Assembly: GCA_009760855.2 (NCBI GenBank)
Contig: WPIO01000024.1
Location: forward strand, 2,765,001-2,829,000
DNA length: 64,000 nt
Reading direction: 5' to 3'
From: Cristatella mucedo
Taxonomy: Eukaryota > Bryozoa > Phylactolaemata > Cristatellidae
Shown here one piece after another: positions 1-64,000 of this stretch. A program made the position numbers and the translations under genes. The notes below the pieces were generated by a model. The model did no database searches, was not told the origin of the DNA, and saw only the letters and a list, made by a program, of their open reading frames with translations. How positions within the stretch are numbered: position 1 is the first letter of the stretch; each line of letters opens with the position of its first letter.

Positions 1-1685
1 GCCGTATAGCAGTAAGCCTTTCGCAGTGTATATTTTTTATAATTTTCAAGCTAAAGCAAGGAATAAAAAGTTCCATAATGCTGTCTGCTCAGGGAAGTGC
101 TAAGATAACTCGGCAGATGCGAACGAGCTGATGCCGAAGTAAAGTGTGAAAGAGCTTGTGAATTGAAGGCGATTTACCTTTCCAAGTGATTGATAAGGCT
201 TGAGCAGAGAATCAAATAGCAGCTCAACGCATAAATGCATACTAGCTCATGCCCGTTAAAAAATGTCGGGACATTTCAGCGAAGCCTTACAATGGGGGTT
301 TGGGTGTCCGCTGATCTAGCGATGCGCCCTGCGCCTGGATGGTGAGCCCGTCCTACAGTCGAGCAACTACTCAGTGCCAAGGCCTAGGTCATGAAGCTCT
401 CGCATGTTTTGCCTTATTCTAAGTGAAGCACTCTCGGAGCTTGAATAGACAAAACTCCTGGGGTTTTTCTTCCGTCTCTCCCTGTTGCAGTTTGTCGTAT
501 GCGACGGTGCTGTTGAGCCGCGTAGTGGGGCCCAGTGGGAGACTTCCCTTTTTCACTTTTTTCTCTCGTTGATGTCTGTAATAGGTTCAATTCCCTCATA
601 TTCTTTTAGCGTTGCTCCTGTTCGCTCCCAATTTATTGCTATTAGAACTAGACGGTCAACAATGGCGGGCGGAAAGCCCTCAGGCAATGTATGGAAATCG
701 TGAACATACAATCACCCGTGACAATAATATCACGGAAAATCCCAACTTTTGCTTTGAAGGCGGCACGAGTGTTCAATGACCTAGTTGTCGATCTGGCCTC
801 ACTGACTACCAAGCTTAAGAGTTCTTAGTCGTCAGCAAAAGATAGTGAGGCAGCTGTCAGTCGTGGGTGAGGAACATTCGGACGGGCCAACATTGCTTAA
901 ATTTTTGTAAGTATACAATGTGTCCGCCCGAGAAAATAACGATCAGATTGTATTTATGCATGTTCATCTCTCACAAAAGATCGGTAAAGCACACAACTTC
1001 CGCCCGGTTATGTTCACCCTGGCGGCTTTCTAATGCGCCAACTCAGCTGGCCAAAGCATAGGCGGCAGCAAAGCGCAGGCAGCGCCAGTACTCACTTCGG
1101 GCGAAAGCAAAGGGGGTCACAGGGTAAAGAGCGAAACCTGCTGGAGTGCCATGGCCACTCTTAAAAAAAAACCTTTTAAGTTCGTAGTGCTGTGGAGAGT
1201 TATAGCTTTTCCGTACTTAATTTCAAATATCAGAATGCATCTATAAGCTGCAAATTCAAATTTGCAAACTATCTTCTGCAGTCAAAATATGTCTAGTTAT
1301 ACATAGATTTAGATACAGTTTCTGGTTGAAAATATCTCACAGCTGAAAACGTAAATGGCACAATAATTAGTGAGCTCTAAAACTAAAAATTTTGACCAAT
1401 TGCTAATGTTGCACCTCATGGAATTGCAAAGAAAATGAAGGAATTATGCAAACAGCCCATTTTATTTAAGCTTAATATCTAGCAGCTTTTAGTAGAGTTG
1501 TATTTCAAATTTGTCTTTCTGTCCTAGCCGCTCACTTAATTTAGTACCATATAGCGCAAATCAACGTTTAATCTATTTCAAGCATCTTTAGAAAATCGCT
1601 TGCCTTTTTGGTTACATTTCTAGATTATAGATAACTCGTGAATAATTCAAATAATTTGAAAAATAACTTGAATTAGCAAACACAT
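1..1685. other. no recognised feature
   Basis: AT-rich; the short frames at 485-703 and 867-1061 (plus) show no domain, repeat similarity or convincing splice signals. Confidence 0.6.
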
Positions 1686-1830
1686 GCCGCGATGGTTTCG
1701 CCTAGTGGTTAAGGTGCTCGGCCAGACCAAGGTCTAGCTGATGAAGGCTCTAGCCCCGTGGCATATGTGAAGCACGTGACAGAAAAGAGATTAAGTTCTC
1801 TTATTGTGCTATGCAAATGAATTATATTGT
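1686..1830 (+). mobile_element. SINE-2
   Basis: A box TCGCCTAGTGG (consensus TGGCCTAGTGG), a degraded B box, CATATGTGAAG linker, and the LINE-A-like hairpin AGAGATTAAGTTCTCT, then ATGAATTATA. Confidence 0.78.
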
Positions 1831-2505
1831 TTTCATTTATATTATGCCATGGACGCTCGACTAAATAGAGCGATTAAATAGAGCGTGGAAAAATTGAAGC
1901 CATTTGGAAGACCCAAAGATACTCGATTACATTTTTCGAGCAGCTCTAGCGTACTGTATAAACACTTTGCTAGCCAATATATTTTGGATGTGGCAGATCT
2001 TATTGGTTTTTAAAAAGCCTACTGGCGCCACTTTGCTTCAGCTCGAACGCGACATAAACTAATGAGCTTGAAAAACTGCAATTCCAGGATGCCGTTGCCA
2101 TTGCACTCGTTACTTTGTCTGAATCGATTCGTCACTAACAAGGACGCGGCAGGAATTGGGGCATCATAAGGTGGGCTTTAAATCATGGACCAACCAACAA
2201 CCCATCGTTGATCGATGCATTCACATATGCTACTGGCATACCCAGAACAATGTGACTGGCGCGGAAAATACGAATGGATCGTTCTGTTGACAGGAATAGG
2301 GCAGATAAATAGCTAAAGGAATGCATTCTATTGGTAAGTGAAACACCACGGTTGCATATCATGATCAGTAAGCAGAGTCAACGTGACTAGCCACCATTGC
2401 AGGCTTTTAACACAGACCTGCAGCGTCACATGACCCATGGTTTGATCAGGCTTTACCATTGTGCAATGTAACTGCAGAGAGTAAAACTTCAAAAGAGTTA
2501 CTCAC
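1831..2505. other. unassigned, downstream of the last exon found
   Basis: Would hold the remaining 3' exons or UTR of the minus-strand gene if it ends here; none could be identified. Confidence 0.5.
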
Positions 2506-2582
2506 GCTTTTCTCCTGAAGTGTCGGCGACTGAAACTTACTGATTGCGCCGGTGCAGGTGGAAGAATTTTTCAGACAGCATT
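2506..2582 (-). CDS. exon: cysteine-rich, two possible donors
   Basis: The minus-strand exon has acceptor AAATATTTTGCAG, phase 1, following on from the 4978 exon. It encodes ECCLKNSSTCTGAI and, with the far donor, continues SKFQSPTLQEKS. Two donors are open in frame: GTAAGT at 2535-2540 (exon 2541-2582, phase 1) and GTGAGT at 2500-2505 (exon 2506-2582, phase 0). There are three cysteines and one sequon (NSS). No following exon was found toward position 1. Confidence 0.45.
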
Positions 2583-3243
2583 CTGCAAAATATTTATTTG
2601 ATGACTGAGGTTTGAATGTTTACCAGAAGTCAAGGCCAAAGGTTAAGAGCATTAATAGACACCGATGGAATCCTCTAAAAATCTGAGAGTGAATATCAGT
2701 CAGCAGTGATTGAAACTTAATACAAGGTAAAGCTGCTCAAACGTAATGGATTGAGCACTCGATTGGAATTTTAGTTGAAAATTAAATTGTCATCGCAATA
2801 TTTAATCAAAAGGTGTCACAAATAAAAAAAACTTGACATAAAAAGATGCTTAAGCCACTCCCTCAGCTTTTAGAGAGCAATTAATTTAATGAAGATGTAA
2901 ACCGATGCTAGATGAGCACTGGTAGCACTAAGAGACATTGTGACGCGAACAGTGATTGGCATCTACCCAGTAAAGCTTGATTTGTGTTAGAAAATTACTC
3001 ACTTGAATATACCAGAGGTGTATTTAAGAGTGGACAGGACGTAAGAAATTAGCCCAAATTTAAAATGAGTACCGTACGAAATAAAGCATCCTGAGCATGC
3101 AGGCATCAATCTTCCGAGGAATTACTCAGAAGAGTTTTATCCGGCGTCAAAGGCTTTCCGCCAGGCACACCACTTCCACCAAAGACTCGCATAAGGCTGT
3201 TTTGAGTTTGAAAAAGTAAACAACGGTATTATAGAGATAGATT
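2583..3243. other. intron-like, nothing recognised
   Basis: AT-rich with stops in all frames. Between the 4978 and 2506 exons. Confidence 0.5.
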
Positions 3244-3417
3244 GGTGGGCCGTGATGGCACACTAGGTAAGGCAGTTGCATTTCACGACCTCGGTCCCGA
3301 GGTCGTGGGTTCTAATCCTGTTGTGGATGATTCTTTATCGCTGCTGAAAGTCGTGGTGATATCCGTAAAGGTTCTACTATCACTATAAAAAAGAGGCTGT
3401 TAAACAAAATAGTAATT
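3244..3417 (+). mobile_element. SINE-1
   Basis: tRNA-derived head (GGGCCGTGATGGCACACTAG, B-box-like GGTTCTAATCC), body with GATAATCC-type stem and end AAGAGGCTGTTAAACAA. Moderately diverged. Confidence 0.75.
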
Positions 3418-3610
3418 ATTTATTCAAAAAATTATGTTAGCGTTTAGTTTTAGCAAACCAAACATAATGATATTATATTACAACGATCAAATTTTATCTT
3501 AAATTGTAAGATATGTGATATTTATTAAAGGTGAATGCCTGTCGCTTAGTGTTCTAAGAGAATTCATCTCTTGCCCAGTGCTTTATAACTCACAGCTAGG
3601 GAATAATTGA

Positions 3611-4507
3611 CTCAAAATTGGCTCTGCCAGCATATCTCCTGTCGAATCAGTTCGAAATTAGGTGTCATATTCCAAAGCGACCTCTCGTTAGACGACCATA
3701 TCAGCTCCACAGTCAAATCTGCCTTTTTTAAGCTTCATAACATTGCTAAGATTCGGGCTTGTTTAGATAAGGATACCACGTCTAAGTTGGTCCATGCATT
3801 CGTAACATCTCGTCTCGACTTCTGCAACTCACTGCTTACTGGCCTACCAGCATGTGTGATCAGGCGATTGCAGCTGGTGCAAACATCTGCAGCCAGGCTT
3901 GTCTGTCGTGAACGTCGCAGTTGCCATATTACTCCACTTCTCGAAAACCTGCACTGGCTACCAGTCAAGCAACGGATTGACTTCAAGGTTTTGTCGCTAA
4001 CTTTTAGGTCATTTCATTCTACGGCTCTAGCCTATCTCTCCGACATACTCCCCCATCAGGCCAAGCATTGTGCCACCCGCTTTTCGGAATCCAACAGTCT
4101 AGAAATACCTTGTACAAACCTTAAATCCCTTGGATATCGTGCATTTAGTTCGTATGCTCCCAAAGCCTGGAACTCCCTCCCGACCTGCGTCAGAACATCC
4201 CCTGAGCTGACCACATTTAAAAGGAACTTAAAAACACCTATTTAGGACAGCATTTAGTGGGTCCCTCTGATTCGTCCTTGATGTGCTTATGCGTGCTGAC
4301 ACTGTGCATGCTGCCACTAACCACATTTGCATGCTGACCATGTGCATGTCACCCCTAACCATATTATTCATTATGTTTGTTTTTCAAGCATGATTTTACT
4401 TACCATTCAATTGCATTTGCCTTCACAGCAAATGTAAAGCGCCTAGAAAGAGATTAAGTTCTCTGAGGGCGCTTTATCAAGTACATTGTTATTATTATTG
4501 TTATTAA
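3611..4507 (+). mobile_element. LINE-A copy, 5'-truncated, frameshifted
   Basis: This is the C-terminal end of a LINE reverse-transcriptase protein (SSKLGVIFQSDLSLDDHIS to FKRNLKT) plus 3' UTR, tail hairpin and a TTATTG-type tail. The frame 3607-4245 ends early because ACACACC of other copies is ACACC here, a 2-bp loss that removes the usual C-terminus LFRTAFSGSL. The start is a 5' truncation typical of target-primed reverse transcription. Confidence 0.88.
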
Positions 4508-4977
4508 TTGCTCAGATTTAGTATCATGTCGGGTAGTAAGCATGCACAAGCAAACGATTACCTTGCTTACGCCAGCATGCTAAAGCCAGCACTGGACATG
4601 AGAAAATTTGTAAACATCGCTGCCTGGGCTCTGTAAGTAAGCATTAGTAATAGCATTCAGTTGGCGAACTTCCGATTGCATTCATTAGGAAGTTTTGCAC
4701 TTAGCGCAATTTAAGGATTACAAAAGTTAAGAGTTCCAGTAATGAGAAGCAGCGTCTATGGCTAATCGAACGACCTACTAATTCATCGCGCTCTACAAAC
4801 CTAGAAGAAAGCGAGCGAATCGTCATTGGAAGTGCTGCTATTTGATAAGCTAGCCTTGTTGTACAGCCAAGTGCTCATCCGAAATCAACCAGAACGACAA
4901 TAAACTTGCAGGCTGCTAGTCGTCACCGGCCAGTGCATGCGAATATCACTAATGAGACACCACTGAGTGAAACTTAC
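4508..4977. other. intron-like, nothing recognised
   Basis: Flank between the LINE-A copy and the six-cysteine exon. Confidence 0.5.
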
Positions 4978-5103
4978 CTTTGGTTTCATTGGTTATGCAG
5001 TTAGCGTATTCAGAATTGCACTTCTTATCATTTTTAATGCATGTTCGATCCCAGAAAAATGAAGACGGACAAAAAAAGAATCCGTTATCGCAGAAGTCTT
5101 TCA
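4978..5103 (-). CDS. exon: six-cysteine secreted domain, LDL-A-like spacing
   Basis: This 126-nt minus-strand exon has a strong acceptor (ATGCTACTTTTTTTAG) and donor AAAG then GTAAGT, symmetric phase 1-1. It encodes 42 residues, KDFCDNGFFFCPSSFFW through NCITNETK. Cys spacing is C6C9C6C6C, with the next Cys in the 2582 exon. That is close to an LDL-receptor class A repeat but lacks the acidic calcium-binding D-x-x-S-D-E, so a generic Cys-rich extracellular module is the safer call. A sequon (NET) is present. Phase-1 symmetric exons are typical of shuffled extracellular modules. Confidence 0.58.
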
Positions 5104-6117
5104 CTAAAAAAAGTAGCATAGGATGGAGAGTGTCGACAACCACATGTTCATGCTAGTGAAGAAAATACGGAAATGTACAGTAAGCCAAACATTGAAGGTA
5201 AAATAGCCATTCAATTAGTATTCATAAAAAAATCGGATATATACTGCATTTGCTATCGTTTCACTTATCACGAAGAGGTAAATAGTCCTTAATAATAAGT
5301 CAAAGCAAGAGTTTCATCGTTACAGACAAAAGCTTATGGCAGCGAAGAAATAATAAATTGAGATTGTAACTGTGATTGAATTTTCGAAGCTTCAGATGTG
5401 TTATTGCGGTAAGAATATAATCATTTTCGAGCCGCATTAGGTCAAAGGAATTTTTCGTGAAGCAGCAATTCTCGAGTGCAGCTGCCAAAAGTTTCTCTAT
5501 CGGTCAGTTAATAATTATTCATGAAAAATCACTCTAGGGGCTTCCTGAAAAACTGAGCCCTCAAGACCAAAAATTGCGCTGCGTTCAGCTTAAGCTTAGT
5601 GCTTATTGTCAAGAAAATCCTGGCTTGACTTAATGGAAACTATGCACCGGTGCTCACAGGCAAAGAGCGTTTTTTTCTTGGGAAATAGGAAGAAATTGGT
5701 TGCTATTCAGAAATTGGGTAGCCCAACCCTCAAGCAGTGCTCCACAAACATATATAGGGTTTGAGTGTCTCGTTCAAATTTGACATTTACCCGATGACCG
5801 CATCAACTTGACAAAACATCTGTGGACTACTCTATGACTACATTGCAAAAATTTAGGTTTGGATACAAGAGGATAACAGAATCAAGCTGGTTCATAAATT
5901 GGTGACACACCGACTAAACATATATAACGCACTACTCCACGGCCTTCTACTATTCTCGCAGGTAAGAAAGTCAAACGTGGTTTCTGTGGCTGTGATATTT
6001 TTACTTTTTTTCCGTTGAAGTACTTTGTAGCTTTATTTTCGCTTGCAATCTTCGCTAGATACCGACACATCATTATTAATATTATTGCTGTTCTTATTGG
6101 AGAGAGATTTAACGCCA
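5104..6117. other. intron-like, nothing recognised
   Basis: Short minus-strand frames at 5300-5488 and 5882-6073 lack splice support or domains. Confidence 0.5.
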
Positions 6118-6222
6118 GAGGGCAGCTGGTTGCACCTCACGACCCTTGTCGAGCGTACGAAATCCTGCCACAGGCAAAAGTAAATCTTCCAATCTGGTAT
6201 TACCATAAAGACCCTCACTAGT
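6118..6222 (+). mobile_element. SINE-1 relic
   Basis: TTGCACCT-CACGACCC...GTACGAAATCCTGCCA followed by GGTATTACCATAAAGACCC line up with the SINE-1 head and body. Heavily eroded. Confidence 0.4.
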
Positions 6223-6997
6223 TCGAATAGCGACACAAAACGTACAATTTATGTGGACCCAGCACTCGCTAAACGGAAACGAAACAACGCACGACATCCT
6301 GCAGGCAGCGCTAACGACTGCCCCACATCTTAAAAAGAGTGTGATGAATTGCTGCACGTTACGCCTGATGCGGCAGGCAACTTCCGGCAGGCTCATTTAC
6401 GTGCGCGCAGCAAGCAGCTCACGCTCCAAGCGGATCAGAGGTCAGCCGTTAACTGGTAGAGTGAGTTGGCGATCAGCTGCTTTAGTAGCTTTGCCTATCG
6501 AGCGGCCGAAGAGCATTAGCAGCTATTGCTTCCACTGGCTACTTGGCTAATAAGTAATTGACGGCGTAATGAACCAGCCCTAGGATCGGGCTAAGAAAGT
6601 GTGAGCACCTTGCCTCCAGTCGGCCATCAAGGGGGGAGGAGGGGCAAGCACCAATGGAGATGACTCACAGCTCATCGGTTTGGCATATTAAAATCCAGCT
6701 TAGCTGCACAGTGCGCTCAAGCTTTAAAAAGAAAATCTCGGTAAATTGCTTGTGTGCTATTTCACTCTGCCCTGTCTTAGCAGCCTCCTCTCAAAGTGAT
6801 GCCACCCACATCGCGCGCGTGCGAGAAGCAAAGCCTAATTGGTTAAATTAACGATGATCGCGAGTCTTTTGAACACTGTAAAACGTGTGCAATTCCAGTG
6901 TTACATTTTAGCGAGGAAAATACTTTTGAATGAACTGCCCGAGCAAGTACGTAAAGGTATATTCCAATCCATTACACTAGCTAGCATACACCAGTAC
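6223..6997. other. unassigned, locally GC-richer
   Basis: A 99-codon plus frame (6251-6550) and a 95-codon minus frame (6109-6396) overlap. Neither shows a family motif; possibly an old repeat. Confidence 0.4.
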
Positions 6998-7098
6998 TCT
7001 TTTTGTCTTGCTGCGAGTTGTAATGCATATGAATATAGATTGAGTACCCTTAGGATGCTATTCAAACAAGATATCGTAATTATTATTGTTATCATTTT
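6998..7098 (+). mobile_element. LINE-A-type 3' tail relic
   Basis: Eroded tail: the sequence around 7018-7075 keeps the order ...GCATATGAATATAGATTGAG...CCTTAGGATGCT, followed by ATTATTATTG. This parallels the hairpin and TTA tail of better LINE-A copies. Confidence 0.4.
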
Positions 7099-8070
7099 GT
7101 TACCAGAGCCCTCGGCAGTGCGGACAGTTGGATAATTAAGGAAGGGTGCAAGCCAATAAATGATAGGAATACACTATTCATAATGATTGGCAGTTTATAT
7201 GAACTCAGAACGAACTAAAGCTCTACCCTGGCACTATAAAACTCTGTTCAAGAGAATCAATATCAAAGGGTTAGTGACTACAGGCTATCAAGCATGCAAA
7301 AGCAAGCGACAACCACGCTTAGGGCAGCGCGCTAAAGCAAGCATGAAGACACTAAAGGCCGCCACTTAGTAAGACATCAGGCCAGAAATATACACCAGTC
7401 ATGCAAAGGCAAGCGCTCAGAGCGAGTACAAATAAAAAGGGCAAGCTCAGTGGAACGGAGGCAAAGCTGATCGCAACAGAAGCGCCTAAATCTAAGGCCT
7501 AAAGAGAGAATAGTCATTGCAATTAGCGACCTTACTCGGAGTCAAGTTTCAGTCTTTGCTGCATACGAGCGATAGGCTCGAACACACAAACGCTTACATT
7601 TAGTAGGAGAGACGGCGATACGAAAAGTAGATGCTTAATGGCGGCGGGGGGGAGTTGCAAAAGCTCACCGGAGGAGAAAATAATTCGACTAGATAGGCTG
7701 GTACAAGTGAGTGACGCGTAAGTCAGAGAAGTGATCTTTAAATCGATTCGAGCTTGATAGGGAGCCAGGAAATCTCTAACCTAGGGCTATGTATGGTTCG
7801 GCAGATCCGCCATTGGTTACAGACCCAACGGGACGGCGAGTTTAGCCACAATGTTAGGCTATCAAGAGCGCAGGCAAGGGAGTCATGAACACAAGGTAAT
7901 TCAATATTCTAGACACCCAATGTAAAAACGCGTACACTAGTTTATCTGGAATACTTCAGTGTATAAAGCCCCGACTCTGCCGATGCACTCTAGCTGAAAG
8001 TAGGTCAAATTTTCAGTAGAGGAAATTGTGCTAGTAGAATGGAGCGTCTCTTTAGAATGGCGCTCCCACA
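7099..8070. other. nothing recognised
   Basis: No repeat family or splice-bounded frame seen. Confidence 0.5.
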
Positions 8071-8180
8071 TTAGCAGCATGCGTCATGAAAAGGATGGTA
8101 AATGGACCAATCTTGAGGGTAATGTCTTCCAAGTCTAGCACCATACTGTTTTTGCCCCAGAAATAATAGGCTGGTCTCAC

Positions 8181-8243
8181 CATCACCATCAGGATTAAGG
8201 AAATACATAGCCACGTTAATGCCAACGTTGCCCACGATGCAGG
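8181..8243 (-). CDS. candidate exon, may resemble the M12B strand/helix exon at 21538
   Basis: The minus-strand segment has acceptor CACTTGCTTTCCAG and donor GATG then GTGAGA, 63 nt, phase 1 to 1, encoding CIVGNVGINVAMYFLNPDGD. Without the donor the frame runs on to a TAA near 8069, adding ETSLLFLGQKQYGARLG. In that longer reading the Cys, the I-x-V strand and the L-L-F...A-R-L-G helix line up with the exon at 21538-21670, again without zinc-binding His. It could be an exon of the same gene, a paralogous exon, or an exon relic. Confidence 0.35.
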
Positions 8244-8364
8244 CTGGAAAGCAAGTGAACGAGTCAGATGAGCAGTGATGCCGAGAGAGAGTGGAAGTGG
8301 AAGTAGAAATGAGAGTCATTGGTGTAGAAATGAAAGCCAAAACTGTAATTAGTGAAGATATGAG

Positions 8365-8410
<46 letters not shown>
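8365..8410. repeat. (AG)n microsatellite
   Basis: About 23 uninterrupted AG units on the plus strand. Confidence 0.95.
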
Positions 8411-8412
<2 letters not shown>

Positions 8413-9476
8413 AAAAGTTATGTTACTACTGAACCTTTAGGTTTCCCATATATATTTAGGGCTCCATCGATTATCGAAAGCCACTTATATGTGCACCCTG
8501 GCATCTCTCACTGAGGTAGGATCCAGTTTAGCGCTGTACCAAAGTAACGTAAGCCTGTCAAATGCTGCTGATAGACACAGGAGTGTCAACAGAGAGGCTC
8601 TAGGCTGACTAGAATTGTATAGAATATCAATTGTAAGCCAGAAGAGAAGCGGTTTTCGTGAAATAGATTTCCGAAGCCGTTCTTATTTGGATATTTAACA
8701 GAGCGCGTTTCATCATCCACCAATAATCCAGTGATAACTTAAGTTATTGCGCCCTCCTTGAAGCATCGGGATTCCCTTTTAGTCCCTGTACTTTTCACTT
8801 TATAGCGATACGCTGCCAGTGTAATTGCCAAAGGCAGCCTAGATTTATATTTTCCATGCAAAAGTCACATGCTCTTGCTACGGCATATTTTCTGCCTTCT
8901 GACACCGCAGATTCAATGAAGTAACTTTAAGTTTTTGATTGTTGATATTCTCACTTGAACGGAAAATGGACATCTCAAGTTTAATGACGATAAGACGACG
9001 AGGTACACATCTAGTGTCTTTTGATAAAACTCAATAGATGAAACTCAACATTGGCTTCCGGCAGTCTATGGAATGATTAGTTCGTGTAATCATGGTAACA
9101 AGGTGTTCATCTTTAAGGATTACAAACACGAGTTGTTATAATCATCCTTCACTACTCACATGTCTGCAGCTAAGGATTGATTATTCGTATCATCACAGGG
9201 TGGTCAGCCATTGGTACTAAAGACATTAGTGAGTGCTCGTTCATAAAAAATATACTGGGTCAGCGTATGGAAGAGAATGACCATAGAAGAAAACGGGATC
9301 TACTCAGTCATTTGAACTACATATTAAGCACTCTCTCTCCTCTCTCTCACTAATAGTGACTTCAACTCTGCATATAATACATTATAAAAAATTAAATCAT
9401 ATTTAGTAGAAAATCCATCCCTACAAGCAAGCTCATTTAGTAAAGTTCATTAAAAATTAGATGACCTCCTAGCCTC
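8411..9476. other. nothing recognised
   Basis: AT-rich intron-like sequence up to the compound microsatellite. Confidence 0.5.
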
Positions 9477-9520
<44 letters not shown>

Positions 9521-9531
9521 GCGCGCGCGCG

Positions 9532-9562
<31 letters not shown>

Positions 9563-9622
9563 CTATATATATATATATATATATACATACATATATATAT
9601 ATATATATCTATATATATATAT
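9477..9622. repeat. compound (AT)n(AC)n(GC)n microsatellite
   Basis: AT units, then AC, a short CGCGCGCGCG core, AC again and AT with scattered single changes. The roughly mirror order (AT-AC-GC-AC-AT) is seen directly. Confidence 0.95.
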
Positions 9623-9951
9623 ACGTAGCGATAGGAGAGCCTAAATGGCTATTCCGCCGCTTGCAGCGTAAAATAAAGCGTAGCCTGCTGCAAGTCGATT
9701 CAACGATATGGATCGTGAAGTTCGAGCACATTGCTCGAAGGATGCCCTAAATGCCACTAACAAATTTAATATAAATAGAAGCAATGGCGCATACGCCTCG
9801 ACGGTATCGTAAATTGGACCCTTGGCCTCTGAAATTGCAGGCGAAAGTCAAACTAACTCACCAATAGGTAATAGTGCCCGGCAATTACGTAAAGGTAAAT
9901 TGTGTGCATAAAATGTCATATGCTGCAAGAAGGAGCAAAGACCAATAAGAA

Positions 9952-10395
9952 GTCCGAGGAGAGGTCGGACGTCCAAGGAGAGATCAGAGGTCAGAAGAGA
10001 GGTTAAAGGTCTAAGGAGAGATCGTAAGTTCGAGACGAGGTCAGAGGTCAGACGAGAGGTCTGAGGTGAGGTCAGAGGTCATTAGAGAGGTTATAAATAA
10101 ATAAATAAATAATTCATTTATATAGGTCCCCAAGAGAACTTAATCTCTATTCAGGCACTTCACATATGCCTCGGGGCTCGAGCCCACGACCTCAGTCGGG
10201 GCAAGCACCTTAACCGCTAGGCCAAACCAGTTATGAGGAGAGGTCGGGGGTCCGAGGAGAGGACTAATTTCCGAGGAGCGGTCGGAAGTCAGTGAAGAAG
10301 TTAGAAGTCCAAGTAGAGGTGGGGAGAGGTTATAGGTCCGTGGAGAGGTCGCATGTTCGAGGAGTGGTTAGAGGTCACAGGTCAGACAGAGGTCG
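9952..10395. repeat. 19-bp minisatellite, split by SINE-2
   Basis: The unit GTCCGAGGAGAGGTCGGAC (19 bp) repeats with variation from 9952 to 10092 and from 10231 to 10395, with the SINE-2 between. G+A-rich on the plus strand. Confidence 0.85.
10093..10230 (-). mobile_element. SINE-2 inserted in minisatellite
   Basis: Reverse orientation: AATAAATAAATAATTCAT tail, AGAGAACTTAATCTCT hairpin, GGGGCTCGAGCCCACGACC (B box), CTAGGCCAAACCAG (A box). It lies in the middle of the 19-bp repeat array; GTTAT occurs at both edges (10090-10094 and 10230-10234), a candidate target duplication. Confidence 0.88.
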
Positions 10396-11333
10396 GCCAA
10401 AAGTTGGACGGCAGCTCCACAATGGAGAAAAGCCACTGATCGTAGGGCAGTCTTGCAAGGCGTAGCAATCGAATAAGTCGCCAAGTTCAAAGAAGCAAGA
10501 GAAAGAAATTTCGCGTTCTTTTATCTCGAGATGACTGGACCAGAAATGGCGGGTTACCAACTATTCACTTGCCACTTGGAGAGCACTATGGGCAGTCTAG
10601 TTACGAGAGAGAACAGTAGCTTGCATCCTCCGAAAGAGAGTCGTCGCTTGTCGTTGGGCAGCAGGCCGCGTGGTTTTTTGCATCAAAAGTCAACTTAGAG
10701 ACCATTCCAAGAAATCATAAGTAATATATATATATATATATATAAATACGTAAGTAATAAGTTGGCTTAGAGGCTCTTTCGACAGGATTTCAAAAGTAGA
10801 GTGATTATCTGCAATGAATTCCAGAGACCGTTGGCAAATCCGCAATTCGGTAGGCCGGCCGGAGTATCCTGGTCGAGATACTTCTTTATTCGCGGTTCGT
10901 AAAATATAACGGCTATTAACCAGCTTCATGATGAAATTACGACCAGGTGACATAGGGCTGAAGCCCTGTAGTATTCAGCTGTTTAGACTGTCAGAGAGGC
11001 AATGAGTAGGCAGCAGCTGCGCTCTAGACTCCGGGTCAAGCATTGCAGCGGCGGCACTCCGAGTGCCACTCGAGAGCTCTTGTGTATTCTTTGGCTAATT
11101 CTAAATGCCTGCAGCCGCTACCGTTGCTGTGACTAGGGAAATGCTACAAATGCCGCGTCTGCGGGCCTAGTGCAGTTAGAAAATGAAAGCCGCTACCCTA
11201 TTGGCAAGAATGCGAAGCTAGCGAAATCCTAAGCTAACTGTACCCGTTAGCGTAACTCAAAGTTGCTGAAAGTAACTATCCGGAAGATGATTGGCCCTTT
11301 AGAATTGAGCAATAGTCACACACAAAAATTCAC
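10396..11333. other. nothing recognised except a short (TA)n
   Basis: Minus frames at 10375-10560 and 10690-10953 have no domain or splice support. Confidence 0.5.
10723..10743. repeat. short (TA)n tract
   Basis: About ten TA units. Confidence 0.9.
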
Positions 11334-11530
11334 CTACATTCGCATGACGTTGGTGGCATGTCATCCGCACGAACGGCAGACGAACACTTTCCGAAGTTGC
11401 AAAACCCACGGTTGCTGCTTGAGCGACACGTCATTCCTTCAGGCGGTAGGAAGCCTGGAATTTCGAAGCAGGTCCCATTACTTCCTTTTAAACACTGCAC
11501 TTCTTTGCAAATCAAAGAAGTGGAAGAATT
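11334..11530 (-). CDS. exon: cysteine-rich domain of ADAM/ADAMTS-like type
   Basis: This 197-nt minus-strand exon has acceptor TTGTGCTTTTTAG and donor TGTAG then GTGAAT, phase 0 to 2. It encodes about 65 residues with eight cysteines. The core PPEGMTC...GFCNFGKC matches the P-x-G-T-x-C...W/F-C-x-x-G-K-C signature of the cysteine-rich segment that follows M12B catalytic domains in ADAMTS-type and related secreted metalloproteases. There are two possible sequons (NSS, NGT). A plus-strand ORF of 110 codons overlaps it (11263-11595), but only the minus frame has the Cys signature. The acceptor phase (0) does not match the 12033 exon, so another exon probably lies between. Confidence 0.62.
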
Positions 11531-12032
11531 CTAAAAAGCACAAGGGACTAAAAAAAGTCATGGTATTAGGCGAAGACTTTCTAGGCGACGCGTAATAGTT
11601 CAGGCCAAAGAGAACGTCATTATTCAAGTTAGGTGATAATTAATTACAGCATTTTCTGTCAATGACTGAGAACTGCTTTTTAATTTACTGAATCAATTAA
11701 GCATAATTAGAAACCTTTATTGTGCTTTAAAAGGGTTCTTCTAATTAAAAGGTTGTATGATGACAGAATTTGAAATTAAAAATACTGTCAAGGAAAAAGT
11801 AGAACCTGTTAATTTAACACGACCCATAAGCGTCACACCCATTTTTTCTGATAGAGATCAGGCTGTTTAGGACAACAAAAATTACTTTTTACCAGCTTCG
11901 CGATGGTGCTCTCTTAAACGTTTGATAATTTTGAAACCATCAAAATGTCACTCTTTTCACATAGGTGGCTCACTTCGGCCTACCAGTCGGACTTCCTTGC
12001 TTCTAAACAGTGCTTTCCTGACACCCGCTTAC

Positions 12033-12112
12033 CAGTAACTAGCCATGTCGATGGCTCTTCCATTAAATTGAATTTTTCCTTTAATGGGGCCTCCGGCATC
12101 AGATTTAGAAAA
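12033..12112 (-). CDS. candidate exon
   Basis: An 80-nt minus-strand exon has acceptor GATACCATGTAG (modest pyrimidine tract) and donor TACTG then GTAAGC, phase 0 to 2. It encodes about 26 residues (FSKSDAGGPIKGKIQFNGRA then IDMASYW). An in-frame TAG forms the acceptor itself, so the frame must start there. The composition looks protein-like. If 16987-17150 is a second M12B-like copy, this fits its middle region. No diagnostic residue is present. Confidence 0.35.
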
Positions 12113-12189
12113 CTACATGGTATCTCGAGATACTAACTTTTATTGAAAGCGCAAATTCTATTTTTCATTAGGTGCTTAGTGCTTCTCAC

Positions 12190-12224
12190 AGTGAAAACTT
12201 TCGTCGCATCACCGTTTAACTTCG
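12190..12224 (-). CDS. candidate microexon
   Basis: A 35-nt minus-strand segment is bounded by acceptor GCATTCATTAG and donor ACT then GTGAGA, phase 1 to 0, encoding KLNGDATKVFT. It is separated from the next candidate exon (12033-12112) by only 77 bases and agrees with it in phase. Evidence is splice signal and phase only. Confidence 0.3.
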
Positions 12225-12301
12225 CTAATGAATGCGGCATAACTCAAATAGGAATTCGAATAAATAAAAACGCTAAAATATCACTGAATACTAAATTACG
12301 C

Positions 12302-12343
12302 ATATTTATGTTTTGATTTACAATATTTATGTTTTGATTTACA
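12302..12343. repeat. 21-bp tandem duplication
   Basis: ATATTTATGTTTTGATTTAC plus A occurs twice head to tail without mismatch. Confidence 0.85.
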
Positions 12344-12531
12344 TTATTCGTTCAAAAATTCCGCAGATATTTCGCACGGCTGACAGCTTGGCACAGACAG
12401 CAGTCACCCTACCTTAGAGCATTGGCAGAGATAAACTAGATAAGCCGTTAAGTCTGCTAAACGACACGATTCCTTCGAATTTCAAGTAACTTTCATTTAT
12501 ATTTCGCTGGTTACAAGAATGAACTCACGCC

Positions 12532-12625
12532 TTAATAATAATAATAATAGTAATAATAATGCACTTGATAAAGCGCCCTCAGAGAACTTAATCTCTTTCT
12601 AGGCGCTTTACATTTGCTGCAAACA
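12532..12625 (-). mobile_element. LINE-A 3' end, extreme 5' truncation
   Basis: Only the tail (AATAATAAT repeat), the terminal hairpin and about 25 bases of 3' UTR remain. The hairpin matches young copies closely. Confidence 0.8.
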
Positions 12626-13289
12626 CACAGCAACTACTGCACGACTGCCATTTAGAAGGTACATTCACTAACTCGCTTCTGAAATGGTAAAACGCACTGT
12701 TGGGTTTAATTTAGGGTTGTCATCTTGTATACCTTTTAATTATCAGAATGGTTTATTTGATAGAATTTCTACTAATTAAAGCAAGAAAGTTCCACTAGTT
12801 CTTCCGCAACGCGGAAAAATGGCGAATACTACTTCTAGGAGTGACCCGTTTTAGACGCTTATGACTTAGCGAAGCGAGTCCGCAATTAGTTAGCTCTAGT
12901 ATTGTACATCTCACCTGAAAAATTACCGTAGTAGGGTAAGATTTAAATCGTGCTGATAGCTGTGCTAAAGCTGCCCAAAGTTGTTATATATTTTGGATTA
13001 TTAAAACGAGTAGTATATACATATTACAAGCCTCTTGAATAGCGCTCTCAGAGAAAATATATCTACCAAATTGTTGCAAAAGTTTCCGCAAGAGAATAAC
13101 CGAGGGTTGATAAGCATGGACGCATGGCATCGTGCATACGCAAGCATGTAAAAACACAACAGTACCGTGCTTAGACCGGCCGGAAAAGGCTTAGGCGTAC
13201 AAAACACTCGGGGCTATTGATTAAGAAGTATGCCTGGTTAGAGACACACATTTTTCATTTGCAGGTAAGCAGGCGGAGCGCACTATAAA
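12626..13289. other. nothing recognised
   Basis: Intron-like; a plus-strand acceptor-like site at 13250-13264 is followed by stops in all frames. Confidence 0.5.
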
Positions 13290-13960
13290 GAATGGGGCAT
13301 GGAAAGCTGACTGAAATCGATGCCTTTCCGGAGAAAAGCGCTGCTCGTCAGATAGCAGAGTCTCTATGAACGCTTCCTCTCGTCTGCCGCAGGGCTCAAG
13401 AGCACGGCAATCGTCGGTAAAAAAGAGCGCCTCATCCCATGAGTCAAGCCAAGGCCGTCCAAGACATGAGTGATACAGATTAAAGCCACATGGTACAGAA
13501 TCCAGAAGAGAACCGCAGACTTTCGGTGAGTAGGAGCGGAAGCCGCTATCGCCGAACGGTGTCTATTTGGTGCGGGTAACTGCAAGACGTGAAAGAGCGA
13601 GTGGTGGGACAGTGCTGTGGAGCAGCAAGGCGGCGGTCGTGTATGCAGTCTGGTACAAATGAGCGACGCAACCCATAACCAGCGAGAGGATCATAAAAGC
13701 TGAATTGATACTTGATCCGCGGCCAGTGAAGCTCAGATGCAACTTGTTTACTGTTGCTGCTTTGCCGATGGCAATAGCAGGTCCGATCTGCTATTGCTAT
13801 GCACCGGCTGCAGTCTATTAAGGGCACACGCCAGGATTAATAAATAATGGACTGTGTTGTAGTCCCTCGATAAGATGCCAAAACGAATTTGACGATTTAC
13901 GGCGTCATGCTCTCGTCTAAGACGCCGACTCTGGCAGTTTCTCCCACATGAGAGTAGGCC
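13290..13960 (-). mobile_element. LINE-C relic (RT C-terminal region)
   Basis: In shifting minus-strand frames the translation keeps ELHWPRIKYQFSF (family pattern L-H-W-L-P-I-x-x-R-I-x-F-K) and later FGDSGFRSYSPKVCGSLLDSVP (pattern F-G-D-R-A-F-S-x-x-A-P-x-x-W-N-S-L-P). Both are hallmarks of the LINE RT C-terminus. Many frameshifts and stops. It diverges from LINE-A and LINE-B, so it is kept as a third group. Confidence 0.55.
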
Positions 13961-14898
13961 CATTGGATGGTGGAGGCAATCTGCTCGTCCGAAGACGATT
14001 CGCTATGGAGTTAAAACTCTCATATACAGAGCAGACTTCCAGCGAGTGATTGATGAGCTCGATGAGCTAACCTCGAGAGAGATAGGGGGCGAGGATTTTA
14101 AAATTTAGGCTGACAATAGCTATTGCCATCGTAATTAGGTGGCCTGCGTTAAAGAAGCTAAACACGCACGCATTTTGACGACGGCATTTAGTTGCGATTA
14201 GCCCTTTTGCGTGCCGACGCTGTGCACGCTTAACCAAGTTTGTAAGTTAGTACTGTGGGCATGTCATTGCCATTGCGTGGTTCCGCCCCCAGCCGACGTT
14301 CCGTCCGCCCGACGGGCACACTCCATGCCGGCACACGACACATGTAATGCAGTGCAATTGACTTCTGCCTTGTGAATCAGCCTCTACCCACGCTATTCAC
14401 TCTCACCTCTCTTATCACCACCTGCTCCGGAGCAGCATGCATGACGGCTTTGATAACCGGTATGTACGCCCGCGTATTTTATCTGCTTCGCCAGTATACC
14501 GTATAAACGTCGCCATTACTACCACGCGTTTGTTGGAGCGTCTTGTATAATCGCTATTCTTCGTCGCACTGCTGCCGCGCGAGCGAGCCCCTACAATAAT
14601 GTGCGTGCCGCACCTTGGCCATATTTTTCTCGCTGATTTTTAGCGTGTTACCGGAAAGCGTTTGATCAACCTTCCTTTATAGAAAATTTAGAGTGCCCAG
14701 AACAAAATTCAGTTTTTTGCAATTGAAATACAAATACACAGTTATTATTATTGTCATTTTGTATGTAAGCCTCGAAAAGCGTCGCTGATACTCAAAAAAG
14801 GACAAGTATTGATTTCTCACATACGATTTGGATCATGCTAGATCCCAGATTGACCTCAATGTGACCCCAGTGTGATGTTAATGTTTTATAACTGACGC
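13961..14898. other. nothing recognised
   Basis: Partly GC-richer (14160-14620) without a readable frame. Confidence 0.5.
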
Positions 14899-15377
14899 AT
14901 ACGCTGACCCGCAAGGCCCCCCCCACGGCTTGGCTCCTCCATAAATAGCTGAACTGCTGCAACCGTTTCAGCCTCCTCGTGCCCTCAGGTCCCACAAGAA
15001 CAATAAATTAGCTGTTCGAATTCTCAGTTTAAAGACCATTGGCGATAAAAGCTTCAGCTGTGCAAGTCCTAGACTGTGGAATTCGCTCCCACAATTCTCA
15101 CGCAACTAAAACTGCTTCTGCTGCCGATTGTGCGATATCCTTTAGAGCAATCACGAGCTGCTACTTCCATGCTAATCACTACCTTAAGTGCTCTCCTTAC
15201 TCTTCCATGCTTCCCACTTTCTCTTTGTTGAGTGAGATGAAGTCCGTAGGCTACCGAATGCGTACCGAAAGCCACTTAGGCTGTGAGTGAGCTATACAAA
15301 ACTCTCCTGAATGAAACCTGCGTAGTCTTTTCGGCTTTGTGGAGTTACAGACGGAGCTACATTACATTACATTACAT
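14899..15377 (+). mobile_element. LINE-B copy, 5'-truncated
   Basis: The RT C-terminal region and 3' UTR are preserved, ending GGAGTTACAGACGGAG then an (ATTAC)n tail at 15361-15377. Several frameshifts break the reading frame. Confidence 0.82.
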
Positions 15378-15487
15378 ACTAATCAGTCACGCGTACAAAA
15401 CTTGTGCGATTCAGAATAGATTTAATAAAGACGTGAAACTCAAATTGCTTTAGCCTCGCCTGATCTGAAACCGACCGTTCTCTTACT

Positions 15488-15820
15488 TAATAAAATTAAT
15501 AATACACTTGATAAAGCGCCCTCAGAGAACTTAATCTCTTTCTAGGCGCTTTACATTTGCTGCAAAGGGAAATGCAATTGAATGGTAAGTAAAATCATGC
15601 TTGAAAAACAAACAGAATGAATAATATGATTAGGGGTGACATGTACAGGGTCAGCATGCAAATGTGGTTAGTGGCAGCATGCACAGTGTCAGCACGCATA
15701 AGCACATGAATGACGAATCACAGGGACCCACTAAATGCTGTCCTAAATAGGTGTGTTTTTAAGTTCCTTTTAAATGTGGTCAGCTCAGGGGTCGGAAGGG
15801 AGTTCCAGGCTTTGGGAGCA
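15488..15820 (-). mobile_element. LINE-A 3' end
   Basis: The tail, hairpin and complete 3' UTR with its two CATGCTGAC...TAACCA repeats, reaching just into the codons for A-P-K-A-W-N, where it is 5'-truncated at GGGAGCA. Confidence 0.85.
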
Positions 15821-16636
15821 CTTAAATTACTTAAATTTCATTGATTACCTCGGCATGCTTGAGGCAAGCCAATTTTTACTAACCTGATGTCTTATGTTCA
15901 GCTACTTGTTTCTGTTTATCATACCTGAATCTCTTTTCTACCGCTTACGCCCCTATGAATCTCCGGCTCAAAGAGCTTATATTGTCTACACCGTTAAAAA
16001 AACTTTGCTAATTGCGTGTTCTCTCCAATGACCCAAAACCTGGCGTAATATTTGTACACTCATGAAATTCATAAGTAAACGTAAGCACCCTAATTAATGC
16101 TTCATTTTACAATTAACATGCTGCTTTCTGTATAATGGTAAGTGAAACTTCTCACAGATACGCTAATGGTCTTCTATGGCCTCTATGGCGGCAGCTTATC
16201 GGAGGATACGGCTTTGTACGATCCGCGCTCACTGGCACCAATCCTGTCCTGGACTGCTGCCGGAGATGAGATCCTACTTATTTTTTGTCGTAGGGTGGAA
16301 ATTTATTTTGAATTGATTTCGCCGATTTAAGATTAATGTAGTCTACTAGTCCTCCATGTTATAACATAGAGTATGGTGACCGTATTCATTCATTCCCCAA
16401 TTCAGCTGCACCAGCATCATCTTTGACTGATTGTTCGCCAAGCAGTTTACACTAACCGTATGTACTTGACTCACTAGGCCAAAGTGGCTGACAGGAAAAA
16501 AGTGAGGTTAGATTAAATGGCACCAAAACGCTCAGAAGGCCATGAGATGGAAGCTATGTACCCTTCGCATGCCTAAAGAGTTGATGTAACCAATGTTATG
16601 TCTATGTCACACTGTTTGTGCTACCTATCTGTCTAA
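15821..16636. other. unassigned, contains plus frame 16142-16330
   Basis: The frame reads FYGLYGGSLSEDTALYDPRS after a CTTCTCACAG acceptor-like site. It has no donor or family match, so it was not called as an exon. Confidence 0.4.
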
Positions 16637-16823
16637 CGAGTCGTGATGGCACATTAGGTAAGGCGGTTGCTTTCACGACCTCGGTCCCGAGGTCGTGAAG
16701 GCTTGATTCCTGCAGTGGGCGACTCTTAATCGCCACTGCAAGCGGTGGTGATAGCCGTAAAGGCTCTTCTGTCGCTGAACAAAAAGAGGCTGTTTAATCA
16801 GCTCGGATTATTATTATTATTAT
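16637..16823 (+). mobile_element. SINE-1, young
   Basis: GTCGTGATGGCACATTAGGT head, paired CACGACCTCGG/CCGAGGTCGTG arms, body AGCGGTGGTGATAGCCGTAA, end GAGGCTGTTTAATCAGCT, and a (TTA)n tail. Confidence 0.85.
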
Positions 16824-16986
16824 AACTAATGTTATCTACCCAATCTAAGTTATCGTTACCTATAATTTCAGTGAGTCGGCTGAATTTAAATTTGCAGGTA
16901 AACGGCTTTGCTTTGAATGAGTTTCTCTCAGTAGGTGTAGATGAAAGGTTTCTTCAAAAATTGTTGCTGCAACGGTTAGCTTTTAC

Positions 16987-17150
16987 TCAAGCTATAAGCT
17001 AAACGCTCTGTTAAAGCAAAAATCACACTGGATTCTCTATACATTGATATTCTTATAGAATTTATTAGCCGCAAAAATGTATTGGCATGCTCCGAGAGCA
17101 GCTCTAAAGTCTGCCAGCGGATTTCAGCAAGGAAATCATGTTGTGTTTGG
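16987..17150 (-). CDS. candidate exon, possible second M12B-like N-terminal region
   Basis: A 164-nt open minus-strand segment has acceptor GTCTATTTCAG and a weak donor (TTGA then GTAAAA), phase 2 to 1. It encodes about 54 residues without cysteine, including ANTFLRLINSIRISMY and SSVIFALTERLAYS. The helix-then-strand pattern resembles the first helix and second strand of reprolysins. Its position after the end of one catalytic domain therefore suggests either a duplicated domain or copy, or an unrelated spacer. Phases match 20379-20429 upstream and 12190-12224 downstream. Confidence 0.35.
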
Positions 17151-18334
17151 CTGAAATAGACGTAAGCGAGCATTGGCGAATGCTGAGAGTGGGAGCTAGT
17201 CGGAAAGTGCTACATGGTTTTGAAAGTTTCAGCAATCAGGAAGTGAAAACATGTTGCCTAAGAAAACATGGTCAGGAAAGCAAGCAAGCATCTTAAGTAA
17301 AATACAAAAACCAATATACAAACGGCCCTCGATGACCACAATACAATAAAAAAAGTCTCTGGTAGAAGAAAGTGTAAACGGATCGGCAATTCGGGAGCTC
17401 GCAGTTCCCTGCCAGGTGCAAGACATTCTGATTCAGCACAATTTGTTGAATTCCGATAGCTGTCAATAGAATTTACCTAAGAGATAGACTCCACAAGGAC
17501 GCCAATTTTTTCCAGACAGCTACAACAAAGGTTCCGTTGCTTGTTTTTTGGTACTACCCCAGAGAATAATCGCTTGTTACGGCTAAGTTGGAGAGAATAA
17601 CCACTGCATCCGTTTCCCAACGCATAGCCGCCGCTCTTTGACGAAAAACTTTAACACGACGGTCCGGATCATGGAAAAACTCCGTAGGGCATAGCGTGTG
17701 ATCTAAGGCCCTAAACGGCTCAGGTGGCAGCAGGCTTGCTTTGCGAGAGGGACGGTCTTTTTGGGCTCGAGCTGGACAGCTCACCGTAGCTGAAAATGCA
17801 GACTTCCTTGCTCATAGAGGCACACATGACGGATCCCCGATGCGTTCGGCGACTCTATGCTGCACAAATGTTTCGCGAGGCGTGAATCATCTTGAGCAAA
17901 TCGAGCAGCCAGGTTTAGAAAGCGAAGACCGTCACCGTCTCGAATTCACGCACTGCCACAATCGCAGTAGAGGCCAGAGGATATAGCGCTACGTTCCAGC
18001 GCAAAAAAATCGTCATTGAACTGAAGAGGAGTCGTGAATTGTGAGAGTGAATTGAATCGTTATCGAATTGAAGAGGGAGCCAGCTCGAGACTCACCGGAG
18101 AGCAAGATGAGCACGTTCTGGCTGGCAGCGCGCCTTTCAAGGCGAGCTGACGCAGGAAGTGATCCTCGAAGTTTCCGCTGTAATTTAAAAGCTTCTTCCT
18201 CCGAGCAAAAAAACTCCTATTTAGTCTTTCGTTAGACTTTGTCTGTAAGCACGACCTGAGCGGATTCCTACAAATAGCAGCGGCCCTATGAGGTCTTCTA
18301 TGCAGAACACTGCGCCTTTGCACGCAAGCGCAGG
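17151..18334. other. unassigned, possible unknown repeat
   Basis: A minus frame at 18060-18380 includes RRKKLLNYSGNFEDHFLRQL and has a GTGAGT donor at 18096-18101. A part resembles 19115-19280 in base order, including a GTGAGT there, so it may be an uncharacterised repeat rather than an exon. Confidence 0.35.
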
Positions 18335-18432
18335 TTTGAAGTTTTGAGAACTTCGAAACTTGAAAACTTGAGAACTTCAAAACTTGAAAGAACTTCGAAG
18401 TTTGAAAACTTCCTCAAACTTTAGAAACATTC
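18335..18432. repeat. GAACTTCGAA/AACTTGA degenerate repeat
   Basis: Irregular short units (TTTGAGAACTTCGAAACTTG, GAAAACTTGAGAACTTC and similar) with many TTCGAA palindromes. Spacing does not fit heat-shock elements. Confidence 0.7.
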
Positions 18433-18470
18433 GAAAGAAGCCGGCAGCTTGTCGAAACACGTGAGCCGGT

Positions 18471-18816
18471 GCTGCCAAGGCAACTCACTTCCGACTTGCG
18501 TCACGACATTTATGAAACGACCACATTCGAAAAGAAACTGAAAACGTACGTATTTTTGACAGCATTTAGTCGGTCCCCGTAATTTAACATTTATGTACTT
18601 ATGCATGCTGACTCTATGCATGCTGCCGCTAACCATAATTTCATGCAGAAACTGTGCATATCATTCCTAACCACGGTATTATTGTTCTTTATTGAGCATG
18701 CTACCACTAAGCATTCGATCGTGCTTCCTTCGAATCAAATGTAAAGTGCCTAGAAAGAGATTGAGTTCTCTGAGGGCACTACACCAAATGTAGTATCATA
18801 ATTATTATTATTATTT
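18471..18816 (+). mobile_element. old LINE-A relic
   Basis: A diverged copy of the last codons, 3' UTR and hairpin. It retains the older 3' UTR form GAGCATGCTACCACTAAGCA, which in young copies reads AAGCATGATTTTACTTACCA. Confidence 0.7.
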
Positions 18817-20137
18817 AAGATATGCTCATAATAGGAAGAATTAAAAAGCGAGAGGAGCAGAATATTTATTTTTGACTGGATAGACTTTGCTTGGTTTTTA
18901 AAGATTATGCTTTCTTAGATATGCAGTTTCACTTTGCTTGCGCATGTCGGCTAGCCGAATGGCTTTATTTTTTTTCTGGGATTCCCATTCACCACCGAAT
19001 TTCTGTCGTACTTGAAGGAAAGGCTGGCCCTCTTCGGGCATACCAGACAGCACGTATATCTGCGCGCTCTGGAGAGCCATTACGAAGGCGCTAAACAGCG
19101 GGCTTCAATGCCAGTGAAACGAAACAAGCTAGAAACTCACGTGAAATAAAGTTCCCGTAGGCGTTGGTTGTCAGGGGAGGTGATTCTCGAAGTAATAGCT
19201 CAGTTGCACATCAGAGAACTTCATCGCTTTCTACTTCTAAGCACTTCTCAGTGGCTGTACAGGAAGCATGACCCTATAGTTGGTAGTGGAATGCACGGTG
19301 CCAACAAGCGAAATACTCATCAAATACCATCAGGTACACCTGGGCTTTTATTTAGCTTCTTTTAAATGCCACCAGGCAGGGGGTAATTGACGATCGTCAG
19401 TCGAGTGTAGGCCCCAAGATATGGGGGCATACAAATCTAAATGATTGGGCTAAATGATTTGAGTCAGAAGAGCAAGAGGTAGGATGCCCAACGTGCACTG
19501 TGAGCAGTTCTGATAGATAGGTTGGGCAAGAAAGTAGATGTGCCGAAAAGTGAGTGCCTACAATGAGCCTCGGAGTCGATTCGCTACTTGAATGGGAGCC
19601 GGTGCAGGTCTGTGATTAGCGTTGCAGTGTGGTGACTGTAACGCTCAAGACAAGCAAGCCTAGCTTCAGAGTTCTGAACTAACTGTACGAGCCTAATTGC
19701 ATAGGCCATAGAATACAAAAAATGTGAAAACAGAACAGAAGTCAAGACGGGATAACACACCAGAATTGAAATGCTTGGGTTTAGTATCTCTGTCTAAGGA
19801 GGCCCGTATTTGAACCGTAATACACAAATGAAAGCAGGCAGATTTGACTCATATGAATTGAATAGATGACGCTCGAAAATGCACGCAATTTGTTTTATGA
19901 TTAAACGAGGAGCCAATTAGAGCTCGACAATGAAGGACTTGTAGTAATAAGAATATACAATTTTACAGCTCCAGATATAAATAAATATCTTTCGAGGCAC
20001 TTTTTGTTGCCTAGAAAACAAGAATATCAGTTAGGCTAGGATTGGCATGTATTGCGTCAGCTCGCACAAGCACATTAAGTGGCATTCACGCAAAAATTAT
20101 TTGCATAGCACCCAGAGCTAACGAGGTTTCTTTGCAG
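18817..20137. other. unassigned
   Basis: Contains the weak similarity partner of 18060-18270 at about 19115-19280; otherwise intron-like. Confidence 0.4.
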
Positions 20138-20174
20138 GCATCTGAACGTCCAAGTAAGGAAGCAAGTCTAATTG
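20138..20174 (+). CDS. isolated plus-strand exon candidate
   Basis: Acceptor GGTTTCTTTGCAG and donor ATTG then GTAAGTGA enclose 37 nt; one frame gives ASERPSKEASLI (phase 0 to 1). It lies in the intron region of the minus-strand gene. No partner exon was found, so chance is quite possible. Confidence 0.2.
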
Positions 20175-20378
20175 GTAAGTGATGACTTACATCGTGTCAA
20201 CACGCATCGATTGCATCACGGAGATTTGCAAGAACTGAGTTTGGCAAGGACCCGGGTCATTCTTGACAGGCGAAATGCTTTCTTATTCCACTGGTCGGAG
20301 ACTGATTACCAGAAATTTATGAGCACGATGCACCGCTATATCACTAGATGATTTTATTCCTGTAACGAAGCCACTTAC

Positions 20379-20429
20379 GTGCTCCTATTAGACGGACTGA
20401 CGGAGCTAAGCAAAGATGCTTTGCATTCG
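20379..20429 (-). CDS. exon: end of M12B-like catalytic domain
   Basis: This 51-nt minus-strand exon has acceptor AAACGATTGCAG and donor AGCAC then GTAAGTGG, phase 2 to 2. Read after the 21282 exon it gives SECKASLLSS and then a Ser-rich run. This matches the helix and Cys that end reprolysin domains (usually L-x-x-x-x-C-L). It carries a sequon, NRS. The next exon should begin with one base; the candidate at 17150 does. Confidence 0.5.
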
Positions 20430-21281
20430 CTGCAATCGTTTACCCACTCATTATAGTTTTTATTTGCTCTATTTTGAAAAGGCATGATCACCTCGTTAGT
20501 AATTGATGTTCAAAGACAACGCATCAGGTTTCAATCTTATAAAAATATGTAGCACTAATTGTTGCTAATTGTTGTTCGAGGTCTTTTTCCTCAATTCAGC
20601 GCACACATTTACCTCAACGGCGTTCTTATGTTAAATGTTATTTTGTAGCGAATGTGAAACGGATGAATGAATGCTGAAGAATGAATTATTTTTGTGGCTA
20701 ATATGTGGGATTATAGGTAGTCATCAAATGATATTCGAAAGCTTCAATAATTTAAGGAGCTGTCAAACTATCCAATCTTCAATTTATTCTAAAAGCTCCA
20801 CTAACCTATTACCAGGAATCCTGGTTTCTCGCCAATAAATTCCACCGCGTCAGCAATGCTTCTTGAACAAAATGAGTGCATTTGCAAGGCCGTGCCAATC
20901 AGATACACCCCTGCAGAGCTTTATTAGTTAAATGTTTCAAATTCTTGGCCCTCTGTGGTAAAATGTTTTCACAAACAGTCGTGGTGGCACACACATCCGT
21001 GCCCATAAACGTGGTAGCTGATATTAACAGCTACTTTGGGTATCAAGGTTTATTTTGGATTTTTGGCAGCTGAGTAAACCTGATTGGAAAAGTGACAAAG
21101 ATAATTTTCCAAAGCTCAACTTGAACTGGCATCACTATGTTGTAGATGCACTTAACCTAATCGCTTTTGCATTAAGAAAAATAAATCTTTTCTGTATGTA
21201 AAAGTACGAATCAATAAATTCTAATCGTAGAGAATTGCAGCTAAAACAAAATATAGAATGTAAACAGTACAAAGACCTTAC
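20430..21281. other. intron-like
   Basis: Intron between 21282-21437 and 20379-20429. A minus frame near 20875-21010 (with FMGTDVCATTTVC) follows an AATATCAG acceptor-like site but ends in a stop and breaks the phase chain. Confidence 0.5.
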
Positions 21282-21437
21282 CTCATGACATTAAACATAT
21301 TTCTCAAAGAGCAGCACGAAAGGTAGTAGCTGTTTGAAGACCAAACCGAAAAGTTTGTGATTTGCCCCATGATGAAGCCTTTCCTAGGAGAGCAGTCAGT
21401 ATTTGACTCATCAGCGCCGTCAAACGAGGCACCTAAG
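21282..21437 (-). CDS. exon: M12B-like domain, zinc site second half and Met-turn
   Basis: This 156-nt minus-strand exon has acceptor ATATTGTCGCAG and donor ATGAG then GTAAGG, phase 2 to 2. It starts SLGASFDGADESNTDC, which aligns with S-L-G-A-x-H-D-G of reprolysins; the third zinc His is Phe and the following Asp is kept. GFIMG fits the Met-turn (G-Y/F-I-M). NSYYLSCCSLRNMF fits the conserved Y-x-F-S-x-C-S segment closing the domain. It joins the 21538 exon across an intron of 100 bases. It encodes 52 residues and has one sequon (NFS). This is the clearest family evidence in the window. Confidence 0.77.
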
Positions 21438-21537
21438 CTGCGACAATATCAAGACTTTAACCGAAGAAATTTGATCTGCGCATGCAATATTGCGTGAAAG
21501 GCAATTTAACATGCAGATTAATAAATTGGAACTTTAC

Positions 21538-21670
21538 CTTCTTGCAAGGGCTTGCGCTGCAAATAGGAGAACCGGCCATTCGTAGGGAGCGGTAACAGTA
21601 TCTCCCAGATTAATGAAAATAACCACTGGAATTTTCTGCTTCGAATACTGGCACATATTGTTTCTGGTAT
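21538..21670 (-). CDS. exon: M12B-like active-site helix, zinc ligands replaced (first half)
   Basis: This 133-nt minus-strand exon has acceptor AAGTATTTTTTTAG and donor AAG then GTAAAGT, phase 1 to 2. It encodes about 44 residues: an N-x-M-C that aligns with the conserved G-G-x-C, the strand KIPVVIFINLGD, and the helix LLFAAQALAR. In active reprolysins this helix reads A-H-E-L-x-H. Here it reads A-Q-A-L-A-R, so the first two zinc His and the catalytic Glu are Gln, Arg and Ala. No stop or frameshift interrupts it and both splice sites are strong, which argues for a functional exon of a non-catalytic protein rather than decay. Confidence 0.72.
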
Positions 21671-22019
21671 CTAAAAAAATACTTCGATTAATGTCATAAA
21701 AAGTAGCATGCAATGGGGGCAATCAATGAGCGAGATTAGATGCTTTATTCATACTAAATATTACCTTAAACTTATTCGGAAAATTGTTAATAGATTAGCT
21801 AGTTTTATGGTGAACCTTCAAAGATCTTCCACTCTTAATTAAGCTTAAATAAAGTAACATTGGTAACAACAGTAGTTGAGCGAAGCCCCAAGAAAGTGAT
21901 ATAGAGTAAATGTCATTTTAAGGCAAGTCAGTGATATCACAGATATGGCGTTCGACGCCGGCAGAAGGGGGTACTGCTAAAAAGATCGAGTAAGTTAGCA
22001 TCACTTTCATATGTTATGC

Positions 22020-22090
22020 ATCAATTTTTAATGCGTATGGATATAGATTCGGTTCTCTTAGAGTGAGATAGATTAACAATAATAAAAATC
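22020..22090 (+). mobile_element. LINE-A-type tail relic
   Basis: A short eroded tail (GCGTATGGATATAGATTCGGTTCTC..., then AACAATAATAAAAA). Similar to the relic near 7 kb. Confidence 0.3.
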
Positions 22091-22175
22091 GTTACTGCAG
22101 TATCGCTCATTCCTACAAATTCCTACATTTTTCATAGTATCCAATTACATCATTCCTAGTATCGCTCATTCCTAC

Positions 22176-22532
22176 TGCTCGCAAAGCCTGGTACTCCCTC
22201 CCGACCTGTGTCAGAACATCCCCTGACCTGACCACATTTAAAAGCAACTTAAAAACACACCTATTTAGGACAGCATTTAGTGGGTCCCTGTGATTCGTCC
22301 TTCATGTGCTTATGCTTGCTGACACTGTGCATGCTGCCACTAACAACATTTGCATGCTGACCCTGTGCATGTCACCCCTAACCATGTTATTCATTTTGTT
22401 TGCTTTTCAAGCATGACTTTACTTACCATTCAATTGCATTTCCCTTTGCAGCAAATGTAAAGCGCCTAGAAAGAGATTAAGTTCTCTGAGGGTTCTTTAT
22501 CAAATACATTATTATTGTTATTATTATTATTA
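22176..22532 (+). mobile_element. LINE-A 3' end, young type
   Basis: Begins at the codons for A-K-P-W, runs through the 3' UTR repeats and hairpin, and ends in a TTATTATTA tail. Little divergence from the 52-kb copy. Confidence 0.85.
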
Positions 22533-23339
22533 AGACCAATTCCAGGCTTTAAGCCTTAATTGGCACGCCACAAACGTTTCAATGACATATTAATGTATTT
22601 TCCCTAAAAACACAAAACAGCGTAACTATGATGGCTATTTGGCTACTCATGCCTAAAATATTGTTACCACGATGGCTGAATTTTTATACAAAGATTAAAA
22701 TGTTAAACAATTCCGTCGATACTTGTATCGTATGATAGAATGAAACTCTAAAAAGTTGGCACACGTCAAATATATAAGAAACAAGATTGGTCCGGAATAG
22801 AATATCAGTAGGAGATCTAAGCTAAGCAGAAGTCGGTCGACTCTCCTATTTGGGGTACATTTTCCACAGCTAATCTGAAAAAGTCCTTAAAGCATTCCCT
22901 GCATGTTTATATTTTTATGCTTATTCAAATTACGAATAAATTTATCAAAATCAAAACTGAGGCACATTTTCCAGCTTTATCTGAAGACAGTAGAACTCGT
23001 CATGTTACCGTTGTGTGTGAGCTTTTAGAAGTCTCACGTTGACGGTTCCTTATGAGATCAATTTACAGAGGGTAGAAATCGAATGTGGACTTTGCTATTC
23101 AAGATTTAATTGCATGAATAATTTAAATAATGAGATTTCCCGAGAGGTGCTTCCACAATACCCACGTCGTAATCATCAACCGTCGGGAATTTTAAAAGTC
23201 GAAAAAATTATTAGGGAAAGTATATCAGACATTCATTTGCTCTACCCACTTGGGTGATCTCGCATTGAAAGCCTCGTATTCGAGCTAACTGTTAAAGTAT
23301 GGGTACGTAATACACTGTGCTCTTATAAGCGCAGTTCTG
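22533..23339. other. nothing recognised
   Basis: Intron-like. The plus frame 23039-23257 is unsupported. Confidence 0.5.
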
Positions 23340-24098
23340 ATAATTCCCTAGCTTTAGCTAATCTGTCAGAACAACTCCCTCACCAGGCTAGTCATCGCGC
23401 TCCCAGATTTTCCCCTGCTGCAGACTATGGCAAATCCTATTCAAGCCTTCCTGAGCTGCAACCTATATGCTACTCACTACCTCAACTACCCTCTTGACTC
23501 AGCTATGCTTCTCACGTCCTGGTTGCTGCCTGAGATTAAGTCTGCTGGCTACTGCCTGCGTACCAAAAGCCGTGAAGGACTTGAGCTACAGAAAACTCTA
23601 TTTCTCTCCTTCCTAACTCCCAAATAGTCTATGTAACTTTGTGGAACTACGGACGGTAATAAATTAATATTAAACTAATTTTCTGACTCAAATCACATAG
23701 CTGTACCTCGAATAAATCTCAAAGCTTTGGGAGACTGTGATTTTAGTTCACATGCTGCCAAAGCCTTAAACTCACTCCCGACTGATGCCACGGTATCTCA
23801 TTACTGGACAAAATTTAAGAACAAGCTAAAACACACTAGTTTTTTATCGCAGAATTCAGTGAGTCCTCGCGATTCTTTATTTTGGTGCTTATGCTTGCTG
23901 AAAGTGCATCGTACCACTAACTTTACTTGCACGTTAAAACTGTGACTGTCCCTCTAGCCTATCGTGATTATTGAGATTTTGCATGTTACAACTTAATATT
24001 TGATCACGCTTCCTGTACAACATATTTAAAGTATCTCTAACGAGATAAATTTCTCTGAGAATGCAATTCATATGTATTATTGTAATAATTATTATAAT
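23340..24098 (+). mobile_element. old LINE-A relic split by LINE-B
   Basis: A diverged LINE-A 3' part lies in two pieces, 23340-23412 (codons for the L-S-x-x-L-P-H-Q-A segment) and 23678-24098 (F-G-D-x-x-F-S segment, 3' UTR, eroded tail). The two pieces are collinear with the consensus and are separated by a LINE-B insertion flanked by ATTTTC on both sides. Confidence 0.7.
23413..23677 (+). mobile_element. LINE-B insertion nested in LINE-A
   Basis: The 3' part of LINE-B (from CTGCTGCAGACTATGGC) ends GTGGAACTACGGACGGTAAT with an eroded tail. Candidate target-site duplication ATTTTC at 23407-23412 and 23678-23683. Confidence 0.7.
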
Positions 24099-24129
24099 TT
24101 CTTTATCCTCATGCACCTAGATCAGACAT

Positions 24130-24285
24130 ATAAGGATCGTGTTACACGAGCCAGGTAATGTGAGTTCAAGCCTACGGATGAAGGTATGCCACGTAATCAT
24201 CATCTATTGCAAACGAAGATTATCGCCGATAAGAATTTTCTGCAGCTATAGAGATAAGGGTTGTTAAATCAGCTACATTAAAATT
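24130..24285 (+). mobile_element. SINE-1 relic
   Basis: B-box-like GTTCAAGCC, body GATTATCGCC...GAATTTTCTG and end GGTTGTTAAATCAGCTA. Follows the old LINE-A relic. Confidence 0.5.
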
Positions 24286-24773
24286 AATGATGAATGGAAA
24301 TAATGCAGCCTATCCAAAGAAAACTGTCTATAACGCCCAAAATGTCTAAATGGCGCTGGCGGTTTCAAATCTCCAATTTTTATTAATCATCGAGAGTGAA
24401 CGGAAGTAGTCGGTCAACAATAAAAACAATCTGACGCCATGTTTGTATAAAGTGCATGTTTATTGGCAAATAGTATTTATTATTGTTACTATCGTTCGGT
24501 TTGAGTAACCAAGTCGGGAAAAGAGTCTGATGCACGACACTATCTTATTGTGTGTCCTACAATAGCAACCAAATTAGCATAGTTGCTCCAAATAACTGGA
24601 TGGTTCATACGGATATTACGATTCTATATATAGTAGTCTTGCTGCTTCCATTTCCCTTTCTAAGAAGATAGCTGTCATCAAATCTGTTTCTGTCAATAGT
24701 ATTTGCGTTCTTAATACAGTGTATCGTGTAATATTGATGGTTTTCATTCCGAATGTTAGTAAAAACGGTTTCC
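24286..24773. other. nothing recognised
   Basis: Intron-like, AT-rich. Confidence 0.5.
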
Positions 24774-26940
24774 ATGTAACGTAATGCAATGCAATGTAAC
24801 GTATCGCCGTCTGTAACTCATAAAAGCCACAAAGACCATATGGGTGGTAAGCCGGAGAGTTTTATATAGCCCACTCACAGCCTAAGCGGCTTTAGGTATG
24901 CGTTCGGTAGCCAACAGACTTCAGATCAGGCAACAGAGAGAACGTGGGAAGCATAGCAGATTCAGGAGAGCAATTGAGTTAGTTAGTAACATGTAAGTGT
25001 AAGCTCAGAACAGCTAAAAGGGATGTGCTATAGCCGGCAGCACGAGAGCAGTTGTCATTGCATAAGAACCACGGAAGCGAGTTCCACAGTCTAGAACCTG
25101 CAAAACAAAAGCTTCTGTTGCCATCGGTCTTCAACATGAGAAATGAAACAGTTAATTTACTGTCCATACAGGACCTGAGGGCACGAGGAGGCTGAAACTG
25201 GTGCAGCAGTGCAGCTAGGTATGGAGGAGCCAAGCCGTGGTGGGCCTTTCGGGTCAGCATAAGAACTATACACTATATCCGTTGATCAACCGGCAGCCAT
25301 CCTAGCTCTGTTAGCAAAGAAGACACGCGTCCAAACCTCTCCGATTTCAGTCTAGCCTTGCAGCCATATTCATAGCTATCTGCAGTGACCTAGTTGCTTT
25401 TCCGGTAGCCCAGCCGAGGAAATTATTATAAGCCAAGGGAATTACAATAATCAAGCCGAGACAGAACTACAGAGCTCGTTAACGTCTTTGTAAGCAACTG
25501 TGGAAGACAGCTCATAATCTTAGATAGGGATCTGATGCGATGGTTAGCTGTAGAAGCAGTCTACTGAATGAAGCTTTTAAAATTTCGACAGCTGTCGAAA
25601 ACTAAATTAAATTTAGAGCACATGATGATGGTCGAACAAAAGCATCACCTATTAGAAGAGCGAAGCCTTCCAGTGCAGCCACAAGCTTAGGGTACCCTAT
25701 GAGCAGCAGTTCAGTTTTATCGTCGTTTAGTTTCAAGAAACTTGCCAACATCCAGGATCAAATTTTGGCAATATCAGCATTCCGTGTAACTGTTGCTGCA
25801 GCAGATTCCGATGGTTTGAATGACAAATACGGCAGCATGAAAGTGACATCGTATTCCACGGGCCCAGCAACCTTTCTTGAGAGTGAGTGTGCATGGAGAA
25901 GAGCAAGGGACCGAATTCGGACCCTTGAGGGACGGCTCCGCAGGTGGCCGGTCTTGCAGGTGAGACCTGACCCCCACGCGACACTGATTGAACACGATCA
26001 GACGAGTATGATTGAAGCCACGCCAGTGCCTCATCTGCCAGACCCATCACTGTTCTCGATCGTTCAAATAGGACATCATGATCAATGGTGTAGAAAGCAG
26101 CTGAGAGATCTAGCTGAGCTAGCGAAGTGGCATTCCCGCTATCGTTGCTGCATAGGATGTCATTGCTAACAATGAGGAGAGCAGTTTCAGTGGTGTGGTG
26201 CGTCTTGAACCCAGATTGAAATGTTGTCGACAATTAATTCTTTTCAACATATGCTACTAGCCGCTTAGCAACGATTTTTTCAAGAATCTTTGCCAATCAA
26301 GGAAAAAGGGAAACTGGGCGATAGTTTGCAAGGACCACTGCATCCAATCCAGGCTTTTAAGTATCATTCAAACGATCTCCGATTTGAAGAACTTAGGTAC
26401 GAACCATTTACCTAAAAAAGCATTAAAAATCTCGGTTATGGCAGGGCTAAGTTTGTTTGCCAGTGAAGACCACAGAGATAATGGTCTAGGGTCTTTAGAA
26501 GACGAGTTCTTTTTACTAAACCTTATTAAGGTAGCCACATCGCATGCAGAAACCTCGGAAAATCGTTCAAGGATGGTCACAGATTGCTATTTGGCAGTTG
26601 CTTTACTCGACGGGGGCTTTAAAGAGGCACAAGTGTACACAATTTTTTCAGTAAAGAAGGCTGAAAACCATTCGGCTGAGCCGCTAATATCTGGGCAGTC
26701 ATATCTCTCACCGTTGGCCTGTAAGTCGTGTACCGTCTTATAAATCAGTTGTGGGTCTGACTGGCAGGACTTCAGTTTTCGAGTGAAAAAAAAACCTTGG
26801 CTTTTTTAAGCTTCTGGGTGTAAACTTCAATGAAGTCATTGAAATTGAATAGATTTGCACCAGAAACCGACGTCTTAAAACGACATTCAAGCCTGCGCTT
26901 ATACCGGCCGTTCCTAATGTAGACAATTATATAGCCTCAA
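24774..26940 (-). mobile_element. LINE-B, longest copy, RT region frameshifted
   Basis: Runs from an ATGTAACGTAATGC-type tail through the 3' UTR into the RT domain. Minus-strand fragments: 26368-26580 (RT N-terminal FSEVS...SSSKDP...LSPAITEIFNAFLGKW), 25733-26233 (QSGFKTHHTTETALL, palm motif A LDLSAAFYTIDHD, motif B PQGSEFGPLLFS) and 24979-25260 (C-terminal region). The Y-A-D-D box is lost across a frameshift near 25880. No endonuclease domain remains, so it is not autonomous. Confidence 0.82.
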
Positions 26941-26947
26941 TGACATG

Positions 26948-27005
26948 CAAAGCAATGTAATGCATATATATCTGTAAATTCGAAAAGCCGCAAAGACTAT
27001 GAGGG
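26948..27005 (-). mobile_element. LINE-B tail relic
   Basis: ATGCAAAGCAATGTAATGCA then a diverged terminal sequence (TCTGTAAATTCGAAAAGCCG). It directly abuts the larger LINE-B copy in the same orientation. Confidence 0.45.
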
Positions 27006-27129
27006 AGCATCACGCATTAGAAACCTGTGTCTACTCAGCATGTTGTCCTCCAGAAGAGAGGCCTGGTTCCGATGATCGTACGCCACTACTATATGTACAC
27101 ATATGCACCGTTCACAGTCGTTAAATTTG

Positions 27130-27185
27130 GGTAGCAAGCTCCAACCTCGATTAAAGTCTCTTGGCTACCATGCACCTGTACTGGA
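27130..27185 (+). mobile_element. short LINE RT relic
   Basis: The frame reads LQPRLKSLGYHAPV, which matches the P-R-T-N-L-K-S-F-G-D-R-A-F stretch of LINE-A. About 55 bases only. Confidence 0.35.
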
Positions 27186-27479
27186 GTCTATTTGAGCTAC
27201 AGGGGCACCACAGAACACTTTTTAGCGTATACAATGGTTATCCTAAATGGCTTTAGGAGTTATGGAAGAAGGTACGCAACATATCGCGAGAACAAGAACA
27301 TTTCGAAGGATAAATAGTTAATAAAAAGTGTACACAAATCTTCTCCCTTTTCAAAGACTTAAAACTCAAAATCAAGTTGAGCGATAATAGCCACATTAGC
27401 TCTAGCTCATTGGTCAGGACGTACATCACATCTAAGGGTTTCATGAATACTTTTCACACATAGAATAGGATATACTCAC

Positions 27480-27511
27480 AACCTCGGACGCCTGAAGGTG
27501 CAGTGTTCATT
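27480..27511 (-). CDS. microexon: M12B-like domain
   Basis: A 32-nt minus-strand exon lies between a strong acceptor (AATGTACTTTTTAG) and donor GTGAGT. It is phase 2 to 1, exactly the combination needed to connect the exons at 33448-33572 and 21538-21670. It encodes about ten residues (MNTAPSGVRG). With the junction codons it supplies the short Gly-containing loop that in reprolysins precedes the conserved G-x-x-C. It is too short to stand alone; support comes from the splice sites, phase and position. Confidence 0.5.
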
Positions 27512-27737
27512 CTAAAAAGTACATTATCAGGGTAAAAGGAAACTAAGATATCAAGAGACAGTAGTACAATTCGGAAGGTAAAGAAAGACAAACTCCGATA
27601 AAAATTAATAGCAATTGACACTATCAATCACATTGGTGCGAAGGTTTGTAAGAGAACACTGGAATCCAATGGCCATGACTGCATCAACATTAGATACCAC
27701 TACTTATTGAACCCATTGCATACTGATGGCAGATGCT

Positions 27738-28508
27738 TAATAATAATAATAATAGTAATAGTAATAACACATTTGCGTAGAAACCTCGGAGAACTTAAGC
27801 TCTTTCTAGGCAACTTATGTCTACTAAAGTGGGAGCATGATCGCATGATAAGTGGTAGAATGTTCAATGTGAACAAGCATATTATGGTTAGAGGTGACAT
27901 GCACAGGGTCAGAATACAGATATGGTCTGTGGCAGCATGCCCAGTGTCGGCTCGCATAAACACGAAAGGAACGAATCACATGGAAACAAAAGACACTGTA
28001 ATCAATAGATGAGTATTTTGATTCTCTTGAAGTTTACAGCTAGGGGAAGTTGTGATGTCCGTCGGGAATAAGTTGCAGGTTTTGGAAGCATATGAACTAA
28101 AGGCTCGGTCTCCAAAGGATGCGAGATTCGTACGAGGTCTAGCCAAACAATTTGATTTAGATAAGCGGGTGGTACGATGCTAGCCTGGTTGTTGAGTAAG
28201 TCCAACAGGTAGGCCGGAGCCAAAAAATTAAGAGACCTAAAAGTGAGTGACAGAAACTTGAAGTCGACGGGTTGCTTGACTGGAAGCCGGTGAAGGTTGA
28301 CGAGATGTGGTTTGAAGTCGCAACTGCCAGGCTCACGTCAGACAAGCCTAGATGCAGAGGTTTGCACCGACTGTGAGCGCCTGATTGCATAGGCCGGTAG
28401 ACCAGCAAGTGGTGATTTACAGAAGTCGATGGGATGTCACAAATGCATAAACCAATTTAGACGCATCGCTGTATAAACGTGCCTGAATTGTAGCGATGTT
28501 TTGTACCT
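27738..28508 (-). mobile_element. LINE-A, diverged copy
   Basis: AATAATAAT tail, eroded hairpin, 3' UTR and RT C-terminal region with several frameshifts (segments recognisable as A-P-A-Y-L-x-D-L-L and the F-C-x-S-L-L-G-L sense shadow). Older than the 31-kb copy. Confidence 0.75.
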
Positions 28509-28990
28509 TAGATGCCCTCATAGCTCCTGCCGGCTTCAAGACTAGAAAATCGCGATGAAACTTAAGGGAATACTAACCATAATAAATCGTCTGCATTGCA
28601 ACGTAAAAGAACTTAATTTCTATCCACGATGCTGAGTGAACAAGGTTAAGTAACATACACGCTATCAAGTGCGGGAAAAAAAATAAGTATCTAGCAGAGA
28701 CCAGATAAAGTAAAGACAAAGGCGCTCAAAGACTTCGGTTTGTCAGACTCGGAGAAGCAAAACTCCGTAAATCCTGCATAGACACCGTAAAAAAGAGTAG
28801 GCAAGTTAACTAGGGCTCAGAAAAAAACTGAAGAAAACAGAAGTGTATTTATTAGAGGCTTACGAAATTTAAGGGCATGGCTGATAGATATCAAAGGCTG
28901 AAGTCAGTTGTAGACTTTCTTGGCATTCGAGATGAGTGTTCGAACACGAACAGATTTTAATTTTAGCACAGGGAGTAGCTGGAATTAAAT
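28509..28990. other. nothing recognised
   Basis: Intron-like. Confidence 0.5.
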
Positions 28991-29262
28991 AGTAATAATA
29001 ATTCATTTGATATAGCTCCCTCAGAGAACTCAATCTCTTTTGTATGGCACTTTAAATTTGCTCCAAAAGGAACCACGATCGAATGGTTAGTGGTAGCATG
29101 TTTAATAAGCTACATAAGTAATATGGTTATGGGTTACATGCATAGGGTCAGCATGCAAGTGTGGCTGCACAGTGTCAGCTTGCATAAGCACATAAAGGAC
29201 GAATCACAGGGACCCACTAAATGCTGTCCTAAATAGGTGTGTTTGAGTGAGTTTCACAGTAG
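28991..29262 (-). mobile_element. LINE-A 3' end with extra GTGAGTTTCACAG segment
   Basis: Tail, hairpin and older-type 3' UTR, ending in GGTGTGTTTGAGTGAGTTTC, a segment absent from most LINE-A copies but shared with the copy at 31.6 kb. Confidence 0.72.
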
Positions 29263-29354
29263 ATGCAGACGACTAGGGGCGAAGACGAGAAGTAGCACAT
29301 AAAGGGAATCTGGAAATGATTTTACAAATGAGAGCCGAAGAATCGTTGTAAATA

Positions 29355-29515
29355 GTCTTACCAGGTATTTGCTTAGTCTCTTCACTACACAGGTCGTGCG
29401 TTCGAGTCTCGCAGTGGGGACGCCACATTTCCCACTGCTTCTGGTGTTTATAGCCGTAAAAGCTTTTCTGCCGTAACATAAGTGAGGCTATTAAATCGTC
29501 TAACCTCTTTATTAT
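29355..29515 (+). mobile_element. SINE-1, diverged
   Basis: GGTCGTGCGTTCGAGTCTCG (B box GTTCGAGTC), body TTTATAGCCGTAAAAGC and end GAGGCTATTAAATCGTC. Confidence 0.7.
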
Positions 29516-31382
29516 GGAGGCACAATTTAAAATTTTGTGTTTTAAAAGTCACGATGAACGCCCAGTAAAAGTATTTCTGATAAGTCCCTCACTTCATGTA
29601 GTTTTAGTCTCCAACATATGGCAACTCATAATGTCATGATAAAGGAATGATATCAAATTAGTCACATTTACTATCCGGTAATGAGTGCAACAACAGATCT
29701 TATTATTGGTGTTCAAAGCGTACCAGCTTGATAAATATGGACTATGTGAGGCAACAGAGCTATTATCAAATTTGAATTTAAAATTTAAAGATTTTATTAG
29801 AAAACCATCGTCTGCTGATGACGTAACTCATTACTTGTCACTATGTATAGCTCAAAAATTCACTACCATTTGCAAAAATAAGCTTGAAAAAAACTGGCAG
29901 AAATGTATAGCAAAGGCCTCATGTAGGCAATATAAACCCAATGTTAAATCTAATTAGAGCTGCAATACTTACCAAAAATAAATTATTAAGCACACGAGAT
30001 TAGAAAGAAAGTGATAAATTAGGCCAAAATTTTCCGTTTATATCTCTAGCCTAGAACGATTTATTAGCATATGGTATCTTTCGCAAAATATAATTAGCTG
30101 CAATAAATGAGCAATGGTAGCCTACATTAAATGGTTGAGTTGCTGTTGCATTCATTTAATAGCTTTTTTTTTAAAAGTAGATCCCACAAGCAAGCCCGTT
30201 TCAGGAATTTGAGAAGTGCCGTAAATTGACCTAAGAACTGCAAGCACAGAGTATAACTGTCTCAGCAGTTATTCATTTTGACCGCGTTAGAAAATGAAAG
30301 AACTGTGCTCATATTGGTCAAGCAAGTCCTTTTGGAACAGTGCACCTAGATTACTGGTTGAGGTAATGAAAGTGGTGTTTGATAAGCCGTTATTGAGGAC
30401 CAGGTCATTCATTTTTGGTTGACACTTGGTGTTACATAAATTATAAGGTTGAACTTTATACAGTGAAGCTTCGCCAAGCTAGCGGCCATCCAAATGCGAA
30501 TGCTATAGCTGCTTGAATCAAGATACTTTAACGGGTAAGCTTGGGTTCGAAAGTTTGAAGGGTGGAAGTATAAGAGAAGCTTGGATTCGTCAGCTAGTGA
30601 TAAATGCCCAGATTGTGGAGGTGACTGCATGTGCAAGAGTGAGCGTGTGGATAGCGAAAAGAAAAGGGCCCACGGAAGCTACCTGAGGGCATCTCCGCGT
30701 TCTATAATTAAATCAATGCCATCATCAATGCTGTGGCTATATTCTATAGTGGCAATTGCTGCTTACCAGAGCTGCCTAACTCTCAGAAAGAGATCTTTCG
30801 GACCCAACCGGAGAGCCACCAGTCGAGAGGAGATGCGGACTAGGGAACTAGGACAGTGCTGGCTCGTCTTGGTCCCCATTCTGGTAAGTAGGTCACAGCT
30901 TTACTAATATTTTCAGTGCTACGGCCAAGGCCATTTGGAGCCTCGAGGCTGACGGCAGAAGTGCTGAGCGACGCCCTTATTCAGCACTATTTCTCGACAT
31001 CATGCCTCACGTTCAAATTCGCCTTCATCTCGCCCCACCTGATAGAGGGCTAATCCCACACGAGCTCAGGCATCGCAGCAAAAGAACCAGGATATACTGA
31101 ATGCAATTCGCTGGTCTATGTCCCTGTCAAGAGTGCGAGTGATGAGCAAAAAACCAGCTGCCGTTGACTACAAGTGAAGGTCCAAGGTAAAAGGTCAAAG
31201 TAGAATACTTTAAGCACTCATCAAATTAATGCGCTTGCTACATGGTAGTGCAACGTTCAAAATGGTAGGCATCACTTTGACTAGCACATGGAAATGAAAG
31301 ATCTGTTATCCGAGTCAACATAATCGCCGCTTCGAGTGAACGATTCCTCATTAAACTCTGCTATCGATTGAAAGCCCATTAA
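29516..31382. other. unassigned, two plus-strand frames
   Basis: 29685-29957 (90 codons, AT-rich, ends before an AATAAA) and 30581-30907 (108 codons, starts CPDCGGDCMC). Neither matches a known family, and the second lies in a locally GC-rich block that may be an old repeat. Confidence 0.4.
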
Positions 31383-32096
31383 ATAATAATAATAATAATG
31401 CACTTGATAAAGCGCCTTCAGAGAACTCAATCTCTTTCTAAGCGCTTTTAATTTACTGCAAAGTGAAATGCAATGGAATGGTGATTAATATTATGCTTGA
31501 TAAAAAACAACATGAACAACATGGTTAGGGGTGACATGCACAGGGTCGGCATGCTAATGTGGTTAGTGGCAGCATGCACAGTGTCAGCACGCATAAGCAC
31601 ATCAAGGACGAATCACAAGGACCCACTAAATGCTGTCCTAAATAGGTGTGTTCAAGTGAGTTTCACAGCAGATATATAGGTGTATTTTTAAGTTCTTTTT
31701 AAATGTGGTCAAGTCAGGGGATGTTCTGATGCAAGTCGGGAGGGAGTTCCAGGCTTTGGGAACATACGAACTAAATGCACGGTCCCCAAATGATTTGAGG
31801 TTTGTACAAGGTATTGGTAGACTGTTGGATTCCGAAAAGCGGGTGGTACGATGCTTGGCCTGGTGGGGGAGAATTACATTACATTACATCTGAGAGATAG
31901 GCTGGAGCCAAAGAATGAAGTGACCTAAAAGTGAGCGACGAAACCTTGAAGTCAATCCTTTGCTTGACCGGTAGCCAGTGCCGGTCGGCGAGAAGTGGTG
32001 TGATGTGGCAACTGCGACGCTCACGATAGACAAGCCCAGCTGCTGAGATTTGCACCAGCTGCAATCGCCTGATCTCACATGCCGGTAGGCCAGAAA
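31383..32096 (-). mobile_element. LINE-A copy with internal insertions
   Basis: Tail, hairpin, 3' UTR and RT C-terminal codons (frame 31879-32127 reads CEIRRLQLVQISAAGLVYRE and so on). Two insertions relative to other copies: about 30 bases around 31651-31680 (AGTGAGTTTCACAGCAGATA) and ATTACATTACATTACAT at 31871-31889. The reading frame is broken. Confidence 0.82.
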
Positions 32097-32316
32097 GCAT
32101 AAAGATGCTCCGTCTTCCTGCTTCCATATTATCTGAAAATAATTTTGCTGCCTTTGATTGGAATAAAATCCTGCTACTTTTCAGCAGATTTCACAATAGC
32201 AACTTTCCCAATGTGGAGCACATTGATGCTACTAGCATTGGCTGTGGCAGCTGAAGGTATCTTCGAGACTTTATAGTTAACTAAGACCGGTTTTCGCACG
32301 ATGATGGGCAACAATT

Positions 32317-32492
32317 GGTGAGCCATGATGGAACACTATATAAGGCGGTTACTTTTCACGACCTTGGTCCGGAGGTCGTGGGTTAAAATCCTACAGTGGG
32401 GGATTCTTTATTGCAGTGCAAGTGGTGGTGATAGCCGTAAAGGCTGTTTTGGAGTTATACAAAAGAGGCTGTTGAATCAGCTAGAGCAATTA
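32317..32492 (+). mobile_element. SINE-1
   Basis: GGTGAGCCATGATGGAACAC head, GGTCGTGGGTTAAAATCC, body AGTGGTGGTGATAGCCGTAA, end GAGGCTGTTGAATCAGCT. Confidence 0.82.
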
Positions 32493-33447
32493 CCTCGAAG
32501 ATGTCATTTGGCTGTATGTCAAGAAGGATATAACATTAACCGTCAGCAACGACGGAATGATGCTTTTTATCAGTCCCAAAACAACTACTGAGTGCATCTC
32601 GAATAAAGATTACGGTGTGTGCTATAGGTTTTCACCACCGACGAGTTTGGCCCACTAAATAAATATCCGGGCTCCACCCTTAAAAGTATGCAATTACGAT
32701 AACTAGTATATTTAACTGAAAATTTCTTAAGATTGAAAAGAGTTTAAACTATTAATGATAAATAATGAGTAAACTCCCGATTGATTAAAAAGAGAGGTTG
32801 ACATTCAGCAAGGACGCAAGGTTATGAAAAATAGAGAAATAGAGAAGTAGTGGATCGGACATTATAGTCACACGCTAGGAGAATAGTGGTATTGGTCCGT
32901 AATGATAGATGACTGGAGTAATAAGTTTTAGTCATCAAAAAAGGGCGCATATCGGTTATTAATTGCGATTACAACATTTAAAATAGTATTAAAAAGCCCG
33001 CTCATTTTACTAAAGGCTTAGGGTAATTGCATGTGAAACCTTAATAGCAGAACTGAAATTTTGTTTACCTAGTCTTGAAGGCTTTAAAAACTGAAAAATA
33101 ATTTTTTCATAATAACAATAAACCACTTATTAAGAACCGAATGACAACGAAATCTCTGTGCAGATGCTTCACAGCTCGTATCGAGAGAAGTGGTCAGGTC
33201 ATTATAAATGCGTTGTTATACAGTAAATAAGGTCACCGTTAAATACAATGAATTCCAAGAGTAATAGAGATTTGTGTTATCGCTAAAGCTACAGATACAA
33301 GTTATCTTGCTGATGAAATAGTTTTTTTTCGGGTGCTTAAATAGTAAATGTTATTGAATAGAATAGAATACGTAGTTTCTAGAAAGATAATATGGGTATA
33401 GCATTTTAGCGGGTTCGCAAGGAGTAGCATTATTTACTGACGTTTAC
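32493..33447. other. intron-like
   Basis: Very AT-rich, no feature seen. Confidence 0.5.
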
Positions 33448-33572
33448 CTGTAGAAGTAAAGCACGACTTTGCCATAAGAACTCTCTGGAGTGTAGTTCGG
33501 CTGGATTACTCCTGTAGTCACGTCTTGCCAGAAAAGACTCTCTTTGAATGGGGCTTGGTATTTAGTGGTAAA
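33448..33572 (-). CDS. exon: M12B-like domain, strand before the active-site region
   Basis: This 125-nt minus-strand exon has acceptor TTTTTTATTATAG and donor CTACAG then GTAAAC, phase 0 to 2. It encodes about 41 residues beginning FTTKYQAPFKESLFWQ and ending SSYGKVVLYFYR. The hydrophobic strand GKVVLYFY sits where M12B proteins carry the D-V-V-x-L-L-T-G strand that precedes the active-site cleft; the usual T-G is absent. One N-glycosylation sequon (NYT) is present. Phases join cleanly to 34334-34527 upstream and 27480-27511 downstream. Confidence 0.58.
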
Positions 33573-34333
33573 CTATAATAAAAAATTGCCTGCGGCGCTA
33601 GCGATATTATAATTTGCCGGCTGCGAATGTCAGGTTTTTCACGTCCTTTCTTAATAATTGATGCCTGAAAAAAGCCCTCTAACGAAGTCGGATCTAAAAG
33701 TCTGAGCGATCAATAGTTTAAATTTTTAAATTCTGCGTTATAATTAATGCTCTAAAATTAAGTTCTAACGAAACATCGTAGATTTGCAGTGGAACAGCTT
33801 GTATTACCTTGCAAGTGACAATCGTTTTGATTCTCTTTGGTTTGATGCTGAGCGTCTATCCTCACTAAAATTTCTTAAATTTGAACTTTAACTTAGCCTG
33901 AATCAACTTGACTAGGTTAAGTTACATTAATTAAAGATAATACTGAGGAAAATATATCTGCGTCTACCGAAAGATAGATCATCTGAAAGACACGATGAAT
34001 TTTGCAATCCACTTTCTAATGTCCTTTAAAAGATTTTACGTCTTAAATTGTTGGCCGTGCGCACTGATATTGAATCTAATTTTGAAAAATGTCTAAGAAC
34101 AAAGTGGCTTCCTAAATCAATTTAATTTATTCTCATCCTTAGCGACAAGGCGGCATGATCTATATCATTATATAGATCATAATCTTTATGATACTGCCAA
34201 AGCTCTTCGTAAATTGAAAGAAAATCTCCTTACTAAATATTTCTATGCGATAGACAATTATTGAATTTTGATACTGTTTAAAAATTGACGTTTATGACCA
34301 TGTTACAATAAAGGGAGCTTGTTTCTTGACTAC
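33573..34333. other. intron-like
   Basis: Intron between the 34334 and 33448 exons. Contains CATTATATAGATCATAATC, a small local palindrome near 34167. Confidence 0.5.
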
Positions 34334-34527
34334 CTGGCTATTTCCAGCATTGTAGAAAACATTCGCCATGTAAATCCTATCGCTGGCAATATCGCGTGAT
34401 CGGAAGAACTGTCTTCCTTGGTTACTGCTGTGGGCCGGCTCACCGCCTACGTTCATTTCGTAATCTCCTTTACTAATCTTGTTCCGTAGTATGAACGTTG
34501 CAGAATAAATTTGGACAGAAAAAGCAA
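34334..34527 (-). CDS. exon: middle of M12B-like domain
   Basis: An open minus-strand frame of about 65 residues includes the runs QIYSATFILRNKISKGDYEM and RQFFRSRDIASDRIYMANVF. The acceptor is GTTTTTCTGAAG (phase 1). The donor is CAG then GTAGTC (phase 0), or alternatively GTAACA at 34301-34306, which extends the exon to 34307 in the same phase. Alternating hydrophobic strands fit the region between the first helix and the fourth beta strand of M12B domains, but there is no diagnostic motif. Phases agree with both neighbouring exons (44055-44273 and 33448-33572). Other acceptors slightly upstream would give phase 2. Confidence 0.5.
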
Positions 34528-34746
34528 CTTCAGAAAAACGCACTCTGCTGTGAGAGACTTCACTAGTTTCAACCTCCTGGTGCCCTCCTGTTCTTCATAC
34601 TTGAATGCCCTAATGACAGCTGCTGGGCCGGATCAAGTATCCTTGCTATAAATAGAGGATATAACTATAGCAAAAAGATTCACAAGTCACCGATACCGGT
34701 TATAATTTATGCTCCTTTGACTTAAATCTGGAAAATAGATACACGA

Positions 34747-34968
34747 ATGGCTTGGAAAACCAGAGTTTATGAATATACAAATAAGCACAGAGCAGAGCTT
34801 CTGGTAAAGGGAAAATGTGGCTTGACTAGCGATGAACAAACAGATTTTGTTCCTGCATCGGTTTTTGCGTACTCGGAGTTTGTGAATATTGTTACCTGCT
34901 TCGAATTTGCTACTATGCGAACTGCCGCTGTGATGGTCTGCACCTCTACTGATGGCAAATGTCACTAA
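34747..34968 (+). CDS. plus-strand open frame, possible terminal exon
   Basis: 73 codons ending MVCTSTDGKCH and a TAA. Preceded by TTTGACTTAAATCTGGAAAATAG, which could be an acceptor. Composition is protein-like with three cysteines near the end. A minus-strand frame also spans the region, so the coding strand is uncertain. No family recognised. Confidence 0.2.
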   Translation: MAWKTRVYEYTNKHRAELLVKGKCGLTSDEQTDFVPASVFAYSEFVNIVTCFEFATMRTAAVMVCTSTDGKCH

Positions 34969-35062
34969 TATTCGAGCACGCTTGTGATAGAGCCTGCAGT
35001 GCAAGTAATGTGGTAGTCAACAGCAATCGCTTTGTGCTCAATCAAGAGAAATGCCTTGGTAA

Positions 35063-35312
35063 CGTATAATCTGGTGACAATGGTGCCAATGATTCTGTAT
35101 AAGTCATAGGTGAGTGCTCTATGATTATGCAGATGACTGCTGATCCACGTTCGGCGTTTGTGTACCTCGTCTAAGCGTTTTCGCAGCCGTATAATCTGGT
35201 GACAATGGTGCCAATGATTCTGTATAAGTCATAGGTGAGTGCTCTATGATTATGCAGATGACTGCTGATCCACGTTCGGCGTTTGTGTACCTCGTCTAAG
35301 CGTTTTCGCAGC
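35063..35312. repeat. exact 125-bp tandem duplication
   Basis: 35063-35187 and 35188-35312 are identical over all 125 bases, starting CGTATAATCTGGTGACAATG. The sequence is unique in the window, not a transposon or simple repeat. Confidence 0.95.
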
Positions 35313-36149
35313 CTTGTCGAAGTACGTTACTTTGCGGGCCATGACGCTTTCACGCCTTTACTAGCGACAGTTTCTGTAAAACTGATATTTTGGAATTGCA
35401 ATGCGGCGATTCTTTGCAGGTAATTCCTTGTGTCCTTATACGTTCTTAAGCTTCAAACGGATGCGACGATGCAGTGATTGCTGAAGCCGTATCACAAAAA
35501 CGGATTGGCCGCCTTGTTGAGATATATAAACTTAATTAATCACATAATATCATAAGTCTGAAAGCAGGTCTTTGCCACCTAAAACATCAGCTGGATGACC
35601 GTACCTTCAGCATAGACTGCCTATGGGATTACAAGGTCAGACGTCTGGATTATCGAGTCAAAGCCACGAATAAACGTGATAACGCGCACTCGTAGTTAGT
35701 TGCACGACAATAAATCGAGGTTATATCGTAATGGTAATTGTGCTGTGAGCAGTAATTGCGTTCTACTCTGAGATAATTTCATGTTTCTTTTAAATTTGGG
35801 CAGGTGCTAATGATGCTCACTGTTAACTGCGCTTTAAAAAGTCACATAATGTTTTTAAAAATCTGAAAAAACGGCGAATTAAACTCATCTCACTGAATGT
35901 CAATGAAGGTTGTCGGTGATGAAGATGAAAATAAGATAAGTGCATTGAATAATGCTTGGGAAGAGACTGAAAGTACTTGGTAGTAAGTGTGCTAAGCCAC
36001 TAGCTTGGCTACGTTGGGCTTCTTTAACTATTCCAACCTAGGAGGGCCTTAACTTAAATAGGTGGCCATGCAACGCCGGAGTGCTGGAGCAGCCAGATCA
36101 AGAAAAAATGTACAGATTTTTAGTAGTTCCTGCGTTTAAGTCTAAATAA
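35313..36149. other. nothing recognised
   Basis: Intron-like. Confidence 0.5.
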
Positions 36150-36315
36150 ATCATAAGCTGCTTTAACAGCCTCATTTATGCACTGACAGTAAAAACGTCA
36201 CAGCTATCAGCACTCCTTGCATCGGTCAATAAAAGATCAGCAACAGCAAGATTTGAACCCACGACCCAGATCATTAAGAGTGAACACCGTACACCTGGAC
36301 TAATAACCAAGGGCT
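36150..36315 (-). mobile_element. SINE-1, diverged
   Basis: Reverse orientation: GCTGCTTTAACAGCCTC end, CAGCTATCA body and a B-box-like GATTTGAACCCACGACC. Confidence 0.6.
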
Positions 36316-36792
36316 TGTCTCAGAGTAAGCCGTGCATAGGTTAAACGAAGGAAAAATTGATCTGATCTCAAATAAGCCTACTGAGATTACCAGCTCCTAA
36401 ATTATGTTGATGGCTGACTTTTTTCAACTAAAAAACGTGCGAGATGTTTCACTTCTTCCATATTAAAGTTTTTTACTGCGTTAGTCTTTCTATTAATCTA
36501 CCTAATGTCAATGCGAGTGAGTTCATCGAAGAGTCCGTATACAAAGTTTCTCACTGTAGCTCATATAGTGCACTTCGCTATAATTATAGCAGTACTATCG
36601 TGGTGTAGCTTGCTACGTTGAGTGTCCCAAAAAGCATATCAGAGGAAACGTATGTCTTTCCTGTAGCTACACCATGCTCTCGTTAAAAATTGATCGTTAA
36701 ATTGATTGTGCATTGAATTATGAATAGTGATGATGAGCACGAATTTGAAAAATACATCATACATTATTCGAAACTGCATTTTAAAGCCGCAG

Positions 36793-36841
36793 AGAATATT
36801 TGCGATTGCAACCAATACAAATGAAGAGCTGAAGCAGGATG
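36793..36841 (+). CDS. isolated plus-strand exon candidate
   Basis: A 49-nt segment between AAAGCCGCAG and the donor GATG then GTAAGT. Only one frame is open, RIFAIATNTNEELKQD (phase 0 to 1). The acceptor has little pyrimidine tract and no linked exon was found. Confidence 0.18.
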
Positions 36842-37207
36842 GTAAGTATTAGCGACAATCTGCCGTTTGGTGAACTACGGCGGCTGAGTCATTTTATAAA
36901 TAAACGCTCATATGAATGGCATTTAGTTACTTTAGACTGAATATCCTGTACTTAAGAATTATTTTAAAGGTAGAAACACATAAAAAATGTAATTATACCT
37001 TTTTTTTAGCTCCCTAAAAGACACCTATCTTCATTTGGGCAGTTTGTGACACCCGAAAGGAAATCAGGGCGGCTCCAGAATTCTGGATTTTTGGATAACG
37101 CAGGGCGGTACAATCTTTCTTGAGCAGTCAAGCTCAAGCTAGGCTTTTGAGAGCGATTATCGGATCCCAAGTGATCGAATTCGATTTTTGCAATGATACA
37201 AACAATA
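36842..37207. other. strong plus acceptor-like site, otherwise empty
   Basis: TATACCTTTTTTTTAG at 36996-37011 is followed by a 38-codon open frame and a stop. No linked exon. Confidence 0.4.
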
Positions 37208-37372
37208 ATAGCTGATTTGAAAGCCTTATTTGTGTAGCAGCAGAACTGCCTTGGTGGCTATAACCACCACTTGTAGTTGGCAATTACGATCGCTCACTGC
37301 AGGATTTGAATTCGCGACCTCGATCAAGAAAAGCCAGAACCTTACCTCGTTGGCTATCACGATCATTAAGAA
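37208..37372 (-). mobile_element. SINE-1, diverged
   Basis: Reverse orientation: GCTGATTTGAAAGCC end, GGCTATAACCACCACTTG body, GGATTTGAATTCGCGACCTC B box. Confidence 0.65.
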
Positions 37373-38207
37373 GGAAGACAAAGCACGTGGGATCTCTTGC
37401 CGAATAATAAACCACACTTCTGTGCGTTTTAATAATTTCTAGGATATTTCATAGAATTTCATAGCCTGCAGGCCACGTTCAGATGTTAGGTATTTTAACG
37501 CACGTAAGCTTTAGGGGAGCAAACAGTCAATCGTCAGCCCTCGTGAAAATCTTCTGGGAGCTTAACTTATCCGCACTATATCAAACAAATTGAAAGTCTT
37601 TTCAGTAAATGTTAAGAGCCTCAAAGAGAAAAGCTAGCATTGGATGGAGTTAACCAGCTTACATCGGTTAAAAATTTGATCATTGATTGAAAGAGGATGG
37701 ATAGTTAAGAAAACCATACTAGATGACAATGAGAGGTTAGTGAGCCGATAGAATAGCCGGGAACTTTGCTCGTTGAGCAAAAGGAGCTACTTGAATTGTG
37801 GAGTAATGGCGGGTATTATCTAATTTTCGATCAACAGCGTTATACAATTTTTAAATTTTCATAGCACGCTCAGAAGCCTTATAAGATCTTCGCGCAGTTT
37901 TCACCAGTCTTACAAGCTAATAGGTGAGAATTTTCAGCGACAATTTAATTGCTTAGAGCTCCGAGTATTACTGAGAGTCACAAGGTACCATCACGAGCAT
38001 CAACGGACACGATGTGCTGCAAATCAGCAGGAAGTTATAAGCACTTCGACTAGCTTCAAATTTTAACAGACACACATCGTTTTGGCATTGAATAATTTCA
38101 GTAACAGATAGAAAAGCTATTTTACCATCGAAGGAATAACTAGGCTTTCTCCTTTTAAAGCTCAAAAAATGTGTTCCGTCTCCGAAATGAGCAGAGAAAA
38201 TGCTAGC

Positions 38208-38371
38208 TGATTTAACTGCCATTTTTTGTATAGCAACAGAAGAGCCTTGAAGGCTATCACCACCTCTTGCAGTGGCGATAAATGATCGCCCACCACAAAA
38301 TTCGAACCCAAGACCTCGGGTCCGAGTCGTGAAAAGCAACCGCCTTACCTACTGAGCCATTATGGCTCACC
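38208..38371 (-). mobile_element. SINE-1
   Basis: Reverse orientation and well preserved: GCTGATTTAACTGCC end, GGCTATCACCACCTCTTGCA body, GAGCCATTATGGCTCACC head. Confidence 0.82.
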
Positions 38372-38439
38372 TGCAGAAGTATTCGGTGCCCCAGACCTCT
38401 ATGAAACAGCTAGCGTATAAACCTCTCACATTTCGCTTG

Positions 38440-38570
38440 AGCGGGTTTAGCCTATTGGTTAAGGTGCTCGCCCCGACTAATGTCTGGCCGAGGTCATGGG
38501 TTAAAACCCTGTGGTAAATGTGAAGCGCCTGAATAGTGACTATGTTATTTTAGGGCAATATACAAATCTA
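38440..38570 (+). mobile_element. SINE-2, diverged
   Basis: GCGGGTTTAGCCTATTGGTT A box, GGTCATGGGTTAAAACCC, GTGAAGCGCCTGAATAGTG, with the hairpin mostly lost. Confidence 0.7.
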
Positions 38571-40161
38571 CTATTTTATACATATATTTTGTACCTCAGC
38601 TCGTGGGCTGACGACGTGGTCGCAGAGAAAGGACAAGCCTTCGCGCGATTGTATATTCCCAAAAAACAACCCATCCGAAGACGGTCTCACTTCCGTTCGT
38701 CCGTTGGAACAAGGCAGTTGATTGCTCCCTTGGCCAGAGGCGCTGGAGGGTCGAGTTCAGCTACTCTACCCACCGAGGAGACACACGGTAACTTTGTCGC
38801 AGAGAAAGCAGCTTGAGGGAAAATGAAGGAATGGAAAGCTAAGGGATCGCAAAGGGGGTGGACAAGGGGGATGTTAGCAAGGCGTAGGAAAAGTAATGCG
38901 AAGACGAGGCATGGGCAAGTCATAGTGAAGGTGAGGTAAAGAACTACGGCGGGTTAGCGAATGAAAAATAGAGCAACGGGGCGATGGGAAACCAAGGTGA
39001 AGGGTGCGGCGGACATGCTCGCCCCTGTCAAAGCGCTCTCTGTGGATAGGCGAGCCGTATTGAGCACGTTCACTCCGAACATGTATACCGTTTTTCTCTT
39101 AGGTTAAGAAGACATTCAATTTCGAAGCAACTTCGAGAGAATAATCCAATTAATTCAAGATAATTAAAACTTCTTTTTATAAGCAGCCAATATAAAATAT
39201 GAAACAGGGCCTGCAAAGCTACTAGCTCGCCAGAAAGTAGCATGCTCGTTAGGAAATGTAACGGCTTCATTAGGTTCCAACACAAGGCGTGGCTTTACGT
39301 AGCAGAGCCGCAACTCGCTGCTATACGTAGAGGAACTAAAAAGTCTTCTTTAAAAAAATTTCATCGGCGACCCTTCGAGATGAAGGTTTCAAATAATGCC
39401 GCCCTGGTTTGACCTGTTATCTGCCTCTCTACTTCTAGCAGCGTCAATCGCTTGTCTCGCCTAAGGCACACCATTTTACTGTTTCGTCCGAATCCACCAT
39501 TGAATAACTCTGAAGAGATTCATTATCAAGCGGTTTAAGGCATCTTTAATAAGAAAATTAGCACAATCAATTCTCAGGTCTGAAAGGCTTAGAAAAAGTA
39601 ACACGTAGATGCAAAGAAATTGCTGCAAGCTTTAGAGAAAAAACTATAAAGCGCAGGTTAGTTGTCAGTTTTAGATAGAAATATATTGATAATTTAGTTA
39701 GGACATACCTAAGCCTGAATGATTTTCATTTAACACAAGAAGGTGATTAAACCAGATTTAACGAATGGAACAGTTACATGAATACAAGCCGCCAATCGAT
39801 AATCAATGCTGTTGAGAGCTAGCGGTCCCAATGCAAATCGTCGATTCCATCACAATGTTGTAAGCAAATAAGCAAACCTGTGTTTGAATGTTGACTATAC
39901 TCTCTTTCTGGAGTAATTTCATATCGAGGAAAGTATTGCTGTTAATCGCCAAGACATTGTTCAGCTAAAAATGAATAAACCACACAGAACGTTCAAGTAA
40001 GTTAGAGAGGTCATGTAATATGGCATTAAATTGAACGGGGCGACTTTTATGTCGATTTTATGAATTTATGTCGTATCTGACTCTAAATTTTATCGATTAA
40101 TCTGGTGAGTTATATATTGAAGGTTACCGGAAAAGTCTTAATCTAAATTTTTATCTACAAG
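38571..40161. other. unassigned, GC-rich block 38590-39060
   Basis: Overlapping frames on both strands (38511-38816, 38687-38923) without motifs; the rest is AT-rich. Confidence 0.4.
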
Positions 40162-40624
40162 TGTAATGTAATGTAATGTATCTCCGTCTGTAACTCCACA
40201 AAGTCATAAAGACCACGTGTGTGTTACGCAGGAGTGTTTTGTATAGCCCACTCACAGCCTAAGCGGCTTTCGGTACGCATTTGGTAGCCAACAGACTTCA
40301 GCTCAGGCAACAGAGAGAACGTGAGAAGCATTGTAGAGTCAGGAGAGCAGTTGAGGTAGTGAGTAGCATGGAAGTAGCAGCTCAGGACGGCTGAAAAGGA
40401 TGTGCCATAGTCGGCAGCAATTGAGTTGTTGTCGTTGCATAGGAATCGTGGAAGCGATTTCCTCAGTCTAGGAACCTGCAGAGATAAAGCTTCTGTCGGC
40501 AACCATCTTCAAGCGGAGCAATGGAACAGCTAATTTATTTTTCACACAGGACCTGCGGGCGCGAACAGGCTGAAACTAATGCAGCAATTCAGCTAGGCAT
40601 GAAGGAGCCAAGCTGTGGCACTAG
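40162..40624 (-). mobile_element. LINE-B 3' part
   Basis: TGTAATGTAATGTAATGTA tail, 3' UTR and RT C-terminal region (frame 40224-40502), 5'-truncated at 40624. Confidence 0.85.
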
Positions 40625-41666
40625 TGCAATATGTTTATTGACCGTTGCCATTGAACACATTCGTGAAGACACATGACTTCATCATTAACCGGTCTCCATG
40701 AAGGTTCATTGACATTTGGCTATATCGAGTAAATAAGACGGAAAACATAGGATAAGATTTCCCGGAGGCTTATAATGCAAATCCTGACGTACGAATTAAA
40801 GTCAATACCTAAGGGGTCCTTAAATGGTTCACTAAACCTGGCTGCAGAGGTAGTATCTTTCTGCTCTGACGCGGGTAGACCCTAGGAAACACCAATCCGC
40901 GAGTTGGCTAACCAACCAGCGCGAACCAACGTCCCTCCGGTGCAGTCTCGCTCCTCAGCAGAAAAACCTATATTCATTCGATACGCAGGCATTAAACGAT
41001 AACACGTTTGAATAAATATCGCATCCTTATGGGAAAGGTTTTCGCTTTAATGCTCGTTTCAAAAAGCAAATGCAAGCTCGCCTTGCCAACAGAATATGAT
41101 AACTGTTCATAGCTGAGTGAACCTCCACGTTGCTTGAACTTTTTGTATCTATCTGTGCGAAATCAATTTGCCAGGTGTGTGTCTTAATTTCGAAAATATT
41201 AAAAATGGTCTTAATTTGCATACGAAGTTTTTTTCAATCTCTGATTTTTCTCATTACAAGAACCTACACAATAGTTCTTATACGGATAAAGAGAGGGCTG
41301 CACTAGTTAATTCACCAAAATATAATATTACCAGCTTTTAATTACGAGTATTATTAGTATAAGAGGTTTTGCATCAAATAACTGTATTGCTTCCTAGGAA
41401 ATTAAAAATGCTTGAACAAGTAGTTTAGCAAACGAATAAGCATATTATAAAGTACAATTTCTGACCGACTGCGAGGATGAGAATATCAATTGCAAACATT
41501 ATGGTCGAAGAGTTTATGCTACTGGATTAACGGGCTTTAATTTTGGAATAGATATTACTTATTCTAAGCATTTCTTCATTGCATTTAGCATATAATTCCG
41601 AAAATCAAGTGCTGGGAGGTGAAGGTTGGAGCTTTTCAGGATTGACGCTTTTGTAAGAGTACGTTG
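40625..41666. other. nothing recognised
   Basis: The minus frame 41027-41221 has no clear splice sites. Confidence 0.5.
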
Positions 41667-41767
41667 CTCACCATTCAATTGCAATTCCCCTTGCAGCAGA
41701 TGCAAAGCGCCTAGAAAGAGATTGAGTTCTCTGAGGGTGCTTTATCAAGTACATTATTATTAATATT
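41667..41767 (+). mobile_element. LINE-A 3' terminal fragment
   Basis: Only the last 3' UTR bases, the hairpin and an ATTATTAATATTA tail. Confidence 0.75.
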
Positions 41768-42356
41768 ACGTATAATTGTCAGAGTGGTAGATTTTGTGAG
41801 GGTGTAAGGCGCGATGAGTAACTAGTTCACACATGTAAGCAAAAGAAAGAATGAAGGGACATTAAAACTGTGACATAACCTTGAATGTATGGCAATGCTA
41901 GGTTGCAGCCCGTAAAGTATGTGGAACAGTTTTGTAGTATGGGTCGTTTACGACGGTCAAGTATGGCTGCCGAGCTTGGCACTCTGTCTGCAAGACGCTT
42001 ATAGTACAAGCATAAAGAACTGAAAGTTTTACGGGGAACATAGTGGCTGGCTTAGAAGAGAATACCAACGCCTAACTACCTATATGTTTGGGAAATCCCG
42101 TCTTATATTCAGTTACTCAATGCGGGCAGATCTTCAGGGTCTGTACTATCAGAAGGTCACGCCAAGTGCCAAAACCCTCAGATAATATTTTACTTCGACA
42201 GTGCGGGCGTCAAAATTATTATGCTAAGCTAAATAGCGCAAAACCTGAAATCTATCCTAATTAAGCAACTTATTGACCAGATTTTGGCACTCAATCTAAG
42301 GCTCCTTCATACGCAAATGCAGGTCTAACAATTCGAAATACTGCCCGCTCGGAGCA
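41768..42356. other. nothing recognised
   Basis: Intron-like. Confidence 0.5.
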
Positions 42357-43232
42357 TGTAATGTAATGTAATGTATCTCCGTCAGTAACTCCACAAAGTC
42401 ATAAAGACCATGTTGGCGTTACACAGGAGAGTTTTGTATAGCGCACTCACAGCCTAAGCGGCTTTCAGTACGCATTCGGTAGCCAACAGACTTCGTCTCA
42501 CGAAACAAAGAGAAAGTGGGAAGCATAGCAGAGTTAGGAGAGCAGTTGAGGTAGTGAGTAGCATAGAAGTAGCAGTTCAGGACCGCTGAAAAAGATGTGC
42601 CATAGTCGGCAGTTGGAGAGTAGATGTCGTTGCGTAAGAATTGTGGAAGCGAGTTCCACAGTCTAGGACCTGCAGAGCTAAAGCTTCTGAGGAATGGGAC
42701 AGCTAATTTATTGTCCACACAAGACCTGAGGGCGCGAACAGGCTGAAACTGATGTAGCAGTTCAGCTAGGTATGAAGGAGCCAAGCCGTGGCGGGCCTTG
42801 TGGGTCAGCGTAAGAACTTTGCTCCGTATCCTTTGCTCAACCGGCAACCATCCTAGCTCTTCCAGCAAAGGTGACACGTGCTCAAACCTCTGGGACTTGA
42901 AGACCAGCCTTGCAGCCATATTCATAGTCCGCTGTAGTGGCATTATAGCTTTCTTTGGTAGCCCAGCCAAAAGGGAATTACAATAATCAAGCCGAGACAG
43001 AACTAAAGAGCTAGTTAAATTTTTTACAAGCCACTGTGGGAGACAGCTTCTAATCTTGGATAGGGATCGGATGTGATGGCTAGCTGTAGAGGCAGTCTTC
43101 TGAATGAAGCTTTTGAAATTGAAGCAGCTGTCGAACACGACACCTAGATTACGAGCACGTGGTGAAGGTCGCACAATAGCATCGCCTATTAGAACAGCAA
43201 AGCCTTTTAATCCAGCCACACGGTTAGGGTGA
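42357..43232 (-). mobile_element. LINE-B copy with 266-codon open RT C-terminal frame
   Basis: Frame 42419-43219 is uninterrupted: RARNLGVVFDSCFNFKSFIQ, SRLDYCNSLLAGLP, ARLVFKSQRF, ELGWLPVEQRI and LWNSLPQFLR follow the usual order of the RT thumb/connection region of CR1/L2-type LINEs. The palm motifs are missing because the copy is 5'-truncated at about 43232, where a LINE-A tail abuts it. Tail is (TGTAA)n on the plus strand. Confidence 0.85.
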
Positions 43233-43243
43233 ATAAAGCCTTG

Positions 43244-43352
43244 ATAATATTATACACTCGATAAAGTGCCCTCAGAGAACGTAATCTCTTTCGAGGCACT
43301 TTACATTTGCTGCAAAGGGAAAGGCGATTGAATGGCTAGTAATAGCATGCTT
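43244..43352 (-). mobile_element. LINE-A 3' end, older type
   Basis: ATAATATTATACACTCG tail, hairpin and 3' UTR with the older ...GGCTAGTAATAGCATGC form. It sits directly against the 5' break of the LINE-B copy. Confidence 0.75.
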
Positions 43353-43369
43353 ACACTTGCTCTTTCAAA

Positions 43370-43525
43370 TCAAGTCTTTTAGCGGTACCTCTAACCACTT
43401 TAAACTCTTTGGAGATCAAGCATGTAGTTCATATGGTTCAGATACCCAGAACTTGCTTCCAACTGACGTCACAACATTCCCTAAATCGCCAAAATTCAGA
43501 AGGGACCTAAGACCCACGCGATCTT
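43370..43525 (+). mobile_element. old LINE-A relic, opposite strand
   Basis: Diverged sequence around the F-G-D-x-A-C-S...L-L-P-T-D-V-T-T-F segment, in the opposite direction to the neighbouring 43244-43352 fragment. Confidence 0.5.
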
Positions 43526-44054
43526 AATTGACCTTGCTGATTCTGGGAGAGTTGTTCTGTGTGCGCCTATGGAAGTTGACACGGGCGTGTTTTGTTTTCT
43601 TATACATTTTGACAGTGCTTATGTAAATGAAATTTATATTTTAATTAAGATTTAATTTAATTTAATCATTAATTAAGAACATTTTAAAGTTTCAACTTAT
43701 TAGATTCATTTACCTTAGGAAGTACAAAGTCAAGCAATAACGCGGCCTGCTAGCCTTTTCACAGAGAAAGAAGTAAGGCAATCGGGTAATCTAATTCGTC
43801 TCTGCTGAACGGCAGCCTGATCACATCTCTTCTTTGGCAAGCTGCTAAATAGAGCAGCTATTAGCTCTGCTATAATGACTACGGTGAGCATGGGAAATTT
43901 GAATAGACTATAAGAGCTTCGGGAAAAGTTCAAAGCACCGTGCATAAACAGGATCGGCTTGTAAAGAAGTACAGACCAGCAGCAGAAAAAGAAATCGAGA
44001 ATATTGGCAAGGACATGGAATTAGGCTAATCACAAAAAAATGAATTAGACTTAC
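43526..44054. other. intron-like, alternative microexon possible
   Basis: 43714-43746 (minus) would be a 33-nt phase 0-0 exon with donor CTAAG then GTAAAT. It is only needed if the 44059 donor is used. Confidence 0.35.
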
Positions 44055-44273
44055 TTACAAAGACAATGACGTCACTGTATGCATCGAATAACCACTTGTA
44101 AGCTGATGCACATGAGCAATCGTCAGAGCATAAACTCCTATGAAGATGGCATGCGAAGTCATAAATAGTTTTATCGATAATAATGTCAACTCTGATTTCA
44201 ATTCTTAGACTCTCGGTTGTGTTTAGCAAGATGTTGCCTTCGGCAAGATTTCCATATCCCTCTGGAGAGTCAT
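44055..44273 (-). CDS. exon: start of M12B-like catalytic domain
   Basis: The minus-strand exon has acceptor TTATACCTTTAG and two overlapping GTAAGT donors, giving ends at 44059 (phase 0) or 44055 (phase 1). It starts in phase 1. It encodes about 72 residues. The run LRIEIRVDIIIDKTIYDFA matches the first beta strand and following helix of reprolysin domains (usually V-E-L-x-V-V-V-D-x-x-M/Y). A Cys cluster (CSDDCSC) follows, then an aromatic helix (AYKWLFDAYSDVIVF). One N-glycosylation sequon (NTT) precedes the strand. The phase-1 donor matches the acceptor of the exon at 34527. Family assignment is from motif pattern only; no catalytic residues are expected here. Confidence 0.62.
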
Positions 44274-44582
44274 CTAAAGGTATAATTTAATTTTTTGCAT
44301 CATAATTTATTCAATGACAGTGCAACCGAAACAGTCATCGTGCCTTAAGGTAAAAGCTACTACATATATAACTATAGCTAGGGAAAGGAAGAATACAACT
44401 TATTCAATTTATAACGTTTACAATTTGGTTTAGTAATGAAAATATTGGAAATATCAGTTATCGGTAACATAGATATACCAGATACTTTGTACAAAGTTTT
44501 AAAAATAACCATACAATTAATAATTATTTTTGATTGTAAAAGGGATTAAGTCGGTCAGTAACTGTAGAAAAAAGATGATGCG

Positions 44583-47029
44583 GTGCTCTTGAGTACCACA
44601 TATGATCTAGCAGATCGCTTCTCTCGATTCTTTGTGCAGAAGATAGACAAGATCAGGGAATCCATCCCTGCGATGACGACCTCCATACTAGAATGCTGTT
44701 CTTCGGTTCCTGGCTGCACCTCAATGTCTGCATATAAGCAGGTCACTAGTGATCTAGTCCTAAAGTTCGTATCTCAATCAAAGAAGACAACAAGTCCTCT
44801 GGACCCTATTCCCGCTGTCCTGCTCCTATGTTGCATTGATCTGCTGCTGCCATGCAAAACTAACTTCATTAATATGTCATTAGCCTCAGGTCATGTCCCA
44901 GCACCTTTCAAAAAAGTTGTAGTCAGGCCACTTCTCAAGAAAGCGACACTAGACCAAGAGAACTTAAGCAACTACCACCCAGTCTCCATTCTACCATTCC
45001 TATCAAAGACACTGGAACGGATCGTGGCAGACCAGCTGAACTCTTATATCGAAACCTCACACCTTGCTAGTAAGTTCCAGTCTGGCTTTAGAGCTAATCA
45101 CTCAACAGAGTCAGCATTGCTTCGGGTATGCAACAACCTACTTAGGAATGCAGACATGGGTAGAGTGTTTCTGCTTGTTGTGCTCGATCTTCCGGCAGCT
45201 TTTGATACCACTATAGTCGTGAATGGACAAAGATAGTCGTGAATGGACAAAGGTCATCTGAAGTACCTCTAAAATATGGAGTACCTGGTACAAACCTTAA
45301 ATCCTTTGGAGACCGTGCATTTAGTTCGTATGCTCCCAAAGCCTGGAAATACCTCCCGACCTGCGTCAGAACATCCCCTGACCTGACCACATTTAAAAGG
45401 AACTTAAAAACGCACCTATTTAGGACAGCATTTAGTGGGTTTCTGTGATTCGTCCTTCATGTGCTTATGCGTGCAGACACTGTGCATGCTGCCACTAACC
45501 ACATTTGCATTCCGACCCTGTGCATGTCACCCCTAACCATGTTATTCATCTTGTTTGTTTTTCAAGCACGATTTTACTTACAACTCAATTGCATCTCGTT
45601 TTGCAGCCAATGTAAAGCGCCTAGAAAGAGATTAAGTTCTCTGAGGGTGCTTTATCAAGTACATTATTATTATTATTATTATTATACCATCGATCACAAA
45701 GTCCTTCTAGAGCGCCTCTCATCTCGCCTGGGCATCACTGGCACTGCTCTGCAGTGGTTCAGGTCCTACCTCAGTGGGAGACTCCAGAGCACTGACGTGA
45801 ATGGACAAAGATCTTCTGAAGTACCTCTGAAATATGGAGTACCTCAGGGCTCCGTGCTAGGTCCTGCTCTTTTCACGGTTTATACTCTCCTTCTTGCAGA
45901 CGTGATTGCCAAGCACAATCTAGGGTTTCACTTCTATGGGGATGACACTCAGTTGTACCTTTGCTTTGATCCCTCCCAGCCTTCGAGCACCTCAAATTCT
46001 CTCAACTCACTTGCTGTATGTATTCATGACATCCGTGCATGGATGGCAGCAAATTTTTAAAAACTAAACGATGATAAAACTAACTTACTAACTATGGGCA
46101 AACTCAGTGCGATTCACAAATTGGAAAGGCTAAATCTCAAAATTGGCTCTGATAACATATCTCCTGTTAAATCAGCTTGAAATCTAGGTGACATGATCCA
46201 AAGTAACCTCTCGTAGACGACCATATCAGCTCCACAGTCAAATCTGCCAATTTTCAGCTTCATTATATTGCTAATATTCGGGCTTGTTTAGTCAAGGATA
46301 CCACATCTAAGTTGGTCCATGCATTCGTGACATCTGGTCTCGACTTCTGCAACTCACTGCTTACTGGCCTACCAGCATGTGCGATCAGGCGATTGCAGCT
46401 GGTGCAAAACTCTGCAGCTAGGCTTGTCTGTCGTTAGCAGTGCAGTTGCCACATTACTCCACTTCTCTCCGACCTGCGCTGGCTACCGGTCAAGCAACGG
46501 ATTGACTTCAAGGTTTTGTCGCTGACTTTTAGGTCCCTTCATTATATGGCTCCAGCCTATCTCTCCGACATACTCCCCCATCAGGCCAAGTATCGTACCA
46601 CCAGCTTTTCGGAATCCAACAGTCTAGAAATACCTCGTACAAACCTTAAATCTTTTGGAGACCGTGCATTTAGTTCGTATGCTCCCAAAGCCTGGAAATA
46701 CCTCCCGACCTGCGTCAGAACATCCCCTGACCTGACCACATTTAAAAGGAACTTAAAAACACACCTATTTAGGACAGCATTTAGTGGGTACCTGCGATTC
46801 GTCCTTGATGTGCTTATGCGTGCTGACACTGTGCATGCTGCCACTAACCACATTTGCATGCTGACCCCGTGCATGTCACCCCTAACCATTTTATTCGCTT
46901 GTTTGTTTTTCAAGCATGATTTTACTTACGATTCAATTGCATTTCACTTTGCAGCAAATGTAAAGCGCCTAGAAAGAGATCAAGTTCTCTGAGGGTGCTT
47001 TATCAAGTGCATTATAATTATTATTATTA
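44583..47029 (+). mobile_element. LINE-A, RT-bearing outer copy interrupted by another LINE-A
   Basis: The first part (44583-45210, 217-codon frame) carries DLADRFSRFFVQKIDKI, the RT N-terminal segment, QSGFRANHSTESALL and palm motif A LDLPAAFDT. After the inserted copy it resumes at 45684 with TIDHKVLLERL, motif B GVPQGSVLGP and FHFYGDDTQLY, so the usual Y-A-D-D is Y-G-D-D. It then stops at a TAA at about 46058 (CTA to TAA, after NF), loses one base near 46215 and has another stop near 46434. The C-terminal frame 46516-46992, 3' UTR, hairpin and TTATTATTA tail follow. Inactive. Confidence 0.88.
45211..45683 (+). mobile_element. LINE-A inserted into LINE-A, internally deleted
   Basis: Inserted within the codons for F-D-T/I-D-H of the outer copy, with ATACCA duplicated at 45205-45210 and 45684-45689. 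It begins with a 20-bp tandem repeat (45213-45232 and 45233-45252) and reads to GGAGTACCT. It then jumps about 1 kb to GGTACAAACCTTAAATC, skipping most of the RT at a shared TACCT. The 3' UTR, hairpin and (TTA)n tail are intact. Confidence 0.85.
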
Positions 47030-47379
47030 TAAATATAGCTATTTTATAATACCACTATTAATTAAACTGCTGAAATGCGCCATTACACATGAACATGTCT
47101 GTATTTTTGTAATCGAAGTATGGTGTATGCCAATGCTAAAGAGATTATCAAATTCCATAACATTGGAAATCTTAATGAAAATTTTTCTGTTTCTGCAAAT
47201 ATATTATTGTTATCTATTTGCTTAATTTCACATTTAAGATGTGCAATTTTTCAGTTCAGAAGCTAAATTCCTATTTAAGGGATAATAATGTCAATGTGCA
47301 AGTAAAAGTATTCTTGGGTCAAGTTTAAAATACAAGGCATAAAAATTAGCCTGGATGATAATAAAGCTCTCGAATGAAA
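47030..47379. other. nothing recognised
   Basis: AT-rich. Confidence 0.5.
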
Positions 47380-47548
47380 ACCGTGATTTGGGGCAGGATG
47401 TAAGGTGTTTTTTTTCGCGACCGAGGTCGTCGTTTTAAATCCTCTAGTTGGGCCATTGTTTATCGCCAACTTCAAGCGGCGGCGGTAATCGATATGGCTA
47501 TTCTGCCGCGACAAAAATGAGCCCATTAAATAGGCTTAGTAAGTCAGT
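47380..47548 (+). mobile_element. SINE-1, diverged
   Basis: CGACCGAGGTCGTCGTTTTA, body CAAGCGGCGGCGGTAATCG, end GAGCCCATTAAATAGGCT. Confidence 0.6.
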
Positions 47549-47589
47549 AAATGGTGCCTTATTGATATCACAATTTCTGAATAACTGCC

Positions 47590-47925
47590 ACGAGCGTCGC
47601 AATTGCCGCATTCCACTCCATCTTAACGACATGACCTGTCTCCCAACCAAGCAGCTTATCCACTTCAAAATCTTGTCACTAACGTTTAGGTCCCTCTATT
47701 CTCTTGCTCCAGCCTAACTTTCCGAATTACTTCCTAATCAGGCTAAGTGCAGAGCCACCGGCTCTTCTGATGGTTATATATTTTCTTCTTCTCAGGTTAT
47801 TAGCTGAACTTCGAAGCAACCTAAAATGATCTTTAGACCATGCCTTTATTTCATAAGCTATACAATCCTGGAACTTATCACGACTTACATCGTGGCAGCT
47901 ATCGTCCAACATCACGAGATTCCAT
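47590..47925 (+). mobile_element. old LINE-A relic
   Basis: Diverged RT C-terminal region: codons for H-x-x-C-L-P-T-K-Q-L-I-H-F-K-I-L-S-L-T-F-R-S-L remain, then decay. No tail recognised. Confidence 0.6.
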
Positions 47926-49020
47926 GGCTTAATTAAATGTTAATATTCGCCGCTTGCCCATAAGGTATCTAATGACTTTGAAAAGTGAATGATTGAAATT
48001 GTGGCGTCCTGCTGCTTATTTCTGGTAGATTAGAGCTTAATTTCGTGAGATATGCATATATTGTGGCTGCTCGGCTTTTGAGAATACTTTGGTATTAACC
48101 CGGCTGAAAAACTACCTAAAATTGTGAGATTATCCAAAAAATAGAACACACTGTTTAAAATTACAAAATTCAAGTATCAGGCGATTTTAGTACAAGAAAC
48201 AAATAATTAGTGTGGATTAGACCAACTTTCATATGGCTTAAAGTAACAACACTAAATTTTCCAAATATAGGAATGAATAGCTTGCAAAAATTCTGATAGC
48301 ATTTGTGGGCACATTATAGTACGATGACACTGAAATAGCAGCTAGATGATCAGAATAAAATGCTGCTAAAATGAATTTAAAGATTTGGAACTAAATGTGA
48401 TTTCGGACAATCAAGTTGATTATCTGTAAGTTTTCACGATGTTTAATATTGATTCTAATAAAAGTTACAGCCGCCACGTGAGAGCAGCATAGCTGGCTTA
48501 TTTATCGAAGCTTGTACTAAAACCTGAGAGTTCTGCAAGTTAGACGGTAAGCTTTTCGATTACATCCTTTTGAAGTCAGCAAAGATAACGAAATAATTCA
48601 ATTAAATAATAAAGGTTAATAGCAACGTGAAATGAGCCGCCATATGAAAATTATTTCTCCACCATGCTCATACAGTTGGAAAAAACTCGTTTAAAACTGA
48701 CGTAAAATAACTAAAACGATAACATGCAAGCAACCTAGTGCACTCCCGAAAAGCGATGGTGTGCCTAGCCCCAGGTGGCACTTGCCTACTCAAATTTTTA
48801 AACAAGATTTCAAGACAGATGAAAAAAGTTTTCAAACACGAGTGTTCAAACTTTCGGATGGTGGAGGTACAGATGCACATCTTGGTAAAATTCCCGAGAC
48901 GATAGCTGACGAGGTTAGGTGTATGCGCGTCAACGCCCCATGTTTCGGTGGTCGAAACAAACTCTTGTGTGATTTGCGCACTGAGCATTGCATGCACCAG
49001 TGTAAATAAAACAAATCCTA
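47926..49020. other. unassigned, overlapping frames 48668-49014
   Basis: Three frames (two minus, one plus) are open together. The plus frame 48761-49009 ends in a Cys-rich stretch (RCMRVNAPCFGG) but no splice sites support it. Confidence 0.4.
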
Positions 49021-49188
49021 GCTAATTAAACCGCCTCTTTTTGTATAGCGACAAAAGAGCCTTTACGGCTATCACCACGGCTTGCAGATGCGATACAGTA
49101 TTGCCCAACGCAGGAATCGAACCCACGACCTCGGTACCGAGGTCTTTAAAACGTAACCGCCTTAGCCAGTGTGCCATCAAAGCTCACC
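49021..49188 (-). mobile_element. SINE-1, young
   Basis: Reverse orientation: AGCTAATTAAACCGCCTC end, CCTTTACGGCTATCACCAC body, GGAATCGAACCCACGACCTC B box, GCTCACC head. Confidence 0.85.
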
Positions 49189-49410
49189 AGTGTACGCTAA
49201 TAGTCAGAGTTACTGAAGTAACCGGAAGCTTTGCATGCCTTCATGTGTCCTTTTGGATGCTCATCGAAGCTTATATTTATGTGCTTTTGCATACTTGTCT
49301 GAGCATGAGTATTTCTTGTCAGTAACTCAAGGTAATTGGTTCTTTTGCATGGAGTTTCTAAGTTTTAGGATGAAGAACTAGTTTACCTGAGGTGCCACAC
49401 AGAAGAACAA

Positions 49411-49704
49411 CCAGTGGCGAAGCCAGGGACAGGGAGTATTTGCCTCCCTACAGCGGAATAGTGACCTGGACCGTTCCTCTTCGTACGCCCACCTACCGTC
49501 ACGAATGACAAAATTGTTTCTTACTTCCGCTCGATGAGCCGCCACCAAGTTTGCGTCGAATAAATACTAGGATTTTTTTATACATATTTTTTAAATCATT
49601 GTGAGTCCAGCTTCTCTTTACTTAAATTCACGCTGGTATTGCTCCCTGCATGAATATTATGCAGGTCTCACTCCCTAGAGAAAAATCTTTGCTCCGCCAA
49701 TGCT
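49411..49704. mobile_element. possible MITE-like DNA element
   Basis: The left end CAGTGGCGAAGCCAGG and the right end (reverse complement CATTGGCGGAGCAAAG) agree at 10 of the first 13 positions. CAGTGGCG-A-GCCAGG is a frequent terminus of non-autonomous DNA transposons. No transposase frame and no clear target duplication. Confidence 0.35.
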
Positions 49705-50466
49705 GAAGACGTTTTTTAAGTGAAGATACTAAGCTAAAGCTGATGCTATGCGGAGAATGAGTTACAGCATAAATCAAAATCTGTATGTATGGGTTATGTT
49801 TTTAAAATAGTAACCGGCATAACATGTAGCAGACGATTATTTAGCTTTCCAGCTAGTAGCACGAATTGTAAATTAGGAGCTCAAACTCAATATTGAAATT
49901 TGGTTTAGTTAAGGCGGAATATGATAACTGTGTCAAAAAAGTGAAATGAATTAATTAACAACAATAGTAATTCAAATAAGTGTAAGAATTAAAAGAATAC
50001 CAAGTAGTTTTATCGAACCCTAATACAATCTAATATCTGTCACGGAGCCTTATAACTAGCTGCAGGAGATGCAATAGCAAGGGTTGATGCCATGCAAAGA
50101 ATCACGATTAGAAAGTCATGCAAAAGTAAATAATCATCATACAAATAGCAAAGACCTTCGCACGAATCATTGGTACATGTTTAGGGGCTTCAAGCTTAAA
50201 GTTTTGACGCACATTTGCGAGGAACTTGTGCATGCCTTTTCAGAATGCATGAGGTATCAAAGAAAATGAATTTAGTAGTTTGAATGAGTACACAGATGAA
50301 AATGGGACCTGAGCACGATCATCGTTGCATACTAAAGTACGGACACATTTTCTATGTGTTTTTTCTTTCTCGGCATTTTAAAGTGAGAGTAGATATTATT
50401 TCAAGAGACTCTCTGTCTCCGACTGATATCTAATACATTAGAAATATATTCCCTTTTGTTACATAC
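49705..50466. other. nothing recognised
   Basis: The plus frame 50084-50269 is unsupported. Confidence 0.5.
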
Positions 50467-50534
50467 CTCACTCTGGATGCCGATTCACACATAAACGCAG
50501 AAGAACAAAACATATTTTGATAAAGAAAATGTAG
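50467..50534 (-). CDS. candidate upstream exon, unassigned
   Basis: A 68-nt minus-strand segment has a pyrimidine-rich acceptor (CTTTTAACTTCAG) and a near-consensus donor (GAG then GTATGT). Only one frame is open across it (phase 0 to 2), giving about 22 residues with two cysteines, CSSAFMC. It lies upstream of the M12B-like exon set on the same strand, but its donor phase (2) does not match the phase-1 acceptor at 44273, so at least one more exon would be needed. It could belong to the same gene, to another gene, or be chance. Confidence 0.25.
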
Positions 50535-51739
50535 CTGAAGTTAAAAGTTTGAGATTTGAAAGCAAATGTCATCTGAGAAAGTCAGATTTATTTTCGTCCG
50601 GCTAGTGGTACTACACCTACACAAGTAGGCAGCTGTCAGAATTTGAATGCCGATGTAACTGAATAATGCCCAACTCTCTCTATTTCAACGCCACGTGCAG
50701 GAAGGCATATTCTAAACTCATCTCAGTAAAAAAAAATCTATCATGTCTAGTAATGGATACTATTGCATAAAGTTTAAATTGCAGGATAAGCTAACACACT
50801 CATCTCGGAAGCCTCAAAGTAAAATGCAACAATACACGTTTTTTTATTCTTATATCTAAGCACTAAGAAATGGAATTACCGATAGATTGAGAGAGACAAA
50901 GAAAGAGAAAGACATAAATGCAGCGAGAAACAGATTTTTACATTAAAAAGTTTGTAAGTCCCAATTGATCACTTTCGTGGCTCCAGGGCAAGAGATTGGT
51001 GGCCGTATGGAGAAAATAATATAATATTGCAAAGCAGTCAAATTAACCTAGTGCTTACAAAATTGCTGCTAACAGCTGTATTTGTCTTTTGCTAACAGAC
51101 TTTAGTTGAGGTATTAATCATGATTAGAGGCTATGGGCCAATACCTACCGGATTTAATTTAATAACAAAAGCAACCAAGAGTTTGTGTGGCTCTACAAGA
51201 TAGCTCAAAATTTTTTCGTAATTTTAGTGTGCATTTCCATTCATGTCTAAGATTGTTAATACCGTGCTATTGCACACTGATATTATCATGGTACCTTGTC
51301 TGCAAGTACCTCTTGTTTACTGCTTTAATTTCAGTTATTTTTAAAGCACCCGAGCACATTTGTTAGGTTGAATGCACGACGATTATAAATTATTGTTAAT
51401 ATTATTATTACATCTTTATGAATGTATGGATGAGATTGGCTGAAATATCCCTACATATGGAAACCAGATTTTTGAAAAATACTGAGAGTGAGATTAGATA
51501 GCTATGCCTTTGGAGCTGCTGTTACGTTCCAAACAGTAATTTTGAAAATTTGGAAGTAGAAAACAGATTCGGTGCAATGGAGAAATGTGATATGCATGCC
51601 GAGATATTTTTTAGGGAGTGATTAATCCATTTCTGATAGCACGATGCTTGAACATAGCAAGAAATTTGGTCTACGGTGACATTAAATTAGAGATAACCTG
51701 CTGTTCAAATGCAGGTAATAAATTCCTTCTGTTAGGAAT
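50535..51739. other. nothing recognised
   Basis: AT-rich up to the (AG)n tract. Confidence 0.5.
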
Positions 51740-51740
51740 C

Positions 51741-51836
<96 letters not shown>
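51740..51836. repeat. (AG)n microsatellite with two AAAG interruptions
   Basis: About 48 AG units. The E-R and S-L repeat frames across it are translation artefacts. Confidence 0.95.
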
Positions 51837-51838
<2 letters not shown>

Positions 51839-52093
51839 TCCGATGCTATAATCGGGAGGAGAGGTAAAGTCAAACTGTGTGCCTCCTGCCTATTCATGAA
51901 AGCCTGTATATTGTAGTTAAGGAGATTTCGGCAAGTGGGAGAGTAATATGTCAGTAAATAAATACACATAATCGCATCAGACTCTAGCCCCCTCACAGTA
52001 CCTCAAAGGCTCACCAGACCACCGTTGGTCGGTGACACCTACGAGAGGTATGACTGTTCAACCTCGTTAATATTTTATTCGAATCTGATTGAC

Positions 52094-54300
52094 ATAATAA
52101 TAACAATAATAATAATATTGCACTTGATAAAGCGCCCTCAGAGAACTTAATCTCTTTCTAGGCGCTTTACATTTGCTGCAAAGTGATACGCAATAGAATA
52201 GTAAGTAAAATCATGCTTGAAAAACAAACAAAATGAATAACATGGTTAGGGGTTACATGCACTGGGTCAGCATGCAAATGTGGTTAGTGGCAGCATGAAC
52301 AGTGTCAGCACGCATAAGCACATCGAGGACGAATCACAAGGACCCACTAAATGCTGTCCTAAATAGGTATGTTTTTAAGTTTCTTTTAAATGTGGTCAGG
52401 TCAGGGGATGTTCTGATGCAGGTCGGGAGGGAGTTCCAGGCTGTGGGAGCATACGAGCTAAATGCACGGTCTCCAAAGGATTTAAGGTTTGTACGAGGTA
52501 TTTCTAGACTGTTGGATTCCGAAAAGCGAGTGGTACGATGCTTTGCCTGATGGGGTAGTATATCTGAAAGATAGGCTGGAGCCATAGAATGAAGAGACCT
52601 AAAAGTGAGCGACAAAACCTTGAAGTCAATCCGTTGCTTGACTGGTAACCAGTGCAGGTCGGCGAGAAGTGGAGTAATGTGGCAACTGCGACGCTCACGA
52701 CAGACAAGCCTAGCTGCAGAGTTTTGCACCAGCTGCAATCGCCTGATCGCACATGCTGGTAGGCCAGTAAGCAGTGAGTTGCAGAAGTCGAGACGAGATG
52801 TCACGAATGCATGGACCAACTTGGACGTGGTATCCTTATCTAAACAAGCCCCAATTTTAGCAATGTTATGAAGCTGAAAATAGGCGGATTTGACTGTGGA
52901 GCTGATCTGGTCGTCTAACGAGAGGTCGCTTTGGAATATGACACCTAGATTTCGAGCTGATGCAACTGGAGATATGCTGGCAGAGCCAATTTTGAAAGTC
53001 AGCCTTTCCAATTTCTGAATAACACTAGGTTTGCCCATAACTAGTAAGTTAGTTTTATCATCGTTTAGTTTTAGAAAATTTGCTGCCATCCATGATCGGA
53101 TGTCATCAATGCATGCAGCAAGTGAGTTGAGAGAATTTGAGGTGCTCGAAGGCTGGGAGGGATCAAAGCAAAGGTACAACTGAGTGTCATCCGCATAGAA
53201 GTGAAAGCCTAGATTGTGCTTGGCAATCACATCAGCGAGAGGGAGAGTATAAACGGTGAAAAAGACCGGACCTAGCACAGAGCCCTGAGGTACTCCATAT
53301 TTTAGAGGTACTTCAGATGATCTTTGTCCATTCACGTCAACACTCTGGAGTCTCCCACTGAGATAGGACCTGAACCACTGCAGAGCAGTGCCAGTGATGC
53401 CCAGGCGAGATGAGAGGCGCTCTAGAAGTACTTTGTGATCGATGGTATCAAAAGCTGCCGAAAGATCGAGCAAAACAAGAAGAAGAGACACTATACCCAT
53501 GTCTGCATTCCTAAGTAGGTCGTTGTATACCCGAAGCAATGCTGACTCTGTGGAGTGATTAGCTCTAAAGCCAGACTGGAACTTACTAGCAAGGTGTGAG
53601 GTTTCGATATACGAGTTCAGCTGGTCTGCCACGACCCGTTCCAGTGTCTTTGATAGGAATGGTAGAAGGGAGACTGGGCGGTAGTTGCTTAAGTTCTCTT
53701 GGTCTGGTGTAGCTTTCTTGAGAAGTGGCCTGACTACAGCTTTTTTGAAAGGTGCTGGGACCTGACCTGAGGCTAATGACATATTAATGATGTTGGTTAT
53801 GCATGGCAGCAGCAGATCAATGCAACGTAGGAGCAGGACAGTGGGAATAGGGTCCAGTGGACTTGTTGTCTTCTTTGATTGAGATACGAGCTTTAGGACT
53901 ACATCACTAGTGACCTGTTTAAATGCAGACATTGAGGCGCAGCCAGGAACCGAGGAACAGCATTCTAGTGGGAAGGTTGTCATCGCAGGGATGGATTCCC
54001 TGATTTTGTCTATCTTCTGCACAAAGAATCGAGAGAAGCGATCGGCTAGATCATCACAAGGATCGTCTGGTAAGGAGCTAACCTGGGAACGGTTGAGGAG
54101 ATGGTTTATTGTCGACATCAGCATTTTTGGATTGTGCATCTGTGATTCAACAATGTTTCTATAGAAGCTAGACTTAGCCTTTGCTAGGATCGATTGGTAC
54201 GACCTACAGTAGTCTTTATATGCCTGTCGATGGACAGTTAGTCCGGATCTTTTGTATGCCTTTTCAAGCTTTCGTTTATTAGACTTGGCTATATAATCAC
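52094..54300 (-). mobile_element. LINE-A, best-preserved copy
   Basis: AATAATAACAATAAT tail, intact hairpin, 3' UTR and a long open RT frame (annotated separately). The endonuclease and 5' region are absent. The boundary with flanking DNA lies near 54285-54310, within the N-terminal codons of the open frame. It is the reference against which other copies were compared. Confidence 0.88.
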
Positions 54301-54361
54301 ATTCATGGAATGTCGATTTGAAATAAGAAGTGACAGGCAAAATAATTCTTAGCATGTTCAA
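52334..54361 (-). CDS. LINE-A reverse transcriptase, 675-codon open frame, endonuclease missing
   Basis: The protein is a non-LTR reverse transcriptase of the CR1/L2 type. Order by residue: basic helix with Leu/Arg (about 25-70), N-terminal RT motifs (KKTTSPLDPIP 163-173, NYRPVSLLPFLSKTLER 226-242, QSGFRANHSTESALL 262-276), palm motif A LLDLSAAFDTID (298-308), motif B GVPQGSVLGP (356-365), catalytic FHFYADDTQLY (386-396), then the thumb/C-terminal region with LDFCNSLL, HWLPVKQRIDFKVLSLTF and AWNSLPT. It ends SGSL. All palm residues are present. The usual upstream apurinic-type endonuclease is cut off, so alone it should not mobilise. The first 20 or so residues are probably host flanking DNA, and the ATG is likely not native. 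Confidence 0.88.
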   Translation of the reverse strand: MNMLRIILPVTSYFKSTFHECDYIAKSNKRKLEKAYKRSGLTVHRQAYKDYCRSYQSILAKAKSSFYRNIVESQMHNPKMLMSTINHLLNRSQVSSLPDDPCDDLADRFSRFFVQKIDKIRESIPAMTTFPLECCSSVPGCASMSAFKQVTSDVVLKLVSQSKKTTSPLDPIPTVLLLRCIDLLLPCITNIINMSLASGQVPAPFKKAVVRPLLKKATPDQENLSNYRPVSLLPFLSKTLERVVADQLNSYIETSHLASKFQSGFRANHSTESALLRVYNDLLRNADMGIVSLLLVLLDLSAAFDTIDHKVLLERLSSRLGITGTALQWFRSYLSGRLQSVDVNGQRSSEVPLKYGVPQGSVLGPVFFTVYTLPLADVIAKHNLGFHFYADDTQLYLCFDPSQPSSTSNSLNSLAACIDDIRSWMAANFLKLNDDKTNLLVMGKPSVIQKLERLTFKIGSASISPVASARNLGVIFQSDLSLDDQISSTVKSAYFQLHNIAKIGACLDKDTTSKLVHAFVTSRLDFCNSLLTGLPACAIRRLQLVQNSAARLVCRERRSCHITPLLADLHWLPVKQRIDFKVLSLTFRSLHSMAPAYLSDILPHQAKHRTTRFSESNSLEIPRTNLKSFGDRAFSSYAPTAWNSLPTCIRTSPDLTTFKRNLKTYLFRTAFSGSL

Positions 54362-54624
54362 TCATTGAACCAAAAACATTAAAGAGTACTCTAAATTGAC
54401 CGAATGATCTCAGTCTTCCATAAATCATATAGCACGTTTATATAACGTAGGTCACTTTGCTATTTTTGAGAATATTTGCCGGTTTTGTCCGATGAAAGAA
54501 AAAATTGGTTTTAAAGCATCAATTTGCTTAACATGATAGCAGGTTTTAGCTACTCACTTAGCCCTAGCCATCAGTATGCACATGAAGTTACGGAGAGCCA
54601 GAGCCTTGAAGAAGACAATTTCGA
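54301..54624. other. nothing recognised
   Basis: Flank 5' of the best LINE-A copy. Confidence 0.5.
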
Positions 54625-54945
54625 TAATAATATGAATAATATATATTTGAGTAGCCCGCTCAGAGAAAAGAGCTAAATCTCTTTCTAAGCATTTAACGTC
54701 TGCTGCAAGGGAAGTATGAGCATATGGCTAGAGAAAAGATGAATAGTATAAATATGCGTAATTGAATTAGAGGTAGAATTCACCGTGTCGGCTCGCAAAG
54801 GCTCACACAAGACCAATCATAATGAGCCGTCAAGCTTTATTCGGAACAAGTGTATCGTTAGCTTCAGTTTAAATGCCATCAAGGCCGAAGCTGTCATGAA
54901 GTCAATCGGGAGTGAGTTCCCAGCATTGGGAGCATAGGAGCATCA
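54625..54945 (-). mobile_element. old LINE-A 3' end
   Basis: Diverged tail, hairpin and 3' UTR down to the GGGAGCATAGGAG region. It lies just upstream of the best-preserved copy, in the same orientation. Confidence 0.6.
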
Positions 54946-55484
54946 CTGAATGACAACGTGCTATTTCCGTTCCGTAAGCGATTCGTTACAGAACGATTCG
55001 CTTGGTTTTATGGTACGCCGTTTCAAGTAACTTTGAGCGAGCATTTATACAGATTGGGCTACCATGGCTACAGCAGCAAAGCTATCCATAAGATCTGAAT
55101 GAACCCTTGACTAGGTAGCCTGGAAACATCTAATGCTGAGCTCTTTCGTAATCGGGCTTGATTTCAAAAGCCGTAGAAGGGCTAGAATTATGACATTAGG
55201 ATTTAATCTTGACCTTTTAGGTTAGAAATAGGACAAACAATTTCTCTTCAAGATTCAGTGGGAAAGGCCTTCGACACTTTCCAGTGGCTCAATAGTCTAT
55301 TTTAAGAAAATTTTAAGTTTTTCGCCTAAGTCACAGATTAAAATTTCTTTTATTGACGCCCCAAAAGTGTTATTCATATCTTCGGAGAACCTTAGTCTAA
55401 GGTTCACTGCAAGACTCCCTTAAACGGAGTGAGCTAACGGTATCTTTAAACCTCAACAATCCGTCAAATAAAATAGGTTTTGGT
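54946..55484. other. nothing recognised
   Basis: AT-rich spacer. Confidence 0.5.
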
Positions 55485-55865
55485 AATGATAATCCACTAG
55501 GTAAAGTGCTCGCTCTTCACGATCGAGGTCCCGGTTTCGAAATCTGCAGGTAGGGATCATTTATTGCCACAGCAAGTGGCGGCGATAGCCGTTACGGTTC
55601 ATCTGCCGGTAGACAAAATACTAGCTGATTTAACAACCTATTTTCTATAGCGAAAGAGGAGGCTTTATGGCTATCACCGCCACCTGCAGCGGCAATAATG
55701 GATAGCCCCCCGCAAGATTCGAATCCATGACCTGGGGAACGAGGTCGTAGATTCAAATCCTCGGGACCGAGTTTGTGAGAGGGAATCGCCTTGTGTAGTG
55801 CGCCATCGCGGCTCACCTTAAACAATGAGGCTATTAAATCAGCTAATATTTCTTTATTTATGGTC
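55485..55865 (+). mobile_element. SINE-1 interrupted by another SINE-1
   Basis: The plus-strand SINE-1 runs 55485-55612 (GGTAATGATAATCCACTAGG head to ATCTGCCGGTAGACAAA). It resumes after the inserted reverse copy at about 55819 with AACAATGAGGCTATTAAATC and ends near 55865. Confidence 0.7.
55613..55818 (-). mobile_element. SINE-1 inserted into SINE-1, with internal duplication
   Basis: Reverse SINE-1: CTAGCTGATTTAACAACC end, GGCTATCACCGCCACCTGCA body, GCGGCTCACC head. About 35 bases around the B box occur twice (GATTCGAATCCATGACC and GATTCAAATCCTCGGGACC), making this copy longer than its relatives. Confidence 0.75.
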
Positions 55866-57373
55866 TTCACGGGCACGATCCCGGAGATGCATTTTCCTTG
55901 ACGTTTTGGGGCTTATAATGAAGCTACATACCGATGGAATTGTTATAAAATGAGATTACGCAGTACAAAATACGCAACTGCTTTTGTTTCCAACTAAGTA
56001 ATAGGTTCTATGAATTTTCGTGAAATGACTGAATTCTGCATTCTCTGCATGTTTGGCCAGGCCGATCTTTAATCTTAGTCCTTGCCGGAAGATGCTCTTA
56101 ATCAATTGAACTTGACAAATGACCGCTATCAGGAAACGCCGTACAGAAAACGCGCCATTTCATCGTTTAGAGCATGATTCAAGCTCTAAATGCCGGTAAG
56201 TGTAATAAAAAATGAATCAAACAATATAAGTTTTCAAAGTTGCAACCACAGTCTCCTAAGCGTAAGGAATTGGCTCCTGGACATCACTCAATTAGGACGT
56301 ATAAACATCAAGGTTCGCAAATTGTCCAATAAATTTAAGATAACAAATTAATATTACATCAGGTTAAGGCACACCCGTTATACTTCATTTGCAATTTAAA
56401 CAGTGCCCAGTCAGAGGTTTAGTTCTTTTAGGATACTGTGTTATTGATTTCTTATTACTTTAAACAGCTCTATTAGCTATGATTAGAATAAGAAGAAATC
56501 AAATACTAGTCTAAATTTATTCTAATATCATGCTCAGGAGATCAGCTGAGCAGCTGATGCGGTTGCCGTTAAAGCTACAAATTGAGGAAGTGCACACTTG
56601 GCCAACAGAGTGTAGCCCCAAACATTAAACATTTGCAAGAAGTATGGCAAGGACTTTTAAAAGCGGTTTTCAAGTGTGTTCACAGCCAATGGGTTTGCTT
56701 GCTGAAGTTTTCTGAAACTCAGGTGTTTCCATTACTATCCACCCAAGTCATTCGTCATCCTAATTTAATTTTTCTGTTATCGCGTTCTCAGGAATGAACC
56801 ACGAATCTTATGCCAGCCTTAATCGCTATATAGGTTGTCATTATTTTGGCAAGAAAAACGAACGAAACTGGCATGTTCCCAAGTCACGCACACGGTTTTT
56901 TTTCTTTCGCTGCTGCACGCGATGGAAAAAGATGATATTTTGCAGATAGTCTTCCTTTTTGGCCAAACCTTTTAAATAATTTATCGTACAGTTATCCATT
57001 TTTCTGTTGAATAGCTTTGAAACGATTCTCAATTTCAGAAGTCGTTCAATTAAGAAGATTCATGTAATGCTAACCCGTGTTGGCTTCTACCAATTTTTCA
57101 TTCTACTTCTGCTTGCCATTTTATCTAAGGCAGGCAATATTACACTTCCGTAGGCAAGACCTGAGAATTCTTCGCTGGCGTCTCTACAAGTGTACTTTAG
57201 GAAATACTACATTCAAAGTCTGCACCTTAGCTCTGCCACGCCAATACCCGTTAGCTGTATTTCGTCAAAAGAGTCACATGCAGTTTACAGCCGTTTTCTT
57301 AAATCGGCAGTCAATGAGGGAACAAAAATAGAAAATTGGCCAAAATTCGTTTCTAATAAGGTCCAAGTACTTG
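55866..57373. other. nothing recognised
   Basis: Plus frames 56582-56797 and 57077-57399 lack motifs and splice support. Confidence 0.5.
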
Positions 57374-57525
57374 CCGAGCTGGTTTGGTCTAGTGGTTAAG
57401 GTGCTCGCCCCGATCAAGGTCTGACTGAGGTCGTGGGCTCGAGCCCTGAGGCATATGTGAAACGCCTGAATAGAGATTAAGTTCTCTTGGGGCGCTATAT
57501 AAATGAATTATATATATATTTCGAT
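57374..57525 (+). mobile_element. SINE-2, young, complete
   Basis: GGTTTGGTCTAGTGGTTAAG (A box), GTGGGCTCGAGCCCTGAGG (B box), CGCCTGAATAGAGATTAAG then TTCTCTTGGGGCGC hairpin, TATATAAATGAATTATATAT tail. Confidence 0.9.
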
Positions 57526-57754
57526 ATTAAATAAGAGCAGATGAGCCATTAAATGGTTTTGCAGTCAAAAAAGTTTAATAAATTACATACATCGTTAGAA
57601 GAAAGTGGTGCAGAATTTATTATTGGAAAATGCGGATTCAGTTCAGCGGTATGCTTAAACCTGCCACACTGTGAAGAGCCTTGGCTTGTTGTTCCAACGA
57701 AACTAATTCATGTGGCAATTTGAATTATAAAAGCTAGCAACGGATGGTAGCGAT

Positions 57755-58020
57755 ATCAAAGACAACTACTCTCCTACTGCCGACTATGGCACATCTTTTT
57801 CAGCGTTCTGAGCTGCTACTTCTACGCTACTCACTACCTCAAATGCTCTCCTACTCTGCTATGCTTCCCACTTTCTCTTCGTTGCGTGTGACGAAGTCTG
57901 TGGGCTACCGAATGCCGTACCGAAAGCCGCGTAGGCTGTGAGTGCGCTATACAAAACTCTCCTGTGTAACACCCACGTGGTCTTTATGACATTGTGGAGT
58001 TACAGACGGAGATACATTAT
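57755..58020 (+). mobile_element. LINE-B 3' end
   Basis: From the T-A-D-Y-G-T-S-F-S-A codons (frame broken) through the 3' UTR to GTTACAGACGGAGATACATT. Almost no pentamer tail. Confidence 0.8.
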
Positions 58021-58869
58021 CATTTAAGAGGTTTTCAAGGGAGAGCTAAAGGATAGCTATACAAGCTTTCAGCAAGTTCACCACTTACGGAGAGTAAGAA
58101 GTTTTCTTATCGGCTATAAAATTAAATGGATTTCATTTTTAGAGCCACAATCATGTCAATTTCACCTGCTTTCCTTAGAATTATTGTTGGGAAAGTGCAA
58201 ATTCACGTTTGAGCTAGTTTCAAAATCAAGCTATTGCTGAAGGAACCAACTTGGATGAATAGAGAAATTTGATTATTAATGTGATCGCAATCGCTTAAGA
58301 AGAATACCTGAAATTGTCCACTTCATCACCAAAGCAGCTGAAAGAATAATCAAATTTGCTTTCATAACTTCGAAAAACAATAAACATTTCGTAGCGGTTA
58401 TATCGTCGAGTCATGACGTCCTACAATCAAGATTTTAAAACGCAGCCTCACGAACGCATCAAAACGAGACGCATGATACTGATCCTGGCTGTACAAGCTT
58501 TGTTTTAACATAAGTAACGCAGGAATGCACTATAACTCACTCTCTATTTCGATTCAGAAGGGATTAATTATGCAGATTAGCCTAATATTGAGGTCTAAAA
58601 ATAAAAATACTTGAAAAACCTGTGATGCTATCTTAAATTAGAGTCAATTTACCCAAGGATTTAATTAACTGGCATGATAGGCTAGTAAAAATATCCAGTA
58701 GGCGACGAGTGAGCAAGAGATTAGGATTTCTGCAGTGGATTCCTGAAATAAGTCCACCAATCAGCAGGTGAGCGAATATATTTCAAATGAGAGACTAGCT
58801 TCAAATTAAAAAGTCTTACCACTCACCGCCCTTTTGGCGTCAATAATACCTTTATCACCCAGACTAATC
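58021..58869. other. nothing recognised
   Basis: AT-rich. Confidence 0.5.
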
Positions 58870-59175
58870 TTTTAAACATGGGCTTAAAAAGGAGTCTGCT
58901 GTATCGTGGGTCAGTGCCCATGATAATGAACCCGTCCCTTAGCAACTCGGCGACCTCACTGGCAATCTCGCAGTAGTGATTGCCTGTCTAGCACACTCGT
59001 TGAACTGACAGCTCAGCCGAAGTACTTTCTTTTCTTTTCGAGCTGTAGGCTATTTCCAAAACCAAATGCGGTTTTTGGTGTTTCAGTTTTAGTGTAGCAG
59101 TTTTTCTAGATCTTGCCGTATCGGCAGGACTTGGCCTATTGAAACTGGCACTGTACACCTGGGACTGAGGCACTT
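58870..59175 (-). pseudogene. possible Ty3/gypsy-type RT relic
   Basis: A minus-strand frame reads EVAELLRDGFIIMGTDPRYS, close to the E-x-x-E-L-L-x-x-G-x-I-x-x-S-x-S-P-Y/W-x-S motif at the start of LTR-retrotransposon RT domains. A 61-codon frame upstream (58988-59173) is in another frame. No LTRs, protease or integrase were recognised. Weak. Confidence 0.25.
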
Positions 59176-59949
59176 ACAATGCAGCGACTTGGTTATGTGA
59201 AGTGCAATCTGGGCAAACCTGCTCAGTGGGTGGTACTGCACGAGGCCTGATCTCGCATAGAAAGAGAGCGTACTAGTTGATGGTTAATTGGCTTAGCTGA
59301 CTAGGAAAACACAATCTTGGTCCAATCAAACATTTCCCTTCGAAAGGGTCCCCTCGCTAGTCAGGGTAAAAAGTACTCTATGCTTGGTCTTTTGAAGAGG
59401 TAATCTATCATAGTGGGTGCGAGTAAGGTGCTGCAATTCTGTGATTATAAAGAGTTAATTGGTAAGCAAGGTGAACGCAATAAAGTAATATGAAATGCAA
59501 TAGATTGAAATTCAAAAGAGTCAATCAATTTTTCATAGTAATTTAATAAAGATAATCATCAATGAATCTTCCAAGTTTTCATGACCGTCAGTCAATCAAT
59601 TCTTTGAGAAACTGAATACCCAGGTAACGTCTTAGATTTTCTTAAAAACTGTGGTGAGTTTGAAGAATCATTTTACATCAAGGAGAACTCAAATCAATAT
59701 TTTCTCGAGGTTCCGGCTTTGCGTTTTAATATAGAAGGCGTCTTTTCATAATCCTCTGCGTTACCATTCAGCTGTTCAGCTTTGGCCATTGCTTTTCCCA
59801 TCTTCGCACTCCTAGAAAAAAATTTGGAATCAGTAATGACTAGGTCCATTTTCTTGCTCCTAAATATCCTATACTAGAAACCAATTAGAATTTAGAAATT
59901 GAGCCAGACTGGTCAATGTTATCGCCTTTAATGGCAAAGTTTAAGATGA
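59176..59949. other. nothing recognised
   Basis: May include eroded LTR-element sequence up to about 59450, not readable. Confidence 0.4.
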
Positions 59950-60050
59950 TTGCACTTGATGACCAAGGTCGTGTGCTTGAGCACTGTGGCATAAAGTGCC
60001 TGAATAGAGATTTTGTCATGTTAGGGCAATTTACAAACAAATTGCATTTT
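59950..60050 (+). mobile_element. SINE-2 fragment
   Basis: ACCAAGGTCGTGTGCTTGAG, GGCATAAAGTGCCTGAATAG and AGAGATTTTGTCATGTTAGG: the second half with the hairpin degraded. Confidence 0.55.
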
Positions 60051-60514
60051 TGATATTTTACAGGAAGCAGAATTTATAATAAAAAAGGTGAATATCTGCC
60101 TTGCTCAAGCATGTATTTAGGACAAGAAATTTCTTTTAGGATTGGGCAACTTAAGTAATCTGTAATTGAAGAAACACGCTTAAGGTCGTAGCAACAAAAA
60201 GACCTATTTGAGGTATCTTTAAAAAAATCAATAATTTTTGTGCCCTATTGCAAAGTAGCTCAACGGCAAGCATAGGAATTTAAGATGTCTCGCGAATCTA
60301 ACCAAAGATACCAGATTTTCATTTGTATTAACAAACAAAACTAACTCTCTCTCGACGAAGAAACAAAAACATTTGAATAATTATAGCATCTCTATTTAAG
60401 TGCTTCAAAACGCAGTGCTAGAGAAAAGGCACTAAAGGATTAGTATTAGACTGTACAGGAATAGTCAAGGATTAGTAACTGAATATGCACTCAAGGACTA
60501 AATTCGCAGATTGT
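60051..60514. other. nothing recognised
   Basis: AT-rich spacer. Confidence 0.5.
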
Positions 60515-60722
60515 GGGCCGATGCATACTGACTGTGTGCATGCTACCAGTAACCACATTTTAATTATTTGCACTGTGCGTGTCACGTGCAGCCGTATTAT
60601 TCTTGCTGAAATCGTGCATGCTACCGATGATCATTTGAGCACACTTTCTTTATAGCATATGCAGAGTGCCTAGAATGAAACTCTGTTCTTTGAGGGTTCT
60701 ATGAAAATGTAGCGTTATTACA
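60515..60722 (+). mobile_element. old LINE-A relic, 3' UTR only
   Basis: Eroded 3' UTR repeats (GTGTGCATGCTACCAGTAAC), the older third repeat, a degraded hairpin, and GCGTTATTA at the end. Confidence 0.55.
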
Positions 60723-60939
60723 CTGAGTCATTCGCATTCCCTCTTGCTAGGCAAACCATAACACGAAACAAGCTTCTCAGGACGAAGGGAAGTTGACTTT
60801 AACAGACGCGTCTTAGACTGAGACCTTTATGATGCTAGGTCTTTAACGCGATTCACGGCCGGATTTAGCTGAACTGAATTAGCCACCGCAAACAGAAGCG
60901 GATCTCCAGACGTTTGGAGAGCGTGAGAAGAAGGCTCAA

Positions 60940-61190
60940 TCACAAAATACCTTCAATTTATTGCAAGGGACGTTGACAGAAATGGATGTTAACAAGTGGG
61001 CCGGCCGAGAGCACACTGGAGTGGCAATCGAATTGGATGGAAAGCTGTTAGCGAAGTGAGTGGGTGACCAGCGACCACAGAGCCAGGATGAGGGTCTTGA
61101 AATAAATTGAATGCCGGATGATGGGGAGCCAGTGAAGCTCCAAAGAAGCGAGGAGGAAATACAGCAGCCACTTCGTCGATTGTATTTTAG
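60940..61190 (-). mobile_element. LINE-C-like relic
   Basis: A minus-strand frame contains LELHWLPIIRHSIYFKTLI, the L-H-W-L-P-I-x-x-R-I-x-F-K-x-L motif of the LINE RT C-terminus, followed by stops. No tail recognised. Confidence 0.5.
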
Positions 61191-62087
61191 GAACGATCTG
61201 TGTACTGCATGATTCATATTTAAATGCACGCCTAAAAGGTCCTATTAAGAGAGTCAGATAGTGTTATCTGAGATTGTCGATGTCTTTCGGCCGCAAAAAT
61301 TCTTCCCGAGGCAGCCACAGTAATTTCTGAGTTGGCATGTAACGTCGAGAAGCTTACCAATACTTCATCGTGTAGTCACGCATTTGCGTTGCCTGACGTT
61401 TCCTACAAATGCGTAACTTGCGATTACACTACTCCTAGCATTAGCACTTATCTTTACTAAAGCCGCAGCCATACAAAGTAAAACTTGGCGACGTCATACT
61501 TTTCGATGTTGTTGAGTACTTCGACGCTTGCTCTCTGGCTGACGCTGAGCAAGCTACCAGAATGCCTGAAAAACATCGCAAGAAACGTGTTCAATAAGAA
61601 CGCATAACAAATGCATTTTCAAAGAACCAAACAAGAAGATAATTTTAAGTAGTATAACGTGCCTATCTTATCAGGAAAAGAAGTTCAAATTTATTAAAAG
61701 CCTATCATCACCACAACTAAGGAGTTGTACGCATTGTACCATTCAGTTGGGCATTGCGATTTGCTTATGCAGCCAAATCAAAACCTAGTGCTCAAATTTC
61801 AAGTAATTATAGTATCACTGTTACTAAATTTTAAACTCTGAAAGAATGCTTGAAATATCTAATTATAAAATGAATCCTACAGTAAATATAGGCAGATGAC
61901 ATCTAAAAAGTATTCGTCATTTATTGGGGTTTACATCTTCAGTTATATCCTTATTCATTCTGCTTGCTGATTGCTTTCTAGCTGTCCATTATAGAACACA
62001 CCCATCTCAGTGATCCTGCTATATGGCTGCTTTTGAACTACACATTTTTAATAATATATTATAATTAATACATTTGTATAGCGCCTA
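61191..62087. other. nothing recognised
   Basis: AT-rich spacer. Confidence 0.5.
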
Positions 62088-62135
62088 ATTTATTTGTACA
62101 TCACCCTAAGAGAACTTAATCTCTTTTGACAGAGT
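62088..62135 (-). mobile_element. SINE-2 / LINE-A type tail fragment
   Basis: ATTTATTTGTACATCACCC then AGAGAACTTAATCTCT. Only the tail hairpin is left, so the source family is uncertain. Confidence 0.4.
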
Positions 62136-62452
62136 TTTAACAGAGCTTTCCGACTAAGTTATTGTAGGCTATAACACTATGAGAAACTGAAAATGTATCA
62201 GCCACTCGCCACTTCGCTAAAGCTGGAAAGAAAAACAGCTGAATCTACAAGTTTACGCTTCTTAAATAGATGCCAGGCTATACTTTTCGATAAGTGTTTG
62301 GAGCATTTGAAATGGGTGTTCGAGGGAATGATTTCAAGCATATAAGCTATACCATTACTTCTGCAGAGCTGCAAGTAAACTTTAATCCGAGGAAGTTGAT
62401 CATGGAAAAAACGTTATATCTAAATAGGTATGAACGTGGAAAGTGGACGGTA
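62136..62452. other. nothing recognised
   Basis: A plus frame from 62294 runs into the (AT)n tract and is an artefact there. Confidence 0.5.
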
Positions 62453-62660
<208 letters not shown>

Positions 62661-62801
62661 ATAATTTAATTGTACATCACCATAAGAGAACTTAATCTCT
62701 ATTCAAGCGCTTCACATATGCCTAGGGGCTCGAGCCCATGACCTCAGCAAGACGTTGTTCAGGCAACCTTTTCTAACCACTGGATCAAACCAGCTCGACA
62801 T
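62661..62801 (-). mobile_element. SINE-2 beside a long (AT)n tract
   Basis: Reverse orientation: TTTAATTGTACATCACC, AGAGAACTTAATCTCT hairpin, GGGGCTCGAGCCCATGACC B box, GGATCAAACCAGCTC head. Its AT-rich 3' tail is continuous with the (AT)n tract to the left. Confidence 0.82.
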
Positions 62802-62892
62802 TATTAGTCTCCTGCGAGCATAGGAAAAGTAAATGTGTATATGAAGTAAAAAAATTCGTACGGATAGCACTCTATCATGGATTCTCGATCGG

Positions 62893-63120
62893 ATGACTTT
62901 CCGACCCACTTTCCATAGAGCTCACGAAACAGATTTGAGCTTGGACGCTGAATTTGAAATCAGAACCGTGCATTTGCTTTGTCATGAACCACGCTATAAT
63001 TTTTTTCACGTAACTAATGCATTTAAGACTTTCTACAGAAATGACATGCAAGGCAAAAGACTGATCGCAGTAGCTTTGCGCTTGGCCAATGGTCTGCTGG
63101 GTGATGAGCCCGATTTCTAG
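62893..63120 (+). CDS. 75-codon open frame, unknown
   Basis: ATG-to-TAG frame reading TVHLLCHEPRYNFFHVTNAF in its middle. An 84-codon frame overlaps on the minus strand. No recognised domain, and the frame ends just before the hairpin at 63129. It may be chance. Confidence 0.18.
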   Translation: MTFRPTFHRAHETDLSLDAEFEIRTVHLLCHEPRYNFFHVTNAFKTFYRNDMQGKRLIAVALRLANGLLGDEPDF

Positions 63121-63128
63121 GACACTCA

Positions 63129-63188
63129 AACAGTCGAGACTTCGTGGAAAAAATATATATTTATATTCCCCCCACGAAGCCTCGATTG

Positions 63189-63190
<2 letters not shown>
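63129..63190. repeat. inverted repeat (hairpin)
   Basis: The left arm AACAGTCGAGACTTCGTGG (63129-63147) and right arm CCACGAAGCCTCGATTGTT (63172-63190) pair at 17 of 19 positions around a 24-base AT-rich loop. Confidence 0.8.

Positions 63191-63192
<2 letters not shown>

Positions 63193-63250
<58 letters not shown>
63193..63250. repeat. (AT)n microsatellite
   Basis: About 29 AT units, immediately 3' of the hairpin. Confidence 0.95.
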
Positions 63251-63252
<2 letters not shown>

Positions 63253-63656
63253 CATAGCCGTTACGGAACTGAAAATCTAAGAGCTAGCTGCACTAAACTT
63301 GCAACGAGTCGTGTCTGATGTCATCCGGCAAACCAGTTGTACAATATACTAGTAATCTGTTTAATTTTGTGAGTTCGATGCTTCTGATATAGCATATCTT
63401 TTGGAATTGTAACGGCTTGGTCCCAACCGACTATAAGGAGATTGAAACTCGCCAAGAAAAAGCTGCAACTGCAGATGCAAGAGAGCTCAAACTTCAGCCT
63501 CAGCTTCAGCCTCTTAGTAGGGAGGGGTAGTAGTTCTTTCCATTGCATTCAAGGATTCAGATGCCGCGAGAAATTATTCAAATAATGGTTATTCAAGTGA
63601 TGGGCGATAAAGTAACTACAGGCATTTCATTCCCAACCTTAAAAAAATAAAAAATA
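63251..63656. other. nothing recognised
   Basis: The minus frame 63321-63548 is unsupported. Confidence 0.5.
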
Positions 63657-63828
63657 AATCCTAGCTGATTAAACAGCCTCTTTTTTATAACGACAGAAGA
63701 GCCTTTACGGCTATCACCACCGCTTGCAGTGGCGATAAAGAATCGCCCACCGCAGGAATCGAACCCACGACCTCGGGACCTAGATCGTGAAAGCAGCCGC
63801 CTTACATAGTGTGCCATCACGGCTCACC
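63657..63828 (-). mobile_element. SINE-1, young
   Basis: Reverse orientation and close to consensus: CCTAGCTGATTAAACAGCC end, CACCACCGCTTGCAGTGGCG body, GGAATCGAACCCACGACC B box, CATCACGGCTCACC head. Confidence 0.88.
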
Positions 63829-64000
63829 AACCTTGTATTTAGCATCACTAGTTGTGGATATTTTAATTATTTTGTGACTTTCCTGCAAATTGAAAGCTAC
63901 TATAGTCTAGCCGAGATATACCAGGAACGATATAAATTGCGATCCAATGTTTCGGTGAGTAGACCTTGAGTCTTGGAATAGGAATAACGACAAATAATTT

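What the first reader, a model, noticed from the sequence alone, without database searches (positions are those of the whole stretch)
21282..21670. M12B metalloprotease-like gene whose zinc site is completely rewritten (QAxxRxxGxxFD)
The exons at 21538 and 21282 meet within the zinc-binding helix. Translation across the junction gives AAQALARSLGASFDG where active reprolysins have A-H-E-L-x-H-x-L-G-x-x-H-D-G. First His is Gln, Glu is Ala, second His is Arg, third His is Phe, while the Gly, the Asp after it, the Met-turn (GFIM), the closing Cys pair and all splice sites remain. Decay would be expected to hit frames and splice sites too, so a selected non-catalytic role (binding, decoy or scaffold) is plausible.
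Basis: partly seen in the sequence, partly recalled or inferred. Interest (0 to 1): 0.9.

Follow-up and report, generated by a model that had tools for sequence, protein, structure and literature searches.

The report
Possible dead metalloprotease fragment, unproven
Two short stretches of animal DNA look faintly like part of a protein-cutting enzyme whose zinc-holding letters are gone, but the likeness is weak and enzyme relatives without the zinc site are already known.

Summary
What they belong to is unproven. Pfam, NCBIfam, PDB and protein-database searches of the pieces recognise no M12B protease. Two tests favour M12B ancestry. The template with Met-turn recurs in 6 of 1000 simulated windows. 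Piece 2 is human ADAM10's best match in the window (E 0.004; 0 of 150 simulations), but in a register that misses the Met-turn; ADAM17 and ADAMTS show nothing. A cysteine-rich piece at 11530-11334, same strand, fits an ADAMTS-like pattern (0 of 400 simulations) but not an ADAMTS profile. The selection argument is weak: 43 of 150 simulated windows hold such an open, well-flanked exon pair. Most likely an M12B-derived, non-catalytic stretch (0.55), working or decaying; chance is the main rival (0.4). Zinc-less M12B-fold proteins are already described in ticks (PMC9779611), and ADAM22 is a known inactive ADAM (PMC4848645). Interest is low.

The parts
21538..21670 (-). piece 1, possible exon (TRNNMCQYSKQKIPVVIFINLGDTVTAPYEWPVLLFAAQALAR)
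   Evidence: Read directly. No M12B match in Pfam, PDB or NCBIfam; only chance-level others (GTP_EFTU E 0.24, Tudor chains E 0.64-0.73).
21438..21537 (-). possible intron, 100 bases, GTAAAG...GTCGCAG
   Evidence: Read directly. 160 of 6626 GT sites score as high as its donor, 419 of 8437 AG sites as high as its acceptor (recalled splice matrices).
21282..21437 (-). piece 2, possible exon (LGASFDGADESNTDCSPRKGFIMGQITNFSVWSSNSYYLSCCSLRNMFNVM)
   Evidence: Best match of human ADAM10 among 1,587 ORFs of the window, E 0.004; 0 of 150 simulated windows as good. Its donor is among the 13 highest of 6626 GT sites. No family or PDB match and no candidate in the protein database.
11334..11530 (-). possible downstream cysteine-rich exon (CKEVQCLKGSNGTCFEIPGFLPPEGMTCRSSSNRGFCNFGKC); that it belongs to the same gene is inferred
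   Evidence: Flexible ADAMTS-like cysteine pattern once in the window, 0 of 400 simulations; no Pfam match, only an unrelated PDB chain at E 0.25; a profile of four ADAMTS domains ranks it 440 of 1398.

Best explanation
A stretch derived from an M12B (reprolysin/ADAM-type) protease gene on the minus strand, much diverged, whose zinc ligands and general base are gone, so that any product could not cut proteins. Shown: the letters, the open frames and the GT-AG ends. Inferred: the M12B ancestry, the splicing, and the link to the cysteine-rich piece 10 kb downstream. If it is expressed, it most likely works as a pseudoenzyme: the metzincin fold, held by its Met-turn region and cysteines, binds a partner without cleaving it. 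If it is not expressed, it is a decaying copy among LINE remains. Within the total I put about 0.25 on the first and about 0.30 on the second.
For: Template and Met-turn with free splicing: 6 of 1000 simulated windows as good, 1 of 300 permuted templates. Piece 2 against human ADAM10: rank 1 among the window's ORFs, 27.7 bits; 0 of 150 simulations with ADAM10 and 1 of 300 shuffled ADAM10 queries reach it; 0 of 1000 shuffles of piece 2. High-scoring donor of piece 2. Cysteine-rich piece on the same strand and in the expected order.
Against: No M12B model, chain or database protein was found with the pieces. ADAM17, ADAMTS-1, -4 and -5 score as shuffles do (169, 184, 478 and 810 of 1000 shuffles at least as good). 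Profiles of ADAM10+17 and of all five put piece 2 second, at E 0.68 and 0.95; the ADAMTS profile ranks piece 2 at 317 and piece 1 at 120 of 1054 reported ORFs. One of 150 simulations reaches 27.7 bits with one of the five queries, ADAM17. The ADAM10 alignment does not pair the Met-turn. No prodomain or N-terminal catalytic exon was recognised. The cysteine pattern was written after seeing the piece and fails an ADAMTS profile. The ADAM10 comparison was chosen after noticing CSLRN in piece 2.
Confidence: 0.55

Rival explanations
1. Chance: two ordinary open stretches in LINE-rich non-coding DNA that happen to recall an M12B template to a reader free to choose among many families.
For: Searches with the pieces found no M12B relative. 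The window has 1,587 ORFs of 25 or more residues and 18 distinct donors with an open exon-like interval, against a mean of 15.4 in simulations; 43 of 150 simulated windows hold an exon pair of this quality. The template match occurs in 6 of 1000 simulations for this one family. L2-type LINE remains lie on both sides.
Against: ADAM10 match and cysteine-rich piece, each rare in simulations and on the same strand in the expected order.
Confidence: 0.4
2. An active M12B protease whose true exons restore HExxH through other splice sites.
For: Nothing found.
Against: HExxH occurs at 31059 (plus strand) and 1420 (minus strand) only, in settings that do not look M12B-like by eye; no H[EQD]xxHxx[GNA] in the six frames. 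A motif split by an intron is not fully excluded.
Confidence: 0.03
3. The pieces belong to an unrelated secreted cysteine-rich gene.
For: Cysteines in the exon-like pieces at 21282-21437, 11334-11530 and 4978-5152, with no Pfam family match for any of the three.
Against: Nothing links these pieces beyond strand and splice-like ends.
Confidence: 0.02

Closest known systems
Tick metalloproteoids (TickSialoFam 2.0, PMC9779611; passages seen)
   Same: Metalloprotease-like fold by structure prediction, HExxHxxGxxH absent, proposed by the authors to bind host proteins without hydrolysing them.
   Different: Tick salivary proteins known from transcriptomes; here the host is unknown, and no transcript or fold is available. 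Named relatives of the window's LINE, among the 120 listed, are mostly fish and one coral.
Rhipicephalus microplus saliva proteins without the zinc motif (PMC10821567; passages seen)
   Same: Five of 12 proteins of the M12B, M13 and M17 families lacked the zinc motif and could be classed as metalloproteoids.
   Different: Seen as proteins in saliva; nothing of the kind is shown here.
Catalytically inactive ADAMs such as ADAM22 (PMC4848645; passages seen)
   Same: Metalloproteinase domain kept, activity lost; a cited title calls ADAM22 an adhesion receptor.
   Different: ADAM22 is a whole protein with metalloproteinase, disintegrin-like, cysteine-rich and EGF-like domains; only fragments are seen here.

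Membership tests
M12B peptidase (reprolysin/ADAM/ADAMTS) | HExxHxxGxxHD zinc site | tested here: not met
M12B peptidase (reprolysin/ADAM/ADAMTS) | match to curated M12B profiles | tested here: not met
   Pieces apart against Pfam and NCBIfam, and both in one Pfam query parted by 30 X: no M12B family. The joined product was not scanned.
M12B peptidase (reprolysin/ADAM/ADAMTS) | Met-turn and closing cysteines | tested here: inconclusive
   GFIM and SCC are present, but the best ADAM10 alignment does not place GFIM on the Met-turn.
M12B peptidase (reprolysin/ADAM/ADAMTS) | signal peptide, prodomain and N-terminal half of the catalytic domain | tested here: inconclusive
   None recognised; only a part of the minus-strand ORFs listed was given to Pfam.
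M12B peptidase (reprolysin/ADAM/ADAMTS) | metzincin fold | not tested
Tick metalloproteoid | metalloprotease-like fold without zinc motif | tested here: inconclusive
   No zinc motif; the fold was not tested.
Tick metalloproteoid | tick origin, salivary expression | tested here: inconclusive
   Host not identified; own-genome search did not complete; no expression data.
ADAMTS disintegrin-like/cysteine-rich domain (piece 11334-11530) | match to a profile of ADAMTS-1, -4, -5, -13 | tested here: not met
   -0.4 bits, E about 120, rank 440 of 1398 reported ORFs.
[quoted passage not shown]
   Only one cysteine-rich candidate piece seen; no domain recognised by Pfam.

The most novel reading that the evidence does not exclude
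An expressed M12B pseudoprotease gene, outside the known tick and ADAM22-type cases, in which the three zinc histidines and the glutamate have all been replaced while the rest of the domain and a downstream cysteine-rich domain are kept for binding.
Probability: 0.2. Interest if true: 0.4.

Novelty: new member of a known kind. Interest (0 to 1): 0.18.

Why it matters
If real, it would add one more case of a protease fold kept without catalysis, and show how completely the site can be replaced. The principle is already in print for ticks and for ADAM22, so it opens no new question. As a lesson in method, an open frame with good splice ends over two short exons is weak evidence of selection: 43 of 150 simulated windows hold such a pair.

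Tried and rejected
The own-genome search did not complete (nine tries of the same request). Piece 2 against the protein database, padded with X to a protein-like length and unpadded: no candidate shares three 5-residue words; piece 1 was not searched there. Host identification through the LINE ORF at 52337-54361 (120 of 7951 hits listed): the best hit is 75% identical and unnamed, the named ones listed are mostly fish, one coral and one bacterial MAG, at 45-49%; the host is left open. A third M12B-like piece at 20901-20804 was considered and dropped: no family match and rank 64 or lower in the profile tests. A candidate N-terminal strand at 27164-27000 has no Pfam match. Rfam at gathering scores and ARAGORN found nothing. 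The phage, plasmid, E. coli, viral and prokaryote collections were not searched, as they are not collections of animal genomes.

Corrected on checking: I had first counted 5 compatible exon pairs in the window as a sign that such pairs are common. The measure now used is 43 of 150 simulated windows with at least one. Ranks were line numbers that counted three header lines; one search gives the true ranks.

Limits of the statistics: simulated windows are order-2 Markov sequences; the splice matrices, the M12B template and the cysteine pattern are recalled; the ADAM10 and cysteine tests were chosen after looking.

Full report
What is there. On the minus strand, 21670-21538 and 21437-21282 are open and flanked by GT-AG ends, with a 100-base gap between them. 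Across the gap the residues are AQALARSLGASFDG, and piece 2 goes on ADESNTDCSPRKGFIMGQITNFSVWSSNSYYLSCCSLRNMFNVM. The acceptor of piece 1 is ordinary by recalled matrices (1989 of 8437 AG sites score as high), and a higher-scoring one lies 7 bases inside. The donor of piece 2 is among the 13 highest of 6626 GT sites.

Is it an M12B gene? No M12B relative was found with the pieces: Pfam, NCBIfam, solved structures, and 5.8 billion proteins for piece 2 only. A profile of ADAMTS-1, -4 and -5 ranks pieces 1 and 2 at 120 and 317 of 1054 reported ORFs. Against this, human ADAM10 picks piece 2 first among the window's 1,587 ORFs, at E 0.004 and 27.7 bits. In 150 simulated windows no ADAM10 hit is as good, though one window reaches 27.7 bits with ADAM17; 1 of 300 shuffled ADAM10 queries does as well on the real ORFs. 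Shuffling piece 2 never reaches its ADAM10 score in 1000 tries, but ADAM17, ADAMTS-1, -4 and -5 are unremarkable, with 169, 184, 478 and 810 of 1000 shuffles at least as good. With profiles of ADAM10+17, or of all five, piece 2 comes second, at E 0.68 and 0.95.

How surprising is the template? Allowing any GT-AG intron of 40-400 bases, 6 of the 10 specified residues together with a Met-turn-like motif are found once in the window, in 0 of 100 and 6 of 1000 simulated windows, and for 1 of 300 permuted templates. The reversed and the complemented window reach 3. These are single-family figures; a reader choosing among many families would meet such matches by chance more often.

Does intactness show selection? 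At the scores of these very splice sites, the window holds 37 open exon-like intervals of 120-240 bases, sharing 18 donors (simulated windows have 15.4 donors on average). Intact frames and splice ends are therefore weak evidence of selection.

Wider gene. Among further exon-like intervals on the strand, 11530-11334 stands out: CKEVQCLKGSNGTCFEIPGFLPPEGMTCRSSSNRGFCNFGKC. It resembles, from memory and against the ADAMTS sequences, the cysteine-rich region after the catalytic domain of ADAMTS-type proteins. A flexible pattern written for it occurs in 0 of 400 simulations, the six-cysteine spacing alone in 13 of 400. A profile of four human ADAMTS domains does not detect it: rank 440 of 1398, -0.4 bits, while the best ORF in the window scores 8.0, a score that 85 of 150 simulations reach. 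Pfam has no match, and the one PDB match, at E 0.25, is an unrelated zinc-finger chain. It is a lead, not a proof. No N-terminal exon was recognised; 10 further minus-strand ORFs gave no M12B-related Pfam match, and many others were not scanned.

Surroundings. The region is full of L2-type LINE remains: 19 stretches in the window match LINE proteins at E 1e-3 or better, among them 19310-19916, 22162-22290 and 24985-26832 around the pieces. The LINE ORF at 52337-54361 is 75% identical to an unnamed metagenome protein; of the 120 hits listed, the named ones are mostly fish, one coral and one bacterial MAG, at 45-49%. The host is presumably an animal, which I could not name. The pieces have no repeat copy in the window in a self-comparison.

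What it most likely is. I put 0.55 on an M12B-derived, non-catalytic stretch (about 0.25 a working binding pseudoenzyme, about 0.30 a decaying copy), 0.4 on chance, and the rest on other readings. It is not filed as an M12B peptidase, because the defining zinc site was tested and is not met. As a way of working, a protease fold that binds without cutting is known or proposed: tick metalloproteoids (PMC9779611, passages), five of 12 metalloprotease-family proteins of R. microplus saliva (PMC10821567, passages) and ADAM22 (PMC4848645, passages).

Because the host could be a blood-feeding or venomous animal, for which such a protein might be an injected effector, I kept the pieces apart in database searches and left out the search and fold of the joined product. 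The template scripts did join 42 bases across introns.

Noticed in passing
11334-11530 (minus strand): Cysteine-rich exon-like piece CKEVQC...EGMTC...CNFGKC; ADAMTS-like pattern by eye, no curated match.
   Followed up: partly
20804-20901 (minus strand): Piece GVYLIGTALQMHSFCSRSIADAVEFIGEKPGFL after a CTCTGCAG acceptor recalls the M12B segment before the zinc helix, but lies downstream of it; no family match.
   Followed up: partly
4979-5152 (minus strand): Cysteine-bearing exon-like piece (KDFCDNGFFFCPSSFFWDRTCIKNDKKCNSEYANCITNETK) with a high-scoring donor (11.9); no Pfam match.
   Followed up: partly
52337-54361 (minus strand): 675-residue L2-type LINE reverse transcriptase ORF without a stop; 75% identical to an unnamed metagenome protein.
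   Followed up: partly
44568-46794 (plus strand): LINE copy apparently interrupted by another LINE's 3' end, beside a perfect 20-base tandem repeat at 45213-45252; looks like a nested insertion.
   Followed up: no
35063-35313: Perfect tandem duplication of 125 bases (two copies, 100% identical): recent or an assembly artefact.
   Followed up: no
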